Translations under genes and position numbers: made by a program
Notes under the pieces: generated by a model
What the model was told of the DNA's origin: nothing
Database searches by the model: none
Seen by the model: only the letters and a program-made list of their open reading frames with translations
Source: Peptoniphilus pacaensis
GTDB taxonomy: Bacteria; Bacillota; Clostridia; Tissierellales; Peptoniphilaceae
Length of the DNA stretch: 64,000 nucleotides
Assembly: GCF_900088125.1 (NCBI RefSeq)
Contig: NZ_FLQT01000003.1
Location: 310,001-374,000 of the forward strand
Direction: 5' to 3'
In this document: positions 1-64,000 of the stretch, piece after piece
Layout: the number at the start of each line of letters is the position of its first letter
Position numbering within the stretch: the stretch's first letter is position 1

Positions 1-21
1 CATATCGTTTCGTTATTGCTC

Positions 22-35
22 TATAATTAATTATA
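22..35. promoter_or_regulatory. 14-bp palindrome in the promoter region of the YeiH-type permease
   Basis: A perfect 14-bp palindrome (TATAATTAATTATA) lies about 60 bases before the first gene and itself contains a -10-like hexamer. Permeases of this family often sit beside a divergent LysR-type regulator, so this could be operator or promoter. The regulator would be outside the window. AT-rich palindromes also occur by chance. Confidence 0.3.
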
Positions 36-92
36 ATTTTATTTTATCTTAGATTTATGAGATGATCAATACACGAAGAAAGGAGCAATCAT

Positions 93-1106
93 TTGAAAAC
101 CATCCAAGCAATTATTCCCGGGGTGCTTTTAACTGCGGCCATCGCCGCCGCCTCGAAATTTATCGAAAGTCAACTACCTATGCCTTTGATCAGTGCGTCG
201 GTCATCGCCCTGTTTATCGGCATGATCATCAATCATTTCCTGCAATCGGACAATCCCGTGACCAAGGGCGCTACCTTCGCTTCGAAGAAATTATTGAAGC
301 TGGGCATTATTTTACTGGGGGCCTCTCTGAACATGGCCACGGTCTTTCAAGTGGGCCGCCTGTCCCTTTCCGTCATGGTCTTTACCCTGCTGACCTGCTT
401 CGGTTTGGGCCACTTCTCCGGCAAGTTTTTCGGACTGAACTGGAAGATGTCCAATCTCATCTCCGCCGGCACGGGGATTTGCGGCGGCAGCGCCATCGCA
501 TCCATCGCCCCGGTCATTGAAGCCGACGATTTGGACATCGCCTATGCCATGAGCGCCACCTTTATTTTCGACATGGTCATGATCGTCGCCTTCCCCCTTA
601 TGGGACACGCGCTCGGCCTTTCCGACATGGCCTATGGCCTGTGGGCGGGCACGGCAGTCAACGATACCTCGTCGGTGGTAGCGGCGGGCTACGCCTTCTC
701 CGACGGCGCCGGGGACTTCGCCACCATGGTAAAGCTCACCCGTACCTTGGTCATCATTCCCACGGTCATTACCTTCGCTTTGATCAGTGCCCATTTGAAA
801 TCCAAAGAGGAACACAAACACGAAAAGGCGAAGTTCTCCCTGACTCACGTCATTCCCTGGTTTATCCTGGGCTTCTTGGCTCTTACGATTATTAATACCG
901 CCGGCTTTATTCCCGAAGCCGTAGGTCAAAGCTTTAAGCTCATCAGCAAATTCCTTATGGTCATGGCTCTCGCCGGCATCGGCCTGAAGACGTCCTTAAA
1001 GGACATGAAAAATTCCGGCACCGGCCCCATGCTCCACGGCTTTGTGATTTCCGCCCTGGTAGTCATCGTGGCCATCGGCGTTGAATATTTCATGGGCCTC
1101 GTATAA
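93..1106 (+). CDS. YeiH/UPF0324-family putative sulfate or anion exporter
   Basis: A 337-residue polytopic membrane protein with about ten hydrophobic segments across its whole length, the usual size for the YeiH (conserved hypothetical 698) family. Diagnostic stretches are the glycine-rich GTGICGGSAIASIAPVI near residue 130 and the NDTSSVVAAGYAFSD stretch near residue 190. Family members are predicted exporters of sulfate or small organosulfur anions, but transport is rarely shown. The TTG start is chosen because AAAGGAGC lies 7 bases upstream and the next in-frame ATG would remove the first membrane segment. It is followed by its own terminator, so it is probably monocistronic. Confidence 0.8.
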   Translation: MKTIQAIIPGVLLTAAIAAASKFIESQLPMPLISASVIALFIGMIINHFLQSDNPVTKGATFASKKLLKLGIILLGASLNMATVFQVGRLSLSVMVFTLLTCFGLGHFSGKFFGLNWKMSNLISAGTGICGGSAIASIAPVIEADDLDIAYAMSATFIFDMVMIVAFPLMGHALGLSDMAYGLWAGTAVNDTSSVVAAGYAFSDGAGDFATMVKLTRTLVIIPTVITFALISAHLKSKEEHKHEKAKFSLTHVIPWFILGFLALTIINTAGFIPEAVGQSFKLISKFLMVMALAGIGLKTSLKDMKNSGTGPMLHGFVISALVVIVAIGVEYFMGLV

Positions 1107-1118
1107 AATGGGTATAGT

Positions 1119-1148
1119 GAAAGAGGATCATCGTATCCTCTTTTTTTC
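1119..1148 (+). terminator. Rho-independent terminator after the YeiH-type gene
   Basis: An 8-bp stem (AAAGAGGA paired with TCCTCTTT) with a short loop runs into a T tract. It starts 13 bases after the permease stop. Confidence 0.85.
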
Positions 1149-1180
1149 ATACACTATTTTATCTGTGAAAGGAGTTTATC

Positions 1181-2530
1181 TTGTCCAATAAATTTGATTA
1201 TATCGTCATCGGCGGCGGCAGCGGCGGCAGCGCCACGGCCAATCGGGCGGCGCAATACGGCGCCAAGGTCGCCATTGTGGAAGAAAAAGATTACGGCGGC
1301 ACCTGCGTGAACCGGGGCTGCGTGCCGAAAAAAATCCTCTGGTACGCCTCGGGCATTCGCCGTACCCTGGAAAAGGAATCGGGCAATTACGGCTACAAGG
1401 TCGGCGACTGGGATTTTGATTTTAAAAAATTGCGGGAATCTCAAATGGGCTATGTAAGCCGTGCACGAAACAGTTTCGAATCGGGCCTGGAAAACAACGG
1501 CGTCGCCAAGCTCTTCGGCAAGGCCCGGTTTAAAGACGCTCACACCGTCGTCGTGGGCGGCGAAGAATATACCGCCGATCACATAACCATCGCCACCGGC
1601 GCCCACCCGAACCCCTGCAAGCTTCCCGGGGCGGAGCTGGTGGACTATTCCGACGATTTCTTTACATGGGACGAGCTGCCCAAAACCATCGCCATTATCG
1701 GCGGCGGCTACATCGGCACGGAGCTTTCCGGATTTTTGGCCGGCATGGGCGTGGAAACCCATCTTCTCGTAAGAAAAAATCGAATCCTCAGAAAATTCGA
1801 TCCTTTTATTACCGACGCCGTCACGGAAGAGCTGGAAAAGGGCGGCGTGAACATCCACTTCGAAACCTCGTCGAAAAGCTTTAAAAAAGTGGAGGGCGGC
1901 ATCGAAATCACCTTCCAAGACGACAGCACCGCCGTCTTTGAAAAAGTCCTTTGGGTGGCCGGCGTCACGCCGAACATCGAAGGCCTGGGCCTGGAAAACA
2001 CCAAGGTGGAAGTGGACGAGAAAGGCCGCATCGTAAGCGACGCCTATGAATGCACGGCGGAAGAGGGAATTTACGCCATCGGCGATGTGACGGGCAAATT
2101 GGATCTGACCCCCGTGGCCATCGCCGCCGGCCGCCGCCTCTCCGATCGCCTCTTCGGAGGAAAGAAAGACGCCCACATGGATTACGCTAATGTACCCACC
2201 GTGGTCTTCAGCCACCCGCCTTTGGGCACCGTGGGCCTCACGGCAAAGGCCGCGAAGGAAAAATACGGCGAGGACGCCATTAAGACCTACACCTCGTCTT
2301 TCACCGACATGCGCTCCTCCGTATCGGGTCACCCCCAACAATGTAAAATGCTTCTCGTCTGCGCAGGCGATGAGGAAAAAATCGTCGGCGCCCATGCCAT
2401 GGGCTACGGCGTAGACGAAATGATGCAAGGCTTCGGCGTCGCCGTAAAAATGGGCGCCACCAAGGCCGACTTCGACGCCACCGTGGCCATTCACCCCACC
2501 AGCGCCGAGGAAATGGTCACGATGCGCTAA
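1181..2530 (+). CDS. gor: Glutathione-disulfide reductase family flavoprotein
   Basis: A 449-residue pyridine nucleotide-disulfide oxidoreductase. The FAD site GGGSGG is at residues 11-16. The redox-active pair sits in [13 protein letters not shown] (Cys42, Cys47). The NADPH-binding [11 protein letters not shown] stretch is near residue 175, the second FAD motif YAIGDVTG is near residue 300, and the catalytic His-Glu region HPTSAEE is at 438-444. Length and the [10 protein letters not shown] signature favour glutathione reductase over lipoamide or mercuric reductase. Trypanothione-like thiols cannot be excluded. The TTG start follows AAAGGAG. Its 3' end occurs twice more in the window, at 5961-6064 and 10388-10492, as non-functional copies. 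Confidence 0.88.
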
Positions 2531-2540
2531 CTCGTCAAAC

Positions 2541-2583
2541 AAAAACATGGAGAAAGGACGCTTCCTCTCTCCATGTTTTTTAT
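2541..2583. terminator. Bidirectional terminator between gor and the ABC operon
   Basis: A long inverted repeat, AACATGGAGA.. paired with ..CTCTCCATGTT, is flanked by an A tract on the left and a T tract on the right. It can end both gor (+) and the convergent minus-strand operon, whose last stop codon it touches. Confidence 0.85.
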
Positions 2584-3125
2584 TTATTGTTTTTTAAAAT
2601 ATCATCTAAATCCATTTTTATACAACTAATGGTTTCTTTTTTATGAATATCAAGACCGGGACTAACGAAGACGTATAGGTCCCTCGGGCGATTGTGCTCA
2701 CGAAGAAATTGAATCATATCTTTTTCTATGTGTAAAACAAGATCGAATGTGGCGGTATCTCCCTTTATATCGTAGGGATCAGAAAAATAACACATGCCGA
2801 TGTACTGATCGTAAAGCTTAAAACGATAGGCCGTTGCCAAATCGCTTACGTTGGTTTGTACTGTCATCTTAATCAGCACGTTTTCATTTGGATCCAGCCC
2901 GCTATCTTCTAAATACTTGGCGTCCTGCGTTGGCTCGCAGTTTAGTAAAGTGAAAAACTTTCCTTCCCCTAAATCTACGGATTCGCCAATTTTGTGCATG
3001 GTGTAAATGGAATTCTCTTTTGGCACATTGACGGGTAAATTGATGTAGACGATCCGTACTACAGCCGAAAGTGCAAGCAGGAGCAGGGCAATTTTTATTC
3101 CTTTGGCACTATTCTTCTTCCCCAT
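2580..3125 (-). CDS. Membrane-anchored extracytoplasmic protein of the ABC operon, unknown function
   Basis: 181 residues with one N-terminal hydrophobic segment (about 11-30) after a positively charged start, then a soluble domain that should face outside. The segment has no lipobox cysteine, so it is an uncleaved anchor or an ordinary signal. The soluble part has a beta-rich, DUF4352-like feel (LIKMTVQTNVSDLATAYRFKLY), but I cannot assign a family. Its start overlaps the end of the ATPase gene by 17 bases, which suggests translational coupling and a job tied to the transporter. Confidence 0.6.
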   Translation of the reverse strand: MGKKNSAKGIKIALLLLALSAVVRIVYINLPVNVPKENSIYTMHKIGESVDLGEGKFFTLLNCEPTQDAKYLEDSGLDPNENVLIKMTVQTNVSDLATAYRFKLYDQYIGMCYFSDPYDIKGDTATFDLVLHIEKDMIQFLREHNRPRDLYVFVSPGLDIHKKETISCIKMDLDDILKNNK

Positions 3126-3747
3126 ACAATCTCCCTTCGCTCATTTTAAAACGCATGTCACACAGTTGACGCAAGTCTTCCTTCTTGTGGGATACCACGA
3201 CCACCGTTCGCCCCGCCCTCTTTAATTCACTTAAAAGGGCGTAAAGGCGTTCCACGGAATCTTCATCCAAAGCATTGGTCGGCTCGTCCAGCAAAACAAG
3301 CGGCTGCTTCTCCATAAGGGCTTGAACGATGGCAAGTTTTTGGTTCATCCCCAAGGAATAGGTGTTTACTTCGTTGTCTATGTAATGATCCATGTCGAAG
3401 TAATCAATTAGCCTTTTTGTCTCGCTGTCATCAAAAGGGCCACGAACCTCTCCTAATAGACGGAGGTTCTCCCAACCCGCCAAATTTCCGTAAAAGTCTA
3501 CTTTTTCGATAACGACACCAATGTTGATACCCGGTGCTTTGCCGTAGACGCGCTTCTCCCCATTCACGAAAATGACACCCGAATCCACGTCCATCAGTCC
3601 GGCGATAGCACGCAAGAGCATGGTTTTTCCTGACCCGTTTACACCGTAAATTCCGTAGATTTTTCCCCGCTCCAGCTCCAGAGAAATATTCTCTAAAATA
3701 ATCTTCCCTTTGATTCTTTTACTGACATTTTGTAACGATACGATCAT
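3109..3747 (-). CDS. ABC transporter ATP-binding protein
   Basis: A 212-residue single ABC domain. Walker A is GVNGSGKT near residue 36, the signature is weakened to YSLGMNQK near 130, Walker B is VLLDEPTNALD near 155, and the switch histidine is in VVVSHK near 188. It lies 9 bases after the second permease gene. With the two ABC-2-like membrane proteins upstream it should form one transporter. Small ATPases with a SLGM-type signature are common in bacteriocin-immunity and peptide exporters of Firmicutes. The substrate is not visible. Confidence 0.8.
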   Translation of the reverse strand: MIVSLQNVSKRIKGKIILENISLELERGKIYGIYGVNGSGKTMLLRAIAGLMDVDSGVIFVNGEKRVYGKAPGINIGVVIEKVDFYGNLAGWENLRLLGEVRGPFDDSETKRLIDYFDMDHYIDNEVNTYSLGMNQKLAIVQALMEKQPLVLLDEPTNALDEDSVERLYALLSELKRAGRTVVVVSHKKEDLRQLCDMRFKMSEGRLYGEEE

Positions 3748-3756
3748 AGGTCTCTC

Positions 3757-4470
3757 CTAATCCAAAAAATCTATCTTCTTCACCCGCAGACTCACAAGAA
3801 AAGAAAGCATCCCAATGGCAAATAACAATCCGCAGCTTTTTATCGTTGTGTAGGTCATCGCCCCACCCGGTATAAGTAAAAATTTCAATAAATAAAATTG
3901 ATGATAATTGTAAGTAAACAGCCCGACAACGCGGGTTAATACCGAGGTACGATAGCTGTTAAAGGTAAAGAAAGTCAAGACGAAAATCGTGCCTAAAAAT
4001 TCGTTTCTCACCCATACGTTAAACAAACAGCCCAACAAGCCGATAGCCGAAAGACTCAAAATCAATTGCACCGCCAGCATCAACCCGAAGAGAGCAGCGG
4101 AAACATAATGTCCGTTAAAAAAGCCCTGCACATAGCCCGCTACCATAAAAAGAAGGACGGATGTGACGCTCACAAGAAACGCCGGCAAGAAAATTTTCAA
4201 AAGATGATACTGCAAAATCACGCACCGACTCTTGTAGCGAACCGCTGTCAAAATGTTGTATTCATAAGCGAGAAAAAGGCTACTTACCAAAAAGAAAGTC
4301 CCTATCTCTCCTGCTACTTTCTTATAGTCTTCCAATGCGTAGAGACCGCCACCTTCAAAATCGGTAAAAAACTGCCGCCCTAAAAAAGCCACGAAGATCA
4401 GGTAGATAGCCATTAAGAAGATCTTATTCCCTCTACCGTTTCGCCGCAATTCATTAAATGCTGTCTTCAC
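3757..4470 (-). CDS. ABC-2-like membrane protein, transporter subunit
   Basis: 237 residues with about six hydrophobic segments, starting from a short cytoplasmic N-terminus (MKTAFNELRRNGRGNK). It is placed directly before the ATPase and overlaps the preceding membrane-protein gene by 17 bases. Size and topology fit an ABC-2 type permease half. There is no clear family motif, so the assignment rests mostly on context. Confidence 0.6.
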   Translation of the reverse strand: MKTAFNELRRNGRGNKIFLMAIYLIFVAFLGRQFFTDFEGGGLYALEDYKKVAGEIGTFFLVSSLFLAYEYNILTAVRYKSRCVILQYHLLKIFLPAFLVSVTSVLLFMVAGYVQGFFNGHYVSAALFGLMLAVQLILSLSAIGLLGCLFNVWVRNEFLGTIFVLTFFTFNSYRTSVLTRVVGLFTYNYHQFYLLKFLLIPGGAMTYTTIKSCGLLFAIGMLSFLVSLRVKKIDFLD

Positions 4471-5230
4471 GATTCCGACTCCTTATGAAAAGTAGGCAAA
4501 CAGGTATGGAGAGACACAGAAAAATCAAGCTGAAAATAAAAGTTTGTTCCGTCATATAGACTGTAGGAAAAAACATAGAGATACTGTAAATTTTATCTGC
4601 AAATCGCATATTTACAGTCCAGAGCAAGAAAAAAGCAGCAAAAGGAAGAATGTTTTCAAAATAACGCCTGCGACTGACCATGCTTACGGCGAGGGTCAGG
4701 AGAGAAAAGAAAGTACACCAGAGCGCATACAAGAAATAAAACAGCAGATTAATCACATAGGGATTGGACGTATAGAGAAACCCACTACGATAGCTTATGG
4801 CGTGAAAATAAATATCCTGAGCATAACGAAAGGGATAGACGAGAGCCATTAGCAGGTCGTGAAAAACGAGGGGGAAGAGCCCGGTCAGAACACCCAAAAT
4901 GACGGTGACCGCAACAGTATTTTTTATGTATGATTTTCTGCCCATGCGACTGATCAATATGCTGTCCATGTTTTTTCTCCGATCATCGCTGTAGATGGCA
5001 GATGCCGTAAAGGGAGCGAAAAAAATCAAAAATGTATAGTATATGCTTGCCCCCACGCCGAAATAATTTAGAAGCATAAGATTGTTGGACAGATTGTCGT
5101 CGTATAGACCCTCATCACTCTTTGCTATAATTTGAATTGCGAATAAGACGGCAGTATATAAAAAGACAATGATAATACGCTTATCTTTTAAACAGCGAGA
5201 GAGTTGATTGTGTATGTACGATTTATTCAT
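4454..5230 (-). CDS. ABC-2-like membrane protein, first gene of the ABC operon
   Basis: 258 residues with about six membrane segments. A cytoplasmic start carries basic residues (SRCLKDKR), and the short loop DDRRKNMDSILISRMGRKSY after the second segment is the kind of coupling helix seen in ABC-2 permeases. A strong CGGAGGA site precedes the ATG at 5230. It is the first of four overlapping or nearly overlapping genes (5230 down to 2580). The secreted protein encoded 58 bases upstream may be the cargo or partner. Confidence 0.6.
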   Translation of the reverse strand: MNKSYIHNQLSRCLKDKRIIIVFLYTAVLFAIQIIAKSDEGLYDDNLSNNLMLLNYFGVGASIYYTFLIFFAPFTASAIYSDDRRKNMDSILISRMGRKSYIKNTVAVTVILGVLTGLFPLVFHDLLMALVYPFRYAQDIYFHAISYRSGFLYTSNPYVINLLFYFLYALWCTFFSLLTLAVSMVSRRRYFENILPFAAFFLLWTVNMRFADKIYSISMFFPTVYMTEQTFIFSLIFLCLSIPVCLLFIRSRNREDSI

Positions 5231-5288
5231 AAAATCCTCCGAAAAAAATTGCCAAATCCTTTGCCCTAATTAAATGTATTTAACCTTA

Positions 5289-5801
5289 CTAATATCCAGA
5301 GGTGTTATTTGGACTCCAAACGCCGGTGGCGGACATTTGACCCCCATTACCGCTTTCAACGGCTAATTTAATTATACTGCCAACCGGCGCATCATTACTC
5401 AAATATTTAATATCGCCGTTAGATACTCTGTATTTTCTACAATTGGTATTAGGAATCCAAATCCTGATTACCACGGAAAGTCTGCCACAGCTTTTCACGC
5501 GTACATAAGCTGCCGTTTTATTGGTCTTTTTTCGTGCCGTCGTATAGGAGTTCGTGCTGCCGGATCGTAATGTAAAACTCCATGCTGTATCTTTGGTATT
5601 CCCACCGGCCGCACGCGTATCATAAACCGGCGTCTCCGCTTTTACAAAATTATTTGAAACAAATGCTTCGCTAAACACTGCCGCTTGTGCCATATGAGGC
5701 ATCATCATTACACTAAGCAAGGCGACATAACCTAATTTTCTACCTGGTTTTCTTTCCCTTTTTACACCAACTCGCCACCACCCCACCTCTACAGTATTCA
5801 T
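5289..5801 (-). CDS. Small secreted protein, possible cargo of the adjacent ABC transporter
   Basis: About 170 residues. A basic stretch (KRERKPGRK) is followed by a hydrophobic core and a likely signal-peptidase site after PHMAQA, leaving about 126 mature residues rich in Ser, Thr, Asn and Gly. The mature part resembles small DUF2712/bacteriocin-like exoproteins in style (RKKTNKTAAYVRVKS), but I do not recognise a family with certainty. The start at 5801 (GGAG, 5-base spacing) is preferred, though in-frame starts exist further upstream. The neighbouring ABC operon suggests export or self-protection. This is inference. Confidence 0.5.
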   Translation of the reverse strand: MNTVEVGWWRVGVKRERKPGRKLGYVALLSVMMMPHMAQAAVFSEAFVSNNFVKAETPVYDTRAAGGNTKDTAWSFTLRSGSTNSYTTARKKTNKTAAYVRVKSCGRLSVVIRIWIPNTNCRKYRVSNGDIKYLSNDAPVGSIIKLAVESGNGGQMSATGVWSPNNTSGY

Positions 5802-5906
5802 TGTATCTCCGGACTTTTTATCCGTCAATATAATTGATATCGATTCTTTAATTCTTCCCATAACAGATCTCTTTCTCATGAACGGGAAGATGATACTAAA
5901 CTTCAT

Positions 5907-6064
<158 letters not shown>

Positions 6065-6067
6065 AAA

Positions 6068-6103
6068 CAAATCCTCTACCCGCATAGGTAGAGGATTTTT
6101 CTT
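6068..6103. terminator. Terminator between gor scrap 1 and the giant zinc-ribbon gene
   Basis: A 12-bp stem (AAATCCTCTACC paired with GGTAGAGGATTT) is followed by T runs on both strands. It serves the minus-strand operon ending at 6129. The same element recurs at 10499-10530. Confidence 0.85.
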
Positions 6104-6128
6104 TGTCCGAATGAATTTATTTTCACTT

Positions 6129-9100
6129 TTAGTTGAAGCTGCGGCCGCATTTTCCGCAGAACAGGGCGCCCGCTTCCCGCTTGCTGCCGCAGCGGGGACA
6201 GAATTTATCCGCTTCGACGGAATCATCCGGTTCGCTTTGCTCTTCGCCTTTCACTTTTTCGGCGAGAGCGGCTTCTTCCGCCTCTTTACGGGCCTTTTCT
6301 TCAGCCTCTTTGCGAGCTTTTTCTTCCGCATCTTTACGGGCCTTCTCTTCTTCCGCTTTCTTTGCCGCCTCTTTCATTTCCGCCTCTGCGATCAGGGCAT
6401 CGATGTAGGCTTCATTAGCCGCTTCTTCTTCGGCGGTCGACTCGTCGAAAGCGGCCTCGTTCTCGGAAGCGTCCTTCTCTTTTCGCTTTGCCTCCTTCGA
6501 CTCTCGCCGCATTTCCGCAGAGCGATGCATCTCTTCTTTTTTTGCCTCAAAGACGCTGCGAAGCTTTTCTTTCAGCCGAAGCCGCGTTTCCGACAGGAAG
6601 AGATTGTACCGCACAGGGAGCTTGCCGAAATGAGCCAAAAGGATATAGCACAGGATCAGCAGAATGAGGATGAGCCACAAAATGCCCGGGAAGTGCATCA
6701 TGTCCGCCAGTAGGGAGAAGCCCGTCACGCCGACGATGCTGTGGTAGGAGTCCAATGCCTCGTCGTCGGGCGTGGTGCTGTCCAGGAACACGGCCTGATC
6801 GCCCTTTTCCACATCCTTCGCCGCCATGGCGGCACATTCCACAGCCATAGACTCAAACTCGTTTAAGAAATTCGTGCGGCCACCCTCTTGCCTGAACTGC
6901 TCGAGGAAATCCGCCTCCTCTGCACCGAACTTCAGTGCTGCGGGCTCGGCGATGCGCTTGGCATCTTCCCCGCCGACCACGGCATTGGGATAGACATTAC
7001 CCTGATCCAAACCGTAGACGCCGCGGGCCACGAGTCCCTTCAGCAGATTCGCCTGATTGCCCCCGTCTTTTATTTCGCCTACGTCCACAAGGGGTGCGGA
7101 GAGGGGCGTGTAGGAAAGCACCTTGGCCAGGGCCAGGCGATTCAATCCGTTTTCGCCCAGGGAGTAGCTCTCCAGGGCGCGGTTCATCATTAGGGCGTAG
7201 CCCGATCGGGCGTCGTCGACTTCCTCTTTCGACAGAGTGTAGAGCCCTGCCTTTGCCGGCACGAAGGCCATATCACCGTCGATGCTCCTGCCGGGCTTCA
7301 AATGGGTGCCGCCCTTGGTCATGGCCTTCACCTTATCGCCGAGGAAGAGAAAGCTTAAGGGCACGTATTCCGACTTCTTGCCGCCGATGGCCACCTCCAG
7401 CTCCAGCTCATCCCCTTCCCGATTCAAATAGTAGTAGGCGTCGTTAAACAGGCTTGCCTTGGGAATGACCCAGGTAAATTTTTTGCCCTTTTTGATGACC
7501 AAATAATCGGGGAAGGTGTTCGGGTCCAAATTTTTAATGTAAAATTCCACGCCCCTACCCCGGCTCTTGGAGCAGTCGATATAAAGAGCTGCTTTGCCGT
7601 AGCTGTCTTTCATCTGAATGCCCAGCTCCTGCAAATAGGCTTTAAAATCCTCCGGCAATTCACGATCGTCTTCCATGGCGGCCACGGCCTTGCCGTCGAT
7701 GACGAAGCTGCGCTTTTTCAGCATCTGTTTCTTGGGCATGGCCTTGCATTCGGCGACGAAGTTAGCGATGCGCCATTGGTCCACATCCACCAGCTGCCCC
7801 GAAGTGTAACCCGCCTCTTCCAGCTTTATTTTCAGAAGATCCAACCAACTGTCGGGCCCCATTTCTTTTAAAATTTGAAAATCGATGCCCGAGGTGTAGA
7901 CAGGCTTAAAGTCATAGCCCATAATCTCCTGGGCCTGCTCCATGGTATAGCCTTCTCTGTTTATATACAGGGGAATAAAACGGATGCCGTCTTCTCCCCG
8001 CTCCTTCTTTACCAGCACGTTGCGGCGGCAGTAATTGCCGGCAGCGGCGTCGGTGCCTAAAAAGCGGTTGTAGGTGACGTAGTCCACGGTGACGATGGCG
8101 TAATCGTAATAGGCGCTCACTTCGCCGATATGAACCGCCACGGGCTCGGCGTCGGAAAAGCCCTCGACTTGGTAGTGAAGCTTGTCACCTTCGAAGCTCA
8201 TCTTCGCCGGACCGTTGAATATATCTTTCGCTCCCTCGGAACCGTGGCTGATTCCAGCATCGTAATATTTTTTATAGAAATCCGCATAAGGCTCGAGCTC
8301 CAAATTCGCCGAGTTGGGATCCCCTTTTTCGATGCCCTTCACCGTCTCCGCCACATCGCCGTAAACTTTCTTGGCGTCGGCATCGCCTGCGAAGCCTTCC
8401 TCGCTATTGCCGTAATAAGTGGCGACGGCGATTAAGCCGGGCAGAAACTGTGCGTCTACCTTGCCCTCTTTCTTGCCCCCGGCGATTAGGGGCGCCAGGG
8501 CCAGCTCGAATTCCTTTACGGCCTCCGGGCTCGCGTCGCCGAAGAAATGCTCGTAGCCTTCCGCGGGCTTCGCCTGCATGCGCTCGTAGCCCACCAAAAG
8601 ATCGTAGCAATTGGCCACCATCTGCTTGTCTTCGTAGAAGGGCAATTCATTTTCGCTGATCTGCTCCCCTTTGATGTCGCCGGTTTTCGACAGATTCCAA
8701 TTGCCGTCGAAGACGTAAGCTTCCGTCATTTCGGAGGCGTCGTCATCAGCGTCGTATGCGTCGTCAAACTCGTCGGCGGGAAAATTGTTCCGGGAGGTAA
8801 AGGCGATGTAGTTTTTGCTTCCGCTTTGGGTGATGACGCATTCCAGGGAGGAGCGGAAGGGATTCACGTAATCGGCGTGCTCGTAATGCAAAATGCGCTT
8901 AGCCTTGCCGCCGATGCGAGCGTAGATGTCGTAGTATTCGCTGCCGTTTTCACGATAGCAATAGCCCAAAAATTCCCTGTCGTTTTCCATATCGTAGGCA
9001 GAAATAAATTCCACCGGCGTCTTTCCCGGCAGCTCTTCCGATACGTCGTCACCGGAATAGTCGCCGCCATAGGTCTGCCGCAAATTGCCGCTTCCGTCGT

Positions 9101-9263
9101 AAAAGGTATTTTTGATCAAAGGATAGAAGGCGCCGGGACCGGCGTTTACCTTTTTGTTATAGGCGTTAAAGTCCAAATCTGCCCCGTCCACCAAGGCAAA
9201 GGCGGGACGGGCCAGCGCCAGTGCCATGACGAGGCTTAAAAGAAAAATCGAAACTCTCTTCAC
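6129..9263 (-). CDS. Giant membrane protein: secreted domain, one TM, charged coiled coil, C-terminal zinc ribbon
   Basis: 1044 residues. A signal peptide (to about residue 23) is followed by about 830 extracytoplasmic residues with no family I recognise. A single membrane helix lies near 859-880. A cytoplasmic Glu/Lys/Ala-rich coiled coil (930-1000, with ARKEAEEK octad repeats) leads to a zinc ribbon, CPRCGSKREAGALFCGKCG, at 1022-1040. A zinc ribbon inside the cell tied to a large outside domain suggests envelope sensing or tethering. It is co-oriented with the 296-residue zinc-ribbon gene 15 bases upstream, and the pair is duplicated together. The partial copy lies at 10555-10754 plus 21983-22226. 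Function unknown. Confidence 0.75.
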   Translation of the reverse strand: MKRVSIFLLSLVMALALARPAFALVDGADLDFNAYNKKVNAGPGAFYPLIKNTFYDGSGNLRQTYGGDYSGDDVSEELPGKTPVEFISAYDMENDREFLGYCYRENGSEYYDIYARIGGKAKRILHYEHADYVNPFRSSLECVITQSGSKNYIAFTSRNNFPADEFDDAYDADDDASEMTEAYVFDGNWNLSKTGDIKGEQISENELPFYEDKQMVANCYDLLVGYERMQAKPAEGYEHFFGDASPEAVKEFELALAPLIAGGKKEGKVDAQFLPGLIAVATYYGNSEEGFAGDADAKKVYGDVAETVKGIEKGDPNSANLELEPYADFYKKYYDAGISHGSEGAKDIFNGPAKMSFEGDKLHYQVEGFSDAEPVAVHIGEVSAYYDYAIVTVDYVTYNRFLGTDAAAGNYCRRNVLVKKERGEDGIRFIPLYINREGYTMEQAQEIMGYDFKPVYTSGIDFQILKEMGPDSWLDLLKIKLEEAGYTSGQLVDVDQWRIANFVAECKAMPKKQMLKKRSFVIDGKAVAAMEDDRELPEDFKAYLQELGIQMKDSYGKAALYIDCSKSRGRGVEFYIKNLDPNTFPDYLVIKKGKKFTWVIPKASLFNDAYYYLNREGDELELEVAIGGKKSEYVPLSFLFLGDKVKAMTKGGTHLKPGRSIDGDMAFVPAKAGLYTLSKEEVDDARSGYALMMNRALESYSLGENGLNRLALAKVLSYTPLSAPLVDVGEIKDGGNQANLLKGLVARGVYGLDQGNVYPNAVVGGEDAKRIAEPAALKFGAEEADFLEQFRQEGGRTNFLNEFESMAVECAAMAAKDVEKGDQAVFLDSTTPDDEALDSYHSIVGVTGFSLLADMMHFPGILWLILILLILCYILLAHFGKLPVRYNLFLSETRLRLKEKLRSVFEAKKEEMHRSAEMRRESKEAKRKEKDASENEAAFDESTAEEEAANEAYIDALIAEAEMKEAAKKAEEEKARKDAEEKARKEAEEKARKEAEEAALAEKVKGEEQSEPDDSVEADKFCPRCGSKREAGALFCGKCGRSFN

Positions 9264-9278
9264 AACATCCCCCTTTTC

Positions 9279-10169
9279 TTAATTGACATACTGCTTGATG
9301 TAGCCGAAATAGCTCGCCGGATCCATGGATAAATCCATGGCATCGTCCCCGTCGGGATAGGGAATGTAAATCCAGAGATCCGTATTTCCTCCGCTGAAGA
9401 CATCGCCGTAAATTTTATCTACGTTTGTAGGATTGAAAGTCAGATTCAAGACGCCGGCCGCCTCGTCGTAATTGCAGTCCATGGCGGTAATCACTCGAAT
9501 CGTCTCCAGATCCACATAGACCTCCCCATCTTCCACAATAGGCTGAGTCTTCAGACGATAACAGGGATTGAACTGCTCGTGATTTTCTTCCATAATGCCG
9601 TATTCGGGAAAGTAATCCAGGCGGTTCATGGTGTAGCACGGAGTGCCGAAATTATTACTCACACGAGTATACCCGCGGCTCGGAACGTCGTCGTCGAATT
9701 CTGCCATGACGGCCCCATTTCCCGCCCGGGTAATGGCCATGGCGGGAAACAAGAGGGTGTCTCCTCGCTTCTTCGGCCGGTAATCTTCCAAAAGCACATT
9801 GCCGTCGACGACGATGCGAACGGTGTCGGACACTCTGCCCTCTCCCTGCGCCGAGGCGTCGGCGGTTTCCGAAGCCGTCACTTGATTCGTATTGGCATTG
9901 GCGTCAAATTCTTCATCGGACTCATCGGCTATGTAATATAACACGCTCAATACCAGAATAATCACACCGACGAGAATAATGCAGCCGCATCCCCGGGATT
10001 CCTTATCTTTCTTTTTCGGATCCTGATAATACCTGACTTCCCCTTTCGGAACATTCGCCTTCGGCGCCGCCGGCTCCGGCGCTTTCTTCGCTTCGGGAAG
10101 GGGCGTGCCACATCGGGTGCAGAATGAATTCTCCGCTAAATTATCGTAGTGACACTTGGGACATAACAT
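9279..10169 (-). CDS. Membrane protein with N-terminal zinc ribbon and extracellular stalk-like domain (copy 1)
   Basis: 296 residues. The zinc ribbon is at the very start (Cys3, Cys6, Cys17, Cys20). A Pro/Ala/Lys linker, a membrane helix at about 62-81, an Asp/Asn/Thr linker and an outside domain follow. The outside part has the beta pattern of copper-amine-oxidase N-terminal (stalk) domains, for example VYVDLETIRVITAMDCNYD near its end. The start is placed at 10169 because AAGGAGGAG lies just before that ATG and inside the upstream alternative. It is probably transcribed with the 1044-residue gene, whose zinc ribbon also faces the cytoplasm. The copy at 22242-23132 differs by about seven residues. 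Confidence 0.7.
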   Translation of the reverse strand: MLCPKCHYDNLAENSFCTRCGTPLPEAKKAPEPAAPKANVPKGEVRYYQDPKKKDKESRGCGCIILVGVIILVLSVLYYIADESDEEFDANANTNQVTASETADASAQGEGRVSDTVRIVVDGNVLLEDYRPKKRGDTLLFPAMAITRAGNGAVMAEFDDDVPSRGYTRVSNNFGTPCYTMNRLDYFPEYGIMEENHEQFNPCYRLKTQPIVEDGEVYVDLETIRVITAMDCNYDEAAGVLNLTFNPTNVDKIYGDVFSGGNTDLWIYIPYPDGDDAMDLSMDPASYFGYIKQYVN

Positions 10170-10336
10170 ACTCTCCTCCTTCATGAAATCCATGCCTTTT
10201 CTTTCCGCGGATTCGTCTTCATGACCATTTCAGACACTCCCCCAAGCGGAAAACTCTCACTCTCTTTTATGTACGATTTCATTATATCGAAATTTCTAAT
10301 GATTTTCAGCTTTGGCAAATAATAAAAGTGCATTGC

Positions 10337-10492
<156 letters not shown>

Positions 10493-10498
10493 AAATAA

Positions 10499-10530
10499 TT
10501 CCTCTACCCACATAGGTAGAGGATTTTTCT
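10499..10530. terminator. Terminator, second copy
   Basis: Stem CCTCTACC/GGTAGAGG with a T run, equivalent to the element at 6068-6103. It now follows the orphaned 3' end of the disrupted giant gene. Confidence 0.8.
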
Positions 10531-10554
10531 TTATCCTATGAATTTGTATTGCCT

Positions 10555-10754
10555 TTAGTTGAAGCGGCGGCCGCATTTTCCGCAGAACAGGGCGCCCGCT
10601 TCCCGCTTGCTGCCGCAGCGGGGACAGAATTTATCCGCTTCGACGGCAGCATCCGATTCGCCCCGCTCTTCGCCTTTCCCTTCTTCGATGAGGGCGGCTT
10701 CCTCCGCCTCTTTGCGAGCTTTTTCTTCCGCTTTCTTTGCCTCCTCTTTCATTT
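10555..10754 (-). pseudogene. 3' remnant of the second giant zinc-ribbon gene
   Basis: Encodes the last stretch of the 1044-residue protein, from about residue 963: part of the coiled coil and the complete zinc ribbon CPRCGSKREAGALFCGKCG, ending in the same stop context. One block of the octad repeat is missing compared with copy 1. It stops matching at 10754, where AT-rich DNA begins. A short frame with its own ATG persists (67 codons), but there is no sign of a promoter or good RBS. Confidence 0.85.
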
Positions 10755-11179
10755 TATTCAACTGGTACTATGTAGTTTTTTTACCTGCCACATTCGCATT
10801 AATCAGTGCAACAGCTGTTAATATAGATAACGGAAAGCACGGACTTCGTGCAATCTGTTGTCTATCAGTTTCTCAAGGAAAAATATGGAGCTCTAAACTT
10901 TTGGTTGTATTAGGATATGCTCTTCTTTCCTGTTTTCTATTAAGTGTTGCTGTGGTTTGTATACCATTTATTTTTAGTTTGTTTGGAATTAATCAAATTA
11001 AGCAATTAAGTATTGCTTCAATATTTTTAGGGATTTTAGTCGTGTTTGTTACAACCATGTGGCAAATCCCTTTTAGTTTTATAATTTCAAAAAAATTAGG
11101 GGTGATCTTTTCGGTATTGGTCAATTTAGCTATTTCTTTTTCAGGTGTATTTTTAGCACTAAAACCATATTGCTTGTAA
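10755..11179 (+). pseudogene. Fragment of a lantibiotic-immunity ABC permease (MutE/EpiE/MutG type)
   Basis: From the island edge an open frame encodes about 140 residues (LFNWYYVVFLPATFALISA, then CCLSVSQGKIWSSKLLVVLG) with four hydrophobic segments. This pattern matches the middle of lantibiotic-immunity permeases, which are normally about 240-250 residues. The 5' part is missing because the island boundary cuts it, and a stop at 11177-11179 ends it before the usual C-terminus. No partner ATPase or lantibiotic gene is present, so it is a relic. Confidence 0.6.
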
Positions 11180-11300
11180 GTAGGGATAAGAAAATGGGAA
11201 AATTTCGCAAAACCCCTAGGAGTCTTGTTTGCTATGTTTATTTTTAATGGTTTTTAGTTATTTTAGTTTTGATCTTTTATTAGCGTTTAAGTATTGATTT

Positions 11301-11336
11301 TTAAATAAAAAGAGAGACTCGAGTTAACAAGTCTCC
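11301..11336 (-). terminator. Terminator of the iron-uptake operon
   Basis: On the minus strand the stem GAGACT/AGTCTC with a 10-base loop is followed by TCTTTTTATT. It lies 25-60 bases after the last permease stop. Confidence 0.75.
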
Positions 11337-11360
11337 CCAAAATTTGACAAATAACCTATT

Positions 11361-12563
11361 TTAATCATTATCTCTTTGCATCAATAATAATTCTACTTTG
11401 TTTATTTTATTAATAGCAATAATTGAAGATATTGGACCTAACAAGGTTCCCAAAATTATTACTATCATTAACATTAAAATCATAAGGAATATATTCGGTC
11501 TTAAAAAAGGCATATTCAAAACTGATGAAAATATATTATTGAAAGTTATACTTAAAACAAAGGAAAGCACAGAACCTATGACTGCACCTGTTCCATTAAT
11601 TAGCATAGATTCAACAAGAACTACTTCACTGAGTTTTTTCTTTGTTGCTCCTAATATCCTTATGGTTGCAAATTCTCTTTTCCTTTCCTTAACTGATAAG
11701 GTATTTACAAGACTTAAAATAAAGAAAGCTAGTATCCAAATCAAAGCTATCAATATATACACATATACAAGCATGTTTTTTGCTGAATCTGAAACTTCTG
11801 TCATTATTTTTCTTGGTAATAAAGGATACACTTTTTCTTTTTTAAATTCTTCTTTAATAAGTTTTTGAATTGTTTTTGGATCTTTGTTTTTTTCAACTTT
11901 TACTAAAATAGAAGATATATCATCTTTTTTTGCCACCGGATGATTAATTATCTTTTCATATTCCTTGGCTAATCTATGAGTTTCTTCTATTGTCATAAAA
12001 ACTGAATTATCAAAACCCATGCCAGTTTTTGCAAGCCTACCTCTTATCTCAAATTCTTGATTAAAAAATTTAACCTTATGATTAATAGTCCCCACAATGT
12101 TAGCACCTACAACAACTTGCCCAGCTTTAATTGGAGTTTTAATCTGCTTTTCAAGCCAAGGTTTAACGCTAAAGTCATCAGAAAAGTCAATTCCTATAAC
12201 TTGAATGGGAAAAGAACAGCATCCAGCAGAAAGTGTAGCTAGATAAACTTGACCACAGGCTTTTTCAACTCCTGGTACTTTTTTTACTCTATTTAATATA
12301 TCCTTGTCAAAAAAGAATGTATTAGGTTCTCCCCTTAATATTGCACCTGTAATTTTGGAATCATAACCTTCTGGGACTACTATAATGTCTGCTCCCATCC
12401 TATCTGATAGAGATTTCATGCCGTTTTTAAGAGAAAAAATTATAAATGATGACATGAATAAAATAAAAGTTAAAATTCCTACAAGTAAAATCAAGGTAAT
12501 TGACCTTGCCTTTTTATTTTCTATATTCTTTTTTGCTAAATTAATTGTGTATAAATCTTTCAT
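11361..12563 (-). CDS. FtsX/MacB-like ABC permease, last gene of the iron operon
   Basis: 400 residues. One membrane helix near residue 30, a long extracytoplasmic (MacB periplasmic core-like) region, and three helices after residue 270. An unusual Cys pair, AGCCSFPIQVIGID, sits near residue 112. The start ATG shares one base with the stop of the FMN-binding lipoprotein gene. It is the third permease of this type in the operon. Since there are two ATPases, this permease may form a second, homodimeric transporter with one of them. The substrate is unknown; iron or a reductant partner are likely from context. Confidence 0.75.
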   Translation of the reverse strand: MKDLYTINLAKKNIENKKARSITLILLVGILTFILFMSSFIIFSLKNGMKSLSDRMGADIIVVPEGYDSKITGAILRGEPNTFFFDKDILNRVKKVPGVEKACGQVYLATLSAGCCSFPIQVIGIDFSDDFSVKPWLEKQIKTPIKAGQVVVGANIVGTINHKVKFFNQEFEIRGRLAKTGMGFDNSVFMTIEETHRLAKEYEKIINHPVAKKDDISSILVKVEKNKDPKTIQKLIKEEFKKEKVYPLLPRKIMTEVSDSAKNMLVYVYILIALIWILAFFILSLVNTLSVKERKREFATIRILGATKKKLSEVVLVESMLINGTGAVIGSVLSFVLSITFNNIFSSVLNMPFLRPNIFLMILMLMIVIILGTLLGPISSIIAINKINKVELLLMQRDND

Positions 12564-12988
12564 TATTTTGCACCATCAAGTGCATTATTGCAAGCTTCTA
12601 TAAATTGCTTGTAAGTTTCTGTTGCCCCCGAAATAACGTCCACTCCTTCAGGATTTCCTTTTTCCACTAATCTATCTGGGTATGACTTTGCAAGATTTAT
12701 AGCTTGTTGGGCTATCTTATATAGTCCTTCATTTTGGTTTTGACAATAAGATTCATCCTTTTCTTTTCCATCTCCATCAATGTTTTGCATTGTACAAGAT
12801 TCAATCTTATTGTCTTTAACACTTATATCCACCTTTACAAGTCCGCCTCTTTCATCTTTGGCAGATTCTCCATGATATGTGCCGTCTTTATAGCTTACGC
12901 TTGGAGCTTCTTCTTTTTTATCTCCTCCACAAGCAACTAGGACAAGCCCCAAAGAAAAAATTATTAATACATTCAAAAATTTTCTCAT
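12563..12988 (-). CDS. FMN-binding-domain lipoprotein
   Basis: 141 residues. Lipoprotein signal with Cys20 (LVLVAC), then one FMN-binding domain. The covalent-flavin motif VISGATET is at 118-125, with Thr123 as the expected FMN phosphothreonine. Such proteins are flavinylated outside the membrane by an ApbE-type transferase, which is not in this window. In Gram-positives they carry extracellular electron flow. Here the gene is embedded between the MacB-like transporter and an extra permease in an FTR1/P19 operon. Reduction of ferric iron, or electron exchange with the DUF2318 protein, is a reasonable guess. The 4-base overlap with the ATPase gene supports co-translation. Confidence 0.85.
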   Translation of the reverse strand: MRKFLNVLIIFSLGLVLVACGGDKKEEAPSVSYKDGTYHGESAKDERGGLVKVDISVKDNKIESCTMQNIDGDGKEKDESYCQNQNEGLYKIAQQAINLAKSYPDRLVEKGNPEGVDVISGATETYKQFIEACNNALDGAK

Positions 12989-13704
12989 ATAAACTCCTTA
13001 AGTTTTTCATCTTTTTTTACAGAATCAAGAACTGGTCTTTTTCTTTTCATTTTTTCTTCTTTTGAAATTTTACCATGTTCAAGAGTTATCATTCTTTCAG
13101 ATTCTTCACCGACTTCAGGGTCGTGAGTTACAACAATAATTGTTGATCCTGCATTGTGAAGTTTTTCAAATATGTCAAGAACTATATATTCATTCTTTTC
13201 ATCCAAATTTCCTGTGGGTTCATCGGCTAAAAGTATTGTAGGATGATTAATAAGAGCTCTGGCAATGCATACTCTTTGTTGTTCCCCACCTGATAATTGG
13301 TTGGGTAAGTGCTTGGCTCTATCAGCAAGACCTACTGCAGCCAAAGCTTCCATTGCTTCTTGTGCATCTGGCATAGAATGATAATATTGTGACATCATTA
13401 CATTTTCCAAAGCACTTAAATAATTAACTAAATGAAATTGTTGGAAAATAAGTCCTATCTTATCCCTTCTAATAACTGTTAGTTCCTTAGGTGATTTTTT
13501 TGCTATATCTTCACCATCCAAAATAACTTCGCCAAGTGAAGGTTTATCCATGGCACCAATAATATTCATCATTGTTGTTTTACCAGAACCTGATGGACCC
13601 ATTATAGAAATCCATTCGCCCTTTTCTACACTTAAATTGATTTTGTCAAGGGCTTTAAGTTCACCATAAATTTTTGAAACATCAACGAGTTTTAATATAT
13701 CCAT
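12985..13704 (-). CDS. MacB/LolD-type ABC ATPase of the iron operon (FetD-like)
   Basis: 239 residues. Walker A GPSGSGKT near 37, Q-loop FQQFHLV, signature LSGGEQQR near 140, Walker B ILLADEPTGNLD near 162 and switch THD. A Lys/Arg-rich tail (KMKRKRP) follows the domain. It lies 11 bases after two MacB-like permeases, matching the order permease-permease-ATPase in the P19-linked loci of Campylobacter and the E. coli fetMP-fetABCDEF operon. In those systems this ATPase drives the step associated with P19-bound iron. Confidence 0.85.
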   Translation of the reverse strand: MDILKLVDVSKIYGELKALDKINLSVEKGEWISIMGPSGSGKTTMMNIIGAMDKPSLGEVILDGEDIAKKSPKELTVIRRDKIGLIFQQFHLVNYLSALENVMMSQYYHSMPDAQEAMEALAAVGLADRAKHLPNQLSGGEQQRVCIARALINHPTILLADEPTGNLDEKNEYIVLDIFEKLHNAGSTIIVVTHDPEVGEESERMITLEHGKISKEEKMKRKRPVLDSVKKDEKLKEFI

Positions 13705-13715
13705 AAAATTCCTTT

Positions 13716-14864
13716 CTATTCTCCACGAAGCACTAAAGCTGGATCAATATCAACAGTTTTAGATACTGGTATTAAAGATGCAACTATAGTTATTACTATA
13801 CAGACAATAATTGTCATAGGTACTAAAAGAGGCAAGAAACTTACCTTTCTAGCAAATACCGAAATACTTACTCTATTGGCAAATATATATCCTAATACAA
13901 CACCTAGAAGTCCACCAAAAACCCCCAAAAATGCTCCTTCACCTAAAAAGTCAACGATTACTGACGAATTTGTGGCGCCCAAAGCTTTCTTAAGACCTAT
14001 TTCTTTACGTCTTTCAGTTACAACTGCCATCATTGTTGTGGATACACATATCATCATTATGAATAATACTATTATCGTTACAATGAAGACAAGAGCTTGT
14101 AATTTATTCAAAACTATATCTTGTGAGGCGGTAACTCTTTTTACCATTTGTGGAGTTAGAGATCCATCCTTTTGTGAAATATTTGATACTATTTTTGAAA
14201 GTTCATTTTGTTCAGCTTCTATTGAATATTCTATGACATCAAAATTTTTGTCTTTAACAAGCTGTGAAATATCATCAATACTCATAAAAATAAGTTCTTC
14301 TTCTTTACCACCTGTTGTTACAACTCCTGAAACAACAAAATTAGTATCTATAGAACCTTCTCCATTAACTTTGGGAGTATTTATAATAATTTTATCTCCC
14401 TCTTTTAATTCCAAAGCCTTTGAAACTTCATTACCTATTAAAACTTCTCTCGATTTTTCAGGCCATGAACCGTCAATAAGCCAGTATGGAGAATTTTCTT
14501 TCGCTCCCTTTAAATCTGTACCTGCAAGCATATAAGGTTGTTCATTAATTTTTGCATTTGTATAAATATAGGGTGCCTGACCGACAAGCTTTCCTGAAGG
14601 AATTAACGATTTAACTTCATCTAACTGTTCATTGGTGATTTTTTTATCAGGGTTAGTGGGAATTACCAACATATTTGCACCATAAGACCTAAACTCCTTA
14701 CCCATTTGTCTAGGAATATCATAGTAAATAGTAACAAGTCCTGAAATAATTGTTGCTCCCATAGCTATAGCAAGTAGTGCTGTTAACATTCTTGCACGTC
14801 TCCTTGCCAAGGAAGTTATTATCATTTTTAAGTGAAATTTATTTTTACTTTGTTTATCTGCCAT
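13716..14864 (-). CDS. MacB-like ABC permease of the iron operon (FetC-like)
   Basis: 382 residues with the MacB/FtsX layout: basic cytoplasmic start, helix near 35, extracytoplasmic core (about 60-250), and three C-terminal helices. The conserved EIGLKKALGATNSS loop lies near 290. The start overlaps the preceding permease gene by 11 bases. Paired with 14854-16137 it would form the heterodimeric membrane part of the FetBCD-like transporter. Confidence 0.8.
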   Translation of the reverse strand: MADKQSKNKFHLKMIITSLARRRARMLTALLAIAMGATIISGLVTIYYDIPRQMGKEFRSYGANMLVIPTNPDKKITNEQLDEVKSLIPSGKLVGQAPYIYTNAKINEQPYMLAGTDLKGAKENSPYWLIDGSWPEKSREVLIGNEVSKALELKEGDKIIINTPKVNGEGSIDTNFVVSGVVTTGGKEEELIFMSIDDISQLVKDKNFDVIEYSIEAEQNELSKIVSNISQKDGSLTPQMVKRVTASQDIVLNKLQALVFIVTIIVLFIMMICVSTTMMAVVTERRKEIGLKKALGATNSSVIVDFLGEGAFLGVFGGLLGVVLGYIFANRVSISVFARKVSFLPLLVPMTIIVCIVITIVASLIPVSKTVDIDPALVLRGE

Positions 14865-16137
14865 GTAGTACCTCCGTTGGATTTAAATTCAAAAGGTATC
14901 TTATAGCTGGTATTGAACCCAATATTGTAACAAGAATAATAAGTATTGCTACAATAGGAACTACCATAGCTGTTGGAGCTATTGCTGAGCCAAAAACTGT
15001 TAGACCAATAATCTGAGTAAGTAGCAGACCAACACCGTAACCTATAACTGTTCCAAATATCGCTGTCAAAATTATTTCCACAAGAATTATGCCAATTATC
15101 CTTCCATTTGACGCCCCTATAGCTTTTTGAAGTCCAATTTCATTAGATCTTTCCATTACAGATGCTGTAATAAGATTAGAAATACCAAAGCCTGAACCAA
15201 TCAAAGTCAATACTGTAATTAAAACCATAAGAAGAGTAGTCTTATTTAAAATATCTCCTTCACTTTCTGCAACTTGGCGAATTGGCTTAGCTACAGAATC
15301 AGTCATTACTTCTGTTATTTGATAACAAATAGCAGAAACATAAGCTGTACAATACCATACTTCCCGTTCCTTAATAGTTAAAGATAGTGGGTTTTTGGCA
15401 GCCTTTCTTGCTAAGTCATTGTCTGGTGTAGTAAGAGCTGATACTTCAACTTTATTTACAACTCCAGTAACTCCAGCAAATTCTTGTGCTGTTTTTAAAG
15501 TAGAATATATAAACGCATCTTCATCAGAACCTGATGAGAAAATACCCTTAACTTTTAATTTTTTGTCTAAATTATTGCTTTTTAGTTGGATTTCATCACC
15601 AACTTTAAATCCATTTCTGTCTGCAAAAATCTTTCCAAGCATAACTGAATCGCTATCATTTTCTGATAACCACTCGCCTTGAACTTCCCACCAGTTTTTA
15701 AGTCTAATCATACCAGTATCAACTGATTCTCCAGTAGGCAAATCCATATGATTATTAAACCATGTTCCTACCATCTTAGTATGTTTAGAATCATTATTAC
15801 AAGAAACCCAAGTGTTAAGATATGGCGTATAGTCTACAATATTGTAAGCCCAAAAAATAGTTTTAATGTTAGGAAGTTCTGACTCCTTTAAATATTTTTG
15901 AACCTGCCCCTCTTTTTCTTGCATGCCATACAAATCATCAAGAAGGGAAGCTTCCTTAGGCAATACATTAATATTTGCTCCATAGGTCTTTAATTCTTGA
16001 TTAACTTTATCCCCAACACCGAGCATGGTATTTAACATTGAAGTGGCAAGAGAAGCTCCGAGGGCAACTGTAAATGCAATAAGAGCCATCTTTCCCTTTT
16101 GTCTAAAAAGCGCTCCTTTAACTATTCTCCAAAACAT
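14854..16137 (-). CDS. MacB-like ABC permease of the iron operon (FetB-like)
   Basis: 427 residues with the same architecture as its neighbour. An N-terminal helix follows KGALFRQKGKM, a long outside core spans about 45-300, and the NEIGLQKAIGASNGR loop precedes the last helices. It directly follows the DUF2318 gene with 8 bases between. The order DUF2318, permease, permease, ATPase equals FetA, FetB, FetC, FetD. Confidence 0.8.
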   Translation of the reverse strand: MFWRIVKGALFRQKGKMALIAFTVALGASLATSMLNTMLGVGDKVNQELKTYGANINVLPKEASLLDDLYGMQEKEGQVQKYLKESELPNIKTIFWAYNIVDYTPYLNTWVSCNNDSKHTKMVGTWFNNHMDLPTGESVDTGMIRLKNWWEVQGEWLSENDSDSVMLGKIFADRNGFKVGDEIQLKSNNLDKKLKVKGIFSSGSDEDAFIYSTLKTAQEFAGVTGVVNKVEVSALTTPDNDLARKAAKNPLSLTIKEREVWYCTAYVSAICYQITEVMTDSVAKPIRQVAESEGDILNKTTLLMVLITVLTLIGSGFGISNLITASVMERSNEIGLQKAIGASNGRIIGIILVEIILTAIFGTVIGYGVGLLLTQIIGLTVFGSAIAPTAMVVPIVAILIILVTILGSIPAIRYLLNLNPTEVLHGR

Positions 16138-16145
16138 AAGCCCTC

Positions 16146-17393
16146 CTACTTAAATACATAAGACAATGCCTCAAGATCTTTTGGCGCAATCTTTATCTTT
16201 TCATCATGGACAATGTATGGGAAAGGTATCGGGTTACATCCACCCTTAAAACCTATTGTACCCCTATTCATTACAACGTCGCACAACTTACAAATAACAT
16301 CATCGCCTCTTTCAAAATATCCAGATGGACCACATATCTCGCAGGCATCAAGTACAACTCCATAGGAACCTTCTGATTTTTTAATGCAGAAAAATCTCAT
16401 TTGTACACCATCCTCTGCCTTATACAAATATCTGTGCAAATGCATATCCTCTAAGCTACTTAAAGGAATAACAATCATTCCATTTTCAGTTTGATAATCT
16501 TCAGGTGGTGAAAGGGCCTGTTCCTTATTAGCATATGCCTTTCCAACCGTTAATGAAAAAGTATTAATAAATAGAACGACAAGGAAAAAAATTGCCCAAT
16601 GTCTTTTATTCTTCATACTATACTTTATTTTTCTTAACTGAGCCCTATTGCTATAATCTTCATTAACTTTAATATTTTGCTTATATAAAATTACTGGAAT
16701 AGCTATCATAATTAACATTGTTGCATATAAAAACACATTTTCGTGATTAGCTATAAATGCAATAACTCTAAAAAAGTTAACATTTCTAGGAATAATCCCT
16801 TTAGAATAAAACCTTTGAATTATGATATTAAATTGGCTGATACCCGAGCATATCAAGCTAAAAAAAACTACAATCTTTAAGTTTTTACCTTCAAGTTTAA
16901 CTGAGGACTTGTATATGGCAAGCCCTGATAAAATCATCATGATTATCCCAAAAACAAAGCCTAAAATCCTAAAAAGTACAATAGTTGAAACAGCACTTTC
17001 GCCATAATATACAAATTTGTTTGATTGGTTAAATACATACGGTAAATAATAAAAACAAATTCCTACAAGATAAACAACAACCGATGCTGAAATGAAATTA
17101 TCATAAATTTTAGCATTTATCTTATCTTCAAATATCATAAAAATTAATATTAAAAATACTGAGATAACTATGGGTACCATAGACCAGAAATTCAATTCTG
17201 TTCTATTAATAAAATTAGGTATATTTCTTATAATTATTGAAACAATTGCTGCAATTACCCCTAAAACTAAAGAAATTATAATGACATACTTTTTATTTTT
17301 GCTCTCTTTAGTTGTATAATAGGCAAGTATTAAAGAAATCATTAGAGAAAAGGCTATTCCCGCCTCCATAACTTGAATAAAAATTTTTAACAT
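16146..17393 (-). CDS. DUF2318 (FetA-like) Fe-S membrane protein
   Basis: About 415 residues. Seven to eight helices come first, then one outer helix and a C-terminal domain with cysteine pairs ACEICGPSGYFERGD and CKLCD, and the hallmark GFKGGCNPIPFPY. This C-terminal DUF2318 signature is linked to FTR1/P19 iron-uptake operons and predicted to bind a metal or Fe-S centre on the outer face. The ATG at 17393 is chosen over an upstream in-frame start because GGGGGGTGA lies right before it, and the upstream start would overlap the P19 gene by 47 bases. Confidence 0.8.
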   Translation of the reverse strand: MLKIFIQVMEAGIAFSLMISLILAYYTTKESKNKKYVIIISLVLGVIAAIVSIIIRNIPNFINRTELNFWSMVPIVISVFLILIFMIFEDKINAKIYDNFISASVVVYLVGICFYYLPYVFNQSNKFVYYGESAVSTIVLFRILGFVFGIIMMILSGLAIYKSSVKLEGKNLKIVVFFSLICSGISQFNIIIQRFYSKGIIPRNVNFFRVIAFIANHENVFLYATMLIMIAIPVILYKQNIKVNEDYSNRAQLRKIKYSMKNKRHWAIFFLVVLFINTFSLTVGKAYANKEQALSPPEDYQTENGMIVIPLSSLEDMHLHRYLYKAEDGVQMRFFCIKKSEGSYGVVLDACEICGPSGYFERGDDVICKLCDVVMNRGTIGFKGGCNPIPFPYIVHDEKIKIAPKDLEALSYVFK

Positions 17394-17417
17394 AATTTCA
17401 CCCCCCCATAAATACAT

Positions 17418-17445
17418 ATAAGGGGAACGTGAATTCCCCTTATAA
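17418..17445 (-). terminator. Intergenic hairpin in the iron operon
   Basis: An 8-bp AAGGGGAA/TTCCCCTT stem lies between the P19 and DUF2318 genes without a proper T run. It may set differential expression or protect the upstream message, giving more of the P19 and FTR1 messages than of downstream genes. Weak evidence. Confidence 0.35.
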
Positions 17446-17466
17446 ATATTATGAATTTTTAAAACT

Positions 17467-18132
17467 TTACCATTGTGGTCCGTTCCATTCGAAGTCAGTC
17501 CATTCTGCAACAAGTGGTTCTGTCCAGAATCTACCTGTTACACCAGTTTCTTTATCTACGTGTAGTAAGTAGTCATTGCCTGGTGCAGTAACTTCAAATT
17601 TTACATCATAAACGCCAACACCTTCGTCAAATTTAACATTTGCACCATAGTGTGGACCATCAGATGCGTTCATTGGCATGAAAGAAACTTCTTGAACATG
17701 GTCTGAACCTTTCTTTTGTAAATAAGCTTTTACTTTTAACCATGGAACAAAATCACCAACACCATAACCTAATGTTGAACCTTCTTGTGATGCTGTAATG
17801 TCAGCTTCAATATGGCAGTCAGCTTCTTCTTTAGGAATTGAGTTTCCTGCTGGTTCCATATCAACCGGTTGGAAATATACACCAGAGATTACTAAAGGTC
17901 CTTTAGTTTGGTCATCGCCAATTGGAAATTCTTCAAATCCTGCATCTTCTCCTGGAGCTGCAGCTTTTGCATCTCCTGCTTCGTTCTTGTTTCCTTCAGC
18001 TGGTGTTTTTTCTTCTGTAGAAGTTTTAGCTGTATTATTAGCTTTTGTATCTTCTTTTTTACCACAAGCTGTAAACATTAATGCACACACAAGCGTCATA
18101 ACAACAAGAAATAAACTTTTCTTTTTTAACAT
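17467..18132 (-). CDS. P19-family iron-binding lipoprotein
   Basis: 221 residues. Lipoprotein signal with Cys23 (LMFTAC), an Ala/Glu/Lys-rich linker, then the P19/FetP beta-sandwich (Iron_transport family). Family metal-site segments are visible: VDMEPAG, DCHIEADI, and MPMNASDGPHYGANV, plus HVDKETGVTGRFW near the end. P19 dimers bind Cu and Fe outside the cell and feed ferric iron uptake. In Gram-negatives the protein is periplasmic; here it is a lipoprotein, fitting a Gram-positive host. It sits between FTR1 and DUF2318, the conserved position. Confidence 0.88.
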   Translation of the reverse strand: MLKKKSLFLVVMTLVCALMFTACGKKEDTKANNTAKTSTEEKTPAEGNKNEAGDAKAAAPGEDAGFEEFPIGDDQTKGPLVISGVYFQPVDMEPAGNSIPKEEADCHIEADITASQEGSTLGYGVGDFVPWLKVKAYLQKKGSDHVQEVSFMPMNASDGPHYGANVKFDEGVGVYDVKFEVTAPGNDYLLHVDKETGVTGRFWTEPLVAEWTDFEWNGPQW

Positions 18133-18136
18133 AATA

Positions 18137-18270
18137 TCCTCCTATTTTTTTCTTGGCTGACTTCAAGCTCAGCTCTGATTTTTTTGTTTCTATTATTTTG
18201 ATAGATAACAGAAGCAATGGTTACTACTAATAGAATAATTTGTGGAATGAGATTTTCATACCTATCGTAT
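18137..18270 (-). repeat. Tandem duplication of the FTR1 gene 3' end
   Basis: This stretch repeats 18271-18404 with a 134-base offset and only a few differences. It encodes the last 40 or so residues of FTR1 again (from YDRYENLIPQ to the stop) but without a start. It lies between the FTR1 stop and the P19 start, and the second copy preserves the intact frame of FTR1. Confidence 0.85.
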
Positions 18271-18274
18271 CCTC

Positions 18275-19612
18275 CTATTCTTTTTCTTGGCTGGCTTCAA
18301 GCTCAGCTCTAATTTTTTTGTTTCTATTATTTTGATAAATAACAGAAGCAATGGTTACTACTAATAGAATAATTTGTGGAATGAGATTTTCATACCTATC
18401 GTATATTCCTATAACTTCAGCAGACCATCCATTCATCCAAGGAACTATAGTTCTGCCAATTACATCTGCTTCTTGTAATTCTCCTATGCCCTTTCCTAAG
18501 AAAGACAAGCAAAGTATAAACATTAGCCAAGAAGTAAATGTAAAGAATGGTTTTAATGGTAGCCTTACAGAAACTTTAGCAATTAAGTAATATACAATTG
18601 CAAGTATTATGGCGGCAACTAAAAGTCCAATCCACATATGCATTGGATTATCAGAAATGCCTGTTCTCATACCTTGGAAAAACAAAATGAGTTCTGCACC
18701 CTCTCTTGCTACTGCTAAGAATGCAGTGAAAGTTAAGGCAAAATAACTACCCTTGGAAACAGATTGTTCAACCTTGTTTTTAATGTATCTATTCCAAACT
18801 TCAACTTCAGATTTAGAAAGCATCCAATTGGATACATAAAATAGTACGATAACAGCAAGAAACATCGCAATTCCTTCGAATATTTCTTGTCCCATTCCAG
18901 ACTCAACTTCTCCCACTGTATTGGCGATGATATTAAATACTCCAGCTAGGACTGCTGAAAAAACAATGCCTAGCAAGGCTCCAATATATACACCTTTTAA
19001 GTAAATTCTATTATTAGTCTTTGATAAATATGCAGCAATGGCAGCTACAACTAAAATGGCTTCAAGCCCTTCACGAAGTGTAAGTCCAAGAACTGCAAAA
19101 AATGTACCAAATCTTTTTAGCACCTCTCCCAACAATTGACCTGTTGAAAGGCTATTTACATCTTCTTGACTTTGACCACTGGACTTAGAATCTCCAGAGG
19201 TTCCATCCAGAGTATGGGCATCTTCATGAAGATAAGTTATAAGTGCATCAATTTCATCTTTAACTTCTTGTGGGTCTGCATCTTCTTTGATGGAATTTTT
19301 TGCTCTGTAAAATTGATGTTCAACCATTGAACCTCTTTCGCCTGAAATTGCAGTCATAGTTGTTTTTTCAAATCCAATTTTTTCATAGAATTTAAAGTAA
19401 GCTACATTAACTGCATCTGTGGCTGCTTTTTTAGCATCCTTATCTCCAGGCTTGTAAACTTCCACAGCTTTTTGTAAATGTTCTGACATAGCATCAGCGA
19501 CTTCAACCCAGTTACCGTAATTTGTTTCTGCTGCAAAAACAGGCGTTAAAGTTAGGCTAATCATGATTACCATCATTGCGAAAATGCTAGTCATTTTCTT
19601 TAATAAATTCAT
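18275..19612 (-). CDS. FTR1-family high-affinity iron permease (FetM/EfeU-like)
   Basis: 445 residues. Signal peptide (to about 28), an extracytoplasmic helical domain (30-160) and seven membrane segments. Two copies of the iron-relay motif are present: REGLE at 180-184 and REGAE at 303-307. These Glu motifs define FTR1 permeases, which take up ferric iron, often after oxidation of ferrous iron. The fused N-terminal domain resembles that of bacterial FTR1 proteins linked to P19. It lies 2 bases after an ABC ATPase gene, in a ten-gene minus-strand operon. The 3' end is partly duplicated downstream. Confidence 0.88.
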   Translation of the reverse strand: MNLLKKMTSIFAMMVIMISLTLTPVFAAETNYGNWVEVADAMSEHLQKAVEVYKPGDKDAKKAATDAVNVAYFKFYEKIGFEKTTMTAISGERGSMVEHQFYRAKNSIKEDADPQEVKDEIDALITYLHEDAHTLDGTSGDSKSSGQSQEDVNSLSTGQLLGEVLKRFGTFFAVLGLTLREGLEAILVVAAIAAYLSKTNNRIYLKGVYIGALLGIVFSAVLAGVFNIIANTVGEVESGMGQEIFEGIAMFLAVIVLFYVSNWMLSKSEVEVWNRYIKNKVEQSVSKGSYFALTFTAFLAVAREGAELILFFQGMRTGISDNPMHMWIGLLVAAIILAIVYYLIAKVSVRLPLKPFFTFTSWLMFILCLSFLGKGIGELQEADVIGRTIVPWMNGWSAEVIGIYDRYENLIPQIILLVVTIASVIYQNNRNKKIRAELEASQEKE

Positions 19613-19614
19613 CT

Positions 19615-20292
19615 CTATCCCCCCTTCTTTATTAAACTTCCATCTTCCATTTGGTAAAGTGTATTGCCGTATTTTAAAATATCAAGCTCATGAGTAACTA
19701 AAATAAGCGCAGTACCTTTAGAATTTATTTTTTTTAATAAATCCATTATCTCCATAGTAGTATTTTTATCCAAATCACTTGTAGGCTCATCTAAAATCAA
19801 AAGCTCCGGCGAATTAATCATAGATCTGGCTATCAGCACTCTTTTTAGCTCTCCTCCAGATAAATTTTTAGGAAAATCATCTTTCAAATGCAAAATTCCC
19901 ATCAAATCAAGGAGCATAGCTGCTTTTTCATAAGCAGATTCATCTCTTTTAAATAGATAATAAGGAAGAGACACATTCTCTAAAACATTTAAGTTTGGAA
20001 GTGTTCCTAGACTTTGTGGCACAAAACCTATGATTTCATTCCTATATTTGCTAATTTCTCTATCAGAAAAATCACTTATATTTTTGCCCTTAGCAAAGAT
20101 TTTACCTTCAGTCGGTTTTAATAAACCAGACAAAAGATTTAAAAAAGTTGACTTTCCAGAACCACTTCTGCCAATTATATTGACAAAATCTCCCTCCTTC
20201 AGGGTAAAGTTTACATTTTTAACAGCAAAAAGTGTATTAGAACCTCTTTTGAAACTCTTGCTTAAATTTTCAGTTTCAATTATTGATTCCAT
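19615..20292 (-). CDS. Second MacB/LolD-type ABC ATPase of the iron operon
   Basis: 225 residues. Walker A GRSGSGKST near 40, signature LSGGELKR near 137, Walker B LLILDEPTSDLD near 158, switch VTHE. The ATG at 20292 overlaps the DUF4418 stop (TAATG), so translation is coupled; a longer frame starting at 20316 is unlikely. Typical fet operons have only one ATPase. This extra one may serve the third permease (11361-12563) or the DUF4418 protein. Confidence 0.8.
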   Translation of the reverse strand: MESIIETENLSKSFKRGSNTLFAVKNVNFTLKEGDFVNIIGRSGSGKSTFLNLLSGLLKPTEGKIFAKGKNISDFSDREISKYRNEIIGFVPQSLGTLPNLNVLENVSLPYYLFKRDESAYEKAAMLLDLMGILHLKDDFPKNLSGGELKRVLIARSMINSPELLILDEPTSDLDKNTTMEIMDLLKKINSKGTALILVTHELDILKYGNTLYQMEDGSLIKKGG

Positions 20293-20687
20293 TATGAATG
20301 TCTTTCTTTCATACAATAATAAATATTAACTAAAACCAATATGCCTGCCAACAATGTGCAAAACGGAATGGTTTTTGCTCTGCAAGCCATATCGGCTTTC
20401 ATGCATCCACCAATAAGCACATGAGTGTTAAGTATCTCTAAAATACCAATTGCTATATTTGAAATAGATAATCCTAAAGATATTTTTGAATCTTTAACTA
20501 CAATAAAAATGATTGCTAATACTAAAATGACTGCGCCCATACCTATGGTCATATTTCCCATCCAATGGCATTTCATGAACATCCCATTTTCCATAGGAGG
20601 ACAAACGGGTGTTATAAATTTTGGTGCAAGCGCTAACAAGAGACCTATAATAGCAGAAATATATCCTAAAATCTTCTTTCTACCCAT
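20292..20687 (-). CDS. DUF4418-family membrane protein
   Basis: About 131 residues with four hydrophobic segments and conserved cysteines and methionines facing the same side (PVCPPMENGMFMKCHWMGN and GGCMKADMACRA). This pattern matches DUF4418, found next to FTR1-type and metal-linked ABC genes in Firmicutes; its role is unknown. The Cys/Met/His cluster could bind a metal. The second ATG (20687) has the better RBS spacing (AGAAAGG, 9 bases). It is the first gene of the iron operon. Confidence 0.7.
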   Translation of the reverse strand: MGRKKILGYISAIIGLLLALAPKFITPVCPPMENGMFMKCHWMGNMTIGMGAVILVLAIIFIVVKDSKISLGLSISNIAIGILEILNTHVLIGGCMKADMACRAKTIPFCTLLAGILVLVNIYYCMKERHS

Positions 20688-20722
20688 TTTAATCATCCTT
20701 TCTACTTATCTTTATTAATATT

Positions 20723-20787
20723 TGAATTTGATTATCACTTCCATAATTATTATAACATGGAAAATTGAAAATTCAAATCAATTTTCC
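20723..20787 (-). promoter_or_regulatory. Promoter and operators of the island iron operon
   Basis: On the minus strand TTGAAT (20771-20776) and TATAAT (20749-20754) are spaced by 16 bases. A perfect 10-bp inverted repeat with a 9-base gap (20759-20787, arms GGAAAATTGA and TCAATTTTCC) covers the -35 box. Just after the -10, 20723-20737 reads TGATAATCAAATTCA. That is a Fur-like 7-1-7 site with a perfect left half and 4 of 7 matches in the right half. Iron-dependent repression is therefore likely but not proven. Confidence 0.6.
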
Positions 20788-20979
20788 AGTTTTTTTAAGG
20801 GCATATTTTTAAAATTGAGAATATTTTTAATTTATCTTTCTTATGTTGCCTTGTATATTATAATTCTCTTTTTTTATTGGCCTATATAATGGAAGAACTT
20901 TAATAGAAAAGGCTCGTTTATTTTTTGTTAGATAGTAATTTTTAGTAATTTTATAAGTAAAACTTATTCTCAAAATAAT

Positions 20980-21087
20980 TTATTTAATAGAAATGCTCTC
21001 AAAAATCCCATCTTCCAGCAATACCATAGGTAACCTAATGAAGTTATACATTTCAGATTGCCTATTATAAAAATAATCAAAATTCAT
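20980..21087 (-). pseudogene. Truncated RepA_N-type replication initiator (first 35 codons)
   Basis: Behind a perfect AAGGAGGT site an ATG at 21087 opens 35 codons beginning MNFDYFYNRQSEMYNF and including IRLPMVLLEDGIF, then a stop. This matches the conserved N-terminus of RepA_N-type initiators of Firmicutes plasmids and Tn1549-like elements (FxYFYxxQxExFxFxRxPxxL). The full protein has more than 250 residues, so this is a relic and direct evidence that the island contains integrative-element DNA. Confidence 0.6.
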
Positions 21088-21107
21088 CCCTACCTCCTTT
21101 CTTTGAA

Positions 21108-21146
21108 ATAAAAAAGACGACAGAATTATTGATTTCTATCGTCTAC
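21108..21146 (-). terminator. Terminator of the CD1845-family gene
   Basis: On the minus strand AGACGATAGAA pairs with TTCTGTCGTCT (one base bulge) and runs into TTTTTT. Confidence 0.75.
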
Positions 21147-21169
21147 GATTGTCTAATATTTATTTTTCT

Positions 21170-21451
21170 TTAAATAGATTTTATTGTATAGTTTAATAAT
21201 TCTAATAATCCAATAACATATATACCTAATTTAGGTAATCCAAATGGGCTAAATAAAAATGCTAAGATTAGTGCTTCAATTACAATTTGATTATCTCCTT
21301 GAAATATGCTAGCTAATCCAATTATAAAAATTAAAGTAGAAACTACGTTTAACAACGCAGTACTCAAACTTAATATGAAGGTTAAAATAGCTATGAGCAA
21401 ACTCAACACTAATCTTATCGGTAATAAAATTATTCTAATTATCCATCTCAT
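21170..21451 (-). CDS. CD1845-family small membrane protein of integrative elements
   Basis: 93 residues with three hydrophobic segments. The basic start MRWIIRIILLPIRLVLSL and the end AFLFSPFGLPKLGIYVIGLL fit the CD1845 family, small proteins encoded in Tn1549-like conjugative transposons with unknown function. It has its own RBS (TAGGGG) and terminator. Next to the RepA_N scrap it marks the mobile origin of the right side of the island. Confidence 0.65.
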   Translation of the reverse strand: MRWIIRIILLPIRLVLSLLIAILTFILSLSTALLNVVSTLIFIIGLASIFQGDNQIVIEALILAFLFSPFGLPKLGIYVIGLLELLNYTIKSI

Positions 21452-21463
21452 ACATACCCCTAA

Positions 21464-21502
21464 AAATTAAACTGGGATTCATAACAAACCCCAGTTTCAT
21501 AA
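21464..21502. terminator. Terminator after the metG tail fragment
   Basis: AAACTGGG/CCCCAGTTT stem with a 12-base loop and AT-rich flanks. Likely for the minus-strand fragment ending at 21515; the T run is weak. Confidence 0.55.
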
Positions 21503-21514
21503 TTAGCGTGTTCT

Positions 21515-21982
21515 TTAATATAATTTTGATCCTGCTGGAATATTATCATCCAACATTATTAAGTTAAGTTTTTCTTCTCCGTCGTACTCGCAAATTGCAG
21601 ATATTATCATACCTTCTGAGTCGATTCCCATCATCTTACGTGGAGGAAGATTACAAATCGCAAGCAGTGTCTTTCCAATTAAAGACTCTGCGCTGTAATA
21701 TTCCTTAATACCAGATAAAATAATTCTTTCTTTTTCAGAACCATCATCTAATGTAAATTTCAAAAGTTTTTTTGATTTTGGAACTTCTTCGCAGTTTAAA
21801 ACTTTTACAACTCTAAAATCAGATTTTGAGAATGTATCAAAATCAACCATATCTTCAAATAATGGCTCTACTTTTACTTTTGAAAAGTCGATTTTTTCTA
21901 TCGTAAGTTTGTCGTAAGTTTCGTAAGTTTCTTTTGACGAATCCTTATTTTCTGCCTTTTCTAAGCCTATTGGCTTCATCCT
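21515..21982 (-). pseudogene. C-terminal fragment of methionyl-tRNA synthetase (tRNA-binding domain)
   Basis: About 154 residues in an open frame beginning at the island edge. After a lysine/glutamate linker and KVEPLFEDMV comes an EMAPII/CsaA-like tRNA-binding domain (FSKSDFRVVKVLNCEEVPKS, then GMIISAICEYDGEEK). The linker plus domain match the tail of bacterial MetRS, which is normally about 650 residues. The catalytic part is missing because the boundary cuts it. A start ATG (21979) happens to exist, but no RBS of note. The codons are AT-rich like the island. Confidence 0.7.
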
Positions 21983-22226
21983 GGGGAATAAAACGGATGC
22001 CGTCCTCTCCCCGCTCCTTCTTTACCAGCACATTGCGGCGACAGTAATTGCCCGCGGCGATATCCGTGCCGAAGAAGCGATTGTAGGTGACATAGTCCAC
22101 GGTGACGATGGCGTAGCCATAATAGGCGTTAAAGTCCAAATCTGCCCCGTCCACCAAGGCAAAGGCGGGACGGGCCAGCGCCAGTGCCATGACGAAGCTT
22201 AAAAGAAAAATCGAAACTTTCTTCAC
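21983..22226 (-). pseudogene. 5' remnant of the second giant zinc-ribbon gene, with internal deletion
   Basis: Encodes the signal peptide and residues 1-35 of the 1044-residue protein, then jumps to residue 386 and continues to about 431, where the island begins. The jump occurs at ATAGGCG, a 7-bp sequence present at both ends of the deleted piece in copy 1. The frame runs 36 bases into the island before a stop. A short secreted peptide could still be made because the RBS and start are intact. Confidence 0.85.
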
Positions 22227-22241
22227 AACATCCCCCTTTTC

Positions 22242-23132
22242 TTAATTGACATACTGCTTGATGTAGCCGAAATAGCTCGCCGGATCCATGGATAAATCCA
22301 TGGCATCGTCCCCGTCGGGATAGGGAATGTAAATCCAGAGATCCGAATTTCCTCCGCTGAAGACATCGCCGTAAATTTTATCTACGTTTGCAGGATTGAA
22401 AGTCAGATTCAAGACGCCGGCCGCCTCGTCGTAATTGCAGTCCATGGCGGTAATCACACGAATCGTCTCCAAATCCACATAGACCTCCCCATCTTCCACA
22501 ATAGGCTGAGTCTTCAGACGATAACAGGGATTGAACTGCTCGTGATTTTCTTCCATAATGCCGTATTCGGAAAAGTAATCCAGGCGGTTCATGGTGTAAC
22601 ACGGAGTGCCAAAATCATTGCTCACACGAGTATAACCGCGGCTCGGAACGTCGTCGTCGAATTCTGCCATGACGGCCCCATTTCCTGCCCGGGTAATGGC
22701 CATGGCGGGAAACAAGAGGATGTCTCCTCGCTTCTTCGGCCGGTAATCTTCCAAAAGCACATTGCCGTCGACGACAATGCGAACGGTGTCGGACACTCTG
22801 CCCTCTCCCTGCGCCGAGGCGTCGGCGGTTTCCGAAGCCGTCACTTGATTCGTATTGGCATTGGCGTCAAATTCTTCACCGGACTCATCGGCTATGTAAT
22901 ATAACACGCTCAATACCAGAATAATCACACCGACGAGAATAATGCAGCCGCATCCCCGGGATTCCTTATCTTTCTTTTTCGGATCCTGATAATACCTGAC
23001 TTCCCCTTTCGGAACATTCGCCTTCGGTGCCGCCGGCTCCGGCTCTTTCTTCGCCTCGGGAAGGGGCGTGCCGCACCGGGTGCAGAATGAATTCTCTGCC
23101 AAATTATCGTAGTGACACTTGGGACATAACAT
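22242..23132 (-). CDS. Membrane protein with N-terminal zinc ribbon and stalk-like domain (copy 2)
   Basis: 296 residues, about seven substitutions from copy 1 (for example Pro to Ser in the YFSEYG stretch). All four zinc-ribbon cysteines, the membrane helix and the outer domain are kept, so the gene looks functional even though its partner gene downstream is destroyed. The ATG at 23132 follows AGGAGGAG. Its upstream region (23133-23296) also matches copy 1 over most of its length. Confidence 0.7.
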   Translation of the reverse strand: MLCPKCHYDNLAENSFCTRCGTPLPEAKKEPEPAAPKANVPKGEVRYYQDPKKKDKESRGCGCIILVGVIILVLSVLYYIADESGEEFDANANTNQVTASETADASAQGEGRVSDTVRIVVDGNVLLEDYRPKKRGDILLFPAMAITRAGNGAVMAEFDDDVPSRGYTRVSNDFGTPCYTMNRLDYFSEYGIMEENHEQFNPCYRLKTQPIVEDGEVYVDLETIRVITAMDCNYDEAAGVLNLTFNPANVDKIYGDVFSGGNSDLWIYIPYPDGDDAMDLSMDPASYFGYIKQYVN

Positions 23133-23296
23133 ACTCTCCTCCTTTATCAAATCCGTGTTTTTAATTTTTGCAGATACGTTTTCATGACGACTACAAATCT
23201 TTTCTCAACGAGAAACCCTCACTCTCTTTTATGTACGATTTCATTATATCGAAATTTCCAATGATTCTCAGCTTTGGCAAAAAAAGTGCATTGCGC

Positions 23297-23330
23297 ATAC
23301 AAAAAAGCGCCGGCATCCCGACGCTTCTCT
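23297..23330 (-). terminator. Terminator of the stalk-domain gene; flank of the duplicated unit
   Basis: On the minus strand AGCGTCGG/CCGGCGCT with a GATG loop and TTTTTT. The same hairpin occurs at 5908, 10338 and, with one change, at 24343, so it is a recurring terminator at the unit borders. Confidence 0.8.
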
Positions 23331-23343
23331 TTCTATCTCTATA

Positions 23344-24126
23344 TTATTTTCCTACGCGGACCGTCATCAGAATGTCGTCGATGCGGTCGTGGGCCTTTTC
23401 AAATTTTGCCTTCAGGGCCTTGTCTTGAATCATCGCCGGGTCGCCTCGGAAATCCGCGCCGTAGTAGACGCCGTCTTTATAGGCGAGGATGACGGGCCAA
23501 TTGTACCAATCCGTCTTCGGATTATGCACCCGGCTCAGAGAGAAGAGGAAGCCGTCGCTGCCCGCATCGTCATTGGACTTTTCGTAGAAGTGGAGGCATT
23601 TGCCTTCGAGCTTGTAGGAGATCTCCACATCCTTGGGCAGTACAAAGGACATGTCCACGTCTTTCACATAGATGCGCTCACCGGCCGGCGCATCCTTTTG
23701 GGGATAGCTTCCCACGGTGACGACGCGCACCTTCGGCATCCACTTGACGGGAAGGCCCGTGGCCTCGCCTAAGTAGCGAGCGGGAATAAAGGTGCGATTT
23801 TTTTCCAGATAAGGTGCCACGTCCATGGCCAATTCCTTGCCGCCCAGGCGGTAAGCTTTCTTTCCGATGGTCATGATCACGGAAGAATCACCCTTCGTCA
23901 GGGTCACTTCCCTTTTATCTCCGTTCCATGCCACGGTGTAGCCCAACTCTTCGGTCACCGCACGCAGGGGCAGGAAGGTGCGATCGTGGCGAATGACGGG
24001 CGTCGTCTCTTCGTCCCGACGAAGCTCACGGCCGTTGACGTAAACCGCGATGGGATCGGCTCCCTTCGCCAGCACCGCCGAGGGAAGGAGCAGCAAGCAG
24101 ATTAATAATGTGGCCAGCTTTTTCAT
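23344..24126 (-). CDS. Secreted protein with copper-amine-oxidase N-terminal (stalk) domain
   Basis: 260 residues. Signal peptide (to about 20), then a stalk domain: VYVNGRELRRD, RTFLPLRAVTEELGYTVAW, and a second beta block with RTFIPARYLGEATG near 125. A further domain of about 110 residues of unknown fold follows. These stalk domains occur in cell-wall-associated proteins of Firmicutes and do not imply amine oxidase activity. GAAGGAGGT precedes the ATG. It sits directly before the duplicated zinc-ribbon unit, whose smaller protein has a related outer domain, hinting at a common envelope function. Confidence 0.8.
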   Translation of the reverse strand: MKKLATLLICLLLLPSAVLAKGADPIAVYVNGRELRRDEETTPVIRHDRTFLPLRAVTEELGYTVAWNGDKREVTLTKGDSSVIMTIGKKAYRLGGKELAMDVAPYLEKNRTFIPARYLGEATGLPVKWMPKVRVVTVGSYPQKDAPAGERIYVKDVDMSFVLPKDVEISYKLEGKCLHFYEKSNDDAGSDGFLFSLSRVHNPKTDWYNWPVILAYKDGVYYGADFRGDPAMIQDKALKAKFEKAHDRIDDILMTVRVGK

Positions 24127-24342
24127 AAATACCTCCTTCGATCATCCGTAGATGATTGCATTTTATCTTACACTTCACATCATCTTTTTCTTCCGCTGCG
24201 GATTTACATAAAATCATCTTTAGCAATAAATCACAGCAGAAGAGTTTGTGCTTTCCTACTTTTATTATACCCCCCCCAACGATTTTTCAATGCTTTTATA
24301 GACCATGAACGACTGTCGGCTGATGAAATTTTTTCCTTCCAT

Positions 24343-24372
24343 ACAAAAAAAGCGCCGGCTTCCCGACGCTTT
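24343..24372 (-). terminator. Terminator of the flavodiiron protein gene
   Basis: On the minus strand AAAGCGTCGG pairs with CCGGCGCTTT around GAAG and runs into T7. This is the parent of the scraps at 5907 and 10337. Confidence 0.85.
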
Positions 24373-24375
24373 TCT

Positions 24376-25584
24376 TTACTTGCTCGCCTTTAAGGCTTCG
24401 GCCATTTCCTTGGCCATTTGAGCACATTTGTCTAAATCTTCCTGCTCGGGAGCGCCCATAACATCCACGGTGGTGGGGAGCACTTCCCATTTGCTTTCTT
24501 CGGCGAAGGCGGCGAATACTTTTTCCGCGCCGCCGCCCCAGCTGGCGTTGGTAAAGGTGCCTAAGATGTGGTTCTTCATCTTTTGTTTCTTCAGCACGTC
24601 GACCAAGGTGGCCATGGGCGGGAACAGGCCTACATTGTAGGTGGGGCAGCCGAGGATGATGCCCTTGTAGTTCCAGGTTTCGCTGATCAAATAGCTCAGG
24701 TGGGTCTTGGACACGTCGCGAATGCGAATGTTGTGTATCCCTTCGGCGGAGACGGAACGGGCGATGGCTTCCGCCACTTGCTCCGTATTGCCGTACATGG
24801 AACCGTAGACGATGAGCACGCCGTCTTCGGTTTTTTGTTCGCTTAAATCGCTGTAGAGGCCCACGATGCGGTCGATATTGTCGCGCCAAATGGGGCCGTG
24901 GTCGGGACAGATCATTTGAATGTCCAGGCCTTCTAATTTTTTCAGGGCGCGAATGACTTGCACGCTGTATTTGCCAACAATGTTGGTGTAGTAGCGAATG
25001 GTTTCTTCCCGGTATTTTTCCCAATCCACTTGGTCGTCGAAGATGGCGCCGTCTAATGTGCCGAAGCCGCCGAAGGCGTCTTGGCTGAAGAGGATCCCCG
25101 TTTCTTCTTCGAAGCAGACCATGGATTCGGGCCAGTGAACCATGGGGGTGGTGTAGAAGGTCAGCTTCCGCTCGCCGATGTCCACGGTTTCGCCGTCGGC
25201 TACGACAATTGCCCGCTCGTCGCCGATGTCGTAGAAGTTGTTCATCATGGTAACGGCTTTTTTATTGGTAATGACCTTGCAGTCCGGGTAGCGCTCCATG
25301 ACGCTCTTTAAAGAGGATGTGTGGTCCGGCTCCATGTGGTTGACTACGATGTAGTCCAGTCCTCTGCCGTCGAGGGAATCTTCCAGCTTTTCAAAAAATT
25401 CCGACACGGAATCGATGCGCACACAGTCCAAAAGACAGGTTTTAGATCCACCGTCGAACAGATAGGAGTTGTAGCTGATGCCGTCGGGCAAGGGCCACAT
25501 GCCTTCGAAGAGATGGGTATAGCGATCGTTTACGCCGATGTAGTGTAAGTGATCGTTGATTCTGATAAATCTCGTTGCTGCCAT
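24376..25584 (-). CDS. fprA: Flavodiiron protein (FprA-type O2/NO reductase)
   Basis: 402 residues. The N-terminal metallo-beta-lactamase-like diiron domain has ligands in NHMEPDHTSS (His83, Glu85, Asp87, His88), HWPESM near 150, SQDAFG near 170 and CPDHGPIW near 230. The C-terminal flavodoxin domain has FMN loop YGSMYGNTEQ near 258 and CPTYNVGLFP near 315. It reduces oxygen or nitric oxide to protect anaerobes, receiving electrons from rubredoxin or similar. AGGTGAG precedes the ATG. The leader contains a 10-bp inverted repeat (25602-25632). Its 3' end was copied into the chimeric scraps. Confidence 0.93.
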   Translation of the reverse strand: MAATRFIRINDHLHYIGVNDRYTHLFEGMWPLPDGISYNSYLFDGGSKTCLLDCVRIDSVSEFFEKLEDSLDGRGLDYIVVNHMEPDHTSSLKSVMERYPDCKVITNKKAVTMMNNFYDIGDERAIVVADGETVDIGERKLTFYTTPMVHWPESMVCFEEETGILFSQDAFGGFGTLDGAIFDDQVDWEKYREETIRYYTNIVGKYSVQVIRALKKLEGLDIQMICPDHGPIWRDNIDRIVGLYSDLSEQKTEDGVLIVYGSMYGNTEQVAEAIARSVSAEGIHNIRIRDVSKTHLSYLISETWNYKGIILGCPTYNVGLFPPMATLVDVLKKQKMKNHILGTFTNASWGGGAEKVFAAFAEESKWEVLPTTVDVMGAPEQEDLDKCAQMAKEMAEALKASK

Positions 25585-25601
25585 TGTCTCACCTTTCTTT
25601 T

Positions 25602-25632
25602 AAAATTTAATTCTTATGCCTCATTAAATTTT
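25602..25632. promoter_or_regulatory. Inverted repeat in the fprA leader
   Basis: Perfect 10-bp arms (AAAATTTAAT and ATTAAATTTT) separated by 11 bases, starting 18 bases upstream of the fprA ATG. There is no T run, so it is not a terminator for the upstream exonuclease gene. A repressor site or leader hairpin is possible. Confidence 0.4.
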
Positions 25633-25664
25633 ACCGACTTTTCTTCAAGTTTTCAATCCATTCC

Positions 25665-26420
25665 CTAAACTTCCAGTTCCAAATAGACGGGGCAATGGTC
25701 GCTGCCCATAATGTCGTCGCGAATGTCGGCTTCGACGATGTCATCCGCCAGCCGTTCACTGACGACGAAGTAGTCGATGCGCCAACCGGCATTTCTTTCT
25801 CTCGCCTTGGTAATGTAGCTCCACCAGCTGTAGCGATCCTCCGCATCGGGATAGAGGTAGCGGAAGGTGTCCGTGTAGCCGGCGTCCAGCAGATTTTGAA
25901 ATTGGCTGCGCTCTTCGTCGGAGAAACCGGCGTTTTTACGATTGGCCGCGGGGTTTTTCAGGTCGATTTCCTTGTGGGCTACGTTCAAATCCCCGCAAAG
26001 CACCACGGGCTTCACCTGATCCAACATATTCAGGTACTTGCGAAAATCCTCTTCCCATTCCATGCGATAGTCCAAGCGCGCCAGGCCACGCTGGGAATTG
26101 GGGGTGTAGCAGGTCACCAGGAAGAAATTCTCGTACTCGCAGGTAATGACCCGGCCTTCCTTGTCGTGCGCTTCCACGTCGATGCCGTAGGAGACGTGAA
26201 TGGGTTCTTCCTTCGTAAAGACCGCCGTGCCGCTGTAGCCTTTTTTCTCGGCATAGTTCCAGTATTGGTGGTAGCCTTCAAGCTCCAGATCCAATTGGCC
26301 GGCGGAAAGCTTGGTCTCCTGCAGACAGAAAATGTCCGCGTCCACATCCTCGAAAAAATCCATGAAGCCTTTTTTTAAGGCGGCGCGAATGCCGTTGACA
26401 TTCCATGAAATCAGTCGCAT
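25665..26420 (-). CDS. xth: Exodeoxyribonuclease III / AP endonuclease
   Basis: 251 residues, full length for the ExoIII branch of the EEP superfamily. Metal and catalytic motifs: WNVNGIRA at 6-13, LQETKL near 35, GDLNVAH near 146 (Asp and Asn), and GSDHCPV near 240 (Asp-His). It cuts at abasic sites in base-excision repair. GAAGGGAGA precedes the ATG. It lies one base after the TtcA-like gene, so the two are co-transcribed. Confidence 0.92.
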
Positions 26421-26421
26421 A

Positions 26422-27240
26422 CTATTCTCCCTTCTCGTAATGTTCCAAAAAGCTGTGCTTCTCTCCCTCGCTGTCTTTATAGCCTAAAATCGCCCCGAGC
26501 TCCACATTTTCCGCCGAGCGATAAATGGACATGGCCACGTTTGGATTTTCCTCCGCGATGGTCTCGATGAGGTTCTTCACATAGGCACGGGCGCCGAAAT
26601 TTTCCTTGGCCGTCACCGTACAGGCGCAGTCGATGGGGGTGAGGTCGTTATACTTCACCCACTGGCGAATGTCCGACTCCCGAATAAAAATCATGGGGCG
26701 AATCAGCTCCATGCCCTCGAAATTCGTGGAGTGGAGCTTCGGCATCATGGTCTTGTAGCTTCCGCCGAAGAGCACATTCATCATCACCGTCTCGATGACA
26801 TCGTCGAAGTGATGGCCCAGAGCCAGCTTGTTCGCCCCCAGGGACTTGGCCTTGTCGTAAAGGCTCCCCCGGCGCATGCGGGCGCACATATAGCAGGGCT
26901 TCTCCCCGCCCATGTCCTCCGCCACCTCAAAGACATTGCTGTCGTAGATCTGCAGGGGAATCCCCATGGCCTCCGCCGTCTCCTCCACCTGCTTGCGAAT
27001 GGCGGGCAGATAGCCGGGATCCATGGTTAAAAACAAAAGCTCAAACTGCTTCTTGCCGTGGCGCTTCAATTCCTGCAAGAGCTTCGCCAGAAGCAGGGAA
27101 TCCTTGCCGCCGCTAATGGCCACGGCGATCACATCCCCGTCTTCGATTAAGTCGTAGTCATTGATGCCCTTAATGAAGCGGCGCCAAATGGTCTTCCGAT
27201 ATTTTTTTATAATGCTTCGTTCAATTTCCGCTATGGACAC
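26422..27240 (-). CDS. ttcA: TtcA-like tRNA 2-thiocytidine synthetase (PP-loop)
   Basis: About 272 residues. PP-loop SGGKDS at 43-48, CxxC pair in KPCYMCARM (Cys116, Cys119) and later cysteines in PIDCACTV (205, 207), plus [14 protein letters not shown]. These features fit TtcA, which binds a 4Fe-4S cluster and thiolates cytidine 32 of tRNA. The related TilS-like group cannot be fully excluded. The GTG at 27240 is chosen because GAGAGGA lies 7 bases before it. A hairpin with T run at 27262-27281 lies in the leader. Confidence 0.82.
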
Positions 27241-27261
27241 GTGCTCGTCCTCTCTATTTAA

Positions 27262-27281
27262 AAAATCCCGGCTCCCCGGGA
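27262..27281 (-). terminator. Terminator-like hairpin just upstream of ttcA
   Basis: On the minus strand CCCGG-GGAG-CCGGG is followed by ATTTTTT. It ends only about 20 bases before the GTG start of ttcA. Either it stops transcripts from the ABC genes further upstream, in which case ttcA starts inside or after it, or it is an attenuator of ttcA. Confidence 0.5.
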
Positions 27282-27407
27282 CATACCATACCGCTTCTAT
27301 GGTACTATAAAAGGCGGGCCGTTTCAATCGCCGCCCGCCTTCATGAAATAATTTTTACATGGCCCTTGCTTTTTCCGGCCGTATGACCTAAAATAATAGG
27401 AGTATTC

Positions 27408-27483
27408 GCTAACGTGGCTCAGTTGGTAGAGCAGCTGATTCGTAATCAGCAGGTCAGGGGTTCAAGTCCCCTCGTTAGCTCCA
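27408..27483 (+). tRNA. tRNA-Thr (anticodon CGT)
   Basis: Complete cloverleaf of 76 bases with encoded CCA. Acceptor stem GCTAACG/CGTTAGC, D-arm GCTC..GAGC, anticodon stem GCTGA/TCAGC with loop TTCGTAA (anticodon CGT, reads ACG), T-arm AGGGG-TTCAAGT-CCCCT. It has its own terminator and is the only plus-strand gene in this neighbourhood. I see no integrated element attached to its 3' end. Confidence 0.97.
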
Positions 27484-27485
27484 AA

Positions 27486-27509
27486 TGACGCCTACGGGCG
27501 TCTTTTTTA
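27486..27509 (+). terminator. Terminator after tRNA-Thr
   Basis: GACGCC-TACG-GGCGTC stem followed by T7. It starts 3 bases after the CCA end. Confidence 0.88.
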
Positions 27510-27528
27510 TGCCTTTTTTCGGAAAGTG

Positions 27529-28200
27529 TTATAAATCTCTCCTCTTGAATTTTTTCAGGGCTATGCCATAAGATAGCATGGTCATGAGCACCAAGAATAC
27601 GATGCCGAAAAGAACGATGAGCACCACGTGGTTCATCGCCCACAGGTACAGGCCCTTGACTTCCTCGGGAAAGGCCGAGGTGGCAAAGTCGGTTATGCCG
27701 ATCACAATTAATGTTGCGGCGACGAGGGTCAACCATGCCACCGCCTTGGCTTTTTTATAACCCATGGAAAAGAAAATCGGCAAGGCGATAGCCATATAGA
27801 GGATGAACATGGTGAGATAGATCCCTCCGCCGATCAAACTTTCCCTTATAAGGAGCTCACCGTTTTTCGCGAAACTTACGCCGTTCATCATGATGAGGGC
27901 GGCGAGGGTGGCGATGAAAAATACCACGATAGAATAAAGGTAGCGTCCCCGCACCGTATCCTCATCTTCCATGCCGATCATGCGGTAGAGCCGCTCCGTC
28001 CCGGAATCTTCTCCCGTGACGAAGGGATAGGTCATAATCATTAAGGACATAGTCATGGCGAAGACCATGGGGAAAAAGGAAAGGTCCATAAAGTAAGTAA
28101 AGCCTATGGAAAACAGGATGAAAAACGCCATGGGCTTCCAAGTTATATAGGGGCGAATGCCCAAAAAATCCATTTTGCAGGTTTTAAGCATCTTCATCAC
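27529..28200 (-). CDS. ABC-2 type permease of a GntR-controlled transporter
   Basis: Up to 223 residues with six hydrophobic segments and the EDSGTERLYRMIGMED loop typical of small ABC-2 membrane proteins. Start codons GTG (28200), ATG (28197) and ATG (28191) are in frame; GAGGTGA favours the last. The start overlaps the ATPase gene, so the two are coupled. The operon type (GntR, ATPase, permease) resembles B. subtilis ytr-like loci that respond to cell-wall stress. The substrate is unknown. Confidence 0.75.
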   Translation of the reverse strand: MMKMLKTCKMDFLGIRPYITWKPMAFFILFSIGFTYFMDLSFFPMVFAMTMSLMIMTYPFVTGEDSGTERLYRMIGMEDEDTVRGRYLYSIVVFFIATLAALIMMNGVSFAKNGELLIRESLIGGGIYLTMFILYMAIALPIFFSMGYKKAKAVAWLTLVAATLIVIGITDFATSAFPEEVKGLYLWAMNHVVLIVLFGIVFLVLMTMLSYGIALKKFKRRDL

Positions 28201-29038
28201 CTCGATGGTAAAACGTCATAATGCGGTCGATGGATGGCTTCTCCACCACGGCGTTTTCGCCGAAAGCATGAGTCCCATCCGCCGCCACTAACACTTCCAC
28301 GTGGGTACCGGTTTTTTTCTTGCCGAGAATTTTCTTCGGATCCACACCGCTCAAATTGGTCTCACTGCATTTTACGATGCGGTAAGCCTCCAAAAAATCG
28401 TCTTTCGTGCCGTAAAAAATCATCGCGCCATCCATTATAAAGGCGATGTAATCGGCGATGGCCTCCAGATCCTCCGTAATGTGAGTGGAAAAGAGCACGG
28501 TGTGCTCTTCATTCTCCGCCATGTAGCGTTGAATGGTATCGCGAAATTCATCGCGGGAGCGGGGATCCAGCCCGCTGGTGGGCTCGTCCAAGACCAAGGT
28601 CTTGGCCCCGTGAGACAAGGCGGCGGCGAGCATAAGCTTCGTCGTCATGCCCCGGGAAAGGCTCTTCACATTTAATTTTTCGTCGATGCCGTAACCCGCC
28701 ACCCGCTTCGAAAATTCCGTAACCTTCCAATTTTTATAGCCCACGGATAAGACATTGTTCACGTCTTCCACGGACCAGTCTTTCGGAAAATAAGATTCGT
28801 CGAGGACGATTCCCACATCCTGTAGATAGTCGTTATCTTCCGGCGGCGTGCCTCGGTAGAGCACCTCGCCTCCGTTTAAATGATTGAGATTTAAAATAGC
28901 GCGAATGGTGGTCGTCTTGCCCGAGCCGTTGGGACCGATAAAGCCCGTAATAAATCCCTCTTTCACGGGAAAACTGACCCCGTCCAGGGTAAAGGCGCTG
29001 TATTCCTTCCGAATATTTTTTAAAGCGACCCGATCCAT
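28184..29038 (-). CDS. ABC transporter ATP-binding protein, GntR-linked
   Basis: 284 residues. Walker A GPNGSGKT near 35, signature variant LSRGMTTK near 135, Walker B TLVLDEPTSGLD near 155, switch STHITED. The SRGM-type signature is usual in BcrA/YtrB-like exporters. About 80 residues follow the ABC domain, as in peptide-resistance ATPases. The ATG shares one base with the GntR stop. Confidence 0.85.
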   Translation of the reverse strand: MDRVALKNIRKEYSAFTLDGVSFPVKEGFITGFIGPNGSGKTTTIRAILNLNHLNGGEVLYRGTPPEDNDYLQDVGIVLDESYFPKDWSVEDVNNVLSVGYKNWKVTEFSKRVAGYGIDEKLNVKSLSRGMTTKLMLAAALSHGAKTLVLDEPTSGLDPRSRDEFRDTIQRYMAENEEHTVLFSTHITEDLEAIADYIAFIMDGAMIFYGTKDDFLEAYRIVKCSETNLSGVDPKKILGKKKTGTHVEVLVAADGTHAFGENAVVEKPSIDRIMTFYHRGDEDA

Positions 29039-29412
29039 TATTCACCTCCGAAGAAAATATCCAGCATGGCGACAATCTCTTTCTTGTCGATGCCGTGATC
29101 CTGTGCAATGGCGACGACGGCTTCCATATGTGCTTCGATTTCTTTTTGCAGGATTTCCCGCGCCACATTCTCGTTTTTCTCGGCGACAAAAGATCCCTTC
29201 CCCTGGCGCGTCACGATAAAGCCTTCCTCTTCCAGCGTATCGTAGGCTTTTTTGACCGTCATAATGCTGATGGAAAGATCCTTGGCGAGGACGCGAATGG
29301 AAGGAAGCTGCTCGTCGTATGCCAGTACGTCGTTTATAATTTGATCGCGAATTTGATTCCGCAACTGCTCATAGATGGGCAGAGAGGCGGAGTTGTCAAT
29401 GATGATGTCCAT
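29038..29412 (-). CDS. GntR-family regulator (YtrA subfamily)
   Basis: 124 residues. Winged helix-turn-helix at 10-75 (LPIYEQLRNQIRDQI, then LPSIRVLAKDLSISIMTVKKA and GKGSFVAE) and a short alpha-helical dimerisation tail instead of a large effector domain. This is the YtrA layout. These regulators are usually autorepressors of the ABC genes that follow. A candidate operator lies at 29435-29457. GAGGGAT precedes the ATG. Confidence 0.88.
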   Translation of the reverse strand: MDIIIDNSASLPIYEQLRNQIRDQIINDVLAYDEQLPSIRVLAKDLSISIMTVKKAYDTLEEEGFIVTRQGKGSFVAEKNENVAREILQKEIEAHMEAVVAIAQDHGIDKKEIVAMLDIFFGGE

Positions 29413-29434
29413 GGCTATCCCTCATTTCTATAAC

Positions 29435-29457
29435 AGTGTATAACAGCAGTGAACACT
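29435..29457 (-). promoter_or_regulatory. Candidate GntR/YtrA operator
   Basis: Inverted repeat AGTGT-N13-ACACT, 23-45 bases upstream of the GntR ATG, overlapping TTATA-type -10 sequences. YtrA-type sites in Bacillus have AGTGTA and TACACT arms, so this is a good functional candidate. Confidence 0.55.
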
Positions 29458-29462
29458 TGTCA

Positions 29463-29493
29463 ATAAAAAAAGCGCCCGACCGAAATCGAGCGC
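29463..29493 (-). terminator. Terminator of the small membrane protein gene
   Basis: On the minus strand GCGCTCGA/TCGGGCGC stem (one G-T pair) and T7. Nearly the same hairpin sits at 30184-30220. Confidence 0.8.
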
Positions 29494-29518
29494 GTGATTT
29501 TCATTCTGTTTTATTCCG

Positions 29519-29911
29519 TCATTGTTTTCTCTTTTCTCCGGGCCGAGTCCTAAACCAATCCGCTAAGAGGAACGCGGCAAGAAATGTGATCGTCGTCGTA
29601 ACATTCGGCGAATTTGCTATATAGCGAAAGGCATAATCATTGCCTACACTAGCGAGGAAATAACAGCACGCAACTACAACAAGTAAACCAATGCTCCAAT
29701 AAAGCTTTTCCCTATGCGTCATATCGTACATCATGAGATAACTCATTAGACCTGCGACAAATAGTGCGGCCAGTTTAAAGAGCCAACTATTGGCGACGAC
29801 TGCTGCAAAATTACCCCACGCTATCTGCTCCCAATCAGGCTGTAGTGCCAGCATAATGTAGGGCAGGCTCAAGAGTAAAATAACTATGCCGATGCGTCTG
29901 ATACCTTTCAA
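29519..29911 (-). CDS. Small four-helix membrane protein, unknown function
   Basis: 130 residues with four hydrophobic segments and a basic tail (TRPGEKRKQ). I do not recognise a family. The TTG start follows GATGGAGA. A good promoter lies about 220 bases upstream (30127-30154), leaving an untranslated leader of around 205 bases. It stands alone between two terminators with nearly identical stems. Confidence 0.6.
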   Translation of the reverse strand: MKGIRRIGIVILLLSLPYIMLALQPDWEQIAWGNFAAVVANSWLFKLAALFVAGLMSYLMMYDMTHREKLYWSIGLLVVVACCYFLASVGNDYAFRYIANSPNVTTTITFLAAFLLADWFRTRPGEKRKQ

Positions 29912-30225
29912 TCTCCATCACCACCGATTCATGAAACAAGACCACGAGAAACAACGACCGGTAATTTCAGTTCCCAAAGTTTGGATCTGCTTTCAAACCT
30001 CGCCGCCACACAGTCTCAGCTGTTATTATCCTTCTTCTTCAATTCATTCCATCGCCATTCTTATACCTGCTAAGGTTTAATTAAACCATGATCACCCTTC
30101 CGAAAAGAAAACTTTTCTTATTTTTAATTTTAGCACCTTTTTTTACTGCGTCAATGCTTCTTTGAGATAAGCTTTTCATTTCCAAAAAAGCGCTCGACCG
30201 AAGCCGAGCGCAGTTTTTTTCTATT
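29912..30225 (-). promoter_or_regulatory. Long leader and promoter of the four-helix membrane protein gene
   Basis: On the minus strand TTGACG (30149-30154) and TAAAAT (30127-30132) with 16 bases between form a strong promoter. Downstream a perfect 14-bp palindrome GGTTTAATTAAACC (30074-30087) follows an RBS-like GGAAGG and a two-codon frame ATG-GTT-TAA. The remaining leader shows no gene; it may be a decayed one. Confidence 0.5.
30184..30220. terminator. Terminator of the DMT transporter gene
   Basis: GCGCTCG/CGAGCGC stem with T runs on both strands, directly after the stop of the transporter gene at 30226. Confidence 0.8.
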
Positions 30226-31101
30226 TTATTCCGCCTTTTCTTTTTCCCTGCCGCTTCTTTTTCTCTCCCGAAAGCTGTCCGTCAGAAACAATGCCACGCC
30301 CGCCCACACGAAGGCGAACATCCAGGCGTGGATAGTGGTGAATTCCTCACCCATGCAGAAGACGCCGAGGAGGAGTTGAATGGTGGGATTAATGTACATT
30401 AAGACGCCTGCCACGGAAAGATCCGTGTCTTTCATCCCCGATGCAAAGAAGATCAGGGGCACGGTGGTGGCGATACCCATGGTGGGGAGCAGGATGATGT
30501 CTCTTGCAGAAAGTCCGTCCAAGTGACTGAAGGCCAACAGATAAATCATGGCCAGTGGCGTCACCAGCAGAGTTTCCATAAAAATGCTTTCCATTGCCGT
30601 GGCGGTCACTTGCTTTTTAAAGGCACCGTAAATGGAAAAGCTGACGCCGATCATAATGGCAAAGATCGGCACTTGACCGTAGGCGACGATGGGGACGGTA
30701 ACGCCCATAATGGCCAGGACGAAGGCCACCCATTGCATGGGCCGCAGCTTTTCTTTGTAAATAACAAAGCCGAGAACGATGGAAAAGATGGGATACATAT
30801 AATAGGCCAATGAGGCGTCCAGAACGCGACCGGTCATCACGGCGATGATGTAGCCGCCCCAATTAATGGTAATGGTGACGCCGGCAAAAAACAGAAAAAG
30901 CATTTGCTTCTTGTCTTTCATCAAAGCGAGGATGTCCCTCCCCTTTCCCTTGACGAGCATGATGATCAGACAAAAGATCATGGAGAAGACGATGCGAAAG
31001 GACAGGACCGCCAAAGGATCCATGGCACCGAAGATGGGCCAATATAAGACGAGAAAAGCCCACATAAGGTAACAGGCCAATACTTTAAAGCTACCGCGCA
31101 T
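30226..31101 (-). CDS. EamA/RarD-type drug/metabolite transporter
   Basis: 291 residues with ten hydrophobic segments in two EamA repeats and a basic C-terminal tail (RERKRSGREKEK). Motifs: ACYLMWAFLVLYW at the start, YYMYPIFSIVLGFVIYKEKL at the end of repeat 1, and YINPTIQLLLGVFCMGEEF in repeat 2. This matches the RarD branch (chloramphenicol-sensitivity protein), where substrates are mostly unknown metabolites. Single gene with its own terminator. Confidence 0.85.
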   Translation of the reverse strand: MRGSFKVLACYLMWAFLVLYWPIFGAMDPLAVLSFRIVFSMIFCLIIMLVKGKGRDILALMKDKKQMLFLFFAGVTITINWGGYIIAVMTGRVLDASLAYYMYPIFSIVLGFVIYKEKLRPMQWVAFVLAIMGVTVPIVAYGQVPIFAIMIGVSFSIYGAFKKQVTATAMESIFMETLLVTPLAMIYLLAFSHLDGLSARDIILLPTMGIATTVPLIFFASGMKDTDLSVAGVLMYINPTIQLLLGVFCMGEEFTTIHAWMFAFVWAGVALFLTDSFRERKRSGREKEKAE

Positions 31102-31157
31102 AGAACACCTCTTTCTAAATATTGTCTCTATTCTAACATATCGAATTTGTTTTTAAG

Positions 31158-31187
31158 CAAAAAAACAGCACGCGGCGCGTGCTATTC
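31158..31187 (-). terminator. Terminator of the ecf-truA operon
   Basis: On the minus strand AGCACGC-GCC-GCGTGCT followed by GTTTTTTT. It overlaps the truA stop codon. Confidence 0.88.
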
Positions 31188-31925
31188 GTAATCGATGGAC
31201 ATAAGGATCAGTCCGTTGGCGGGGGCCGTGGGGCCCAGATCTTTGCGGTTCAATGTCTTCGTGGCCTTGAGCAGTTGATCTTCCGGCTTTAGTCCGCGGC
31301 CGATTTCCATGGCACAGCCCATAATGATGCGGATTTGGTTTTTTAAAAAGCTTTTGCCGTAAAAATCCACTTCGATGAGCTCTCCCGCCCGGGTCACGGT
31401 GATTTCGTCGATGGCCCGCTTGGGATTGGCCGGGGATGCGTAGCGGCCGATAAAGGCGGAAAAATCGTGAAAGCCCTCGATTTTTTTCAGGGCCCTTTCC
31501 ATGCGCTCCACATCCAGGGGGAATGGGGCGTGGACGGCGTAGCGATCCAACATGCCGCTTCGGTGCTTGGTATTATAGATGCGGTACTTGTAGTGCTTTC
31601 TCTTGGCGCCGTAGCGGGCGTGAAAATCCTCGGGCACTTCCACGGCCTCGGTGATGCTCAGATCCCGGGGCAAGTGGTAGTTCACCACCCGGGGGAAATT
31701 GCCCAGGTCGATGGCGGTGTCCGAGAGGAAGTTAGCCTTTTGCCCCAGGGCGTGAACGCCTTTGTCCGTGCGGCCCGCGGACTGCAGCGCCACGGGATGA
31801 TGCACGGTTTTTTCAAGAGCGCTCCGCAGCAGGGTCTCCACGGTGCGGAGCTTCTTCGGCCCCTGATCCTGATAGCCGTGAAAGTTCGTGCCGTCGTAGG
31901 CCACGGTAATCAATATATTTCTCAT
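31182..31925 (-). CDS. truA: tRNA pseudouridine synthase A
   Basis: 247 residues. The start is set at 31925 because ATG overlaps the ecfT stop (ATGA), and MRNILITVAYDGTNFHGYQ is the usual TruA N-terminus. The catalytic Asp is in SAGRTDKGVHALGQ near residue 50, and RCxA-type features follow. It modifies U38-U40 in the tRNA anticodon stem. The order ecfA1-ecfA2-ecfT-truA is conserved in Firmicutes. Confidence 0.93.
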   Translation of the reverse strand: MRNILITVAYDGTNFHGYQDQGPKKLRTVETLLRSALEKTVHHPVALQSAGRTDKGVHALGQKANFLSDTAIDLGNFPRVVNYHLPRDLSITEAVEVPEDFHARYGAKRKHYKYRIYNTKHRSGMLDRYAVHAPFPLDVERMERALKKIEGFHDFSAFIGRYASPANPKRAIDEITVTRAGELIEVDFYGKSFLKNQIRIIMGCAMEIGRGLKPEDQLLKATKTLNRKDLGPTAPANGLILMSIDYE

Positions 31926-32734
31926 GGCAAGGGCACGGGCATCCAGCGGGAAGCGCAGACGGCGATGAAGAAGATCATGTTCAGGGCGAAATGCAGGTGA
32001 TCCTTCCCCGTAATGCGCAGGGGATTTAATTTTGTGCGGTGTTCGTCGCCGCGGTAGCATCGGCTTTCCATGGCAGTGGCCAGCTCTTCCGCTCGGCGAA
32101 GGGCGTTTAAGATCAAGGGCACCAAAAGGGGCACCAGATTCTTCGCCCGATTGAGCACATTCCCCGATTCGAAATCGGCGCCGCGGGCCATTTGCGCCTT
32201 CATAATTTTATCCGCCTCATCGATTAAGGTGGGAATGAAGCGCAGGGCGATGGTAATCATCATGGCGATGGCGTGGGCGGGAAAGCCCACCCGCTTCAGA
32301 GGGCTCATGAGCTTTTCAATGCCTTCCGTGAGGGCGAGGGGCGAGGTGGTCAAGGTGAGGAGGCTGGTCCCCACGACTAAAAGCACCAGGCGTATGGCCA
32401 TAAAGATTGCCTGCACCAGCCCTTCACGGGAGATGGAGAGAAAGCCCATGCGGAAAATTTCTTCCCCGGGAATGAAAAACAGATTCATGATAAAGGTAAA
32501 GATCAAGATCAGCCGCAGGGGCTTCAGTCCCTTCAACACCATGTTCACGGGAATTTTCGCCGCCACAATGGTTAAAAAGAGCCATGCGAAGACGAAGATA
32601 TAGGGCCAAAAGGATTTGATGAAAAATAAGCTCACGATAAAAATCGTCATAATGAGGATTTTGTATCGAGGGTCCAATGAGTGGACCGGGGACTTGGCAG
32701 GGAAATACTGACCGATGGTTATGTCTTTAAGCAT
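31922..32734 (-). CDS. ecfT: ECF transporter transmembrane component EcfT
   Basis: 270 residues, start [20 protein letters not shown] near 22, five to six helices and the two ATPase-contact motifs, MARGADFES and ESRCYRG (Ala-Arg-Gly type), in the C-terminal half. It links substrate-binding S components, encoded elsewhere, to the EcfA1-EcfA2 ATPases. The TrpP gene upstream is not an S component of the classical type and has its own terminator. The start overlaps ecfA2 by 8 bases. Confidence 0.92.
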   Translation of the reverse strand: MLKDITIGQYFPAKSPVHSLDPRYKILIMTIFIVSLFFIKSFWPYIFVFAWLFLTIVAAKIPVNMVLKGLKPLRLILIFTFIMNLFFIPGEEIFRMGFLSISREGLVQAIFMAIRLVLLVVGTSLLTLTTSPLALTEGIEKLMSPLKRVGFPAHAIAMMITIALRFIPTLIDEADKIMKAQMARGADFESGNVLNRAKNLVPLLVPLILNALRRAEELATAMESRCYRGDEHRTKLNPLRITGKDHLHFALNMIFFIAVCASRWMPVPLP

Positions 32735-33587
32735 GTCTTCCCTCCCACCATGTCTTTAATTCGTCGAAGGCTTCGTCGACGGTAATGCAGTCTTCCTTTA
32801 TGGGAATGCCCGCGCTCTTTAGATCGGTCATGGTGTGGCGCACTTGAGGCACGTCGAGACCGATGGCGCGGAGCTCTTCTTCCCTAGAAAAAATTTCCCG
32901 GGGTGTGCCGTCCATGCGCACCTCGCCCCGATCCATGACGATCATGCGGGTGGCGAGGCGGGCCACTTCTTCCATGCTGTGGGACACCAAGACGATGGTG
33001 GTACCCGTGGACTTATAAATCTCGTGGATCTCTTCCAGGATTTCGCGGCTGCCTCGGGGATCCAGCCCCGCTGTAGGCTCGTCCAAGACCAGCACCTCGG
33101 GCTCCATGGCCAGGATGCCGGCGATGGCTACCCGCCGCTTTTGCCCGCCGGAAAGGGCGAAGGGGCTCTTCTCTCCCTTCTCGTCGTAGTCCAGGCCCAC
33201 TCGAGCCATGGCGCGGCGCACGCGGTCCTCCACCTCGTCGTCGGTGAGGCCCAGATTCTTCGGCCCGTAGGCGATGTCTTTGGCGATGGTCTCTTCAAAG
33301 AGCTGGTACTCCGGGTATTGAAACACCAGGCCCACCTTTTGGCGCAGAGTGGCGATGTTTCCCCTGTCGCGGAAATTGGTGCCCTCGTAGAGGATCTCCC
33401 CTTCCGTAGGCTCCATGAGGCCGTTTAAATGTTGAACCAGGGTGGATTTGCCGCTGCCCGTGTGGCCCACCAGGGCGATAAATTCGCCGGCGTGAATGTC
33501 CAGATTCACTTGATTCAGCGCCCGCTTTTCAAAGGGCAGGCCTTGATTATAAATATAGCTTACATTTCGGATGCTGATGCTCGGCAT
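32727..33587 (-). CDS. ecfA2: ECF transporter ATPase EcfA2
   Basis: 286 residues. Walker [10 protein letters not shown] near 42, [14 protein letters not shown]-loop, signature LSGGQKRR near 145, Walker [13 protein letters not shown] near 167, switch VSHSMEE. The YPEYQLFE Q-loop marks the A2 (A') type. It overlaps ecfA1 by 28 bases. Confidence 0.92.
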
Positions 33588-34393
33588 AAGGCGTCGACAA
33601 ACTCCTCTCTATCTAAAATTCCGTCGGGCAGAGGCACGCCTGCGGCCTTTAAACGGGCGGCGAGCTCCGTAACCTGGGGCACGTCCAAGCCCAAGGACTT
33701 CATGGTGTCCACCTGATTAAAGACTTCCCGGGGCGGGCCCTCCAACACGAGCTTGCCCTCTTCCATGACCGCCACCCGATCCGCCTGAACGGCTTCCGAC
33801 ATAAAGTGGGTGATGAGGATAATGGTCTTGCCCTCTTCCTTGTTCAGGCGCAGGATCGTCTTCATGACTTCCTCCCGTCCTCTGGGGTCCAGCATGGCCG
33901 TGGGCTCGTCTAAAATAATGTAGTCGGGATTCATGGCCAAAATGCCCGCAATGGCCACCCGCTGTTTCTGACCGCCGGAAAGTTTGTGGGGCTGATCGTC
34001 CTTGTATTCGGTCATTTCCACCGCCGCCAAGGCCTCGTCCACGCGGCGGCGCAGCTCACCTTGCTCCACGGCCAGGTTTTCCGCGCCGAAGGCCACGTCT
34101 TCTTCCACGACGGTGGCGACGATTTGATTGTCGGGATTTTGAAACACCATGCCGGCACGGGCGCGAATCTTCCAAATGTCCTCTTCTTCCTTGGTGTTCA
34201 TGCCGTCGACGACGACATCGCCCCGTGTCGGTTGGAACAAACCGTTTAAGCACTTGGCCATGGTGGACTTGCCGCTGCCGTTGTGGCCCAAGACGGCGAC
34301 GAATTCGCCCTTTTCGATGGTGAGGTCCACGCCGCCCACCGCCGGATGATCGGCCTCTTCGTATTCGTATACCAGATTTTTTATTTCGATCAT
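33560..34393 (-). CDS. ecfA1: ECF transporter ATPase EcfA1
   Basis: 277 residues. Walker [10 protein letters not shown] near 36, [21 protein letters not shown]-loop (A1 type), signature LSGGQKQR near 138, Walker [12 protein letters not shown]. First gene of the operon. AAAGGAGC precedes the ATG, and an extended -10 promoter (TGGTATAAT, 34432-34437) lies about 40 bases upstream. Confidence 0.92.
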
Positions 34394-34429
34394 AAGTGCT
34401 CCTTTGCTCCAAATACTGCCTTAACCTGT

Positions 34430-34442
34430 GTATTATACCATA
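34430..34442 (-). promoter_or_regulatory. Extended -10 promoter of the ecfA1 operon
   Basis: On the minus strand TGGTATAAT with a weak -35. It lies between the trpP terminator and ecfA1, so the operon has its own start. Confidence 0.6.
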
Positions 34443-34463
34443 GGCCTCATTGAAAGGGACATG

Positions 34464-34489
34464 GAAAAAGAGCGAGTGCACTCGCTCTC
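34464..34489 (-). terminator. Terminator of trpP
   Basis: On the minus strand GAGCGAGT-GC-ACTCGCTC followed by TTTTTCC, overlapping the trpP stop region. Confidence 0.85.
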
Positions 34490-34493
34490 ATCC

Positions 34494-35000
34494 CTAGGCT
34501 CGATTGCGTTTATAGTTGGCGGCGATAAACCGCTCGAAAATCACGCCCAATGCCGCCGTCATGGCCGCCGTCGGCAGAACCACGGCGACGAACATGGCCG
34601 TAAAGGCCGCATCGCCGGGCAGGCCCACGAGGAGCATGGCCGTTCCCAAAAAGACGGCGCCGCTGATAATGGTGGCGAGGAAGTAAATCACGGCCTTTTG
34701 CACGCTGCCCTTGCCGGGGAAAGTGCGCACCATCAAAAGAACGGAGAAGGCTGCGATGATTTTATCGAACATACTGGGAAGCTGTCCGCCGGGGAATTGG
34801 GTGGTCGATGCCGCCATGACGCCGGTGGCCACGCCCATGGCCAAGGTGGGCAGAGGCTTCGGATTTATAATAATGTAAGCGATTAAACAGAAAAGCATAA
34901 AATCGGGCTTCATGCCGTTAAAAAATCCCGGGACCACGGCGTGTAAAATGGTGCCCAATGCGATGAAAATAGCTCCCTGTACTAAAGTTTTCGTGTTCAT
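34494..35000 (-). CDS. trpP: Tryptophan transporter TrpP
   Basis: 168 residues with about five helices. Signature stretches match TrpP of Bacillus: LHAVVPGFFNGMKPDFML at the start, STTQFPGGQLPSMFDK in the middle and LLVGLPGDAAF near the end. The ATG at 35000 follows AAAAGGAG; a longer frame reading into the T-box is rejected. A tryptophan T-box precedes it, so it is induced when charged tRNA-Trp falls. It probably works without the ECF genes, as TrpP is a stand-alone transporter, though it resembles S components in fold. Confidence 0.88.
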   Translation of the reverse strand: MNTKTLVQGAIFIALGTILHAVVPGFFNGMKPDFMLFCLIAYIIINPKPLPTLAMGVATGVMAASTTQFPGGQLPSMFDKIIAAFSVLLMVRTFPGKGSVQKAVIYFLATIISGAVFLGTAMLLVGLPGDAAFTAMFVAVVLPTAAMTAALGVIFERFIAANYKRNRA

Positions 35001-35007
35001 AATAACT

Positions 35008-35272
35008 CCTTTTCTCGGCACAAAAAAAACCACTTGCTCGTGTAGGAGCAAATGGTGAATTCGCGGTGCCATCCTAGTTGCGCCCAAAGGACGCATCTCA
35101 TTTAGATACTAACATATCCTATCTCTGTAACGGGAGAACCGGCTCGGCTACTTTATTTCACCTCGCACTCACAGACCCATTCACCACAGGGAACTTCATC
35201 GGTTCGCACCAACCACCGACTCTCTGAGAAGGGCACCTGAAGCTACTTGCTTCTGCTCGACGTTTTCATATT
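35008..35272 (-). promoter_or_regulatory. T-box riboswitch, tryptophan specifier (UGG), controlling trpP
   Basis: On the minus strand a stem-I region contains the GGTGG..GAACCGA pattern. The candidate specifier TGG (35177-35179) lies in the loop GTGAATGGGTC. The T-box AGGATGGCACCGCG follows, then a terminator whose stem (TTGCTC..GAGCAA) runs into T8 at about 35026. The competing antiterminator uses the T-box sequence. A promoter TTGCTT-N16-TATACT lies at 35289-35316. Uncharged tRNA-Trp would permit read-through into trpP. Confidence 0.92.
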
Positions 35273-35296
35273 TATTAGGATTACTAACAGTATAGC

Positions 35297-35328
35297 AGAA
35301 AAAAGCGAAAAAGCAATTGTTTTTTCGC
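35297..35328 (-). terminator. Terminator of the glutaredoxin-like gene
   Basis: On the minus strand GCGAAAAA/TTTTTCGC with an 8-base loop and T6. It overlaps the -35 region of the trpP T-box promoter. Confidence 0.7.
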
Positions 35329-35344
35329 AGCAGGCGAAAATTTT

Positions 35345-35581
35345 TTAGATCTCGATCTCCAAGCGAATCTCGCCGTCGTCAAGGACAAAGGCGGGCACGC
35401 CCACGGCTCCCGCTTTCTTCGCCTCGTCGAAGGCGGGCTCTTCGTCACGCATTTTCATAAAGGCCTTTAAATTGCCGATGCTCGCCGTAATATCCACGTA
35501 GTCGTAGGGAATGTTTTTCTCGTCCAATTTCTTTTTTGCTTCCACGCAATCGGGGCACAGATCCGTTCCGTAAATTTTCAT
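35345..35581 (-). CDS. Glutaredoxin-like thiol protein
   Basis: 78 residues, single thioredoxin fold. Active site CPDC at 9-12, cis-proline in GVPAFVLDDG near 61. Short glutaredoxin-related proteins of this length reduce disulfides in anaerobes, possibly working with the glutathione reductase at 1181-2530. AGGAGT precedes the ATG. It stands between two terminators, so it is monocistronic. Confidence 0.8.
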   Translation of the reverse strand: MKIYGTDLCPDCVEAKKKLDEKNIPYDYVDITASIGNLKAFMKMRDEEPAFDEAKKAGAVGVPAFVLDDGEIRLEIEI

Positions 35582-35592
35582 AACTCCTCCTA

Positions 35593-35627
35593 CAAAAAAC
35601 CGGCATCGACTGCCGGCTTTGTTTTTA
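35593..35627 (-). terminator. Terminator of the pyr operon extension
   Basis: On the minus strand GCCGGCA-GTCGA-TGCCGGT followed by T6, directly after the stop at 35636. Confidence 0.85.
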
Positions 35628-35635
35628 TTCTCTTA

Positions 35636-36973
35636 TCAACGATTTTCCAAAAAGCGGATCCGCTCTTCCAGGGCGTATACCCGTTGTTCCAAGGCGGCGT
35701 AGCGCCTTTTCAGCTCGCGGATGTCCGCCTCTTCGTCGTAGGCTTCCGCGGCCGGCGCCGTTTCCGCCCTGGCTTCCGCTTGGGCTTCGTCCATGCGCTC
35801 CTTGGCATAGCGCTTGGCCTTGGACAGCGTCTCCCGGGCTCCCTCGCCCACTCGTTGCAGACGCTCTCTGGCGGCTTCTTTCGCCTGATCCATGGCCATG
35901 TTGGCGGCGATCTGCGCTTCTCTCGCGTCTTCATCCGCCCCTTCCATGCTCTCTTCTAGGTTGTGGCGCATTTCCTTGGCTTCTTCTTGGAAACGGTCGA
36001 TGCGCTCCTTGGCCTCTTGACTGTAAAATTCCGAGAGGCGATCTTCCTCTTCTTTCAGCAAGACGTCGATATCTTTCAGCCGCGTCTTGGCCGTGGCGAG
36101 GAAGCCGTCGCTTCGGTCTTTTAATTCCACGCCGGTCCGCGCCAGGGCGGCGTCGACGACGGAAAAGAGCACTTCGTCCCGCGACATGCCCCGCATCTTT
36201 GCGGCGGCCATAAAGGCGCCTTCTGCTGAAAGATCGGGGAAGGCCCACGCGTCCACCACATAGGCGGTGTTATCTGCCACTTCCATATCGAAATAAGCCA
36301 TATCTCTGAATTGAAAGAGCGTAAACACTTTTTTCGTCAGAGAAATGACTGCCGCCGCTTCTTCCCCTGTGAGATCCTCGTCACAAGCCGGCAGGATTTT
36401 CATATCGTCGCCGTTTCCTATGACGGCCACGTGGACTTTCTTACCCGTCAGAGGCTCACGCACGTAGATAACCGGTGCCGCTTCCAACAGAGCCCTGGCT
36501 TTTTCGTAGAGGGCCTCTTCGTCTTCCACGAAGACCGCTTCATCGGCCGCCGCCAGGATCAAGGGATACTCGGCGTCGATCTTCGCCAGATCCACCACGC
36601 TGGATGCCATATAGACCCGCCGATAAGGCAGGCCCTGTTGCTTCAAAATACCCGCGGCCAAGATGGGGTCTTCGCCGATGCCCAGGCCCATAACCCCGGC
36701 GCCGACGAAAGGAATGCCTTCGCCGGTCAACAGGGATGCCAGGGACTTCCTTTCGTCTCTATCTTTCACCAGAGGAAAGACCAAGTCGATCTTGTCCCAT
36801 TTTAATTTCGCGATTAGGGATTCGTGGATCACGTATTGTGCCACGTCGGCTTTTTTATTTAAGACCGCCGTCAAATCGTCGGCTTCTTTTCGCCGGGCGA
36901 GCACCGCTTCCCTGCGGTCCGCCTTGTTTTTTTCCTGATTGTTTAACAGATCGATAGTAATTCCGATTCCCAT
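35636..36973 (-). CDS. D-Ala-D-Ala-ligase-like (ATP-grasp) pseudoenzyme with C-terminal coiled coil
   Basis: 445 residues. Residues about 55-280 follow the Ddl/ATP-grasp plan: DLVFPLVKDRDERKSLASLL, GIPFVGAGVMG, VYVREPLTGKKVHVAVIGNG, and YVVDAWAFPDLSAEG where ligases have an EVNT(M/L)PG loop. The Mg-binding Glu/Asn and the usual ATP-binding Lys (FVKP) are replaced, so catalysis looks lost. Residues 295-430 are a long Glu/Ala/Arg coiled coil like apolipoprotein repeats. It starts 43 bases after carB with no terminator between, so it may ride on the pyrimidine operon. Role unknown; a scaffold or sensor is possible. Confidence 0.55.
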   Translation of the reverse strand: MGIGITIDLLNNQEKNKADRREAVLARRKEADDLTAVLNKKADVAQYVIHESLIAKLKWDKIDLVFPLVKDRDERKSLASLLTGEGIPFVGAGVMGLGIGEDPILAAGILKQQGLPYRRVYMASSVVDLAKIDAEYPLILAAADEAVFVEDEEALYEKARALLEAAPVIYVREPLTGKKVHVAVIGNGDDMKILPACDEDLTGEEAAAVISLTKKVFTLFQFRDMAYFDMEVADNTAYVVDAWAFPDLSAEGAFMAAAKMRGMSRDEVLFSVVDAALARTGVELKDRSDGFLATAKTRLKDIDVLLKEEEDRLSEFYSQEAKERIDRFQEEAKEMRHNLEESMEGADEDAREAQIAANMAMDQAKEAARERLQRVGEGARETLSKAKRYAKERMDEAQAEARAETAPAAEAYDEEADIRELKRRYAALEQRVYALEERIRFLENR

Positions 36974-37016
36974 ACGTCACACTCCTTTATGGAGTTTTAC
37001 CCGAATCGCCTCTTAA

Positions 37017-40000
37017 TCAATCGTTGTTGTAGTCGCCGATTTCGTAAATGGTCACCGCGTCTTTCAGAGGATTGTTCTTCAGGGTTTGGGCGTAGACCTT
37101 GGCCTTGTCCAAATTGGTGAAGAGTTCCACGTCGCATTCGATGGCGTTTCGACGAATCAAGAAGCCGTCCCGCTTGGAGTCGTTGCCCTTGGTGGGGGTG
37201 TTGAAGACGAGGTCGATCTCCCCTTCTTGGATCAGGTCGATCATCGTAGGCGCTTCTTCGCCGATGCGGCGCACTTCCTCGGCGTCGATGCCGTTTTTAT
37301 TTAAGAAGGCCTTGGTGCCCTTGGTGGCGTAGAAGGTGACGCCGTCTTCCGCCAGAGATTTGGCGATGGGCAAGAATTCCTCTTTGTCGCGGTCGCGAAT
37401 GGTGCAGAGGGCGCGGCGGCTCTTGGGCGCGATGTCCGTGCCGGCGGCCAAAAAGCCCTTGGCCATGGCCTCTTCTTCCGTGCGGCCCACGCCTAAGACT
37501 TCGCCGGTGGAGCGCATTTCGGGCCCGAGGGACGCTTCTACCCGGTGGAGTTTTTCCGTACTGAAGACGGGGATCTTCACGCAGGTGGTGGGAGAGACGG
37601 GGCCGATGCCCGTGCCGTAGCCCATGGATTTTAAGCTTTCGCCGAGCATGACCTTCGTGGCGATTTCCGTAATGTTCATGCCAGTGACCTTGGAGAGGTA
37701 GGGCACGGTGCGGGAGCTTCTCGGGTTCACTTCGATCATGTAGAGGGTGTCGTCTTTAATGATGAACTGAATATTGATCATGCCGTTGACGCCCAGCTCC
37801 AGGGCCACTTTCTTCGTGGCATCTAAAATGGCCTCGTCCATTTTCTCGGAAATGTTGCGGCTGGGATAGATGCTGATGGAGTCGCCGCTGTGGACCCCTG
37901 CCCGCTCCAAGTGTTCCATAATCCCCGGCAGGAAGACGTCGGTGCCGTCGCAGATGGCGTCCACTTCACATTCCATGCCTTGAATGTATTGGTCGATTAA
38001 CACCGTGCGCTTGGGATCCATGGCGAAGGATTCTTCCAGGTAGTAGCGCAGATCCTCGTCGGCGGTACAAATTTCCATGCCTTGGCCGCCGAGGACGTAG
38101 GAGGGACGAACGAGAACGGGATAGCCTAAGCTTTCCGCCTTTTCCATGCCTTCTTCCACGCCGTGAACGCCCACGCCTTTCGGGCGCACGAGGTTCAGCT
38201 CTTCCAACATGGCGTCGAATTTTTCCCGGTCTTCCGCCCGGTCGATGGCCGTGGGATCCGTGCCTAAGATGGGGATGCCTTCTTCCTTAAAGACGCCTGC
38301 CAGCTTAATGGCGGTTTGGCCGCCGAACTGGAGGATGACCCCTTCCGGTTTTTCCTTCTCGATAATGTTTAATGTATCTTCCGCCGTCAGGGGCTCGAAG
38401 TAAAGTTTGTCGGAGATGTCGAAGTCCGTGGAGACGGTTTCGGGATTGTTGTTAATGATAATGGTTTCGTAGCCTTCCTTGCGCAGGGTTTTGACGCAGT
38501 GAACGGAGGCGTAGTCGAATTCCACCCCTTGGCCGATGCGAATGGGGCCGCTGCCGATGACGATAATGCGGCGCTTGTCCTCGTGGACCGGGGACTCGTC
38601 TTCCCCTTCGTAGAGGGAATAGAGGTAATTGGCCTTGGCATCTGCCAGGCCCCCTTGGGTGTCCACCTTTCTGTACTTGGCTTCGATGCCGAAGAGCTTT
38701 CTCAGCTCGCGGATGAATTTTTCGCTGACGTTTAAGCGATTGGCGATGATTTCGTCGCTGAAGCCCAGTCGCTTCATTTCGCGGAGCTTGTCTTCCGTCA
38801 GATCTTCCTTCTTCATGGCTTCCAGTTCCGCTTCCACGCCGACGATGCGCTTAATGATGCGGAGGAAATAAGCGTCCATCCCCGTTTCTCTGGATAGGCG
38901 GCTGATGTCGTAGCCCGTGTTTAAAAGGGCCGCCAGGTAGAAGAGGCGCTCGTCGTTGGGCCGCTTCACATTTTCCTTTAGTGTGGCGATGTCCATGGTT
39001 TTAAAGCGGGGGTGGAGCAGGCTGAAGGCGCCGATTTCCAAAGAGCGCAGGCCTTTTAACAGGGCCACTTCGAAGGTGGGGCCGATGGCCATGACTTCGC
39101 CGGTGGCCATCATCTTCGTGCCCAGATTGCGATCGGCGTTAAAGAATTTGTCGAAGGGCCACTTGGGAATCTTCACTACCACGTAGTCGATGGAGGGCTC
39201 GAAGGCCATGGAGCGGGTGCCGGTGATTTTGTTTTCGATTTCATCTAAGCCCAAGCCCAGGGCGATCTTTGCCGCCACCCTAGCGATGGGATAGCCCGTG
39301 GCTTTCGATGCCAGGGCCGATGAGCGGCTGACCCGGGGATTGATTTCGATGACGGCGTATTGCAGGCTGTTGGGTTCCACGGCGAACTGCACATTGCAGC
39401 CCCCTTCGATGCCCACGCCTTCGATAATGCGGAAGGCCGCTTCACGAAGCATGCCGTGTTCCAAATCCGTCAGGGTTTGGGTCGGTGCCACCACCATGGA
39501 GTCGCCGGTGTGAACGCCTACCGGGTCGATGTTTTCCATATTGCAGACGCAGATGCAACTGCCCTTGGAGTCGCGGATCACTTCGTATTCGATTTCTTTC
39601 CAGCCGGTGATGCATTTTTCGATTAAGACTTGGCCGACGCGGGAGAGATGGATCCCGGCGTGGGCGATGGTCTTGAGCTCCGCTTCCGTTTCGCAGATGC
39701 CGCCGCCGGTGCCGCCTAAGGTAAAGGCCGGGCGCACCACCACGGGATAGCCGATGATCTTTGCATAGGCCACGGCGTCGTCCACGCTTTCCACGGTTTT
39801 CGATTCGATAATGGGCTCGCCGATTTCTTCCATGAGTTGACGGAATTCTTCCCGGTCTTCGCCTTTCTTAATGGAGGGAATGGAGGTGCCGATAATTTCC
39901 ACGCCGTATTTTTCCAAGACGCCGGAGTCGTAGAGCTCGATGGAAAGGTTCAGGCCCGTTTGCCCGCCCATGCCGGCGATAAGGGCGTCGGGGCGTTCTC

Positions 40001-40238
40001 TCGCGATAATCTTTTCGATGACTTCCGCGTTCAAGGGTTCGATATAGACCTTGTCCGCCACTTCCCTGTCGGTCATAATGGTGGCCGGGTTGGAGTTGAC
40101 GAGGACGACTTCCACCCCTTCTTCACGAAGGGATTCGCAGGCTTGGGTGCCGGAGTAGTCGAATTCCGCCGCCTGACCGATGACGATGGGGCCGCTGCCG
40201 ATGACGAGTACTTTTTTAATATCTTTGTTGCGGGACAT
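37017..40238 (-). CDS. carB: Carbamoyl-phosphate synthase large subunit
   Basis: 1073 residues, full length. Two ATP-grasp halves, each beginning with a nucleotide-binding stretch ([20 protein letters not shown] at the start and [19 protein letters not shown] near 560), and a C-terminal MGS-like regulatory domain from about 935. It makes carbamoyl phosphate from bicarbonate, two ATP and ammonia delivered from CarA. Eight bases separate it from carA. All catalytic stretches look normal here, in contrast to CarA. Confidence 0.95.
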
Positions 40239-40246
40239 AATTCCTC

Positions 40247-41287
40247 CTAGGCTAATTCGCTGATGACGGACAGTTGTGCGCTTAACAGATCCCGAGCGCC
40301 GGGCAGGCCGAAGGGATCGAAGAGCACGCCGACGGCTTTGTTCTTTTCGTCTGTGAAGCCTTCCACCGTATCGTCGGCGACGTTTCTGTAGTCGATCTTC
40401 ACGGACTCGGGCAGGTGATCGATGCCGTATTCTCTGTTTTGGCTCGTCATATAGACCCGCTCCCCTTCTCCCTTCACGGGAATGGATGCGCCGGCGTGAG
40501 GCGAGGCGAGCTTTTCCAGATCGCCGCCTAAGGCCAGACCCAAGAACTGTGCCCCGAGGCCCATGCCGTAAATGGGAAGCTTGCCGATCATCTGTCCGAT
40601 GTCGTGTACCAGGTCCAGATAGTTGGCGGCGACGCCGGGGCCGGAGCTAAGGAATAAGAGATCCGGCTCGTCGTCTAAAATCGCTTCGTAATTGGTCATG
40701 GCGGGGTAGACGATGAGGCGGTAGCCCGCGTCGTTTAATGCTTCCAAGATACCGTCCTTGACGCCGAAGTCCCAAAGGGCGACGGTGGGGCCTTCCCCTT
40801 CGATTTCCGTGACCTCGATGGTGCTCACCTCTTCGATGGTGTTGGGATTTTGTTCGGCGAAGTATTCGTCCATTTCGGAAGGCGTCATGAGGCGATCGGT
40901 GATGACGCCTTTTTGCATGCCCGTTTCCTTTAAGTGGCGAATGAGCCCGCGGGTGTCCACATCTTCGATGCCCGCCACGTCGTAGTAGTTTAAGTAAGCC
41001 TTCAGATCCATTTCGCTGCGGAAGTTCGTGGCGTTTTCCATGGCGCGGCGGCAGATAAAGGCGGCGATCGTCGGTCCGTCGGACTGATTGTCTTCGAAAT
41101 TCATGCCGTAGCCCCCGACCAAGGGATAGGTAAAGAGTAAAATGCGATCTAAATTGGCGGGGTCGGTCATGACTTCTTCGTGGCCGATCATGGTACCGTG
41201 TACGGTAAAGCGGCCGCCCACTCTGCGCCGCTTGCCGCTGAACTGTTTGCCCGTAAAGACGGTGCCGTCTTCTAATTGAATATACAT
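40247..41287 (-). CDS. carA: Carbamoyl-phosphate synthase small subunit lacking glutaminase catalytic residues
   Basis: 346 residues with the CarA N-terminal domain ([12 protein letters not shown] at 52-63) and a class I glutamine amidotransferase fold (FLSSGPG at 212-218). The nucleophile elbow, normally G-I-C-L-G-H-Q, reads GMGLGAQ at 241-247, so Cys is Gly243. The His-Glu pair, normally F-H-P-E-A, reads FDPFG at 323-327. All three catalytic residues are gone while the fold is kept. The subunit should be unable to hydrolyse glutamine and may only stabilise CarB, leaving the synthase ammonia-dependent as in animal CPS I. Confidence 0.9.
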
Positions 41288-41297
41288 AGTCGCTCCT

Positions 41298-42194
41298 TTA
41301 AATCATCCCGCGAATCTCGTCCAGGGATCCGATGTTCTCTTCTTCCATATATGTTTCTAAATCGGCGATGAGCCGGGGCACGATGTGGGGCTCCACTAAA
41401 TTCATGGTGCCGATTTCCACGGCACGGGCCCCCACCATAATCATGGCGATGACATCTTCCGCCGATTGAATGCCGCCCATGCCCACGACGGGAATCTTCA
41501 CCGCCCGGGCGGTGTCCCGCACCATTCTCAGGGCGATGGGAAAGATCCCGGGCCCGGAAAGGCCGGCGTAGACATTGTCGAAAACGGCGCGGCGATTTTT
41601 TACATCCACGGCCATGGCCTGGAAGGTGTTTACCAGACTGATGCCGTCGGCTCCCGACGCTTCGCAGGCCTTGGCCAGCTCCGCCGGATTATCGCCGTTG
41701 GGAGAAAGCTTCACCACGATTTTGTGGCGGCTCACTTCCTTGACCTTGGCCGTAATGGCCGCCGCATCCTGACAGTGCAGGCCGAAGGCCATGCCCCCCG
41801 ATGCCACATTGGGACAGGAAATGTTCAGCTCGATCATATCGATGTCCGCCTCGTTTAACATTTCCGCGGCGATTAAGTAATCCTCCACGCTGTGGCCGCC
41901 GAGATTGGCGAGGATCACCGTGTCGATCTTTCGCATCTCGGGCAAGATTTCCTTAATGAAATGCTCCACGCCGGGGTTCTCGAGACCGATGGAGTTCATC
42001 ATCCCCGAAGGCGTTTCGTAAACCCGCCGCCCCGTGTTGCCCGGCCGAGGATTGAGGGTCAGCCCCTTGGATGAAATACCGCCGATGATGGCCGGATCGT
42101 AAAAGGGGGCGTATTCCTCGCCGAAGCCGTAGGTGCCCGAGGCGCCGATCAACGGGTTCTTCATGGTGTTGCCTAAAAGCTCCGTCTTAAGCAT
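41298..42194 (-). CDS. pyrD: Dihydroorotate dehydrogenase B, catalytic subunit
   Basis: 298 residues, class 1B enzyme: FMN barrel with NISCPNVASGG near 130 (Cys base), KLSPNGDN near 165, and GMGGIQSAEDVIAM near 240. It oxidises dihydroorotate with NAD through PyrK. The ATG at 42194 is preferred because GGGAGGTCC lies before it; a longer frame would run further into pyrK. It overlaps pyrK by 8 bases. Confidence 0.93.
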   Translation of the reverse strand: MLKTELLGNTMKNPLIGASGTYGFGEEYAPFYDPAIIGGISSKGLTLNPRPGNTGRRVYETPSGMMNSIGLENPGVEHFIKEILPEMRKIDTVILANLGGHSVEDYLIAAEMLNEADIDMIELNISCPNVASGGMAFGLHCQDAAAITAKVKEVSRHKIVVKLSPNGDNPAELAKACEASGADGISLVNTFQAMAVDVKNRRAVFDNVYAGLSGPGIFPIALRMVRDTARAVKIPVVGMGGIQSAEDVIAMIMVGARAVEIGTMNLVEPHIVPRLIADLETYMEEENIGSLDEIRGMI

Positions 42195-42864
42195 AGATGG
42201 ACCTCCCTTCAAAGACCGGGCCGTCCTTGCAGACCCGCACCCGCCGGCCCTCTTTTTCGCAGGTACATGCCAAGCAGGCGCCGAAGCCGCAACCCATGTG
42301 TTTTTCCATGGAGACGTAGATTTTATTTTTCGCCCGCTTCACCGCTTCCCGCATCATGGGATCGGGACCGCAGGTGTAGATGACCTCGTCTGCGATTTCA
42401 AGCTCGTCGAAAATATTGGCGCCGAGGTAAAATTTCACCCGATCACCGTAGGGGGCGTAGATGGCCTGAAGGCCCTCGTTGGGCTCCCGCAGGCCGATGG
42501 CCACGGAGAGCTGATTGTTTCTGTCCCCTTCCAGCAAATGGAGGGAGGGGGCGATGCCGGTGCCGCCGCCGATAAAGAGGGTCTTCTCTTTTATTTCGGG
42601 AAAGCCGCGGCCGAAGGGCCCTTCCGCCACGATCTCTTCCCCGGGAAGCAGACGCGCCAGATCGTCGGTGCCGCCGCCGACTTTTTTTATAAGGAAAGAC
42701 AGGGCGCCGTCTTTTAAAGAGAAGACGGATATGGGCCTCCCCAAAAGCTTCGCCCGGTTCCGAGGCTTCACCATGAAAAATTGTCCCGGCGAGGCGTCCC
42801 CGTCGTAAGCCAGGGTGAGGACGAAGAGGCCGCCGCCCAAGTCCACATTACCGATTACCATCAT
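42187..42864 (-). CDS. pyrK: Dihydroorotate dehydrogenase B, electron-transfer subunit
   Basis: 225 residues. FAD domain with RPISVFS near 40, NAD domain GGGTGIAPSLHLL near 97, and a 2Fe-2S site at the end in GCGFGACLACTC and the later VCKDGPVF. Electrons pass from PyrD FMN through this subunit to NAD. GGAGG lies 7 bases before the ATG. The start overlaps pyrB by 17 bases. Confidence 0.93.
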   Translation of the reverse strand: MMVIGNVDLGGGLFVLTLAYDGDASPGQFFMVKPRNRAKLLGRPISVFSLKDGALSFLIKKVGGGTDDLARLLPGEEIVAEGPFGRGFPEIKEKTLFIGGGTGIAPSLHLLEGDRNNQLSVAIGLREPNEGLQAIYAPYGDRVKFYLGANIFDELEIADEVIYTCGPDPMMREAVKRAKNKIYVSMEKHMGCGFGACLACTCEKEGRRVRVCKDGPVFEGRSIYA

Positions 42865-43768
42865 TTTTTGCCTCCAGTAAGGTCAGGATCAGGGCCATGC
42901 GCATGTACATGCCGTTTTGCGCCTGCTCGAAGTAAAGGGCCCGGGGATCGCTGTCGATTTCAGGATCGATTTCGTCTACGCGAGGCAGGGGATGGAGCAC
43001 GATTAAATCCTCGGCCGCCGCTTCCAGCACCTCGGCGTTCAATAAGTAAGAGCCCTCGTAGCGCTTCGCCTCTTCTTCGCTGATGAAGCGTTCCTTTTGC
43101 ACTCGGGTCATGTAGAGCACGTCCAAGTCTCCGATGGCGGCCTTTAAATCGTCCACTTCCACATAGGGGCAGCGGGCGGTTTTTAAATATTCCTCGGGCA
43201 TGTTCAGGCCTTCGGGGGAAATAAAGACGAATTCATTGTCGTAGTGATTTAAAAACTGAAACAGGGAGTGAACGGCGCGGCCGAAGCGCAGGTCGCCGCA
43301 AAAGCCGATCTTTAAGCCCGACCATGCCTCCTTGTGCTTGCGAATGGTAAAAATATCCGCCAGGGTCTGCGTCGGGTGGGCGTGGTCGCCGTCGCCGGCA
43401 TTAATGAGGGGCATGTTCTCGAGGACGTCCACGGCCTTGTGCTGGGTGTAGGCACAGGGATGGCGCATGACGCAAATGTCCGCGTACTGATCCACGATGT
43501 GCAGAGTGTCCCGCTCGCTTTCCCCCTTGGCCAGACTGGATCCCTTGGCGTCGCCTAAGTGAAGCACCTGACCGCCTAAGCGGTACATGGCGGCGTCGAA
43601 GGACATGCGGGTTCTCGTGGAAGGCTCAAAAAAAAGACTGGCCAGGATCTTGCCGTCGCACGCGTGGGCGAAACGTCCGGGATCCGATGCAATTGCTTGC
43701 GCCAGTCTAAATAAATCGTCGTACTCTCTTTCTGTCATATCATCCGGTTCTATGAAATGTTTCAGCAT
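42848..43768 (-). CDS. pyrB: Aspartate carbamoyltransferase catalytic chain
   Basis: 306 residues. Carbamoyl-phosphate site FEPSTRTR near 53, SSLAKGES near 79, HPTQTLADI near 130 and HPLPRVDEI near 265. It condenses carbamoyl phosphate and aspartate. No regulatory chain gene (pyrI) is seen. The ATG at 43768 follows AGGAGG; a longer upstream frame would lie in the attenuator. First gene of pyrB-pyrK-pyrD-carA-carB. Confidence 0.94.
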   Translation of the reverse strand: MLKHFIEPDDMTEREYDDLFRLAQAIASDPGRFAHACDGKILASLFFEPSTRTRMSFDAAMYRLGGQVLHLGDAKGSSLAKGESERDTLHIVDQYADICVMRHPCAYTQHKAVDVLENMPLINAGDGDHAHPTQTLADIFTIRKHKEAWSGLKIGFCGDLRFGRAVHSLFQFLNHYDNEFVFISPEGLNMPEEYLKTARCPYVEVDDLKAAIGDLDVLYMTRVQKERFISEEEAKRYEGSYLLNAEVLEAAAEDLIVLHPLPRVDEIDPEIDSDPRALYFEQAQNGMYMRMALILTLLEAKNDGNR

Positions 43769-43910
43769 ATGGCCTCCTATAAAAAAAGCTTTTACACAGG
43801 TAAAAGGCACAAAGAGAGACCCGTCCCTGGGGACAGGTGTATTCTGTTTTGCGACCTTTTTAGTGTCTCGCACTAAATTAAAGTATCTTCGCTACAAATA
43901 GTCTACGCCC
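43769..43910 (-). promoter_or_regulatory. Leader of the pyr operon with attenuator-type terminator
   Basis: On the minus strand a 140-base leader contains CCTGTCCCCAGGGACGGG, the inverted pair GAGAC..GTCTC, and finally CTTTTAC-CTGT-GTAAAAG followed by T7 (43781-43808). The T run ends 4 bases before the pyrB RBS. A terminator in this place only makes sense as an attenuator. PyrR-type control is the usual mechanism in Firmicutes, but I could not place a clear PyrR-binding loop. Confidence 0.65.
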
Positions 43911-43947
43911 CCGGCGGCCGTTCGTCAAGGAAAAATGACGAGAGAAA

Positions 43948-43984
43948 TAAAAAAGCCCGAAGGACGCTTCATGTCCTTCGAGCG
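43948..43984 (-). terminator. Terminator of the secreted protein gene
   Basis: On the minus strand GCTCGAAGGAC-ATGAAGC-GTCCTTCGGGC (one G-T pair) followed by T6. Confidence 0.85.
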
Positions 43985-43989
43985 ATGTT

Positions 43990-44649
43990 TCAAACTTCCT
44001 CTTTTCCTCCCGGCCACGGCGTCGCATCGTGATCGGCTTTCAATTCTTGTTTCGCCTTTTCCAAATCGTAGGGCGCATCGGCCTTCTTATTCTTCTTTCC
44101 CGGAAGCTGCCAGCCGTAGTTCAATTTGTAGGTCGTGTTTCCATAGGCTCCGTCGATTAACCAAGTGGCCCCCGAGTCGTCGGCCATGGCCGCCAGAACC
44201 TTGGGCACGCCCTCTTCGATGACGAAATGGACTTTGTAGGGGTTGCACACGGAGGCGTGTTCCTTGCCGTCGTAGAAGGAAAAATCCACGAACATGGTGA
44301 CGTCGTAGGTGCCGTCGCCGTTGTCGATAAATTCTTCATCCTCGAAGATCGCCTTTTCAAGGACGTATTTTCGCCCCACCACCTCACAACGATAGGCATT
44401 CATGGCTCGCTTATCTTTTATAAACTGCTGAAGCTTCTGTGCGTCCTTGCTTAAATTGTCCGTGCTGAATTTCTCGTCCTGAGCGAAATCGCAAAAGTCG
44501 TTTAAAATAAAATTTCGCGCCGTCTTTAAGCAGGGCTCCTTCCATTCGCTATCATCGCTTTTTGCAAAGGAGCTGTAAGGCCCGATGCAAAAGGTCGCCG
44601 CAAGGGCCACGAGAGCCAGGCCGCCGCCGAGTAGAAGTAACTTCTTCAT
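43990..44649 (-). CDS. Secreted protein of unknown function
   Basis: 219 residues. Signal peptide (basic start, hydrophobic core to about 27), then a soluble domain with regular alternation of charged and hydrophobic residues, a TYDVTMFVDFSFYDGKEH strand pair and a Lys-rich tail. Four cysteines lie in the mature part (CLKTARNF, DFCDF, RCEVV, VCNPY), possibly two disulfides. I do not recognise a family. Own RBS (AGGAGG) and terminator; divergent from the EEP gene at 44908. Confidence 0.6.
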   Translation of the reverse strand: MKKLLLLGGGLALVALAATFCIGPYSSFAKSDDSEWKEPCLKTARNFILNDFCDFAQDEKFSTDNLSKDAQKLQQFIKDKRAMNAYRCEVVGRKYVLEKAIFEDEEFIDNGDGTYDVTMFVDFSFYDGKEHASVCNPYKVHFVIEEGVPKVLAAMADDSGATWLIDGAYGNTTYKLNYGWQLPGKKNKKADAPYDLEKAKQELKADHDATPWPGGKEEV

Positions 44650-44907
44650 CTTTATCCTCCTTCTGTGCTTTTTCTATGTACGGTTACGACGTCTGCTTTA
44701 TAAAGGCATTCGACATCTCTTTGGCTACCGCTATCTGATTTTAATATACGCCTTGTCTCCTCTCCCGCGGTTACAAAAAGATGAGTAAAAATTGATGTTT
44801 TGTCAAAGAAAAAGAGCCGAAATTTTAAAAACGAAAATAAAGGGAAAATACGTTAAAGAAAGGCTACTCGCCACAGGATGAGCAACAATTTTATACAGTG
44901 AAGGAGA

Positions 44908-45948
44908 ATGGATTTTACTATGAAAAAAAGAGACATTTTATTTTGCCTATTTCTTCTGATCTATGCCATTTTTGGATGTAGCTATGCTTTTTTCTCGGAG
45001 TACAAATTAAATAGAATGCTCACAACAACATTCGGATTTGCCCATTTATATTCTTTTTTTACCATGATATGCGTTGTAATGCTCCTTTTTTCATTATTAG
45101 CAGTGGCAATTACCTTGTTAAAGAATGGATTTAAATTGAAATTTGATACGCCAAATTCAATTTTAATTTCATCAATGGTTTTTTCAATGCTTTTTATTTT
45201 CGGAGGAACCGGCACAGATAAACTAGTCGAGACAAGCCGTGATGGTCAGACAATTAGACTCGTTGAATGGAATGTAGCTGACAATATAAACGAGGCAAAC
45301 ATCCGAGATATTTTCGGCGAATTTGACGCTGATATCGCTGTGTTCCCGGAACTTGGAGGATATGAAAAAGGGGATCATTCGAATAGTAGGCTCATTAATT
45401 TGTTCAAAAAAGCCGGTATTGATTTCGAAAAGTATGAAGTCTATGTTTCGGAACCGACGGAGGGCAGTATAGCTCCCGTTACAATCGTGATAAAGAGGGC
45501 ATTCGGTCGCTACAATTTTTACAAGAAAACACCTATGACGAGATTTGGAACAGTCTATTTATCTCCAACTACAAAGGGAAAACCGTCCATTATAGGATTG
45601 CACACGGCACCTCCGCTTCCGGGGTTAATGGGCATTTGGAAAAATGATTTAGATTTAATTTCAGACCTTTCTAAGCATAATAAAGATTCGATTATAATTG
45701 GAGATTTCAATGCCACAATGAAGCATGGTCGTCTTAATACTATAAAAACACATGTCGATGCTTTGGAGCATGCACCGAAATTTAATTCGGGAACATGGAA
45801 CATAGATATTCCATCGCCTTTTAGGACAAGAATAGATCATATTTTAATACCAAATAATAAGTATGGTGTGAAAAACATAGAGCTTAAAGCCCATAGCAAC
45901 TCAGACCATTTGTGTGTGTTTACAGAAATACAGGAGTTAACCAATTAA
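44908..45948 (+). CDS. Membrane-anchored endonuclease/exonuclease/phosphatase-family protein
   Basis: 346 residues. Three N-terminal helices (to about 105), then an outside EEP domain: VEWNVADNINEANI near 122, VFPELGGYE near 148, IIIGDFNATMKHG near 260 and NSDHLCVFTE near 332. These correspond to the Asn/Glu metal site, the Asp-Asn pair and the terminal Asp-His. Membrane-tethered EEP proteins may act on outside DNA, lipids or phosphodiesters; the substrate is unknown. The gene is more AT-rich than its neighbours, suggesting transfer. Start 44908 or 44920; AAGGAG is close to the first. Confidence 0.8.
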   Translation: MDFTMKKRDILFCLFLLIYAIFGCSYAFFSEYKLNRMLTTTFGFAHLYSFFTMICVVMLLFSLLAVAITLLKNGFKLKFDTPNSILISSMVFSMLFIFGGTGTDKLVETSRDGQTIRLVEWNVADNINEANIRDIFGEFDADIAVFPELGGYEKGDHSNSRLINLFKKAGIDFEKYEVYVSEPTEGSIAPVTIVIKRAFGRYNFYKKTPMTRFGTVYLSPTTKGKPSIIGLHTAPPLPGLMGIWKNDLDLISDLSKHNKDSIIIGDFNATMKHGRLNTIKTHVDALEHAPKFNSGTWNIDIPSPFRTRIDHILIPNNKYGVKNIELKAHSNSDHLCVFTEIQELTN

Positions 45949-45964
45949 AATTTACGTTATGAAG

Positions 45965-46000
45965 CAAGCGACTTAGAATGATATCTTCGTCGCTTTTTTA
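45965..46000 (+). terminator. Terminator after the EEP gene
   Basis: AGCGAC/GTCGCT stem with a 16-base loop and T6. Confidence 0.7.
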
Positions 46001-46030
46001 TTGTTCAAATTGCAATCGAAGTGCAACGGA

Positions 46031-46055
46031 ACCCCCGGTCTAACCGGGGGTTTTC
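46031..46055 (+). terminator. GC-rich terminator
   Basis: CCCCCGGT-CTAA-CCGGGGG followed by TTTT. It is the second of three terminators in a row before the TetR gene, giving tight insulation. Confidence 0.75.
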
Positions 46056-46061
46056 TAATGC

Positions 46062-46092
46062 AAAAAAGCGGCTCGAAGGAGCTGCTTTTTTT
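46062..46092 (+). terminator. Third terminator before the TetR gene
   Basis: AAGCGGCTC-GAAG-GAGCTGCTT (one G-T pair) followed by T7. Confidence 0.75.
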
Positions 46093-46107
46093 GTGGGCGA
46101 AAAAAGA

Positions 46108-46159
46108 TTGACGAAAAACGAAAACCGTTGTACATTATTATTGCCGACGGAACCGTCGG
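46108..46159 (+). promoter_or_regulatory. Promoter and palindromic operator of the TetR gene
   Basis: TTGACG (46108-46113), 17 bases, TACATT (46131-46136), then a perfect palindrome CCGACGG-AA-CCGTCGG at 46144-46159, placed across the transcription start. This geometry fits autorepression by the TetR-family protein that follows. Confidence 0.75.
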
Positions 46160-46183
46160 TAGCAGAAACAGGGAGGAGAGGTT

Positions 46184-46768
46184 ATGGTCAAAAAGCGTTT
46201 ACGTCCGGAGGCGCGAAAGAAAGAAATTTTAGCTGCGGCGGCAAAACTCATAACGGAAAAAGGCTACAGCCACGTCACCATGGAAGATGTTGTAGAGGCG
46301 ACGGGGCTTTCCAAAGGCGGCCTGTACCATTACTACAAAAGCGTCGACGACATTCTCTACGATTTAATGGTGGAGGGCATGCGCTACCGGAACGACATTA
46401 TCAAGGATGCCACGGCAAGCTATGACGGCCCGATCGATCCGGAATTTGTGGCGGAGAGCATCGTAGAGAAAATGCTTGATGACAACCCCTATATGCCGGT
46501 GTACGTGCAGTTTTTACTCGCCAAGCGTCGCAATGAAAAATTGGAAAAGCTGTTTTTAAAATTAAAGGAGCAAACCCTGGAAGAATCAAACGCATTTTTA
46601 TTTTCCGAAGGGGGCGTGAAGATGAATGAGGACATGCTTGATTTGCTCACGGATTTCATCAACACGATGATCCTCGGCAGCGAACTTTTAGATGCACGGG
46701 AAAATTTTAAAAAGCATCGCCAACTTCTTCTCGCCGCCACCCAAAACATACTTAAATCGACAGTCTAA
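46184..46768 (+). CDS. TetR/AcrR-family regulator
   Basis: 194 residues. Helix-turn-helix at 20-60 (YSHVTMEDVVEATGLSKGGLYHYYKS), then a helical ligand-binding domain. GGGAGGAG precedes the ATG. A palindrome in its own promoter suggests autoregulation. The five-gene transporter operon 60 bases downstream has a separate Fur-type control site and is separated by a terminator. The two may still be functionally linked, with the regulator sensing the imported ligand. Confidence 0.88.
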   Translation: MVKKRLRPEARKKEILAAAAKLITEKGYSHVTMEDVVEATGLSKGGLYHYYKSVDDILYDLMVEGMRYRNDIIKDATASYDGPIDPEFVAESIVEKMLDDNPYMPVYVQFLLAKRRNEKLEKLFLKLKEQTLEESNAFLFSEGGVKMNEDMLDLLTDFINTMILGSELLDARENFKKHRQLLLAATQNILKSTV

Positions 46769-46786
46769 GTCGGTTTAAGTTTTTTT
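46751..46786 (+). terminator. Terminator of the TetR gene
   Basis: CTTAAATCGAC/GTCGGTTTAAG, an 11-bp stem with one G-T pair, then T7. It overlaps the stop codon. Confidence 0.85.
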
Positions 46787-46795
46787 ACAAGATGC

Positions 46796-46814
46796 CGTGA
46801 TAATTATTATCACG
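46796..46814 (+). promoter_or_regulatory. Perfect Fur box before the ABC-ECF operon
   Basis: CGTGATAAT-T-ATTATCACG, a 9-1-9 inverted repeat containing TGATAATTATTATCA (46798-46812). This is identical to the 7-1-7 Fur consensus TGATAATNATTATCA. It ends just before the AAGGAGG of the first ABC gene and overlaps the likely -10 region. A PerR box would have A/T at the outer positions, so Fur is the better match. Confidence 0.85.
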
Positions 46815-46828
46815 AGGAAGGAGGTCTT

Positions 46829-48586
46829 ATGGCCATTTACAAAAAAATATTCGCATATGTACCCGAGGCGAAAGGTTACGGTTACTTATCTCTGCTTTTA
46901 TCCGTTGCAAGCGCCGCAGGTCTCGTGGCGGGCTATTATTTCGTCTACTGCGTCATGGTGGCGTTGATTCAAGAAGGCAACGTCGCCCACGCCATGGCGC
47001 TCTCTATTCGCACCATGATGACCTTGACAGCGGGCAGTTTGCTTTATTTTGCATCGGGCATCGCATCCCATAAATTAGGATTTCACGTGGAAACCAATCT
47101 TCGCAAAAAAGGCATCGACGGCGTGACAAAAGCCAGTTTCCGTTTTTTCGATCTCAATCCCAGCGGCGTCGTTCGCAAAACCATCGACGACAACGCCGGG
47201 TTAACGCACCAATCGGTGGCGCACATGATTCCCGATTTAGGGCAAGCCTTCGTCGTACCCATTCTAAGTTTGATCTTAGGTTTTTACGTGAGCATTCGTT
47301 TGGGCATCGTCCTCGTCGTCCTTATCGTCATCGGCGGTTTGCTCTTTAAATCCATGATGGGCGGGGAAACGAAATTTATGCAAATTTACCAAGACGCCTT
47401 AAAGCGTATGAGTGCCGAAACGGTGGAATACATTCGGGGCATTCAAGTTGTCAAAATTTTCGGCGCCGACGTTCAATCCTTTAAAGCACTTCACGACGCC
47501 ATTCACGATTACGCAAAATACGCCTATGCTTATTCCAAATCCTGCAAATTGCCTTACACGGCGATTCAATGGCTCCTAATCGGCGTCACTGCCATCGTCA
47601 TGATTCCCCTGTCATTATACTTACACCGCGTAGGCGATATGCGTTCTTTCTACGTGGAAATGATCATGCTCCTCTTTATTTCGGGGGTCACCTTTTCATC
47701 TCTCATGCGAATCATGTATTCCAGCATGTATATTTTTAACGCCAACTACGCCCTCTCCAATTTAGAAAAAATGTACGACGACATGCTGAAAGATAAAATT
47801 GCCTTCGGAACGAAGGAAACTTTTGACGGAGAGGATATCGTCTTTTCCCACGTGGACTTCGGCTACGGAGATAAGCCCGTCTTTAAGGATTTCAACCTGA
47901 ACCTGGACGGTGGCAAAACCTACGCCCTCATCGGCGCGTCGGGATCGGGGAAATCTACCCTCGCCAAACTCCTTTCCGGATTTTATAAAATCGACGGCGG
48001 CGACATCTTCATCGGCGGAACGCCTTTGTCCGATTATTCGGAAAAAGCCGTGGCGAAAAACATCGCCTTTATTTTCCAAGATCCGAAACTCTTTAACGGC
48101 TCCATATTCGACAACATCGCCGTCGCCAAAGGCGGCGCCACGGAAGACGAGGTGTTGAAGGCGCTGAAAGACGCCGCCTCCATGGACATTATCGAAAACC
48201 TGCCCGAGGGCATCCACACCTTAATCGGCGCCAAGGGCGTGTACCTTTCCGGTGGAGAAAAACAACGGATCGCCATTGCCCGCGCCATGCTGAAAGACGC
48301 AAAAATCGTGGTAATGGACGAAGCCAGCGCCGCCATCGACGCCGACAATGAGTACAAATTGCAGGCATCCTTTAAAAAGCTCATGGAGGGCAAAACCGTT
48401 ATTATGATCGCCCACCGCTTGACGAGCGTGCGAAACGTAGATGAAATCCTCGTCATGGAAAAGGGGAAGGTTGTGGAGCGAGGAAGCCACGACGTGCTGA
48501 TGGCAAAAGACAGCTACTACAAGCGGGAACTTTTGCGCTATAACATGGCCAATGATTGGAGGATCAACGATGAAAGAGCACTTTAA
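46829..48586 (+). CDS. ABC transporter, fused permease-ATPase half (IrtA/YbtP-like), first of a pair
   Basis: 585 residues. Six-helix type IV ABC membrane domain (to about 320), then the ATPase: Walker A GASGSGKST near 370, signature LSGGEKQR near 475, Walker B IVVMDEASAAID near 495, switch IAHRLTS. Exporter-fold pairs of this kind under iron control (YbtP/YbtQ, IrtA/IrtB) import ferric siderophores. The Fur box and the ECF genes that follow support uptake here. AAGGAGG precedes the ATG. It overlaps the second half by 17 bases. Confidence 0.85.
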   Translation: MAIYKKIFAYVPEAKGYGYLSLLLSVASAAGLVAGYYFVYCVMVALIQEGNVAHAMALSIRTMMTLTAGSLLYFASGIASHKLGFHVETNLRKKGIDGVTKASFRFFDLNPSGVVRKTIDDNAGLTHQSVAHMIPDLGQAFVVPILSLILGFYVSIRLGIVLVVLIVIGGLLFKSMMGGETKFMQIYQDALKRMSAETVEYIRGIQVVKIFGADVQSFKALHDAIHDYAKYAYAYSKSCKLPYTAIQWLLIGVTAIVMIPLSLYLHRVGDMRSFYVEMIMLLFISGVTFSSLMRIMYSSMYIFNANYALSNLEKMYDDMLKDKIAFGTKETFDGEDIVFSHVDFGYGDKPVFKDFNLNLDGGKTYALIGASGSGKSTLAKLLSGFYKIDGGDIFIGGTPLSDYSEKAVAKNIAFIFQDPKLFNGSIFDNIAVAKGGATEDEVLKALKDAASMDIIENLPEGIHTLIGAKGVYLSGGEKQRIAIARAMLKDAKIVVMDEASAAIDADNEYKLQASFKKLMEGKTVIMIAHRLTSVRNVDEILVMEKGKVVERGSHDVLMAKDSYYKRELLRYNMANDWRINDERAL

Positions 48587-50288
48587 AAAGAAATTCCATG
48601 TAACCGAAGAAGGTGCACAGGGATTGGTGCGTGCCGTGTGGGCGAGCTTTATCGTCAACGTCATCGCCATGTTTCCCGTCATGATTCTTATGTTGCTGGG
48701 TCAGCAGATTTTAGAAGGCACATTCTATTCGCAAACACTTTATTTCGCGCTATCTCTCGGCATTTGCGTCATATTGTTTGTCGCTCTCCTCGTGGAGTAC
48801 GAGCGCATGTATAACGCCACCTACAAAGAATCGGCGAACTTGCGAGAAAATTTGGGGAAGACTTTGGCGAAATTGCCCCTGGCCTTTTTCTCAAAACGCA
48901 ATTTAAGCGATTTGGCGCAATCCATTATGTCCGATGTAGAAGCCATCGAACACGCCATGAGCCACGCGATTCCGAAAATTTACGGGCTCTACCTCTTCAT
49001 TCCCATTCTCGGCGTCATGCTGTTGGTAGGGAATGTTAAGCTGGGCCTTGCGGTCATCCTTCCCATGACGCTACGCCTCTTAATCCTCGTCGCTTTTAAA
49101 GGAGAGGGCATTAAGAGGAATAAAAAATTCTTCGATCAGCTGCGGGCCAATGCGGAAGATTTTCAAGAGGCCATCGAGCTGCATCAGGAAATCCGGAGCT
49201 ACCATTTAACGGATGACGTTCAAAAGGATCTTTACACCAAAATGGACGAAAGCGAAAAGATCCAGATGAAGACCGAAGGCTTAGCTGTGGGCATTATGGC
49301 CCTGTCGAATTTATTTTCCTTTATCAGTCTCGGGATCGTCCTTTACGTCGGCGTCGGGCTCCTCGCCAAAGGAGAAGTGAGTTTACTCTATGTCGTAGGC
49401 TATGTCCTCGCCGCCATGAAACTTAAAGATTTAATTGATCTTTCCAGCGAAGCGGCTCTGGAAATTCGCCACATTACCCCTCGCGTCGAAAATATCGCCT
49501 CGATTCAAGATGCGCCCCTCCAAAAGGGAAAAGACGTGGATCTTCGACGCGTAAGCATTGATGTAGAAAATGTTCACTTCGGCTACGGCGAAAAGAACGT
49601 GCTGGACGGCGTGAACTTCACCGCTCGCCAAGGGGACGTTACCGCCCTCGTCGGGCCCAGCGGCTGCGGTAAGAGTACCCTCTTAAAACTCATGAGCCGC
49701 CTTTACGATTACGATTCCGGCGCCATTCGCATCGACGACTACGATATTCAAAATGTTTCCACCGACTCCCTCTTTAAAAAGACATCCATCGTCTTCCAAG
49801 ACGTGATGCTCTTTAATACGAGCGTCATGGAAAACATTCGCATCGGACGTTTGGATGCCACCGACGAGGAAGTAAAAGAAGCGGCGCGTATGGCCAATTG
49901 CATGGATTTTATTGACGAAATGCCCGAAGGATTCCATACGGCCATCGGGGAAAACGGACAGGAACTTTCCGGCGGTCAACGGCAACGGCTTTCCATCGCC
50001 CGGGCGTTCTTGAAAGATGCGCCTATTTTAATTCTCGACGAAATCACATCCAGCTTGGATGTAGAAAATGAACGGATCATTCAACAATCCCTGAACCATT
50101 TAATTCAAAATAAGACGGTGGTCATCATTTCCCACCGCTTAAAGAGCGTGGAAAAAGCGGATAAAATCGTCGTCTTAAACAAAGGAAAAGTCGAAGGAGA
50201 AGGCAGGCACGACGAACTGCTGAAAACCTCGCCGACCTACCGAAACCTTATGGAAAAATCTGAAATGGCGGAAGCCTTTGTGTATTAG
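48570..50288 (+). CDS. ABC transporter, fused permease-ATPase half (IrtB/YbtQ-like), second of a pair
   Basis: 572 residues. Six-helix membrane domain, then the ATPase with Walker A GPSGCGKST near 360, signature LSGGQRQR near 470, Walker B ILILDEITSSLD near 488, switch ISHRLKS. Both halves keep catalytic Glu or equivalent (DEA, DEI). The ATG at 48570 follows GGAGG; the earlier in-frame start has no RBS. It should form a heterodimer with the preceding protein. Confidence 0.85.
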   Translation: MKEHFKKKFHVTEEGAQGLVRAVWASFIVNVIAMFPVMILMLLGQQILEGTFYSQTLYFALSLGICVILFVALLVEYERMYNATYKESANLRENLGKTLAKLPLAFFSKRNLSDLAQSIMSDVEAIEHAMSHAIPKIYGLYLFIPILGVMLLVGNVKLGLAVILPMTLRLLILVAFKGEGIKRNKKFFDQLRANAEDFQEAIELHQEIRSYHLTDDVQKDLYTKMDESEKIQMKTEGLAVGIMALSNLFSFISLGIVLYVGVGLLAKGEVSLLYVVGYVLAAMKLKDLIDLSSEAALEIRHITPRVENIASIQDAPLQKGKDVDLRRVSIDVENVHFGYGEKNVLDGVNFTARQGDVTALVGPSGCGKSTLLKLMSRLYDYDSGAIRIDDYDIQNVSTDSLFKKTSIVFQDVMLFNTSVMENIRIGRLDATDEEVKEAARMANCMDFIDEMPEGFHTAIGENGQELSGGQRQRLSIARAFLKDAPILILDEITSSLDVENERIIQQSLNHLIQNKTVVIISHRLKSVEKADKIVVLNKGKVEGEGRHDELLKTSPTYRNLMEKSEMAEAFVY

Positions 50289-50296
50289 GAGGAAGT

Positions 50297-50878
50297 ATGA
50301 AAAATGAAAAATTAAAGGTCAAAGATCTCGTTACCATCGGGATCTTTGCCGTTATCTATTGTATTGTAATGTTCGGCGTCGGAATGATGGGCATGATCCC
50401 TATTTTATTTTTAATCTATCCGACCATTCTCGGCATCGTTAGCGGCGTCATCGTCATGTTGTTTATGGCGAAAGAGCAAAAACCCTGGGCGCTTTTTATC
50501 TTCGGAATGTTGACGCCCCTGGGAATGTTTGTCATGGGACATACTTACGTGGTGCCTGTACACGCATTAGTGGTGATGTTGATCGCGGAATTTATTCGCC
50601 GAGGCGGAAATTACCGTTCCTTTAAAAATAACGCCATCGCCTTTGGTATTTTTAATATGTGGATTTGCGGATCCCTTATGCAAATGCTCTTAGTAAAGGA
50701 AAAATATATGGAAATGTGTGCCATGATGGGATCGGATTATGTTCAAGCGCTTGAAAAACTTATCACCTACCCCCATATGGCCATCGTCTATGCAGGGGCT
50801 TTTATCGGCGGCATCGTCGGCGCATGGATCGGCCGCGCCATGCTTAAAAAACACTTCATTAAGGCGGGCATTGCATAA
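50297..50878 (+). CDS. MptD/Trep_Strep-family ECF substrate-binding (S) component
   Basis: 193 residues with five to six helices. The layout (KVKDLVTIGIFAVIYCIVMF at the start, GHTYVVPVHALVVMLIAEFI in the middle, GGIVGAWIGRAMLKKH at the end) fits the MptD family of predicted ECF S components. It decides substrate choice for the EcfT-EcfA pair that follows. Given Fur control the ligand may be haem, a metal chelate or a precursor. AGGAGGAAGT precedes the ATG. Confidence 0.75.
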   Translation: MKNEKLKVKDLVTIGIFAVIYCIVMFGVGMMGMIPILFLIYPTILGIVSGVIVMLFMAKEQKPWALFIFGMLTPLGMFVMGHTYVVPVHALVVMLIAEFIRRGGNYRSFKNNAIAFGIFNMWICGSLMQMLLVKEKYMEMCAMMGSDYVQALEKLITYPHMAIVYAGAFIGGIVGAWIGRAMLKKHFIKAGIA

Positions 50879-51567
50879 TGAATGAAACGCCAAGTGTTTC
50901 ATTTGATCCAAACCCCATTACGAAATTCATTGTTACCATGCTCGTAAGCTTTACCGTATTACACCCCATTGGACTTTTTGCTTGGGGTGTGATGGTGTGG
51001 ATCAGTTTGTTCTTTTGGTTAAGAGGATTAAAAAAAGAAGCATTGCAAGGTTTTTTGGTTTTCACTCTTCTTTATTTCCTGCCGAATTTTGAAGGCGCCA
51101 TGGCCCTTCCCGGATTTTTAAAAATGTTTGTCGCCCTTTTAGTCGTGGTTAAAATGTTTTACTTGCCCTTTATGGCAGGGAAATATCTAATTCAAACATC
51201 TGACGTAGGCGATATTATAACCTCTATGGATACCGTTCATGTGCCCAGGGTCATTACCATCCCCGTCGCCGTCATGTTTCGCTTTTTTCCTTCTTTTAAG
51301 GAAGAGCATTATCACATTAAGCAGGCGATGAAGATACGAGGGATTACGTGGAAAAATCCTTTGCGCTACGGGGAATATGTAAGCGTTCCGTTGCTTATTT
51401 TATCGTCGACTATTGCCGATGATATTGCCATGGCGGCGGAAACGCGGGGAATCGGCATCGAGGGAGAGAAAACGCGCTATCGGGAAGTGAAACGCGGCGG
51501 CGTCGACCTCGTGTATTTTCTCGGCGTGTTCGGTTTTGTATTGGGAGGCTGGTTATGCTTGAGATAA
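50878..51567 (+). CDS. ECF transporter transmembrane component (EcfT-like), dedicated
   Basis: 229 residues with four to five helices, DVGDIITSMDTVHVPRVITI near 105 and the ATPase-contact motif AAETRGIGIEG near 185. The start overlaps the S-component stop (TAATG). It is distinct from the shared EcfT at 31922-32734, so this is a group I, dedicated ECF module. Confidence 0.82.
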   Translation: MNETPSVSFDPNPITKFIVTMLVSFTVLHPIGLFAWGVMVWISLFFWLRGLKKEALQGFLVFTLLYFLPNFEGAMALPGFLKMFVALLVVVKMFYLPFMAGKYLIQTSDVGDIITSMDTVHVPRVITIPVAVMFRFFPSFKEEHYHIKQAMKIRGITWKNPLRYGEYVSVPLLILSSTIADDIAMAAETRGIGIEGEKTRYREVKRGGVDLVYFLGVFGFVLGGWLCLR

Positions 51568-52952
51568 AACATTTATCCCTAACGTATGGCGATGCCGAAA
51601 AAAGCTTACATGACATTACCTTTTCTGTGGCGGACGGCGAATGCGTCTTGCTCGCAGGAAAGAGCGGATCCGGCAAATCTTCCATTTTACGCGCCATCAA
51701 CGGCATCGCCTCTTCTTACGACGGAGCATTTCTCGAAGGGGAGATACTGATCGACGGTCGTGCAGTTGAAAAAATGAGCATGGCCGATCTGTCCCAAATG
51801 ATAGCCAGCGTGTTTCAAAATCCCAAGACCCATTTTTTCAATGTGGATACGACCTTGGAACTCGTTTTTTATTTGGAGAACATAGGCCTTTGTCGCGAAA
51901 AAATGAAGGAGCGATTGGAGAAAATGCTCGCTCTTTTCCATATCCGGCATTTAATGGATCGTGATATTTTCAAATTATCCGGCGGTGAAAAACAAGTGTT
52001 GAGCATCGCCGCGGCCTATATAAGTGGTGCACCCATTATTCTCCTCGACGAACCGTCATCAAATTTAGATGAAAAGACGACTCGAATCTTACACGATATG
52101 CTTTATTTGCTAAAAAGAGAAGGCATTACATTAGTGATTGCCGAACATCGGCTTTATTACCTTATGGATCTCGTAGATAGAATTTATCTTATGGAGAAGG
52201 GAAAACTGAAAACAACTTTTAACAAAAGTGCGTTTTTGGATCTTTCCGAAAAAGCGTTGTATGCCCAAGGGTTACGTTCGACACGCCCTATAGAATTAAA
52301 GGAAAAATCAGGAAATCATAACGGATCCGATCTCAACATTCATTGTTTACAGCACTTTTTTGAGGGATCGGCGAAGGGATTTTCCGTAGAAGATATTGGC
52401 CTTGCAAAAGGAAAGGTTTACGGCATCGTCGGAACCAACGGTTGTGGAAAATCCACATTCCTCAGAAGTCTTCTCGGCATCGAAAAGAGCGTGAAAGACG
52501 ATGTCGAATTTAAAGGAGCAAAGATACCAAAGCGTAAACGACTGGCACAATCCGCATTGGTTATGCAGGATGTGAACCATCAACTTTTCAGCGATACCGT
52601 GGCGGGGGAAGTCGTGCTCGGGCAAAAGACGATCGACGAGGAAAAGCGTGAACAAATATTGGATCGCTTAAACCTTTTGGATAAGAAAGAGCGCCATCCC
52701 ATGAGTTTGTCCGGCGGCGAAAAGCAACGGGTCGCCATTGCTTCGGTTTTATTGAGCGATCGGGAAATTATCGGCTTTGACGAGCCGACAAGTGGAATGG
52801 ATTACGAAAATATGGTCAGCATTTCGGGACTTACGCGGTCGTTGGCAAAAGATGGAAGGATTTTACTCGTCGTTTCCCACGATACGGAATTTTTAAATCG
52901 TACGGCAGATGAGATCATCGACATGGGTTCTTTCGGAATTCAAAAGAATTAA
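51555..52952 (+). CDS. Double ABC ATPase of the dedicated ECF transporter
   Basis: 465 residues with two ABC domains in one chain. First: Walker A GKSGSGKSS near 36, LSGGEKQ near 140, IILLDEPSSNLD near 160. Second: Walker A GTNGCGKST near 295, LSGGEKQR near 388, IIGFDEPTSGMD near 408. Such fused EcfA-EcfA proteins belong to dedicated ECF systems. GGAGGC precedes the ATG inside the ecfT end. Last gene of the Fur-box operon. Confidence 0.88.
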   Translation: MLEIKHLSLTYGDAEKSLHDITFSVADGECVLLAGKSGSGKSSILRAINGIASSYDGAFLEGEILIDGRAVEKMSMADLSQMIASVFQNPKTHFFNVDTTLELVFYLENIGLCREKMKERLEKMLALFHIRHLMDRDIFKLSGGEKQVLSIAAAYISGAPIILLDEPSSNLDEKTTRILHDMLYLLKREGITLVIAEHRLYYLMDLVDRIYLMEKGKLKTTFNKSAFLDLSEKALYAQGLRSTRPIELKEKSGNHNGSDLNIHCLQHFFEGSAKGFSVEDIGLAKGKVYGIVGTNGCGKSTFLRSLLGIEKSVKDDVEFKGAKIPKRKRLAQSALVMQDVNHQLFSDTVAGEVVLGQKTIDEEKREQILDRLNLLDKKERHPMSLSGGEKQRVAIASVLLSDREIIGFDEPTSGMDYENMVSISGLTRSLAKDGRILLVVSHDTEFLNRTADEIIDMGSFGIQKN

Positions 52953-52964
52953 ACTAAAAAAGCA

Positions 52965-53049
52965 GGTTAACCTTAGTAGAGTGACTCCATAAAGTTGGAC
53001 CCGGAAATCCAGCCTTTGGGAGTCAGTGCACTTCGGAGCTGCTTTTTTT
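52965..53049. terminator. Structured end of the ABC-ECF operon with an embedded IS-end-like hairpin
   Basis: AAAAAAGCAG pairs with CTGCTTTTTTT around a second inverted repeat, TGACTCC..TTGGA (52982-52998) with TCCAG..GGAGTCA (53008-53025). The outer pair is a terminator usable on both strands. The inner repeat resembles the terminal repeats of IS3-type elements with almost no interior, but it may simply be part of the hairpin. Confidence 0.6.
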
Positions 53050-53080
53050 GTTGCACTTCAATTAATTATTCAAGGCAATA

Positions 53081-53295
53081 AAAAAGACCCGGCGGGGCCG
53101 GATCTTTGGATCCCCCACAGGGCCGGGCTTCGTTTAATTCAGACCCGCCCTTATAGTAAAGGTGGGTAATTTGCTAACTACGTCTAACTTCCACTCAGTG
53201 GAGGCTTGTTATAGGTAACTAGACACAATTTCCCGTGTCTGATTTGTCGGTTGAATTAATAGAAGGTATCGAACCGCGCAGGGGTTATTTGATTT
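53081..53295 (-). ncRNA. ssrS: Candidate 6S RNA
   Basis: On the minus strand a near-perfect sigma-A promoter (TTGAAT 53325-53330, 17 bases, TATAAT 53302-53307) drives about 190-215 bases with no coding frame. The transcript folds on itself: CCCCUGCGCGG-UUCG near its 5' end pairs with CGAA-GCC..GGGG near its 3' end. The next stem (AAUUCA/UGAAUU) leads to a central open region and an inner GACAC..GUGUC hairpin. A strong terminator follows (GATCCGGC/GCCGGGTC, T6). Length and the one-arm double-stranded shape with a bubble fit 6S RNA, which binds RNA polymerase. Not confirmed by alignment. Confidence 0.6.
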
Positions 53296-53297
53296 AT

Positions 53298-53334
53298 CTA
53301 TATTATACTACGATGCCCTTTCTTATTCAAGAAT
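53298..53334 (-). promoter_or_regulatory. Promoter of the candidate 6S RNA
   Basis: TTGAAT-N17-TATAAT on the minus strand, just downstream of the OsmC-like gene stop (53344). Confidence 0.75.
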
Positions 53335-53343
53335 GGCGGGAGC

Positions 53344-53856
53344 CTAAAGCACCCATTCCGCGTCGATCTTCACGTCAACGGAGCGGCTCACCAGCCGGTA
53401 GATGGGATTCACATCTTGGGCTTTAATCAGGAGGGCGTTCAGCTCCTCTTCGTCGCCGTCGGCGTAGTAAAAGAGCTTCACGTGAATGGACTCGATGTCC
53501 GGCGGATCGTCGTAGCCCCGCACGGGAATCATGCGCAGGGGATTTTTCAAGCGAGCGTGAAGGATGCCTTCGATTTCGTCCATGACAATCCCCGCCTGTT
53601 TAAATTCTTTAATGGCGGTGTGGATCATGGATGAGAGGAGGCTTCCCAGAAAGTAGCTCATGGCGGTGACGCCGTCGTATTCGTTGTCGAAGCTCATGGT
53701 GCAGCCCACGGTGAGCTCTTTTCGGTCCGTGTAGAGGCGCACTTCCTTTAGGTCCTGACAGGTGCCCCGCATGCTCATTTCGAAGACGTGGGCTTCGTCG
53801 GGTTTGTCTACCTGCTTCGCCGCAGAGGATTTTATTTCGCCGGAGGAGTTACGCAT
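53344..53856 (-). CDS. OsmC-like protein without the redox cysteines
   Basis: 170 residues. The OsmC/Ohr fold is suggested by the helix MSYFLGSLLSSMIHTAIKEF (66-85), a strand pair DDPPDIESIHVKLFYYADG, and NPIYRLVSRSVDVKIDAEW at the end. In OsmC the first Cys lies in the helix and the second starts CP(V/I)Y. Here they are Ser76 and Asn150, so thiol peroxidase activity is not expected. The start overlaps the core-MetE stop by 8 bases, so the two proteins are made together. A binding or accessory role for the methyltransferase is possible. Confidence 0.6.
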   Translation of the reverse strand: MRNSSGEIKSSAAKQVDKPDEAHVFEMSMRGTCQDLKEVRLYTDRKELTVGCTMSFDNEYDGVTAMSYFLGSLLSSMIHTAIKEFKQAGIVMDEIEGILHARLKNPLRMIPVRGYDDPPDIESIHVKLFYYADGDEEELNALLIKAQDVNPIYRLVSRSVDVKIDAEWVL

Positions 53857-55012
53857 AGCGTGCCCTCAAGTTTTCTTTCACCGATTCCAGCACGGCGAGT
53901 TTTTCTTCGATGTGTTCCAGCTCGTTAACGGGCTTTTTCGCGAATGTGGCAAAGCCGCAGTCGGGATTGAGCATGATCCGCTCCTTGGGCAGATATTCCA
54001 TGACCTCTTCCACCCGGGCGATGATCGCCTCCGCCGGCTCGGCTTCGTCGCTGCGGGGATTCATGACGCCGAGGCCAAGAGTGGCGTCTTTAAAGATGTC
54101 GTGGCCTTCGAAGAGGGATCCGATGCTCCCGGCGCGGTCCGTGGAAAATTCCAGGAAGTAGATGTCCGCCTTCACGGCTTCGAAGAGATCCAAGAGGGGC
54201 GTGTAAGGGCCCGTCAGAAGAATGGTTTCGTCCTTGCTCCAATTGCCCCGGCAGACGTGGAGGCCCACTTTGGATTTGCTCCGGTCGATGGTCTTAAAGA
54301 CCGATTGAATCAAGTGGGTGGCGAAGGCCAGCTCTTCCGTGGGATCTTTCTTTTCCGACAGGGACGCGCACATAAAGGTGCGGGTGTGGGCGGGAGAAAA
54401 GACCACTTCCGTGAGCACGGGCTCGTCGAATTGAATGATGTCCACGCCCATGGCCTGCAACTCTTCAATCTCTTCTTTAAAGACGCGGATCACGTCTTCT
54501 CCCAGGGCTTCCTTGGAATCGTAGAAGTCGTCGGAAAGGCCTTTGAGCCACATGGAGCGAGTGACCAGATAGGGCCCGGGCAGGGTGATTTTGATCTTGC
54601 GGTCCGTGAGTTTTTTCATGGCCTCCAGCTCGCCGCCGACCAGGGAGCGGCTGCGCTTGATCTTGCCTTGGCAGATGGCGTTTTTAATGCTGTTGGCCGG
54701 CACGTCCAAAATGCTCAGCATGTCTTCGTAGGCTTTTTTGTCTTCGATATAGGGAAGCATGTCGCTCATGCTCATCATCTCCACGCCGTCCAATGCGCCG
54801 GCGATAAAGGAGACGTAATTGTCTCGGCCCTGTTCCCCCGAGGTAATGTAGTCCACGTCGTAGGCCTCTTGCAGGCGCACGACTTTTTCCGTGCCCGCCG
54901 CCACCATGGCTTCGTAGCTTTCCCTGTCCAGTCGCCCCTTGGACACGTCCCGAGCGGCCTTTAAGAGGGCGTTGCCTCTGGGCATGGAGCCCATTAAGGA
55001 TACTTCAAACAT
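53849..55012 (-). CDS. Core-MetE type methyltransferase (cobalamin-independent methionine synthase C-terminal domain only)
   Basis: 387 residues, one TIM barrel equal to the catalytic half of MetE, without the N-terminal half. Zinc ligands: GLHVCRGN (His, Cys) near 245, YFLEFST (Glu) near 290, NPDCGFAT (Cys) near 350. Substrate loop DEPVL near 195. Short MetE proteins may use methylcorrinoid proteins or other methyl donors instead of folate. It is separated by a terminator from the PhnD-like gene upstream. RBS AAAGGAGG. Confidence 0.8.
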   Translation of the reverse strand: MFEVSLMGSMPRGNALLKAARDVSKGRLDRESYEAMVAAGTEKVVRLQEAYDVDYITSGEQGRDNYVSFIAGALDGVEMMSMSDMLPYIEDKKAYEDMLSILDVPANSIKNAICQGKIKRSRSLVGGELEAMKKLTDRKIKITLPGPYLVTRSMWLKGLSDDFYDSKEALGEDVIRVFKEEIEELQAMGVDIIQFDEPVLTEVVFSPAHTRTFMCASLSEKKDPTEELAFATHLIQSVFKTIDRSKSKVGLHVCRGNWSKDETILLTGPYTPLLDLFEAVKADIYFLEFSTDRAGSIGSLFEGHDIFKDATLGLGVMNPRSDEAEPAEAIIARVEEVMEYLPKERIMLNPDCGFATFAKKPVNELEHIEEKLAVLESVKENLRARYA

Positions 55013-55023
55013 AAATCCTCCTT

Positions 55024-55085
55024 TAAAAAAAGACAGACTCAGGAGGCGGAGATTTGATCCTCTTCGCCTCCCGTCTGTCTTTATT
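55024..55085 (-). terminator. Terminator between the PhnD-like and core-MetE genes
   Basis: On the minus strand AAAGACAGAC..GGAGGCG pairs with CGCCTCC..GTCTGTCTTT and continues into T7. It ends only 12 bases before the core-MetE ATG, so it could also regulate that gene. Confidence 0.8.
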
Positions 55086-55104
55086 TTATACCTTGATGCC
55101 CTTC

Positions 55105-55923
55105 TTATTCAAAGAAGTTCATGTAGTCGACGGCTTTTCTGATTTCGGTGAAATTCGTGGTGCGGCCGTCTACCCATTCCTTTAAGCCTTCCAGATCCAG
55201 GATTTCCTTGTCCCGTTTCTTGCTGTAGTCCATGGTCTTTAACACGGCGTTGAAAGCTTCAATGTCTTCGTCTGCCACGCCTTCATGGGCGGTGAAGATG
55301 CAGTGGTCGAAGCCGTTGGTCTTGCCGATGACTTCCAATTGATTGCCGTCTACGGTGCCGTCGGCGGTCCATGCTTTGTAATTGCCTTCGATGGCAAAGC
55401 CCGCCACGTTTTCGCCGGCTTCCACGGATTTAATGGCGTCCAATTCGCCGCCGGTGTGGTCGCCGTCTAAGCCGACGCCGATGTCGTAGCGCACTTCTTC
55501 GTAGTCCTTACCGAATTCCATGCCGTTTTCCCGGAGGTATTGAATGGGAATCAAACGGGCTTGAGGCGAGTCGATGGCGCCGAATGCCACTTTCTTGCCG
55601 CGAAGATCTTCCACGGATTTAATGCCGCTGTCTTTTTTTGCCACGAGCACCGTGTGCAGATCTCTGTCCGTGTCACGCATGAGGCCGTATTTTACCTTGC
55701 CTTCCATGCGCAGCTCCGCTTCCCGATTGGCCAAGGGGGAGTTCCAAGCGATGTCGATTTCCTTGTTCATCAAAGCCTTCACTTGGTTTCTGTAGTCGTC
55801 GAAAAAGACTGGCTCGATTGAAATGTCGTGGCCTTGGTCTTCGATGAATTGGCGAATCATGTCCCAGATAACCGTGACCTTGGGATCGTAAATAACTGCG
55901 CCTACTTTTAATGTTTTCGTCAT
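55105..55923 (-). CDS. PhnD/SsuA-like binding protein without signal peptide
   Basis: 272 residues. Periplasmic-binding-protein fold type II: VKALMNKEIDIAWNSPLANRE near 50, SVEDLRGKKVAFGAIDSPQA near 105, and LKTMDYSKKRDKEILDLEG near the end, as in phosphonate, sulfonate or taurine binding proteins. The ATG at 55923 follows AAGGATGAG and leaves no signal or lipobox, so the protein should stay in the cytosol. No ABC permease lies nearby. It follows the acyl-CoA-dehydrogenase-like gene by 66 bases across a terminator. Confidence 0.7.
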   Translation of the reverse strand: MTKTLKVGAVIYDPKVTVIWDMIRQFIEDQGHDISIEPVFFDDYRNQVKALMNKEIDIAWNSPLANREAELRMEGKVKYGLMRDTDRDLHTVLVAKKDSGIKSVEDLRGKKVAFGAIDSPQARLIPIQYLRENGMEFGKDYEEVRYDIGVGLDGDHTGGELDAIKSVEAGENVAGFAIEGNYKAWTADGTVDGNQLEVIGKTNGFDHCIFTAHEGVADEDIEAFNAVLKTMDYSKKRDKEILDLEGLKEWVDGRTTNFTEIRKAVDYMNFFE

Positions 55924-55942
55924 TGTCTCATCCTTTCTCAAA

Positions 55943-55976
55943 ACAAAACGGGCGATGCATAAGACTTCGCCCGTAT
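55943..55976 (-). terminator. Terminator of acyl-CoA-dehydrogenase-like gene copy B
   Basis: ACGGGCGA/TCGCCCGT stem with an 11-base loop and T-rich tail; the same element follows copy A at 57393-57428. It lies within the leader of the PhnD-like gene. Confidence 0.8.
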
Positions 55977-55989
55977 TTATACCCAATTC

Positions 55990-57117
55990 TTACGGAATCA
56001 TTTGGTCCGTTAAGACGGAGCCGATCCATTGATGGAGAACATCTACACTCGGTGCCATGACTTGACCTGCAAGGCCGTCTGCCAGGTAGCGAGCAAAGTT
56101 TCTGTATTGGCTGTATGCGCGGCCGCCGCCGATTAACATACCTAAGCGACCGGATTCCACGACGTTTTCGATGGCGATGACGCGGGCTGAAAGAATTTTT
56201 ATCAAGGCGTCTTCGTCGCCGTTACGTGCTGCCAATGCCGATGCACGGCAAGCGGATACGCCGGCGTTGGCGTTGTTGTAGATCTTGGAAATGTGAAGCT
56301 TAATGGTATCCACATTGGCCAAAGTGGAGCCGTCGGGGAATTGTCTGTCCATGGCGTGCATAATGGCTTCTCTTGCAATGGCTTCGTTTAAGCCGCAGTA
56401 GACGGCTGCAAGGCCTTGAACGAAAGGAGGAGCGGCAAAAGCAAACATTTGTTCCATGCCGGCGCCGTTATCGCCAACGCGGTATAACTCATCGATATAC
56501 ATGTCTTCCATGTACATAGGGCAGGATACATTGCCCTTTAAGCCGATGCCGTTCCAGCGATCCATGCGGAAGGAAAGGCCCTTGGAGTCCAGAGGTATGC
56601 AGAAGTGGTCCGTGTCGGCGCGACCTTCGCCGGTCTTGGCAATAAGAATGTAGTAGGACGCATATTCAGCGGAGGTGACCATGCTCTTGGAACCGTTGAT
56701 TACCCAGCCTTCCCCGTCTCTCTTGGCGGTGGTATCAGGATAGTGGAAGTAGACGCCGGAACCGGATTCGGAATAAGCCAAAGCCAGGATCTTGCCTTCG
56801 TTAATGACTTCGTCGATGATTTGTTTCTTTAATTCGTCTTTGGCTACGCTTAAGATGACGTTTAATCCCACATTGTGCATCATGTAGCAGAGACCGACGG
56901 TAGCCGATTCTTTGGCGAGGGCGCGAACGACTTCAGCGTGATCATAAATGTCGCCGCCGAGGCCGCCTTCGGATTCGGGAATGATCAGCTTTAAGAATCC
57001 TTCGGCATATAATTTTTCGAAGATGTCTTTCGGGAACTCTTTGGTTTCGTCGATTTTTCTTCCAACGGGAGCCACGTATTTTTCCGCAAACTCGCTGGCT
57101 TTTAAGTAATAGTCCAT
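55990..57117 (-). CDS. Acyl-CoA-dehydrogenase-family flavoprotein, copy B
   Basis: 375 residues, full length. N-terminal helical domain (VAPVGRKIDETKEFPKDIF), flavin-binding middle with ALAYSESGSGVYF near 125 and WVINGSKSMVTSAEYASYY near 150, and a C-terminal helical domain ending LADGLAGQVMAPSVDVLHQW. The usual catalytic Glu of short-chain enzymes near the end is not visible. It could be a monooxygenase-like (DszC/SfnC-type) or non-acyl-CoA member. AGGAGAAAGG precedes the ATG. Copy A lies directly upstream. Genes around it (PhnD-like, core-MetE) hint at sulfur or methyl metabolism. Confidence 0.75.
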   Translation of the reverse strand: MDYYLKASEFAEKYVAPVGRKIDETKEFPKDIFEKLYAEGFLKLIIPESEGGLGGDIYDHAEVVRALAKESATVGLCYMMHNVGLNVILSVAKDELKKQIIDEVINEGKILALAYSESGSGVYFHYPDTTAKRDGEGWVINGSKSMVTSAEYASYYILIAKTGEGRADTDHFCIPLDSKGLSFRMDRWNGIGLKGNVSCPMYMEDMYIDELYRVGDNGAGMEQMFAFAAPPFVQGLAAVYCGLNEAIAREAIMHAMDRQFPDGSTLANVDTIKLHISKIYNNANAGVSACRASALAARNGDEDALIKILSARVIAIENVVESGRLGMLIGGGRAYSQYRNFARYLADGLAGQVMAPSVDVLHQWIGSVLTDQMIP

Positions 57118-57442
57118 TTTAACCTTTCTCCTTTTTTAAGCTTATGTTCACATCCGACGATCAGGGGCATTGCACGACACCGCCGTGGGGCGGATACGCC
57201 TCCGAAAAAATATTTTCGGCTTGACGAAAACTCAAATGCATACGCACCCCGTATACTCTATTTCTATCACGCCCCGGGAACCCGGTCAAATTTTAATTTT
57301 CAATGGAAAAAATGAACTATTTGTTTTTTCTATAGATTAAAAAATCTTCCTCTTTGTCCCCTTTCCCGCTCCCAATATTTCGCAGATTTAATTAAAAAAA
57401 ACGGGCGATGCAAATGCCTTCGCCCGTTATTATACTCATTTT
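57118..57442 (-). promoter_or_regulatory. Duplicated promoter region of copy B, with terminator of copy A
   Basis: 57118-57360 is nearly identical to 58571-58810, so the upstream control region was duplicated together with the gene. It contains a TTGACC-like -35 and a hairpin GCCGAAAAT..TTTTCGG in the leader. 57393-57428 is the terminator of copy A (ACGGGCGA/TCGCCCGT). No gene is seen. Confidence 0.7.
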
Positions 57443-58810
57443 TTACGGAATCATTTGGCCCGTTAAGACGGAGCCGATCCATTGATGGAGAATGTCGACA
57501 CTCGGTGCCATGACTTGACCTGCGAGGCCGTCTGCCAGGTAGCGAGCGAAGTTTCTGTATTGGCTGTATGCACGGCCACCGCCGATTAACATACCTAAGC
57601 GACCGGCTTCCACGACGTTTTCGATGGCGATGACGCGGGCGGAAAGAATTTTTGCCAAAGCGTCTTCGTCGCCGTTACGTGCTGCCAGTGCCGATGCGCG
57701 GCAAGCGGATACGCCGGCGTTGGCGTAGTTGTAGATCTTGGAGATGTGAAGCTTAATGGTGTCCACATTGGCCAAGGTGGAGCCGTCGGGGAATTTTCTG
57801 TCCATGGCGTGCATAATGGCTTCTCTTGCGATGGCTTCGTTTAAGCCGCTGTAGACGGCTGCAAGGCCTTGTACGAAGAGAGGTGCAACCAAGGTCAGGA
57901 TTTGTTCCATGCCGCTGCCTTCGGTGCCGACGCGGTGCAGTTCATCGATAGGCATGTCGTCCATGTACATGGGGCAGGATACATTGCCCTTTAAGCCGAT
58001 GCCGTTCCAACGATCCATGCGGAAGGTAAGGTTCTTGGAGTCCACGGGGACACAGAAGTTGTCGGTGTCGGCGCGGCCTTCGCCTGTCTTTGCGATGACC
58101 ATGTAATAGGATGCGTATTCGGCGGATGTAACCATGCTCTTGGAGCCGTTCAGTACCCAGCCTTCGCCGTCTCTCTTGGCGGTAGTTTCGGGATAGTAGA
58201 AGTTAACGCCGGAGCCGGATTCGGAATAAGCCAAAGCCAGGACCTTGCCTTCGTTAATGACTTCGTCGATGATTTGTTTCTTTAATTCGTCTTTGGCTGC
58301 GTTTAAGATGACGTTTAATGCCACATTGTGCATCATGTAGCAGAGACCGACGGTAGCCGATTCTTTTGCCAGAGCGCGAATGATTTCAGCGTGATCGTAA
58401 ATGTCGCCGCCGAGGCCGCCTTCGGATTCGGGAATGATCAGTTTCAGGAAATCTTCGGCATATAATTTTTCGAAGATGTCTTTCGGGAACTCTTTGGTTT
58501 CGTCGATTTTTCTTCCAACGGGAGCCACGTATTTTTCCGCAAACTCGCTGGCTTTTAAGTAATAGTCCATTTTAACCTCTCCTTTTTTAAGCTTATGTTC
58601 ACATCCGACGATCAGGGGCATTGCACGACACCGCCGTGGGGCGGATACGCCTCCGAAAAAATATTTTCGGCTTGACGAAAACTCAAATGCATACGCACCC
58701 CGTATACTCTATTTCTATCACGGGTCGCTTACACGGTCAAATTGTAATTTTCAATGAAAAAAATGAACTATTCTCTTTTTCTATAGATTAAAAAATCTTT
58801 CTCTTTTCCC
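57393..58810. repeat. Tandem duplicate A of the acyl-CoA-dehydrogenase-like unit
   Basis: Partner of 55943-57360. Differences cluster in a few codons around residue 225 (LHRVGTEGSG against LYRVGDNGAG) and the flavin loop. Confidence 0.88.
57443..58570 (-). CDS. Acyl-CoA-dehydrogenase-family flavoprotein, copy A
   Basis: 375 residues with the same domain order as copy B; roughly nine of ten residues are identical. The ATG at 58570 is chosen because AAGGAGAGG precedes it and copy B starts at the same codon; an in-frame ATG 51 bases upstream lies in the duplicated leader. The substrate-facing segment MEQILTLVAPLFVQGLA differs from copy B (MEQMFAFAAPPFVQGLA), so the paralogues may have different substrates or pair as a heteromer. 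Confidence 0.75.
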   Translation of the reverse strand: MDYYLKASEFAEKYVAPVGRKIDETKEFPKDIFEKLYAEDFLKLIIPESEGGLGGDIYDHAEIIRALAKESATVGLCYMMHNVALNVILNAAKDELKKQIIDEVINEGKVLALAYSESGSGVNFYYPETTAKRDGEGWVLNGSKSMVTSAEYASYYMVIAKTGEGRADTDNFCVPVDSKNLTFRMDRWNGIGLKGNVSCPMYMDDMPIDELHRVGTEGSGMEQILTLVAPLFVQGLAAVYSGLNEAIAREAIMHAMDRKFPDGSTLANVDTIKLHISKIYNYANAGVSACRASALAARNGDEDALAKILSARVIAIENVVEAGRLGMLIGGGRAYSQYRNFARYLADGLAGQVMAPSVDILHQWIGSVLTGQMIP

Positions 58811-58825
58811 TCTCTCCCCTTCCCT

Positions 58826-59683
58826 TTATTCCGCGGATTCCTCTAAAATTTTCTTCCATGCCTCGGGCATGGGCGAGGTGAGGCTCATAAATTTTTTTGT
58901 TCGCGGATGGATGAAAGACAGTTCGCACACGTGGAGATGCACCTGCCCTTCGCCGCCGCCGTAAAGCTCGTCGCCTAAGACGGGATGACCGATATGGGCC
59001 ATGTGGCAGCGAATTTGATGGGTGCGCCCCGTTTCCAGCTGAAGCTCCAAGAGACTTACCTTTCCTGCTACCAGAGGCCGGTAGCGGGTCAAGGCCTCTG
59101 GCCCGTCGGGGCGGACGATCCGCACCAGGGAAGCCTCGCCTACGCCTATGGGTGCATCGATGGTGCCGGCTTCCCGCACTTCCCCCTTCACCAGTGCCAG
59201 GTAGCGCTTGTTTTTCGTGTGATCCTTCGCCAGCCGCCCGTAGGCGTAGGGATTTTTCGCCACGAGGACGAGTCCCGTGGTCTCCCTGTCCAGCCGCCCC
59301 AACATACGCACCTTTCGCTTCAGGTCGATGGATGTAAAGTAGCCGGCGATTTCGTTGGCCAGGGTGTGGTCGGGATACATGCGGCAAGGCATAGAGGGGA
59401 TCACGCCCTTGTCTATGACGAGGAGGTCTTCGTCTTCGTAAATGATCTTTTGCCTGAAAGGTGCGGGCACCAGATCCGTGGCCTCATCTTTAAAGGACAC
59501 GGCGATCGCATCTCCCGCATCCAGGGGCGTGGATTTAAAAATCACCTCGCCCCGCCGCCGCACCAGGCCCGCGAGAAAGGCACGGCGCAGGTGACCGTTT
59601 GAGAAGCCGACGCTTCTTAAAAATGTATCCGCCCGCTTCACCGGCGCCTGCGTAATAAATTTCATGGCCTCTGTACTTTTCAT
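58826..59683 (-). CDS. RluA-family 23S rRNA/tRNA pseudouridine synthase
   Basis: 285 residues. N-terminal S4-like RNA-binding part (LRRAFLAGLVRRRGEV) and the catalytic domain with GRLDRETTGL (Asp132), then TGRTHQIRCHMAHIGHPVLGD near 215. The exact target (RluD, RluB or YlyB-like) cannot be told. AAAAGGAG precedes the ATG. It is divergent from nadK with 57 bases between. Confidence 0.9.
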   Translation of the reverse strand: MKSTEAMKFITQAPVKRADTFLRSVGFSNGHLRRAFLAGLVRRRGEVIFKSTPLDAGDAIAVSFKDEATDLVPAPFRQKIIYEDEDLLVIDKGVIPSMPCRMYPDHTLANEIAGYFTSIDLKRKVRMLGRLDRETTGLVLVAKNPYAYGRLAKDHTKNKRYLALVKGEVREAGTIDAPIGVGEASLVRIVRPDGPEALTRYRPLVAGKVSLLELQLETGRTHQIRCHMAHIGHPVLGDELYGGGEGQVHLHVCELSFIHPRTKKFMSLTSPMPEAWKKILEESAE

Positions 59684-59740
59684 TTTTCTCCTTTTGCTTT
59701 ACCATATAAGTGAAGGACTTTTTCTAAAGGAGGTGATCTG

Positions 59741-60541
59741 ATGACCAACCCCATCATAAATATTATTTCGAATTCTAATTTTGAAAGTCGAAAAACCACC
59801 AAGTGGCTCATTCAAAAATTGAAACAGCACCAATTTATGCCGACCACCAATCTGTCTCCCAAGGCGGAGCTGACCATTACCGTCGGCGGCGACGGCGCCT
59901 TTATTAAGGCGGTGAATCGCACGAATTTTTCTTCCACGCCCATCGTGGGCATTAACACGGGCCACTTGGGTTTTTATCAGGAAATCAGCCCGGAGCAGTT
60001 GGACGCTTTTATCGACGATTATAAAAATAAAAATTACCACATCGAGGCCCTGCCCATTTTAAACGGGGAAGTCTATACCAATCAAAAGAAGTATTACGTG
60101 CAGGCCATTAACGAGGTGGTCTTAAAGGCGCAAAATTCCAAGGTGATTCACATGAATGTCTTCGTCGATCGAAACCATTTGGAAAAATTTTCCGGCGACG
60201 GCATGCTCGTGGCCACGCCTTCGGGCTCCAGCGGTTACAATCTTTCCCTCGGCGGCAGCATGATCCATCCCCAAGTGGAGGCCATGGTCCTGACGCCTAT
60301 GGCGGGAATCTCTTCCCAAAGCTACCGCTCCTTAAAGACCTCCCTGGTCATTCCCGGCGAGCACGTGATCTCTCTCGTGCCCGAGCGGCGCTACACCAAC
60401 AGCAATCTCATTCTCGTCGACGGCAGGGAGCACAGCTACAGCCAGCTGAAGCGGATCAATATTCGCTTTTCCGAAAAGCGGATTCAGAAACTGGTCATCG
60501 AAAACAATTACTGGGATAATATTAAGAGTAAATTCCTTTAA
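59741..60541 (+). CDS. nadK: NAD kinase
   Basis: 266 residues. GGDG motif at 49-52 in ITVGGDGAFIKAV, NTGHLGFYQE near 75, and the second nucleotide site SGDGMLVATPSGSSGYNLSLGG near 150. It phosphorylates NAD to NADP, feeding, among others, glutathione reductase. AAAGGAGGTGAT precedes the ATG. Confidence 0.94.
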   Translation: MTNPIINIISNSNFESRKTTKWLIQKLKQHQFMPTTNLSPKAELTITVGGDGAFIKAVNRTNFSSTPIVGINTGHLGFYQEISPEQLDAFIDDYKNKNYHIEALPILNGEVYTNQKKYYVQAINEVVLKAQNSKVIHMNVFVDRNHLEKFSGDGMLVATPSGSSGYNLSLGGSMIHPQVEAMVLTPMAGISSQSYRSLKTSLVIPGEHVISLVPERRYTNSNLILVDGREHSYSQLKRINIRFSEKRIQKLVIENNYWDNIKSKFL

Positions 60542-60544
60542 AGG

Positions 60545-60567
60545 AAGCCCCGCGGGGCTTTTTTTAT
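60545..60567 (+). terminator. Terminator of nadK
   Basis: AGCCCC-GC-GGGGCT stem followed by T7, 5 bases after the stop. Confidence 0.88.
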
Positions 60568-60573
60568 TGCCAC

Positions 60574-60600
60574 GAAAAAAGAGCCCGGCGGCTCTTTATT
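60574..60600 (-). terminator. Terminator of the glycosyltransferase operon
   Basis: On the minus strand AAAGAGC-CGCCGG-GCTCTTT followed by TTT. It overlaps the stop of the glycosyltransferase gene. Confidence 0.8.
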
Positions 60601-61819
60601 TTTCCTCCATCACATCCAACATGACGCGGTATTCCGATTCGATGATTTCGCTCCAGGCGAAGCGCTTGATTTGTTCGTAAACAGCGTCGGGGAAAGCTCT
60701 GTCTTCTTTCACCGCCAGCACTTGTTTTTCCAGCGCCGCTTCCAGGCCTTGAACGTAATCGTCGATTTCCAGTTTGTGGGGCTGATCCGTGTTGTAAAGT
60801 TGGGGCAGCTTCACCACTTCCACCACATCGCTGGCCAAGACCTCGTCGCCTAAGAGTTCCATAAGGCCGTCGAGCTCCGATGTGACCAGGCGCATGCGAC
60901 AGGCCAAGGCTTCGATGGCGATGAGCCCCAGGCCTTCGTAATAGCTGGGCAGCACGAAGATATCGCAGGTCTTCATGTGGGCGCCCAGGGCCTTTTGATC
61001 GATGACATTGTGGATCTTAAAGCCCTCTTTGTAGTGAGCGCATTCGAAGATGCGGTCTTTTCGGTCCAGGCTCTCTTCACCGATCAGCTCCATATCCACT
61101 TCGGGATACTTCCGCTTCAGATTGGGATAGGCCTTGGCCAGCTCGTAAACCCCTTTGGCCCGGGAAAGCTTGCCGGCGTAAATAATTTTGATGCGGTCGT
61201 CGTGGCGCCAAATGCCCTGATCGTTAAAGACGGCTTCGTTGTAGCCGCCGCCCATGACCGTGATCTTGGATTCGTCGATGGCGAACATGCGGGCGATGGC
61301 GGCCTTGTCTTTCTTCGACAGGGCGAAGACGTGGCGCAGCTTGTTCATATTGGCGGTGTAAGCTTCCATTAAGTCTTCGTGCTTTTCTCCCTGGCGCAGA
61401 TCCGTGCCGTGGCAGACGCCGATGACGGGCACGCCGTCGAAAATCTCAAGCACCATATCCGTCAGATACCACAGATGGTGGGCGATGATGAGATCGGGCT
61501 TAAACTCCTCCTTCGCCGCCTCCAGCCGCTTGCGAAAGGCCCTCCGCCAGATTTCCACTTTCTTCGCATCCATTTGGGAATAGACCGTGTTGTCGTAGGG
61601 CATTTCGTCGCTCATGCCGGCGATGGGAAAGGGCACGTCGTCGGTGTTAAAGGCCACCGGGTATTGCTTTTGGTGAAAATCGAAATGGTAGGGCGATTGA
61701 ATGCCGTAGACCAGGGCGTTTTCCACGCCCTTCTTTTCCAGTCCGTTGACCAGATTCGAATAATAGACGCCGCTTCCCGTGCGTGTGGGCAACTGCGCCA
61801 AGGTGTGTAATACTCTCAT
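60596..61819 (-). CDS. Family 4 glycosyltransferase
   Basis: 407 residues, GT-B fold. N-terminal acceptor domain with the glycine-rich loop TRTGSGVYYSNLVNGL near 14; donor domain with YAGKLSRAKGVYEL near 210 and the E-x7-E motif EGLGLIAIEAL near 300. It would transfer a sugar from a nucleotide donor to a lipid, wall polymer or other acceptor. The DnaJ-domain and zincin genes upstream are unrelated, so the acceptor is unknown. Confidence 0.85.
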   Translation of the reverse strand: MRVLHTLAQLPTRTGSGVYYSNLVNGLEKKGVENALVYGIQSPYHFDFHQKQYPVAFNTDDVPFPIAGMSDEMPYDNTVYSQMDAKKVEIWRRAFRKRLEAAKEEFKPDLIIAHHLWYLTDMVLEIFDGVPVIGVCHGTDLRQGEKHEDLMEAYTANMNKLRHVFALSKKDKAAIARMFAIDESKITVMGGGYNEAVFNDQGIWRHDDRIKIIYAGKLSRAKGVYELAKAYPNLKRKYPEVDMELIGEESLDRKDRIFECAHYKEGFKIHNVIDQKALGAHMKTCDIFVLPSYYEGLGLIAIEALACRMRLVTSELDGLMELLGDEVLASDVVEVVKLPQLYNTDQPHKLEIDDYVQGLEAALEKQVLAVKEDRAFPDAVYEQIKRFAWSEIIESEYRVMLDVMEEK

Positions 61820-61827
61820 GTCCCCTC

Positions 61828-62616
61828 CTACTGTTTCTTGCCGTACATGGATTTGTAACGGGCGATGTTTTCGTCGTTTAAAAAGTCGTTGGCCGCGTTG
61901 ATTTCCTGAAAAATCTTCGTCGTGTCTTCCTCGGGATTCAGGTCCGGGTGATATTTTTTGGCGAGCTTTTTATAGGCCAGGCGAATTTCATACTTGTCGG
62001 CATTCACATCGACGCCTAAGCGGTGCACGGCGGCCTCGTATTTCTCCTTAAAGCCCCCGTCGTATGCGCCGTAGCTTTCCTGATTATAGCCGCCGCCGAA
62101 ATCGCCGTAGCTTCCCTGATAGCCGCCGAAATTACCCTGATTAAAGAAGGCTTCGAACTGGCGGCGAAACATTTCTTCTTCCATGCGGGCCCGCTCTTCC
62201 TGTTGACGGCGGCGCTCCGCTTCGATTTTCCGTTCGTAGCGTCTGCCGTAGTCCCCCATGGTTTCGTAGGTCACGTCTTTGCCCAGAAGGTAGTAGTCCG
62301 CCCGCTCGTAAAAATATTCCGTCGCCATGTACTGCAGGTACTTGAGCCGGCTTACGGCAAAGGAGCCGATGACGGGGAAGATTAAAATCAAAAGCACGAT
62401 GCTCCCCCAGGGCATCCCCCCTCGAGAAGAAAAGCTCATGGGAATTAAAAAGATAAAGAAGAAAAGGCAACCGCCGAAAAATAATACCGACAGAAGCAGG
62501 CTGCGAAACGAACGGGTCAGCTCCGTCAAAAGACTGAACAGCCCGATAAAAAATTCCAGCACGTAGTCGATGGCCGTGCCCACGTATTTAAAAAAGTTTC
62601 CGTAAAATTTATTCAT
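61828..62616 (-). CDS. Membrane protein with C-terminal DnaJ domain
   Basis: 262 residues. N-terminal amphipathic stretch, two membrane helices (about 42-62 and 70-90), a charged linker with EAERRRQQEERARMEEEM, a Gly/Tyr/Gln-rich stretch (160-190), and a J domain with HPD at 223-225. The J domain faces the cytoplasm and would recruit DnaK to the membrane. Start codon coupled to the zincin gene by an 8-base overlap. Confidence 0.85.
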   Translation of the reverse strand: MNKFYGNFFKYVGTAIDYVLEFFIGLFSLLTELTRSFRSLLLSVLFFGGCLFFFIFLIPMSFSSRGGMPWGSIVLLILIFPVIGSFAVSRLKYLQYMATEYFYERADYYLLGKDVTYETMGDYGRRYERKIEAERRRQQEERARMEEEMFRRQFEAFFNQGNFGGYQGSYGDFGGGYNQESYGAYDGGFKEKYEAAVHRLGVDVNADKYEIRLAYKKLAKKYHPDLNPEEDTTKIFQEINAANDFLNDENIARYKSMYGKKQ

Positions 62617-62974
62617 GTTCCCTCCTGTGCCGTTCCATAAAGGCCAGATCCTCCAGGACCAGGTCGTTTTCGCCGGCCAAGGTTTCCAAATGGTGGGTCA
62701 GTTCGTGGTAAAGGGTCTCTTTTAATTTTTCCGCGATTTCCTCGTGGGAGTAATAGCTGTACAGCGCCATAAAGGAACCGTAATACAAGACGATACTCTT
62801 GCCCATGGGCTCGGATTTGTAATGGCCCATGACGTAAAGGTCCGAATAGGTCTCGTCGCGCATTTCTTCTCTGGAAAAAATCACGCCGCCATTGAGGCCG
62901 CGGAAATATTCTTGTGGCAGCTCGTCCACCAGGTCGTCTAAAATCGACGCCATTTCGTCAAATCGATCGTCCAT
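62609..62974 (-). CDS. Small metallopeptidase (zincin_1 family)
   Basis: 121 residues. Zinc-protease motif HELTHHLETLAGE at 90-102 (two His and downstream Glu) and the FSREEM/GHYKSEP pattern of the minimal-zincin family. Members fold as small single-domain metalloproteases, but proteolysis is rarely shown. First gene of zincin-DnaJ-glycosyltransferase. GGAGGTGGG precedes the ATG. Confidence 0.82.
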   Translation of the reverse strand: MDDRFDEMASILDDLVDELPQEYFRGLNGGVIFSREEMRDETYSDLYVMGHYKSEPMGKSIVLYYGSFMALYSYYSHEEIAEKLKETLYHELTHHLETLAGENDLVLEDLAFMERHRREHE

Positions 62975-63073
62975 ACCCCACCTCCTGATCTTTCATTATA
63001 TGAGATTGAAGGCAAATTATAAAGCACAGGAGAAAATCTTCGACTTCTCTTCGCTTTTCGAAGTTTTTCCATT

Positions 63074-63103
63074 AAAAAAGGCGAAGCCGAAGCCTCGCCA
63101 TTT
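63074..63103 (-). terminator. Terminator of the NhaC gene
   Basis: On the minus strand GGCGAGGC-TTCG-GCTTCGCC (one G-T pair) followed by T6. Confidence 0.88.
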
Positions 63104-63105
63104 GT

Positions 63106-64000
63106 TTACAGTTGATTTCTCAGTTCCGGGTGTTTGTTGTGGCGTCCCACAAAGCTCAGGATACCGACGATTAAAAGCACGCCGACGATGAGGGGAATGT
63201 AGGGATCTTGAATAAAGCCCGCCAAGATGTAGCAGACGGAGCTCACCGCCGCCACGGTTAGGGCGTAGGGCAGTTGGGTGGATACGTGGATAACGTGATT
63301 GCATTGAGCCCCCGCCGAGGACATAATGGTGGTGTCGCTAATGGGCGAGCAGTGGTCGCCGCAGACGGCACCTGCCAGGCAGGCACTGAGGCCGATAAAG
63401 AAGAGGTGTTCTTCCACGCTGAACATGCTGACCACGATAGGAATCAGAATCCCGAAGGTGCCCCAGCTGGTGCCGGTGGCAAAGGCCAAGAGGGATGCCA
63501 CGATAAAGATAACCACGGGGAGGAAGAGTTGCAGACCGCCCGCCACATTGCCCATGGCATTGCCGACGAATTCCGCGCTACCTAAAAGGTCGTTGGAAAT
63601 ATTCTTCAGAGCCGTGGCCATGGTAAGAATCATAATGGCGGCCACCATGGAGTTAAAGCCTTCCGTCAAGCAGTTCATGGATGTGTTGAAGCTGATGACG
63701 CGGCGGATGATCAAATAGGTAATGGTAAAGAACAAAGTAATGGTGGCGCCCCAGGGAAGAGCCACGGTGGCGTCGGTGTTGCCGAAGGCGCCGACGAAGT
63801 CGCCGGCAAAGCCCGATTCGGGATCGAAGAAGCCGCCGACGTAAATCAAGGCCATGACCGAGGTGACGATGAGGAAGATAATGGGGATTACCAGGTCAAA
63901 GAGGCTGGCGCGATCCGACGTTTCCACGGTGTGCACTTCTTGTTCCAATGCGGAAATGTCTTCTCCCTCGAGAACCGATTCTTCGTAGCGAAGCATGGGG
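63106..64000 (-). CDS. nhaC: NhaC-family Na+/H+ antiporter (partial, cut by window end)
   Basis: The last 296 residues are present, with about eight helices. Family motifs: ATGTSWGTFGILIPIV and GDHCSPISDTTIMSS, the ion-pathway region with Asp/Ser/Thr. The frame is still open at the edge and the family has about 450-530 residues, so the N-terminal third lies outside. It exchanges Na+ for H+, or an amino acid for another, at the membrane. Confidence 0.88.
   Translation of the reverse strand, partial: PMLRYEESVLEGEDISALEQEVHTVETSDRASLFDLVIPIIFLIVTSVMALIYVGGFFDPESGFAGDFVGAFGNTDATVALPWGATITLFFTITYLIIRRVISFNTSMNCLTEGFNSMVAAIMILTMATALKNISNDLLGSAEFVGNAMGNVAGGLQLFLPVVIFIVASLLAFATGTSWGTFGILIPIVVSMFSVEEHLFFIGLSACLAGAVCGDHCSPISDTTIMSSAGAQCNHVIHVSTQLPYALTVAAVSSVCYILAGFIQDPYIPLIVGVLLIVGILSFVGRHNKHPELRNQL

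Follow-up and report, generated by a model that had tools for sequence, protein, structure and literature searches.

The window analysed here is a stretch of 64,000 nucleotides from Peptoniphilus pacaensis, and it carries a pyrimidine operon with the gene order pyrB-pyrK-pyrD-carA-carB (Table 1). The carA gene encodes 346 amino acids from an ATG start with zero internal stops, and the plus strand of the same interval (40247-41287) has many stops. Only 8 bases separate it from carB on the same strand (carA end 40247, carB start 40238), the adjacency known from bacterial CarAB. CarA matches both the Pfam family CPSase_sm_chain (PF00988; 115 bits, cut-off 27) and class-I GATase (PF00117; 68 bits, cut-off 22.8). 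It also exceeds the cut-off of NF009475, carbamoyl phosphate synthase small subunit (272.6 vs 221), and falls below that of the NCBIfam model TIGR01368, the small subunit of glutamine-hydrolyzing carbamoyl phosphate synthase (CPS) (253.6 vs 307.35 bits). CarB scores 1463.9 bits against TIGR01369 (cut-off 1027) and has two ATP-grasp halves, as PF02786 and PF25596 match two stretches each; PF02787 and PF02142 are found as well, and the E. coli CarB alignment with this CarB spans residues 2-1066. Right after carB lies a 445-aa ORF (window 35636-36973, minus strand) whose only domain match, to the D-Ala-D-Ala ligase C-terminal domain, is sub-threshold; the ORF following carB at another locus (L144) is related to it (26% identity).

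Table 1. Operon genes and CarA and CarB sites in the window (window positions)
Feature	Position	Strand	Basis
pyrB, aspartate carbamoyltransferase	42848..43873	-	start codon as mechanical ORF gives
pyrK, dihydroorotate dehydrogenase electron-transfer subunit	42187..42864	-	ORF and domain matches
pyrD, dihydroorotate dehydrogenase, upstream of carA	41298..42212	-	start codon as mechanical ORF gives
carA, carbamoyl-phosphate synthase small subunit, pseudo-glutaminase domain	40247..41287	-	ORF, translation, Pfam matches, replaced residues
GMGLGAQ, aa 241-247 of CarA (E. coli GICLGHQ)	40547..40567	-	alignment to E. coli CarA
FDPFG, aa 323-327 of CarA (E. coli FHPEA)	40307..40321	-	alignment to E. 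coli CarA
carB, large subunit, 1073 aa, both ATP-grasp halves, oligomerisation and MGS-like domains	37017..40238	-	domain matches
CarB His261 codon	39456..39458	-	alignment

With its two subunits, adjacent carA and carB, all CarB domains and, by sequence, a CarA composed of the N-terminal domain and a class-I GATase domain, the system is like bacterial CarAB (CPS II; E. coli 1bxr, 1c30). It is unlike CarAB in the glutaminase site, where the Cys-His-Glu triad is replaced by Gly, Asp and Phe. The position of the E. coli nucleophile Cys269 is occupied by Gly243 (codon GGC, window 40559-40561), that of His272 by Ala246, and those of His353 and Glu355 by Asp324 and Phe326, respectively; apart from Cys-269 and His-353, the E. 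coli numbers are those that we take to apply to these site residues. Cys-269 and His-353 themselves are named in PMC6245113. With all four residues replaced, the enzyme is not expected to hydrolyse glutamine by the known thioester route. An earlier note on this DNA had described GMGLGAQ and FDPFG as standing in for G-x-C-L-G-H-Q and F-H-P-E-A in a CarA that is otherwise full length, in frame and placed between pyrD and carB, and both the alignment and the ORF and domain matches agree with that description.

We compared 161 CarA rows, four of which were dropped for an unreadable motif. His353 and Glu355 are conserved in 98% and 99%, respectively, of the 107 rows that keep the Cys, and they are kept in 10 and 25 of the 50 rows that lack it. 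Across the 51 conserved GATase columns as a whole, including the catalytic ones, these same 50 rows retain 70% of cells; hence the loss of the triad is more than the drift of loosely held columns. The residue at the Cys position of the Cys-less rows is Gly in 40 cases, Glu in three, Asp in three, Ala in two and Ser in two. Two loci, L184 and L244, keep the Cys and have His353 replaced (Gln in L184; Asn in L244, along with Ser at Glu355), possibly representing early steps of loss.

Seven other loci of the genus show the same loss in open frames, six of them from named species and the seventh from a metagenome assembly, which rules out a sequencing error. Genus, family, order and class in our genome searches are GTDB ranks, and we take the GTDB class of these genomes to be Clostridia. 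The nearest named loci belong to Aedoeadaptatus and Peptoniphilus species. Aedoeadaptatus is placed by NCBI in Bacillota, Tissierellia, Tissierellales, Peptoniphilaceae. Among the 130 genomes of the GTDB family, CarA was found in 18, all with Gly at the Cys position, and an alignment of CarA from relatives, as proposed in the earlier note, therefore gives a loss that is both genus-wide (8/8 genomes examined) and family-wide (18/18 CarA found). An intact CarA was found in none of the 130 family genomes, of which 108 are at least 90% complete.

CarB is present in 34 of the 130 family genomes, and 16 of these 34 (G018, G021 and G108-G121) have no PF00988 match. A CarA HMM run on the stretches around their carB genes gave zero matches, with 10 of 10 CarAs recovered in the positive control. 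Moreover, no match to pyrB, pyrK, pyrD or carA lies beside carB in the 15 of the 16 CarB-only genomes that yielded flanks; the contig of G118 holds little besides carB. At one such locus (L125, from the CarB-only genome G109), carB adjoins glycosyltransferase-like and O-antigen-ligase-like genes (4709-5791 and 2422-3795).

Cys-less CarA proteins also occur outside the family. In the rest of the order, three of the 42 readable CarA lack the Cys (L078 with Gly, L119 with Ala and L120 with Ser), and L119 and L120 have intact relatives within the same family. For the class, 391 genomes were searched and 262 had CarA; we read the 30 best loci and 70 weaker-scoring ones, the latter from 68 of 80 chosen genomes, so that neither the remaining 12 nor the genomes with middling scores contribute to the sample. 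The motif was unreadable at three of these 100 loci. In this sample, which is biased to weak scores, 29 of the 97 readable CarA are Cys-less (Gly 21, Glu 3, Asp 3, Ser 1, Ala 1). Every readable locus among the 30 with the best scores (29 loci) has the Cys, and 29 of the 68 readable weaker-scoring ones lack it; the class-wide share is hence lower than 29/97 would imply. A single CarA match is found in 27 of the 29 Cys-less class genomes. The two genomes G606 (L234/L264) and G561 (L237/L281) each have one Cys-less CarA and one with an intact triad, and perhaps possess two CPSs with different nitrogen donors. At seven loci (L252, L253, L254, L256, L257, L266 and L280; GTDB families f28, f62, f33 and f86) the C-terminus of CarB runs into a diaminopimelate-epimerase-like domain, so that the ORFs reach about 1350 aa; at L253 and L280 the domain was confirmed as PF01678.

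The CarB tree (61 rows: 34 with Cys-less CarA, 20 with intact CarA and 7 CarB-only) needs eight changes of state, seven of them forced by well supported branches, and this indicates that the CarA glutaminase was lost several times in the class. The differing replacement residues across lineages agree with repeated loss. The CarA tree, which is indicative and less reliable than the CarB tree, has 16 changes, nine of them forced. Some of the changes in the trees may be regains, and transfer between lineages is possible in principle. A single loss within the family was considered as well, and the CarB tree, built on the longer protein, rejects the CarA-accompanied CarBs of the family as one clade: in a test on 13 rows (our own clade and group B) the constraint costs 246 log-likelihood units under one model and 217 under another (AU p <0.001 each). 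For CarA, one family clade is not rejected (AU p 0.80); the unconstrained search had overlooked a solution better by 24 log-likelihood units.

Among known systems, the natural Cys to Gly change falls at the same position as the C269S and, reportedly, C269G mutants of E. coli CarA, but those are laboratory changes in an otherwise intact enzyme, whereas here the change is family-wide and the rest of the site is changed too. The C269S structure has been solved (1c30). Vertebrate CPS I (human CPS1; 5dot, 5dou), the urea-cycle enzyme and best-known case of such a shift to ammonia, likewise retains an inactive glutaminase-like domain in which the nucleophile Cys is replaced. The earlier note had invoked the Cys to Ser change of animal CPS I as a precedent, and PMC4655335 bears it out, stating that the Cys position of CPS1 is Ser and that glutamine is not used; it also states that CPS1 requires N-acetylglutamate. 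Unlike the two separate ORFs in the bacterial pyrimidine operon, CPS1 is a single chain, and more of the triad is lost here; we infer that the losses in CPS1 and CarA were independent. The small CPS of Methanobrevibacter smithii is described as lacking a glutaminase in PMC6022934, which would imply that it uses free ammonia. It is a 41 kDa protein forming a dimer of one synthetase unit, unlike the full-length, two-half CarB of the CarB-only group. The same paper presents bacterial CPS as the glutamine-using CPS II and sets ammonia-only CPS apart as animal CPS I. No report of a glutaminase-dead CarA in bacteria was found in text searches of an open-access collection that lacks most subscription papers; glutaminase loss is known in animal CPS I, and a glutaminase-dead CarA in bacteria appears to be new.

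Its sequence makes free ammonia the very probable nitrogen source of the enzyme, and we hold with good confidence that the locus encodes a CarAB-type CPS without glutamine hydrolysis, which would make carbamoyl phosphate for pyrimidines from free ammonia. The free-ammonia synthase was already proposed in the earlier note, and it is strengthened by the genus- and family-wide loss of the triad, the single carA and the lack of decay, with ammonia dependence itself still a prediction; the note further suggested that such an enzyme would suit an anaerobe that ferments amino acids. From free ammonia, bicarbonate and 2 ATP, CarB would form carboxyphosphate, take NH3 straight from solution and phosphorylate the carbamate as usual. 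The ammonia would perhaps come in by an alternative entry, as proposed for human CPS1; an entry for external ammonia separate from the old glutamine tunnel is put forward for CPS1 in PMC4655335, and E. coli variants with a blocked glutamine tunnel are described there as still active with external ammonia. CarA would stay as a structural or regulatory partner and not as a nitrogen donor, and its conservation suggests a structural or activating subunit. In the CarB-only lineage of the family, CarA would have been discarded altogether and hence be dispensable.

That the large subunit of E. coli can form carbamoyl phosphate from ammonia speaks for an ammonia-fed enzyme, but it takes very high concentrations (PMC6245113), and therefore either the cells would have to be ammonia-rich or CarB re-tuned. 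At physiological ammonia levels CarB might work too slowly if unmodified, and we found no change in it that would raise its affinity. Moreover, it is possible that a gene was missed in a genome that is 98.9% complete. A search of this whole genome for a second carA, as the earlier note had proposed, gave a single PF00988 match and none further, and a single CarB. Carbamate kinase has no match in the genome at this completeness, the one carbamoyltransferase match is PyrB, and PyrE is above its cut-off; this gene content probably leaves CarAB as the sole supplier of carbamoyl phosphate.

Three PF00117 matches are present in the genome, namely CarA, GuaA and PyrG. The Cys-His-Glu triads of GuaA (GICYGMQ, FHGE) and PyrG (GICLGMQ, FHPE) are complete, which makes it probable that other reactions in the cell use glutamine. 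A PF00120 match (glutamine-synthetase-like) sits some 2 kb ahead of the GATase match of PyrG, in a 723-aa frame whose size fits a type III glutamine synthetase. A shortage of glutamine was considered as the reason for the loss and set aside as unlikely, as the glutamine-synthetase-like gene and the intact triads of GuaA and PyrG speak against it. The enzyme could still be glutamine-driven if another glutaminase or amidotransferase supplied CarB with ammonia in trans, CarA acting as a docking platform. The retained and constrained CarA would fit such an arrangement, as would a genome that probably makes glutamine, but we regard it as improbable: within the PF00117 family the only matches besides CarA are GuaA and PyrG, both with synthase domains of their own, and the 16 CarB-only relatives do without any docking platform.

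Slightly less probable still is decay: CarA, or the CPS as a whole, would be a remnant, with carbamoyl phosphate coming from arginine breakdown or carbamate kinase, or made unnecessary by the uptake of pyrimidines. The family as a whole offers some ground for this, as CarB has no match in 96 of its 130 genomes, and strong carbamate-kinase matches (E <1e-60) occur in 92 of these, compared with two of the 34 genomes with CarB (Fisher p 1e-23). Similarly, two or more carbamoyltransferases are found in 88 of the 96 and in three of the 34 (Fisher p 3e-19), both p values ignoring kinship among the genomes. CarB and carbamate kinase are thus nearly mutually exclusive in the family. The members without a CPS may obtain carbamoyl phosphate from arginine via ornithine carbamoyltransferase, by analogy with Thermococcus kodakarensis, for which this route is reported in PMC13260591. 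Moreover, of the columns that intact CarA conserves, the CarA proteins of our own clade (n=14) retain only about 60%. However, the genome at hand has no carbamate-kinase match and only one carbamoyltransferase, its operon is intact, and both subunits have dN/dS far below 1 across the genus. In six comparisons with our own copy (some with dS >1), dN/dS is 0.06-0.21 for CarA and 0.05-0.34 for its GATase part; the CarA values resemble those of pyrD (0.06-0.19), pyrK (0.03-0.19) and pyrB (0.08-0.12), and CarB has 0.04-0.10. Conservation of CarB is near-complete: 234 positions do not vary among 20 partners of Cys-intact CarA, and at these the 38 CarBs accompanied by a Cys-less CarA retain 97.8% of cells and the 16 CarB-only ones 94.8%. 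The purifying selection indicated for CarA, together with the conserved CarB, argues that carA is not a decaying gene, and the signs of frameshift or decay that the earlier note had named as a possible objection are not seen, with open frames throughout the genus.

The least probable explanation is a remodelled glutaminase or other amide hydrolase with a new catalytic residue (e.g. a conserved Asp at 353), which the replacement pocket conserved in our own clade would favour (n=14: Ala272 13/14, Asp353 11/14, Gly356 12/14, Gly359 12/14, GPG loop 13/14), but the known nucleophile is absent and the varied replacements over lineages look like loss and not like one new chemistry. A structure model of CarA (8 sequences) is poor (mean pLDDT 53, residues 1-159 below 50), and no inference on the pocket was drawn from it; CarA structures ranked first in a PDB search with this model.

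We scanned 117 CarB columns within residues 1-289 whose conservation reaches 90% or more among partners of intact CarA, stopping at residue 289 since most loci hold the CarB start only; 10 of 143 loci were dropped for want of a usable CarB. Position 261 (a Tyr in E. coli) departs from the conserved residue in 12 of the 21 groups that have a Cys-less CarA or no CarA, and the next best column does so in four; L078 (G244, Val261) is in none of these 21 groups. Tyr261 is found in 78 of 85 CarB partners of Cys-intact CarA, so that seven of the 85 have another residue, versus 27 of 46 rows with Cys-less CarA (the other 19 retain Tyr261) and 16 of 16 CarB-only rows. Our CarB has His here and human CPS1 has Phe, a further likeness between the two. 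On strictly independent pairs (n=9) an average of 4.4 go the same way and none the opposite way, which is not significant (median p 0.125). The trend at this position, picked by the scan and non-significant on independent pairs, suggests a relaxed or changed coupling between CarA and CarB. A review (PMC6241538) names a C232-A252-A314 gate.

A wider reading seems possible to us and on balance doubtful: the switch to ammonia would have taken place repeatedly in one class, CarA would now be a non-catalytic part of an ammonia-fed enzyme, CarB would have been re-tuned in parallel at Tyr261, perhaps on a CarA-facing ammonia path, and CarA would finally have been dropped in one lineage. Under such a scheme CarA may, for instance, serve as an entry port or in regulation, having a conserved pocket of its own (FDP[FL]G in our own clade).

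Intact CarA, glutaminase-dead CarA and no CarA together form a natural series within one bacterial class, in which glutamine use has apparently been lost several times. The series makes it testable what CarA does beyond making ammonia, and how CarB gains a useful ammonia affinity. Such carA genes, if annotated as glutamine-hydrolysing, are misannotated, and this would affect metabolic models of nitrogen use.
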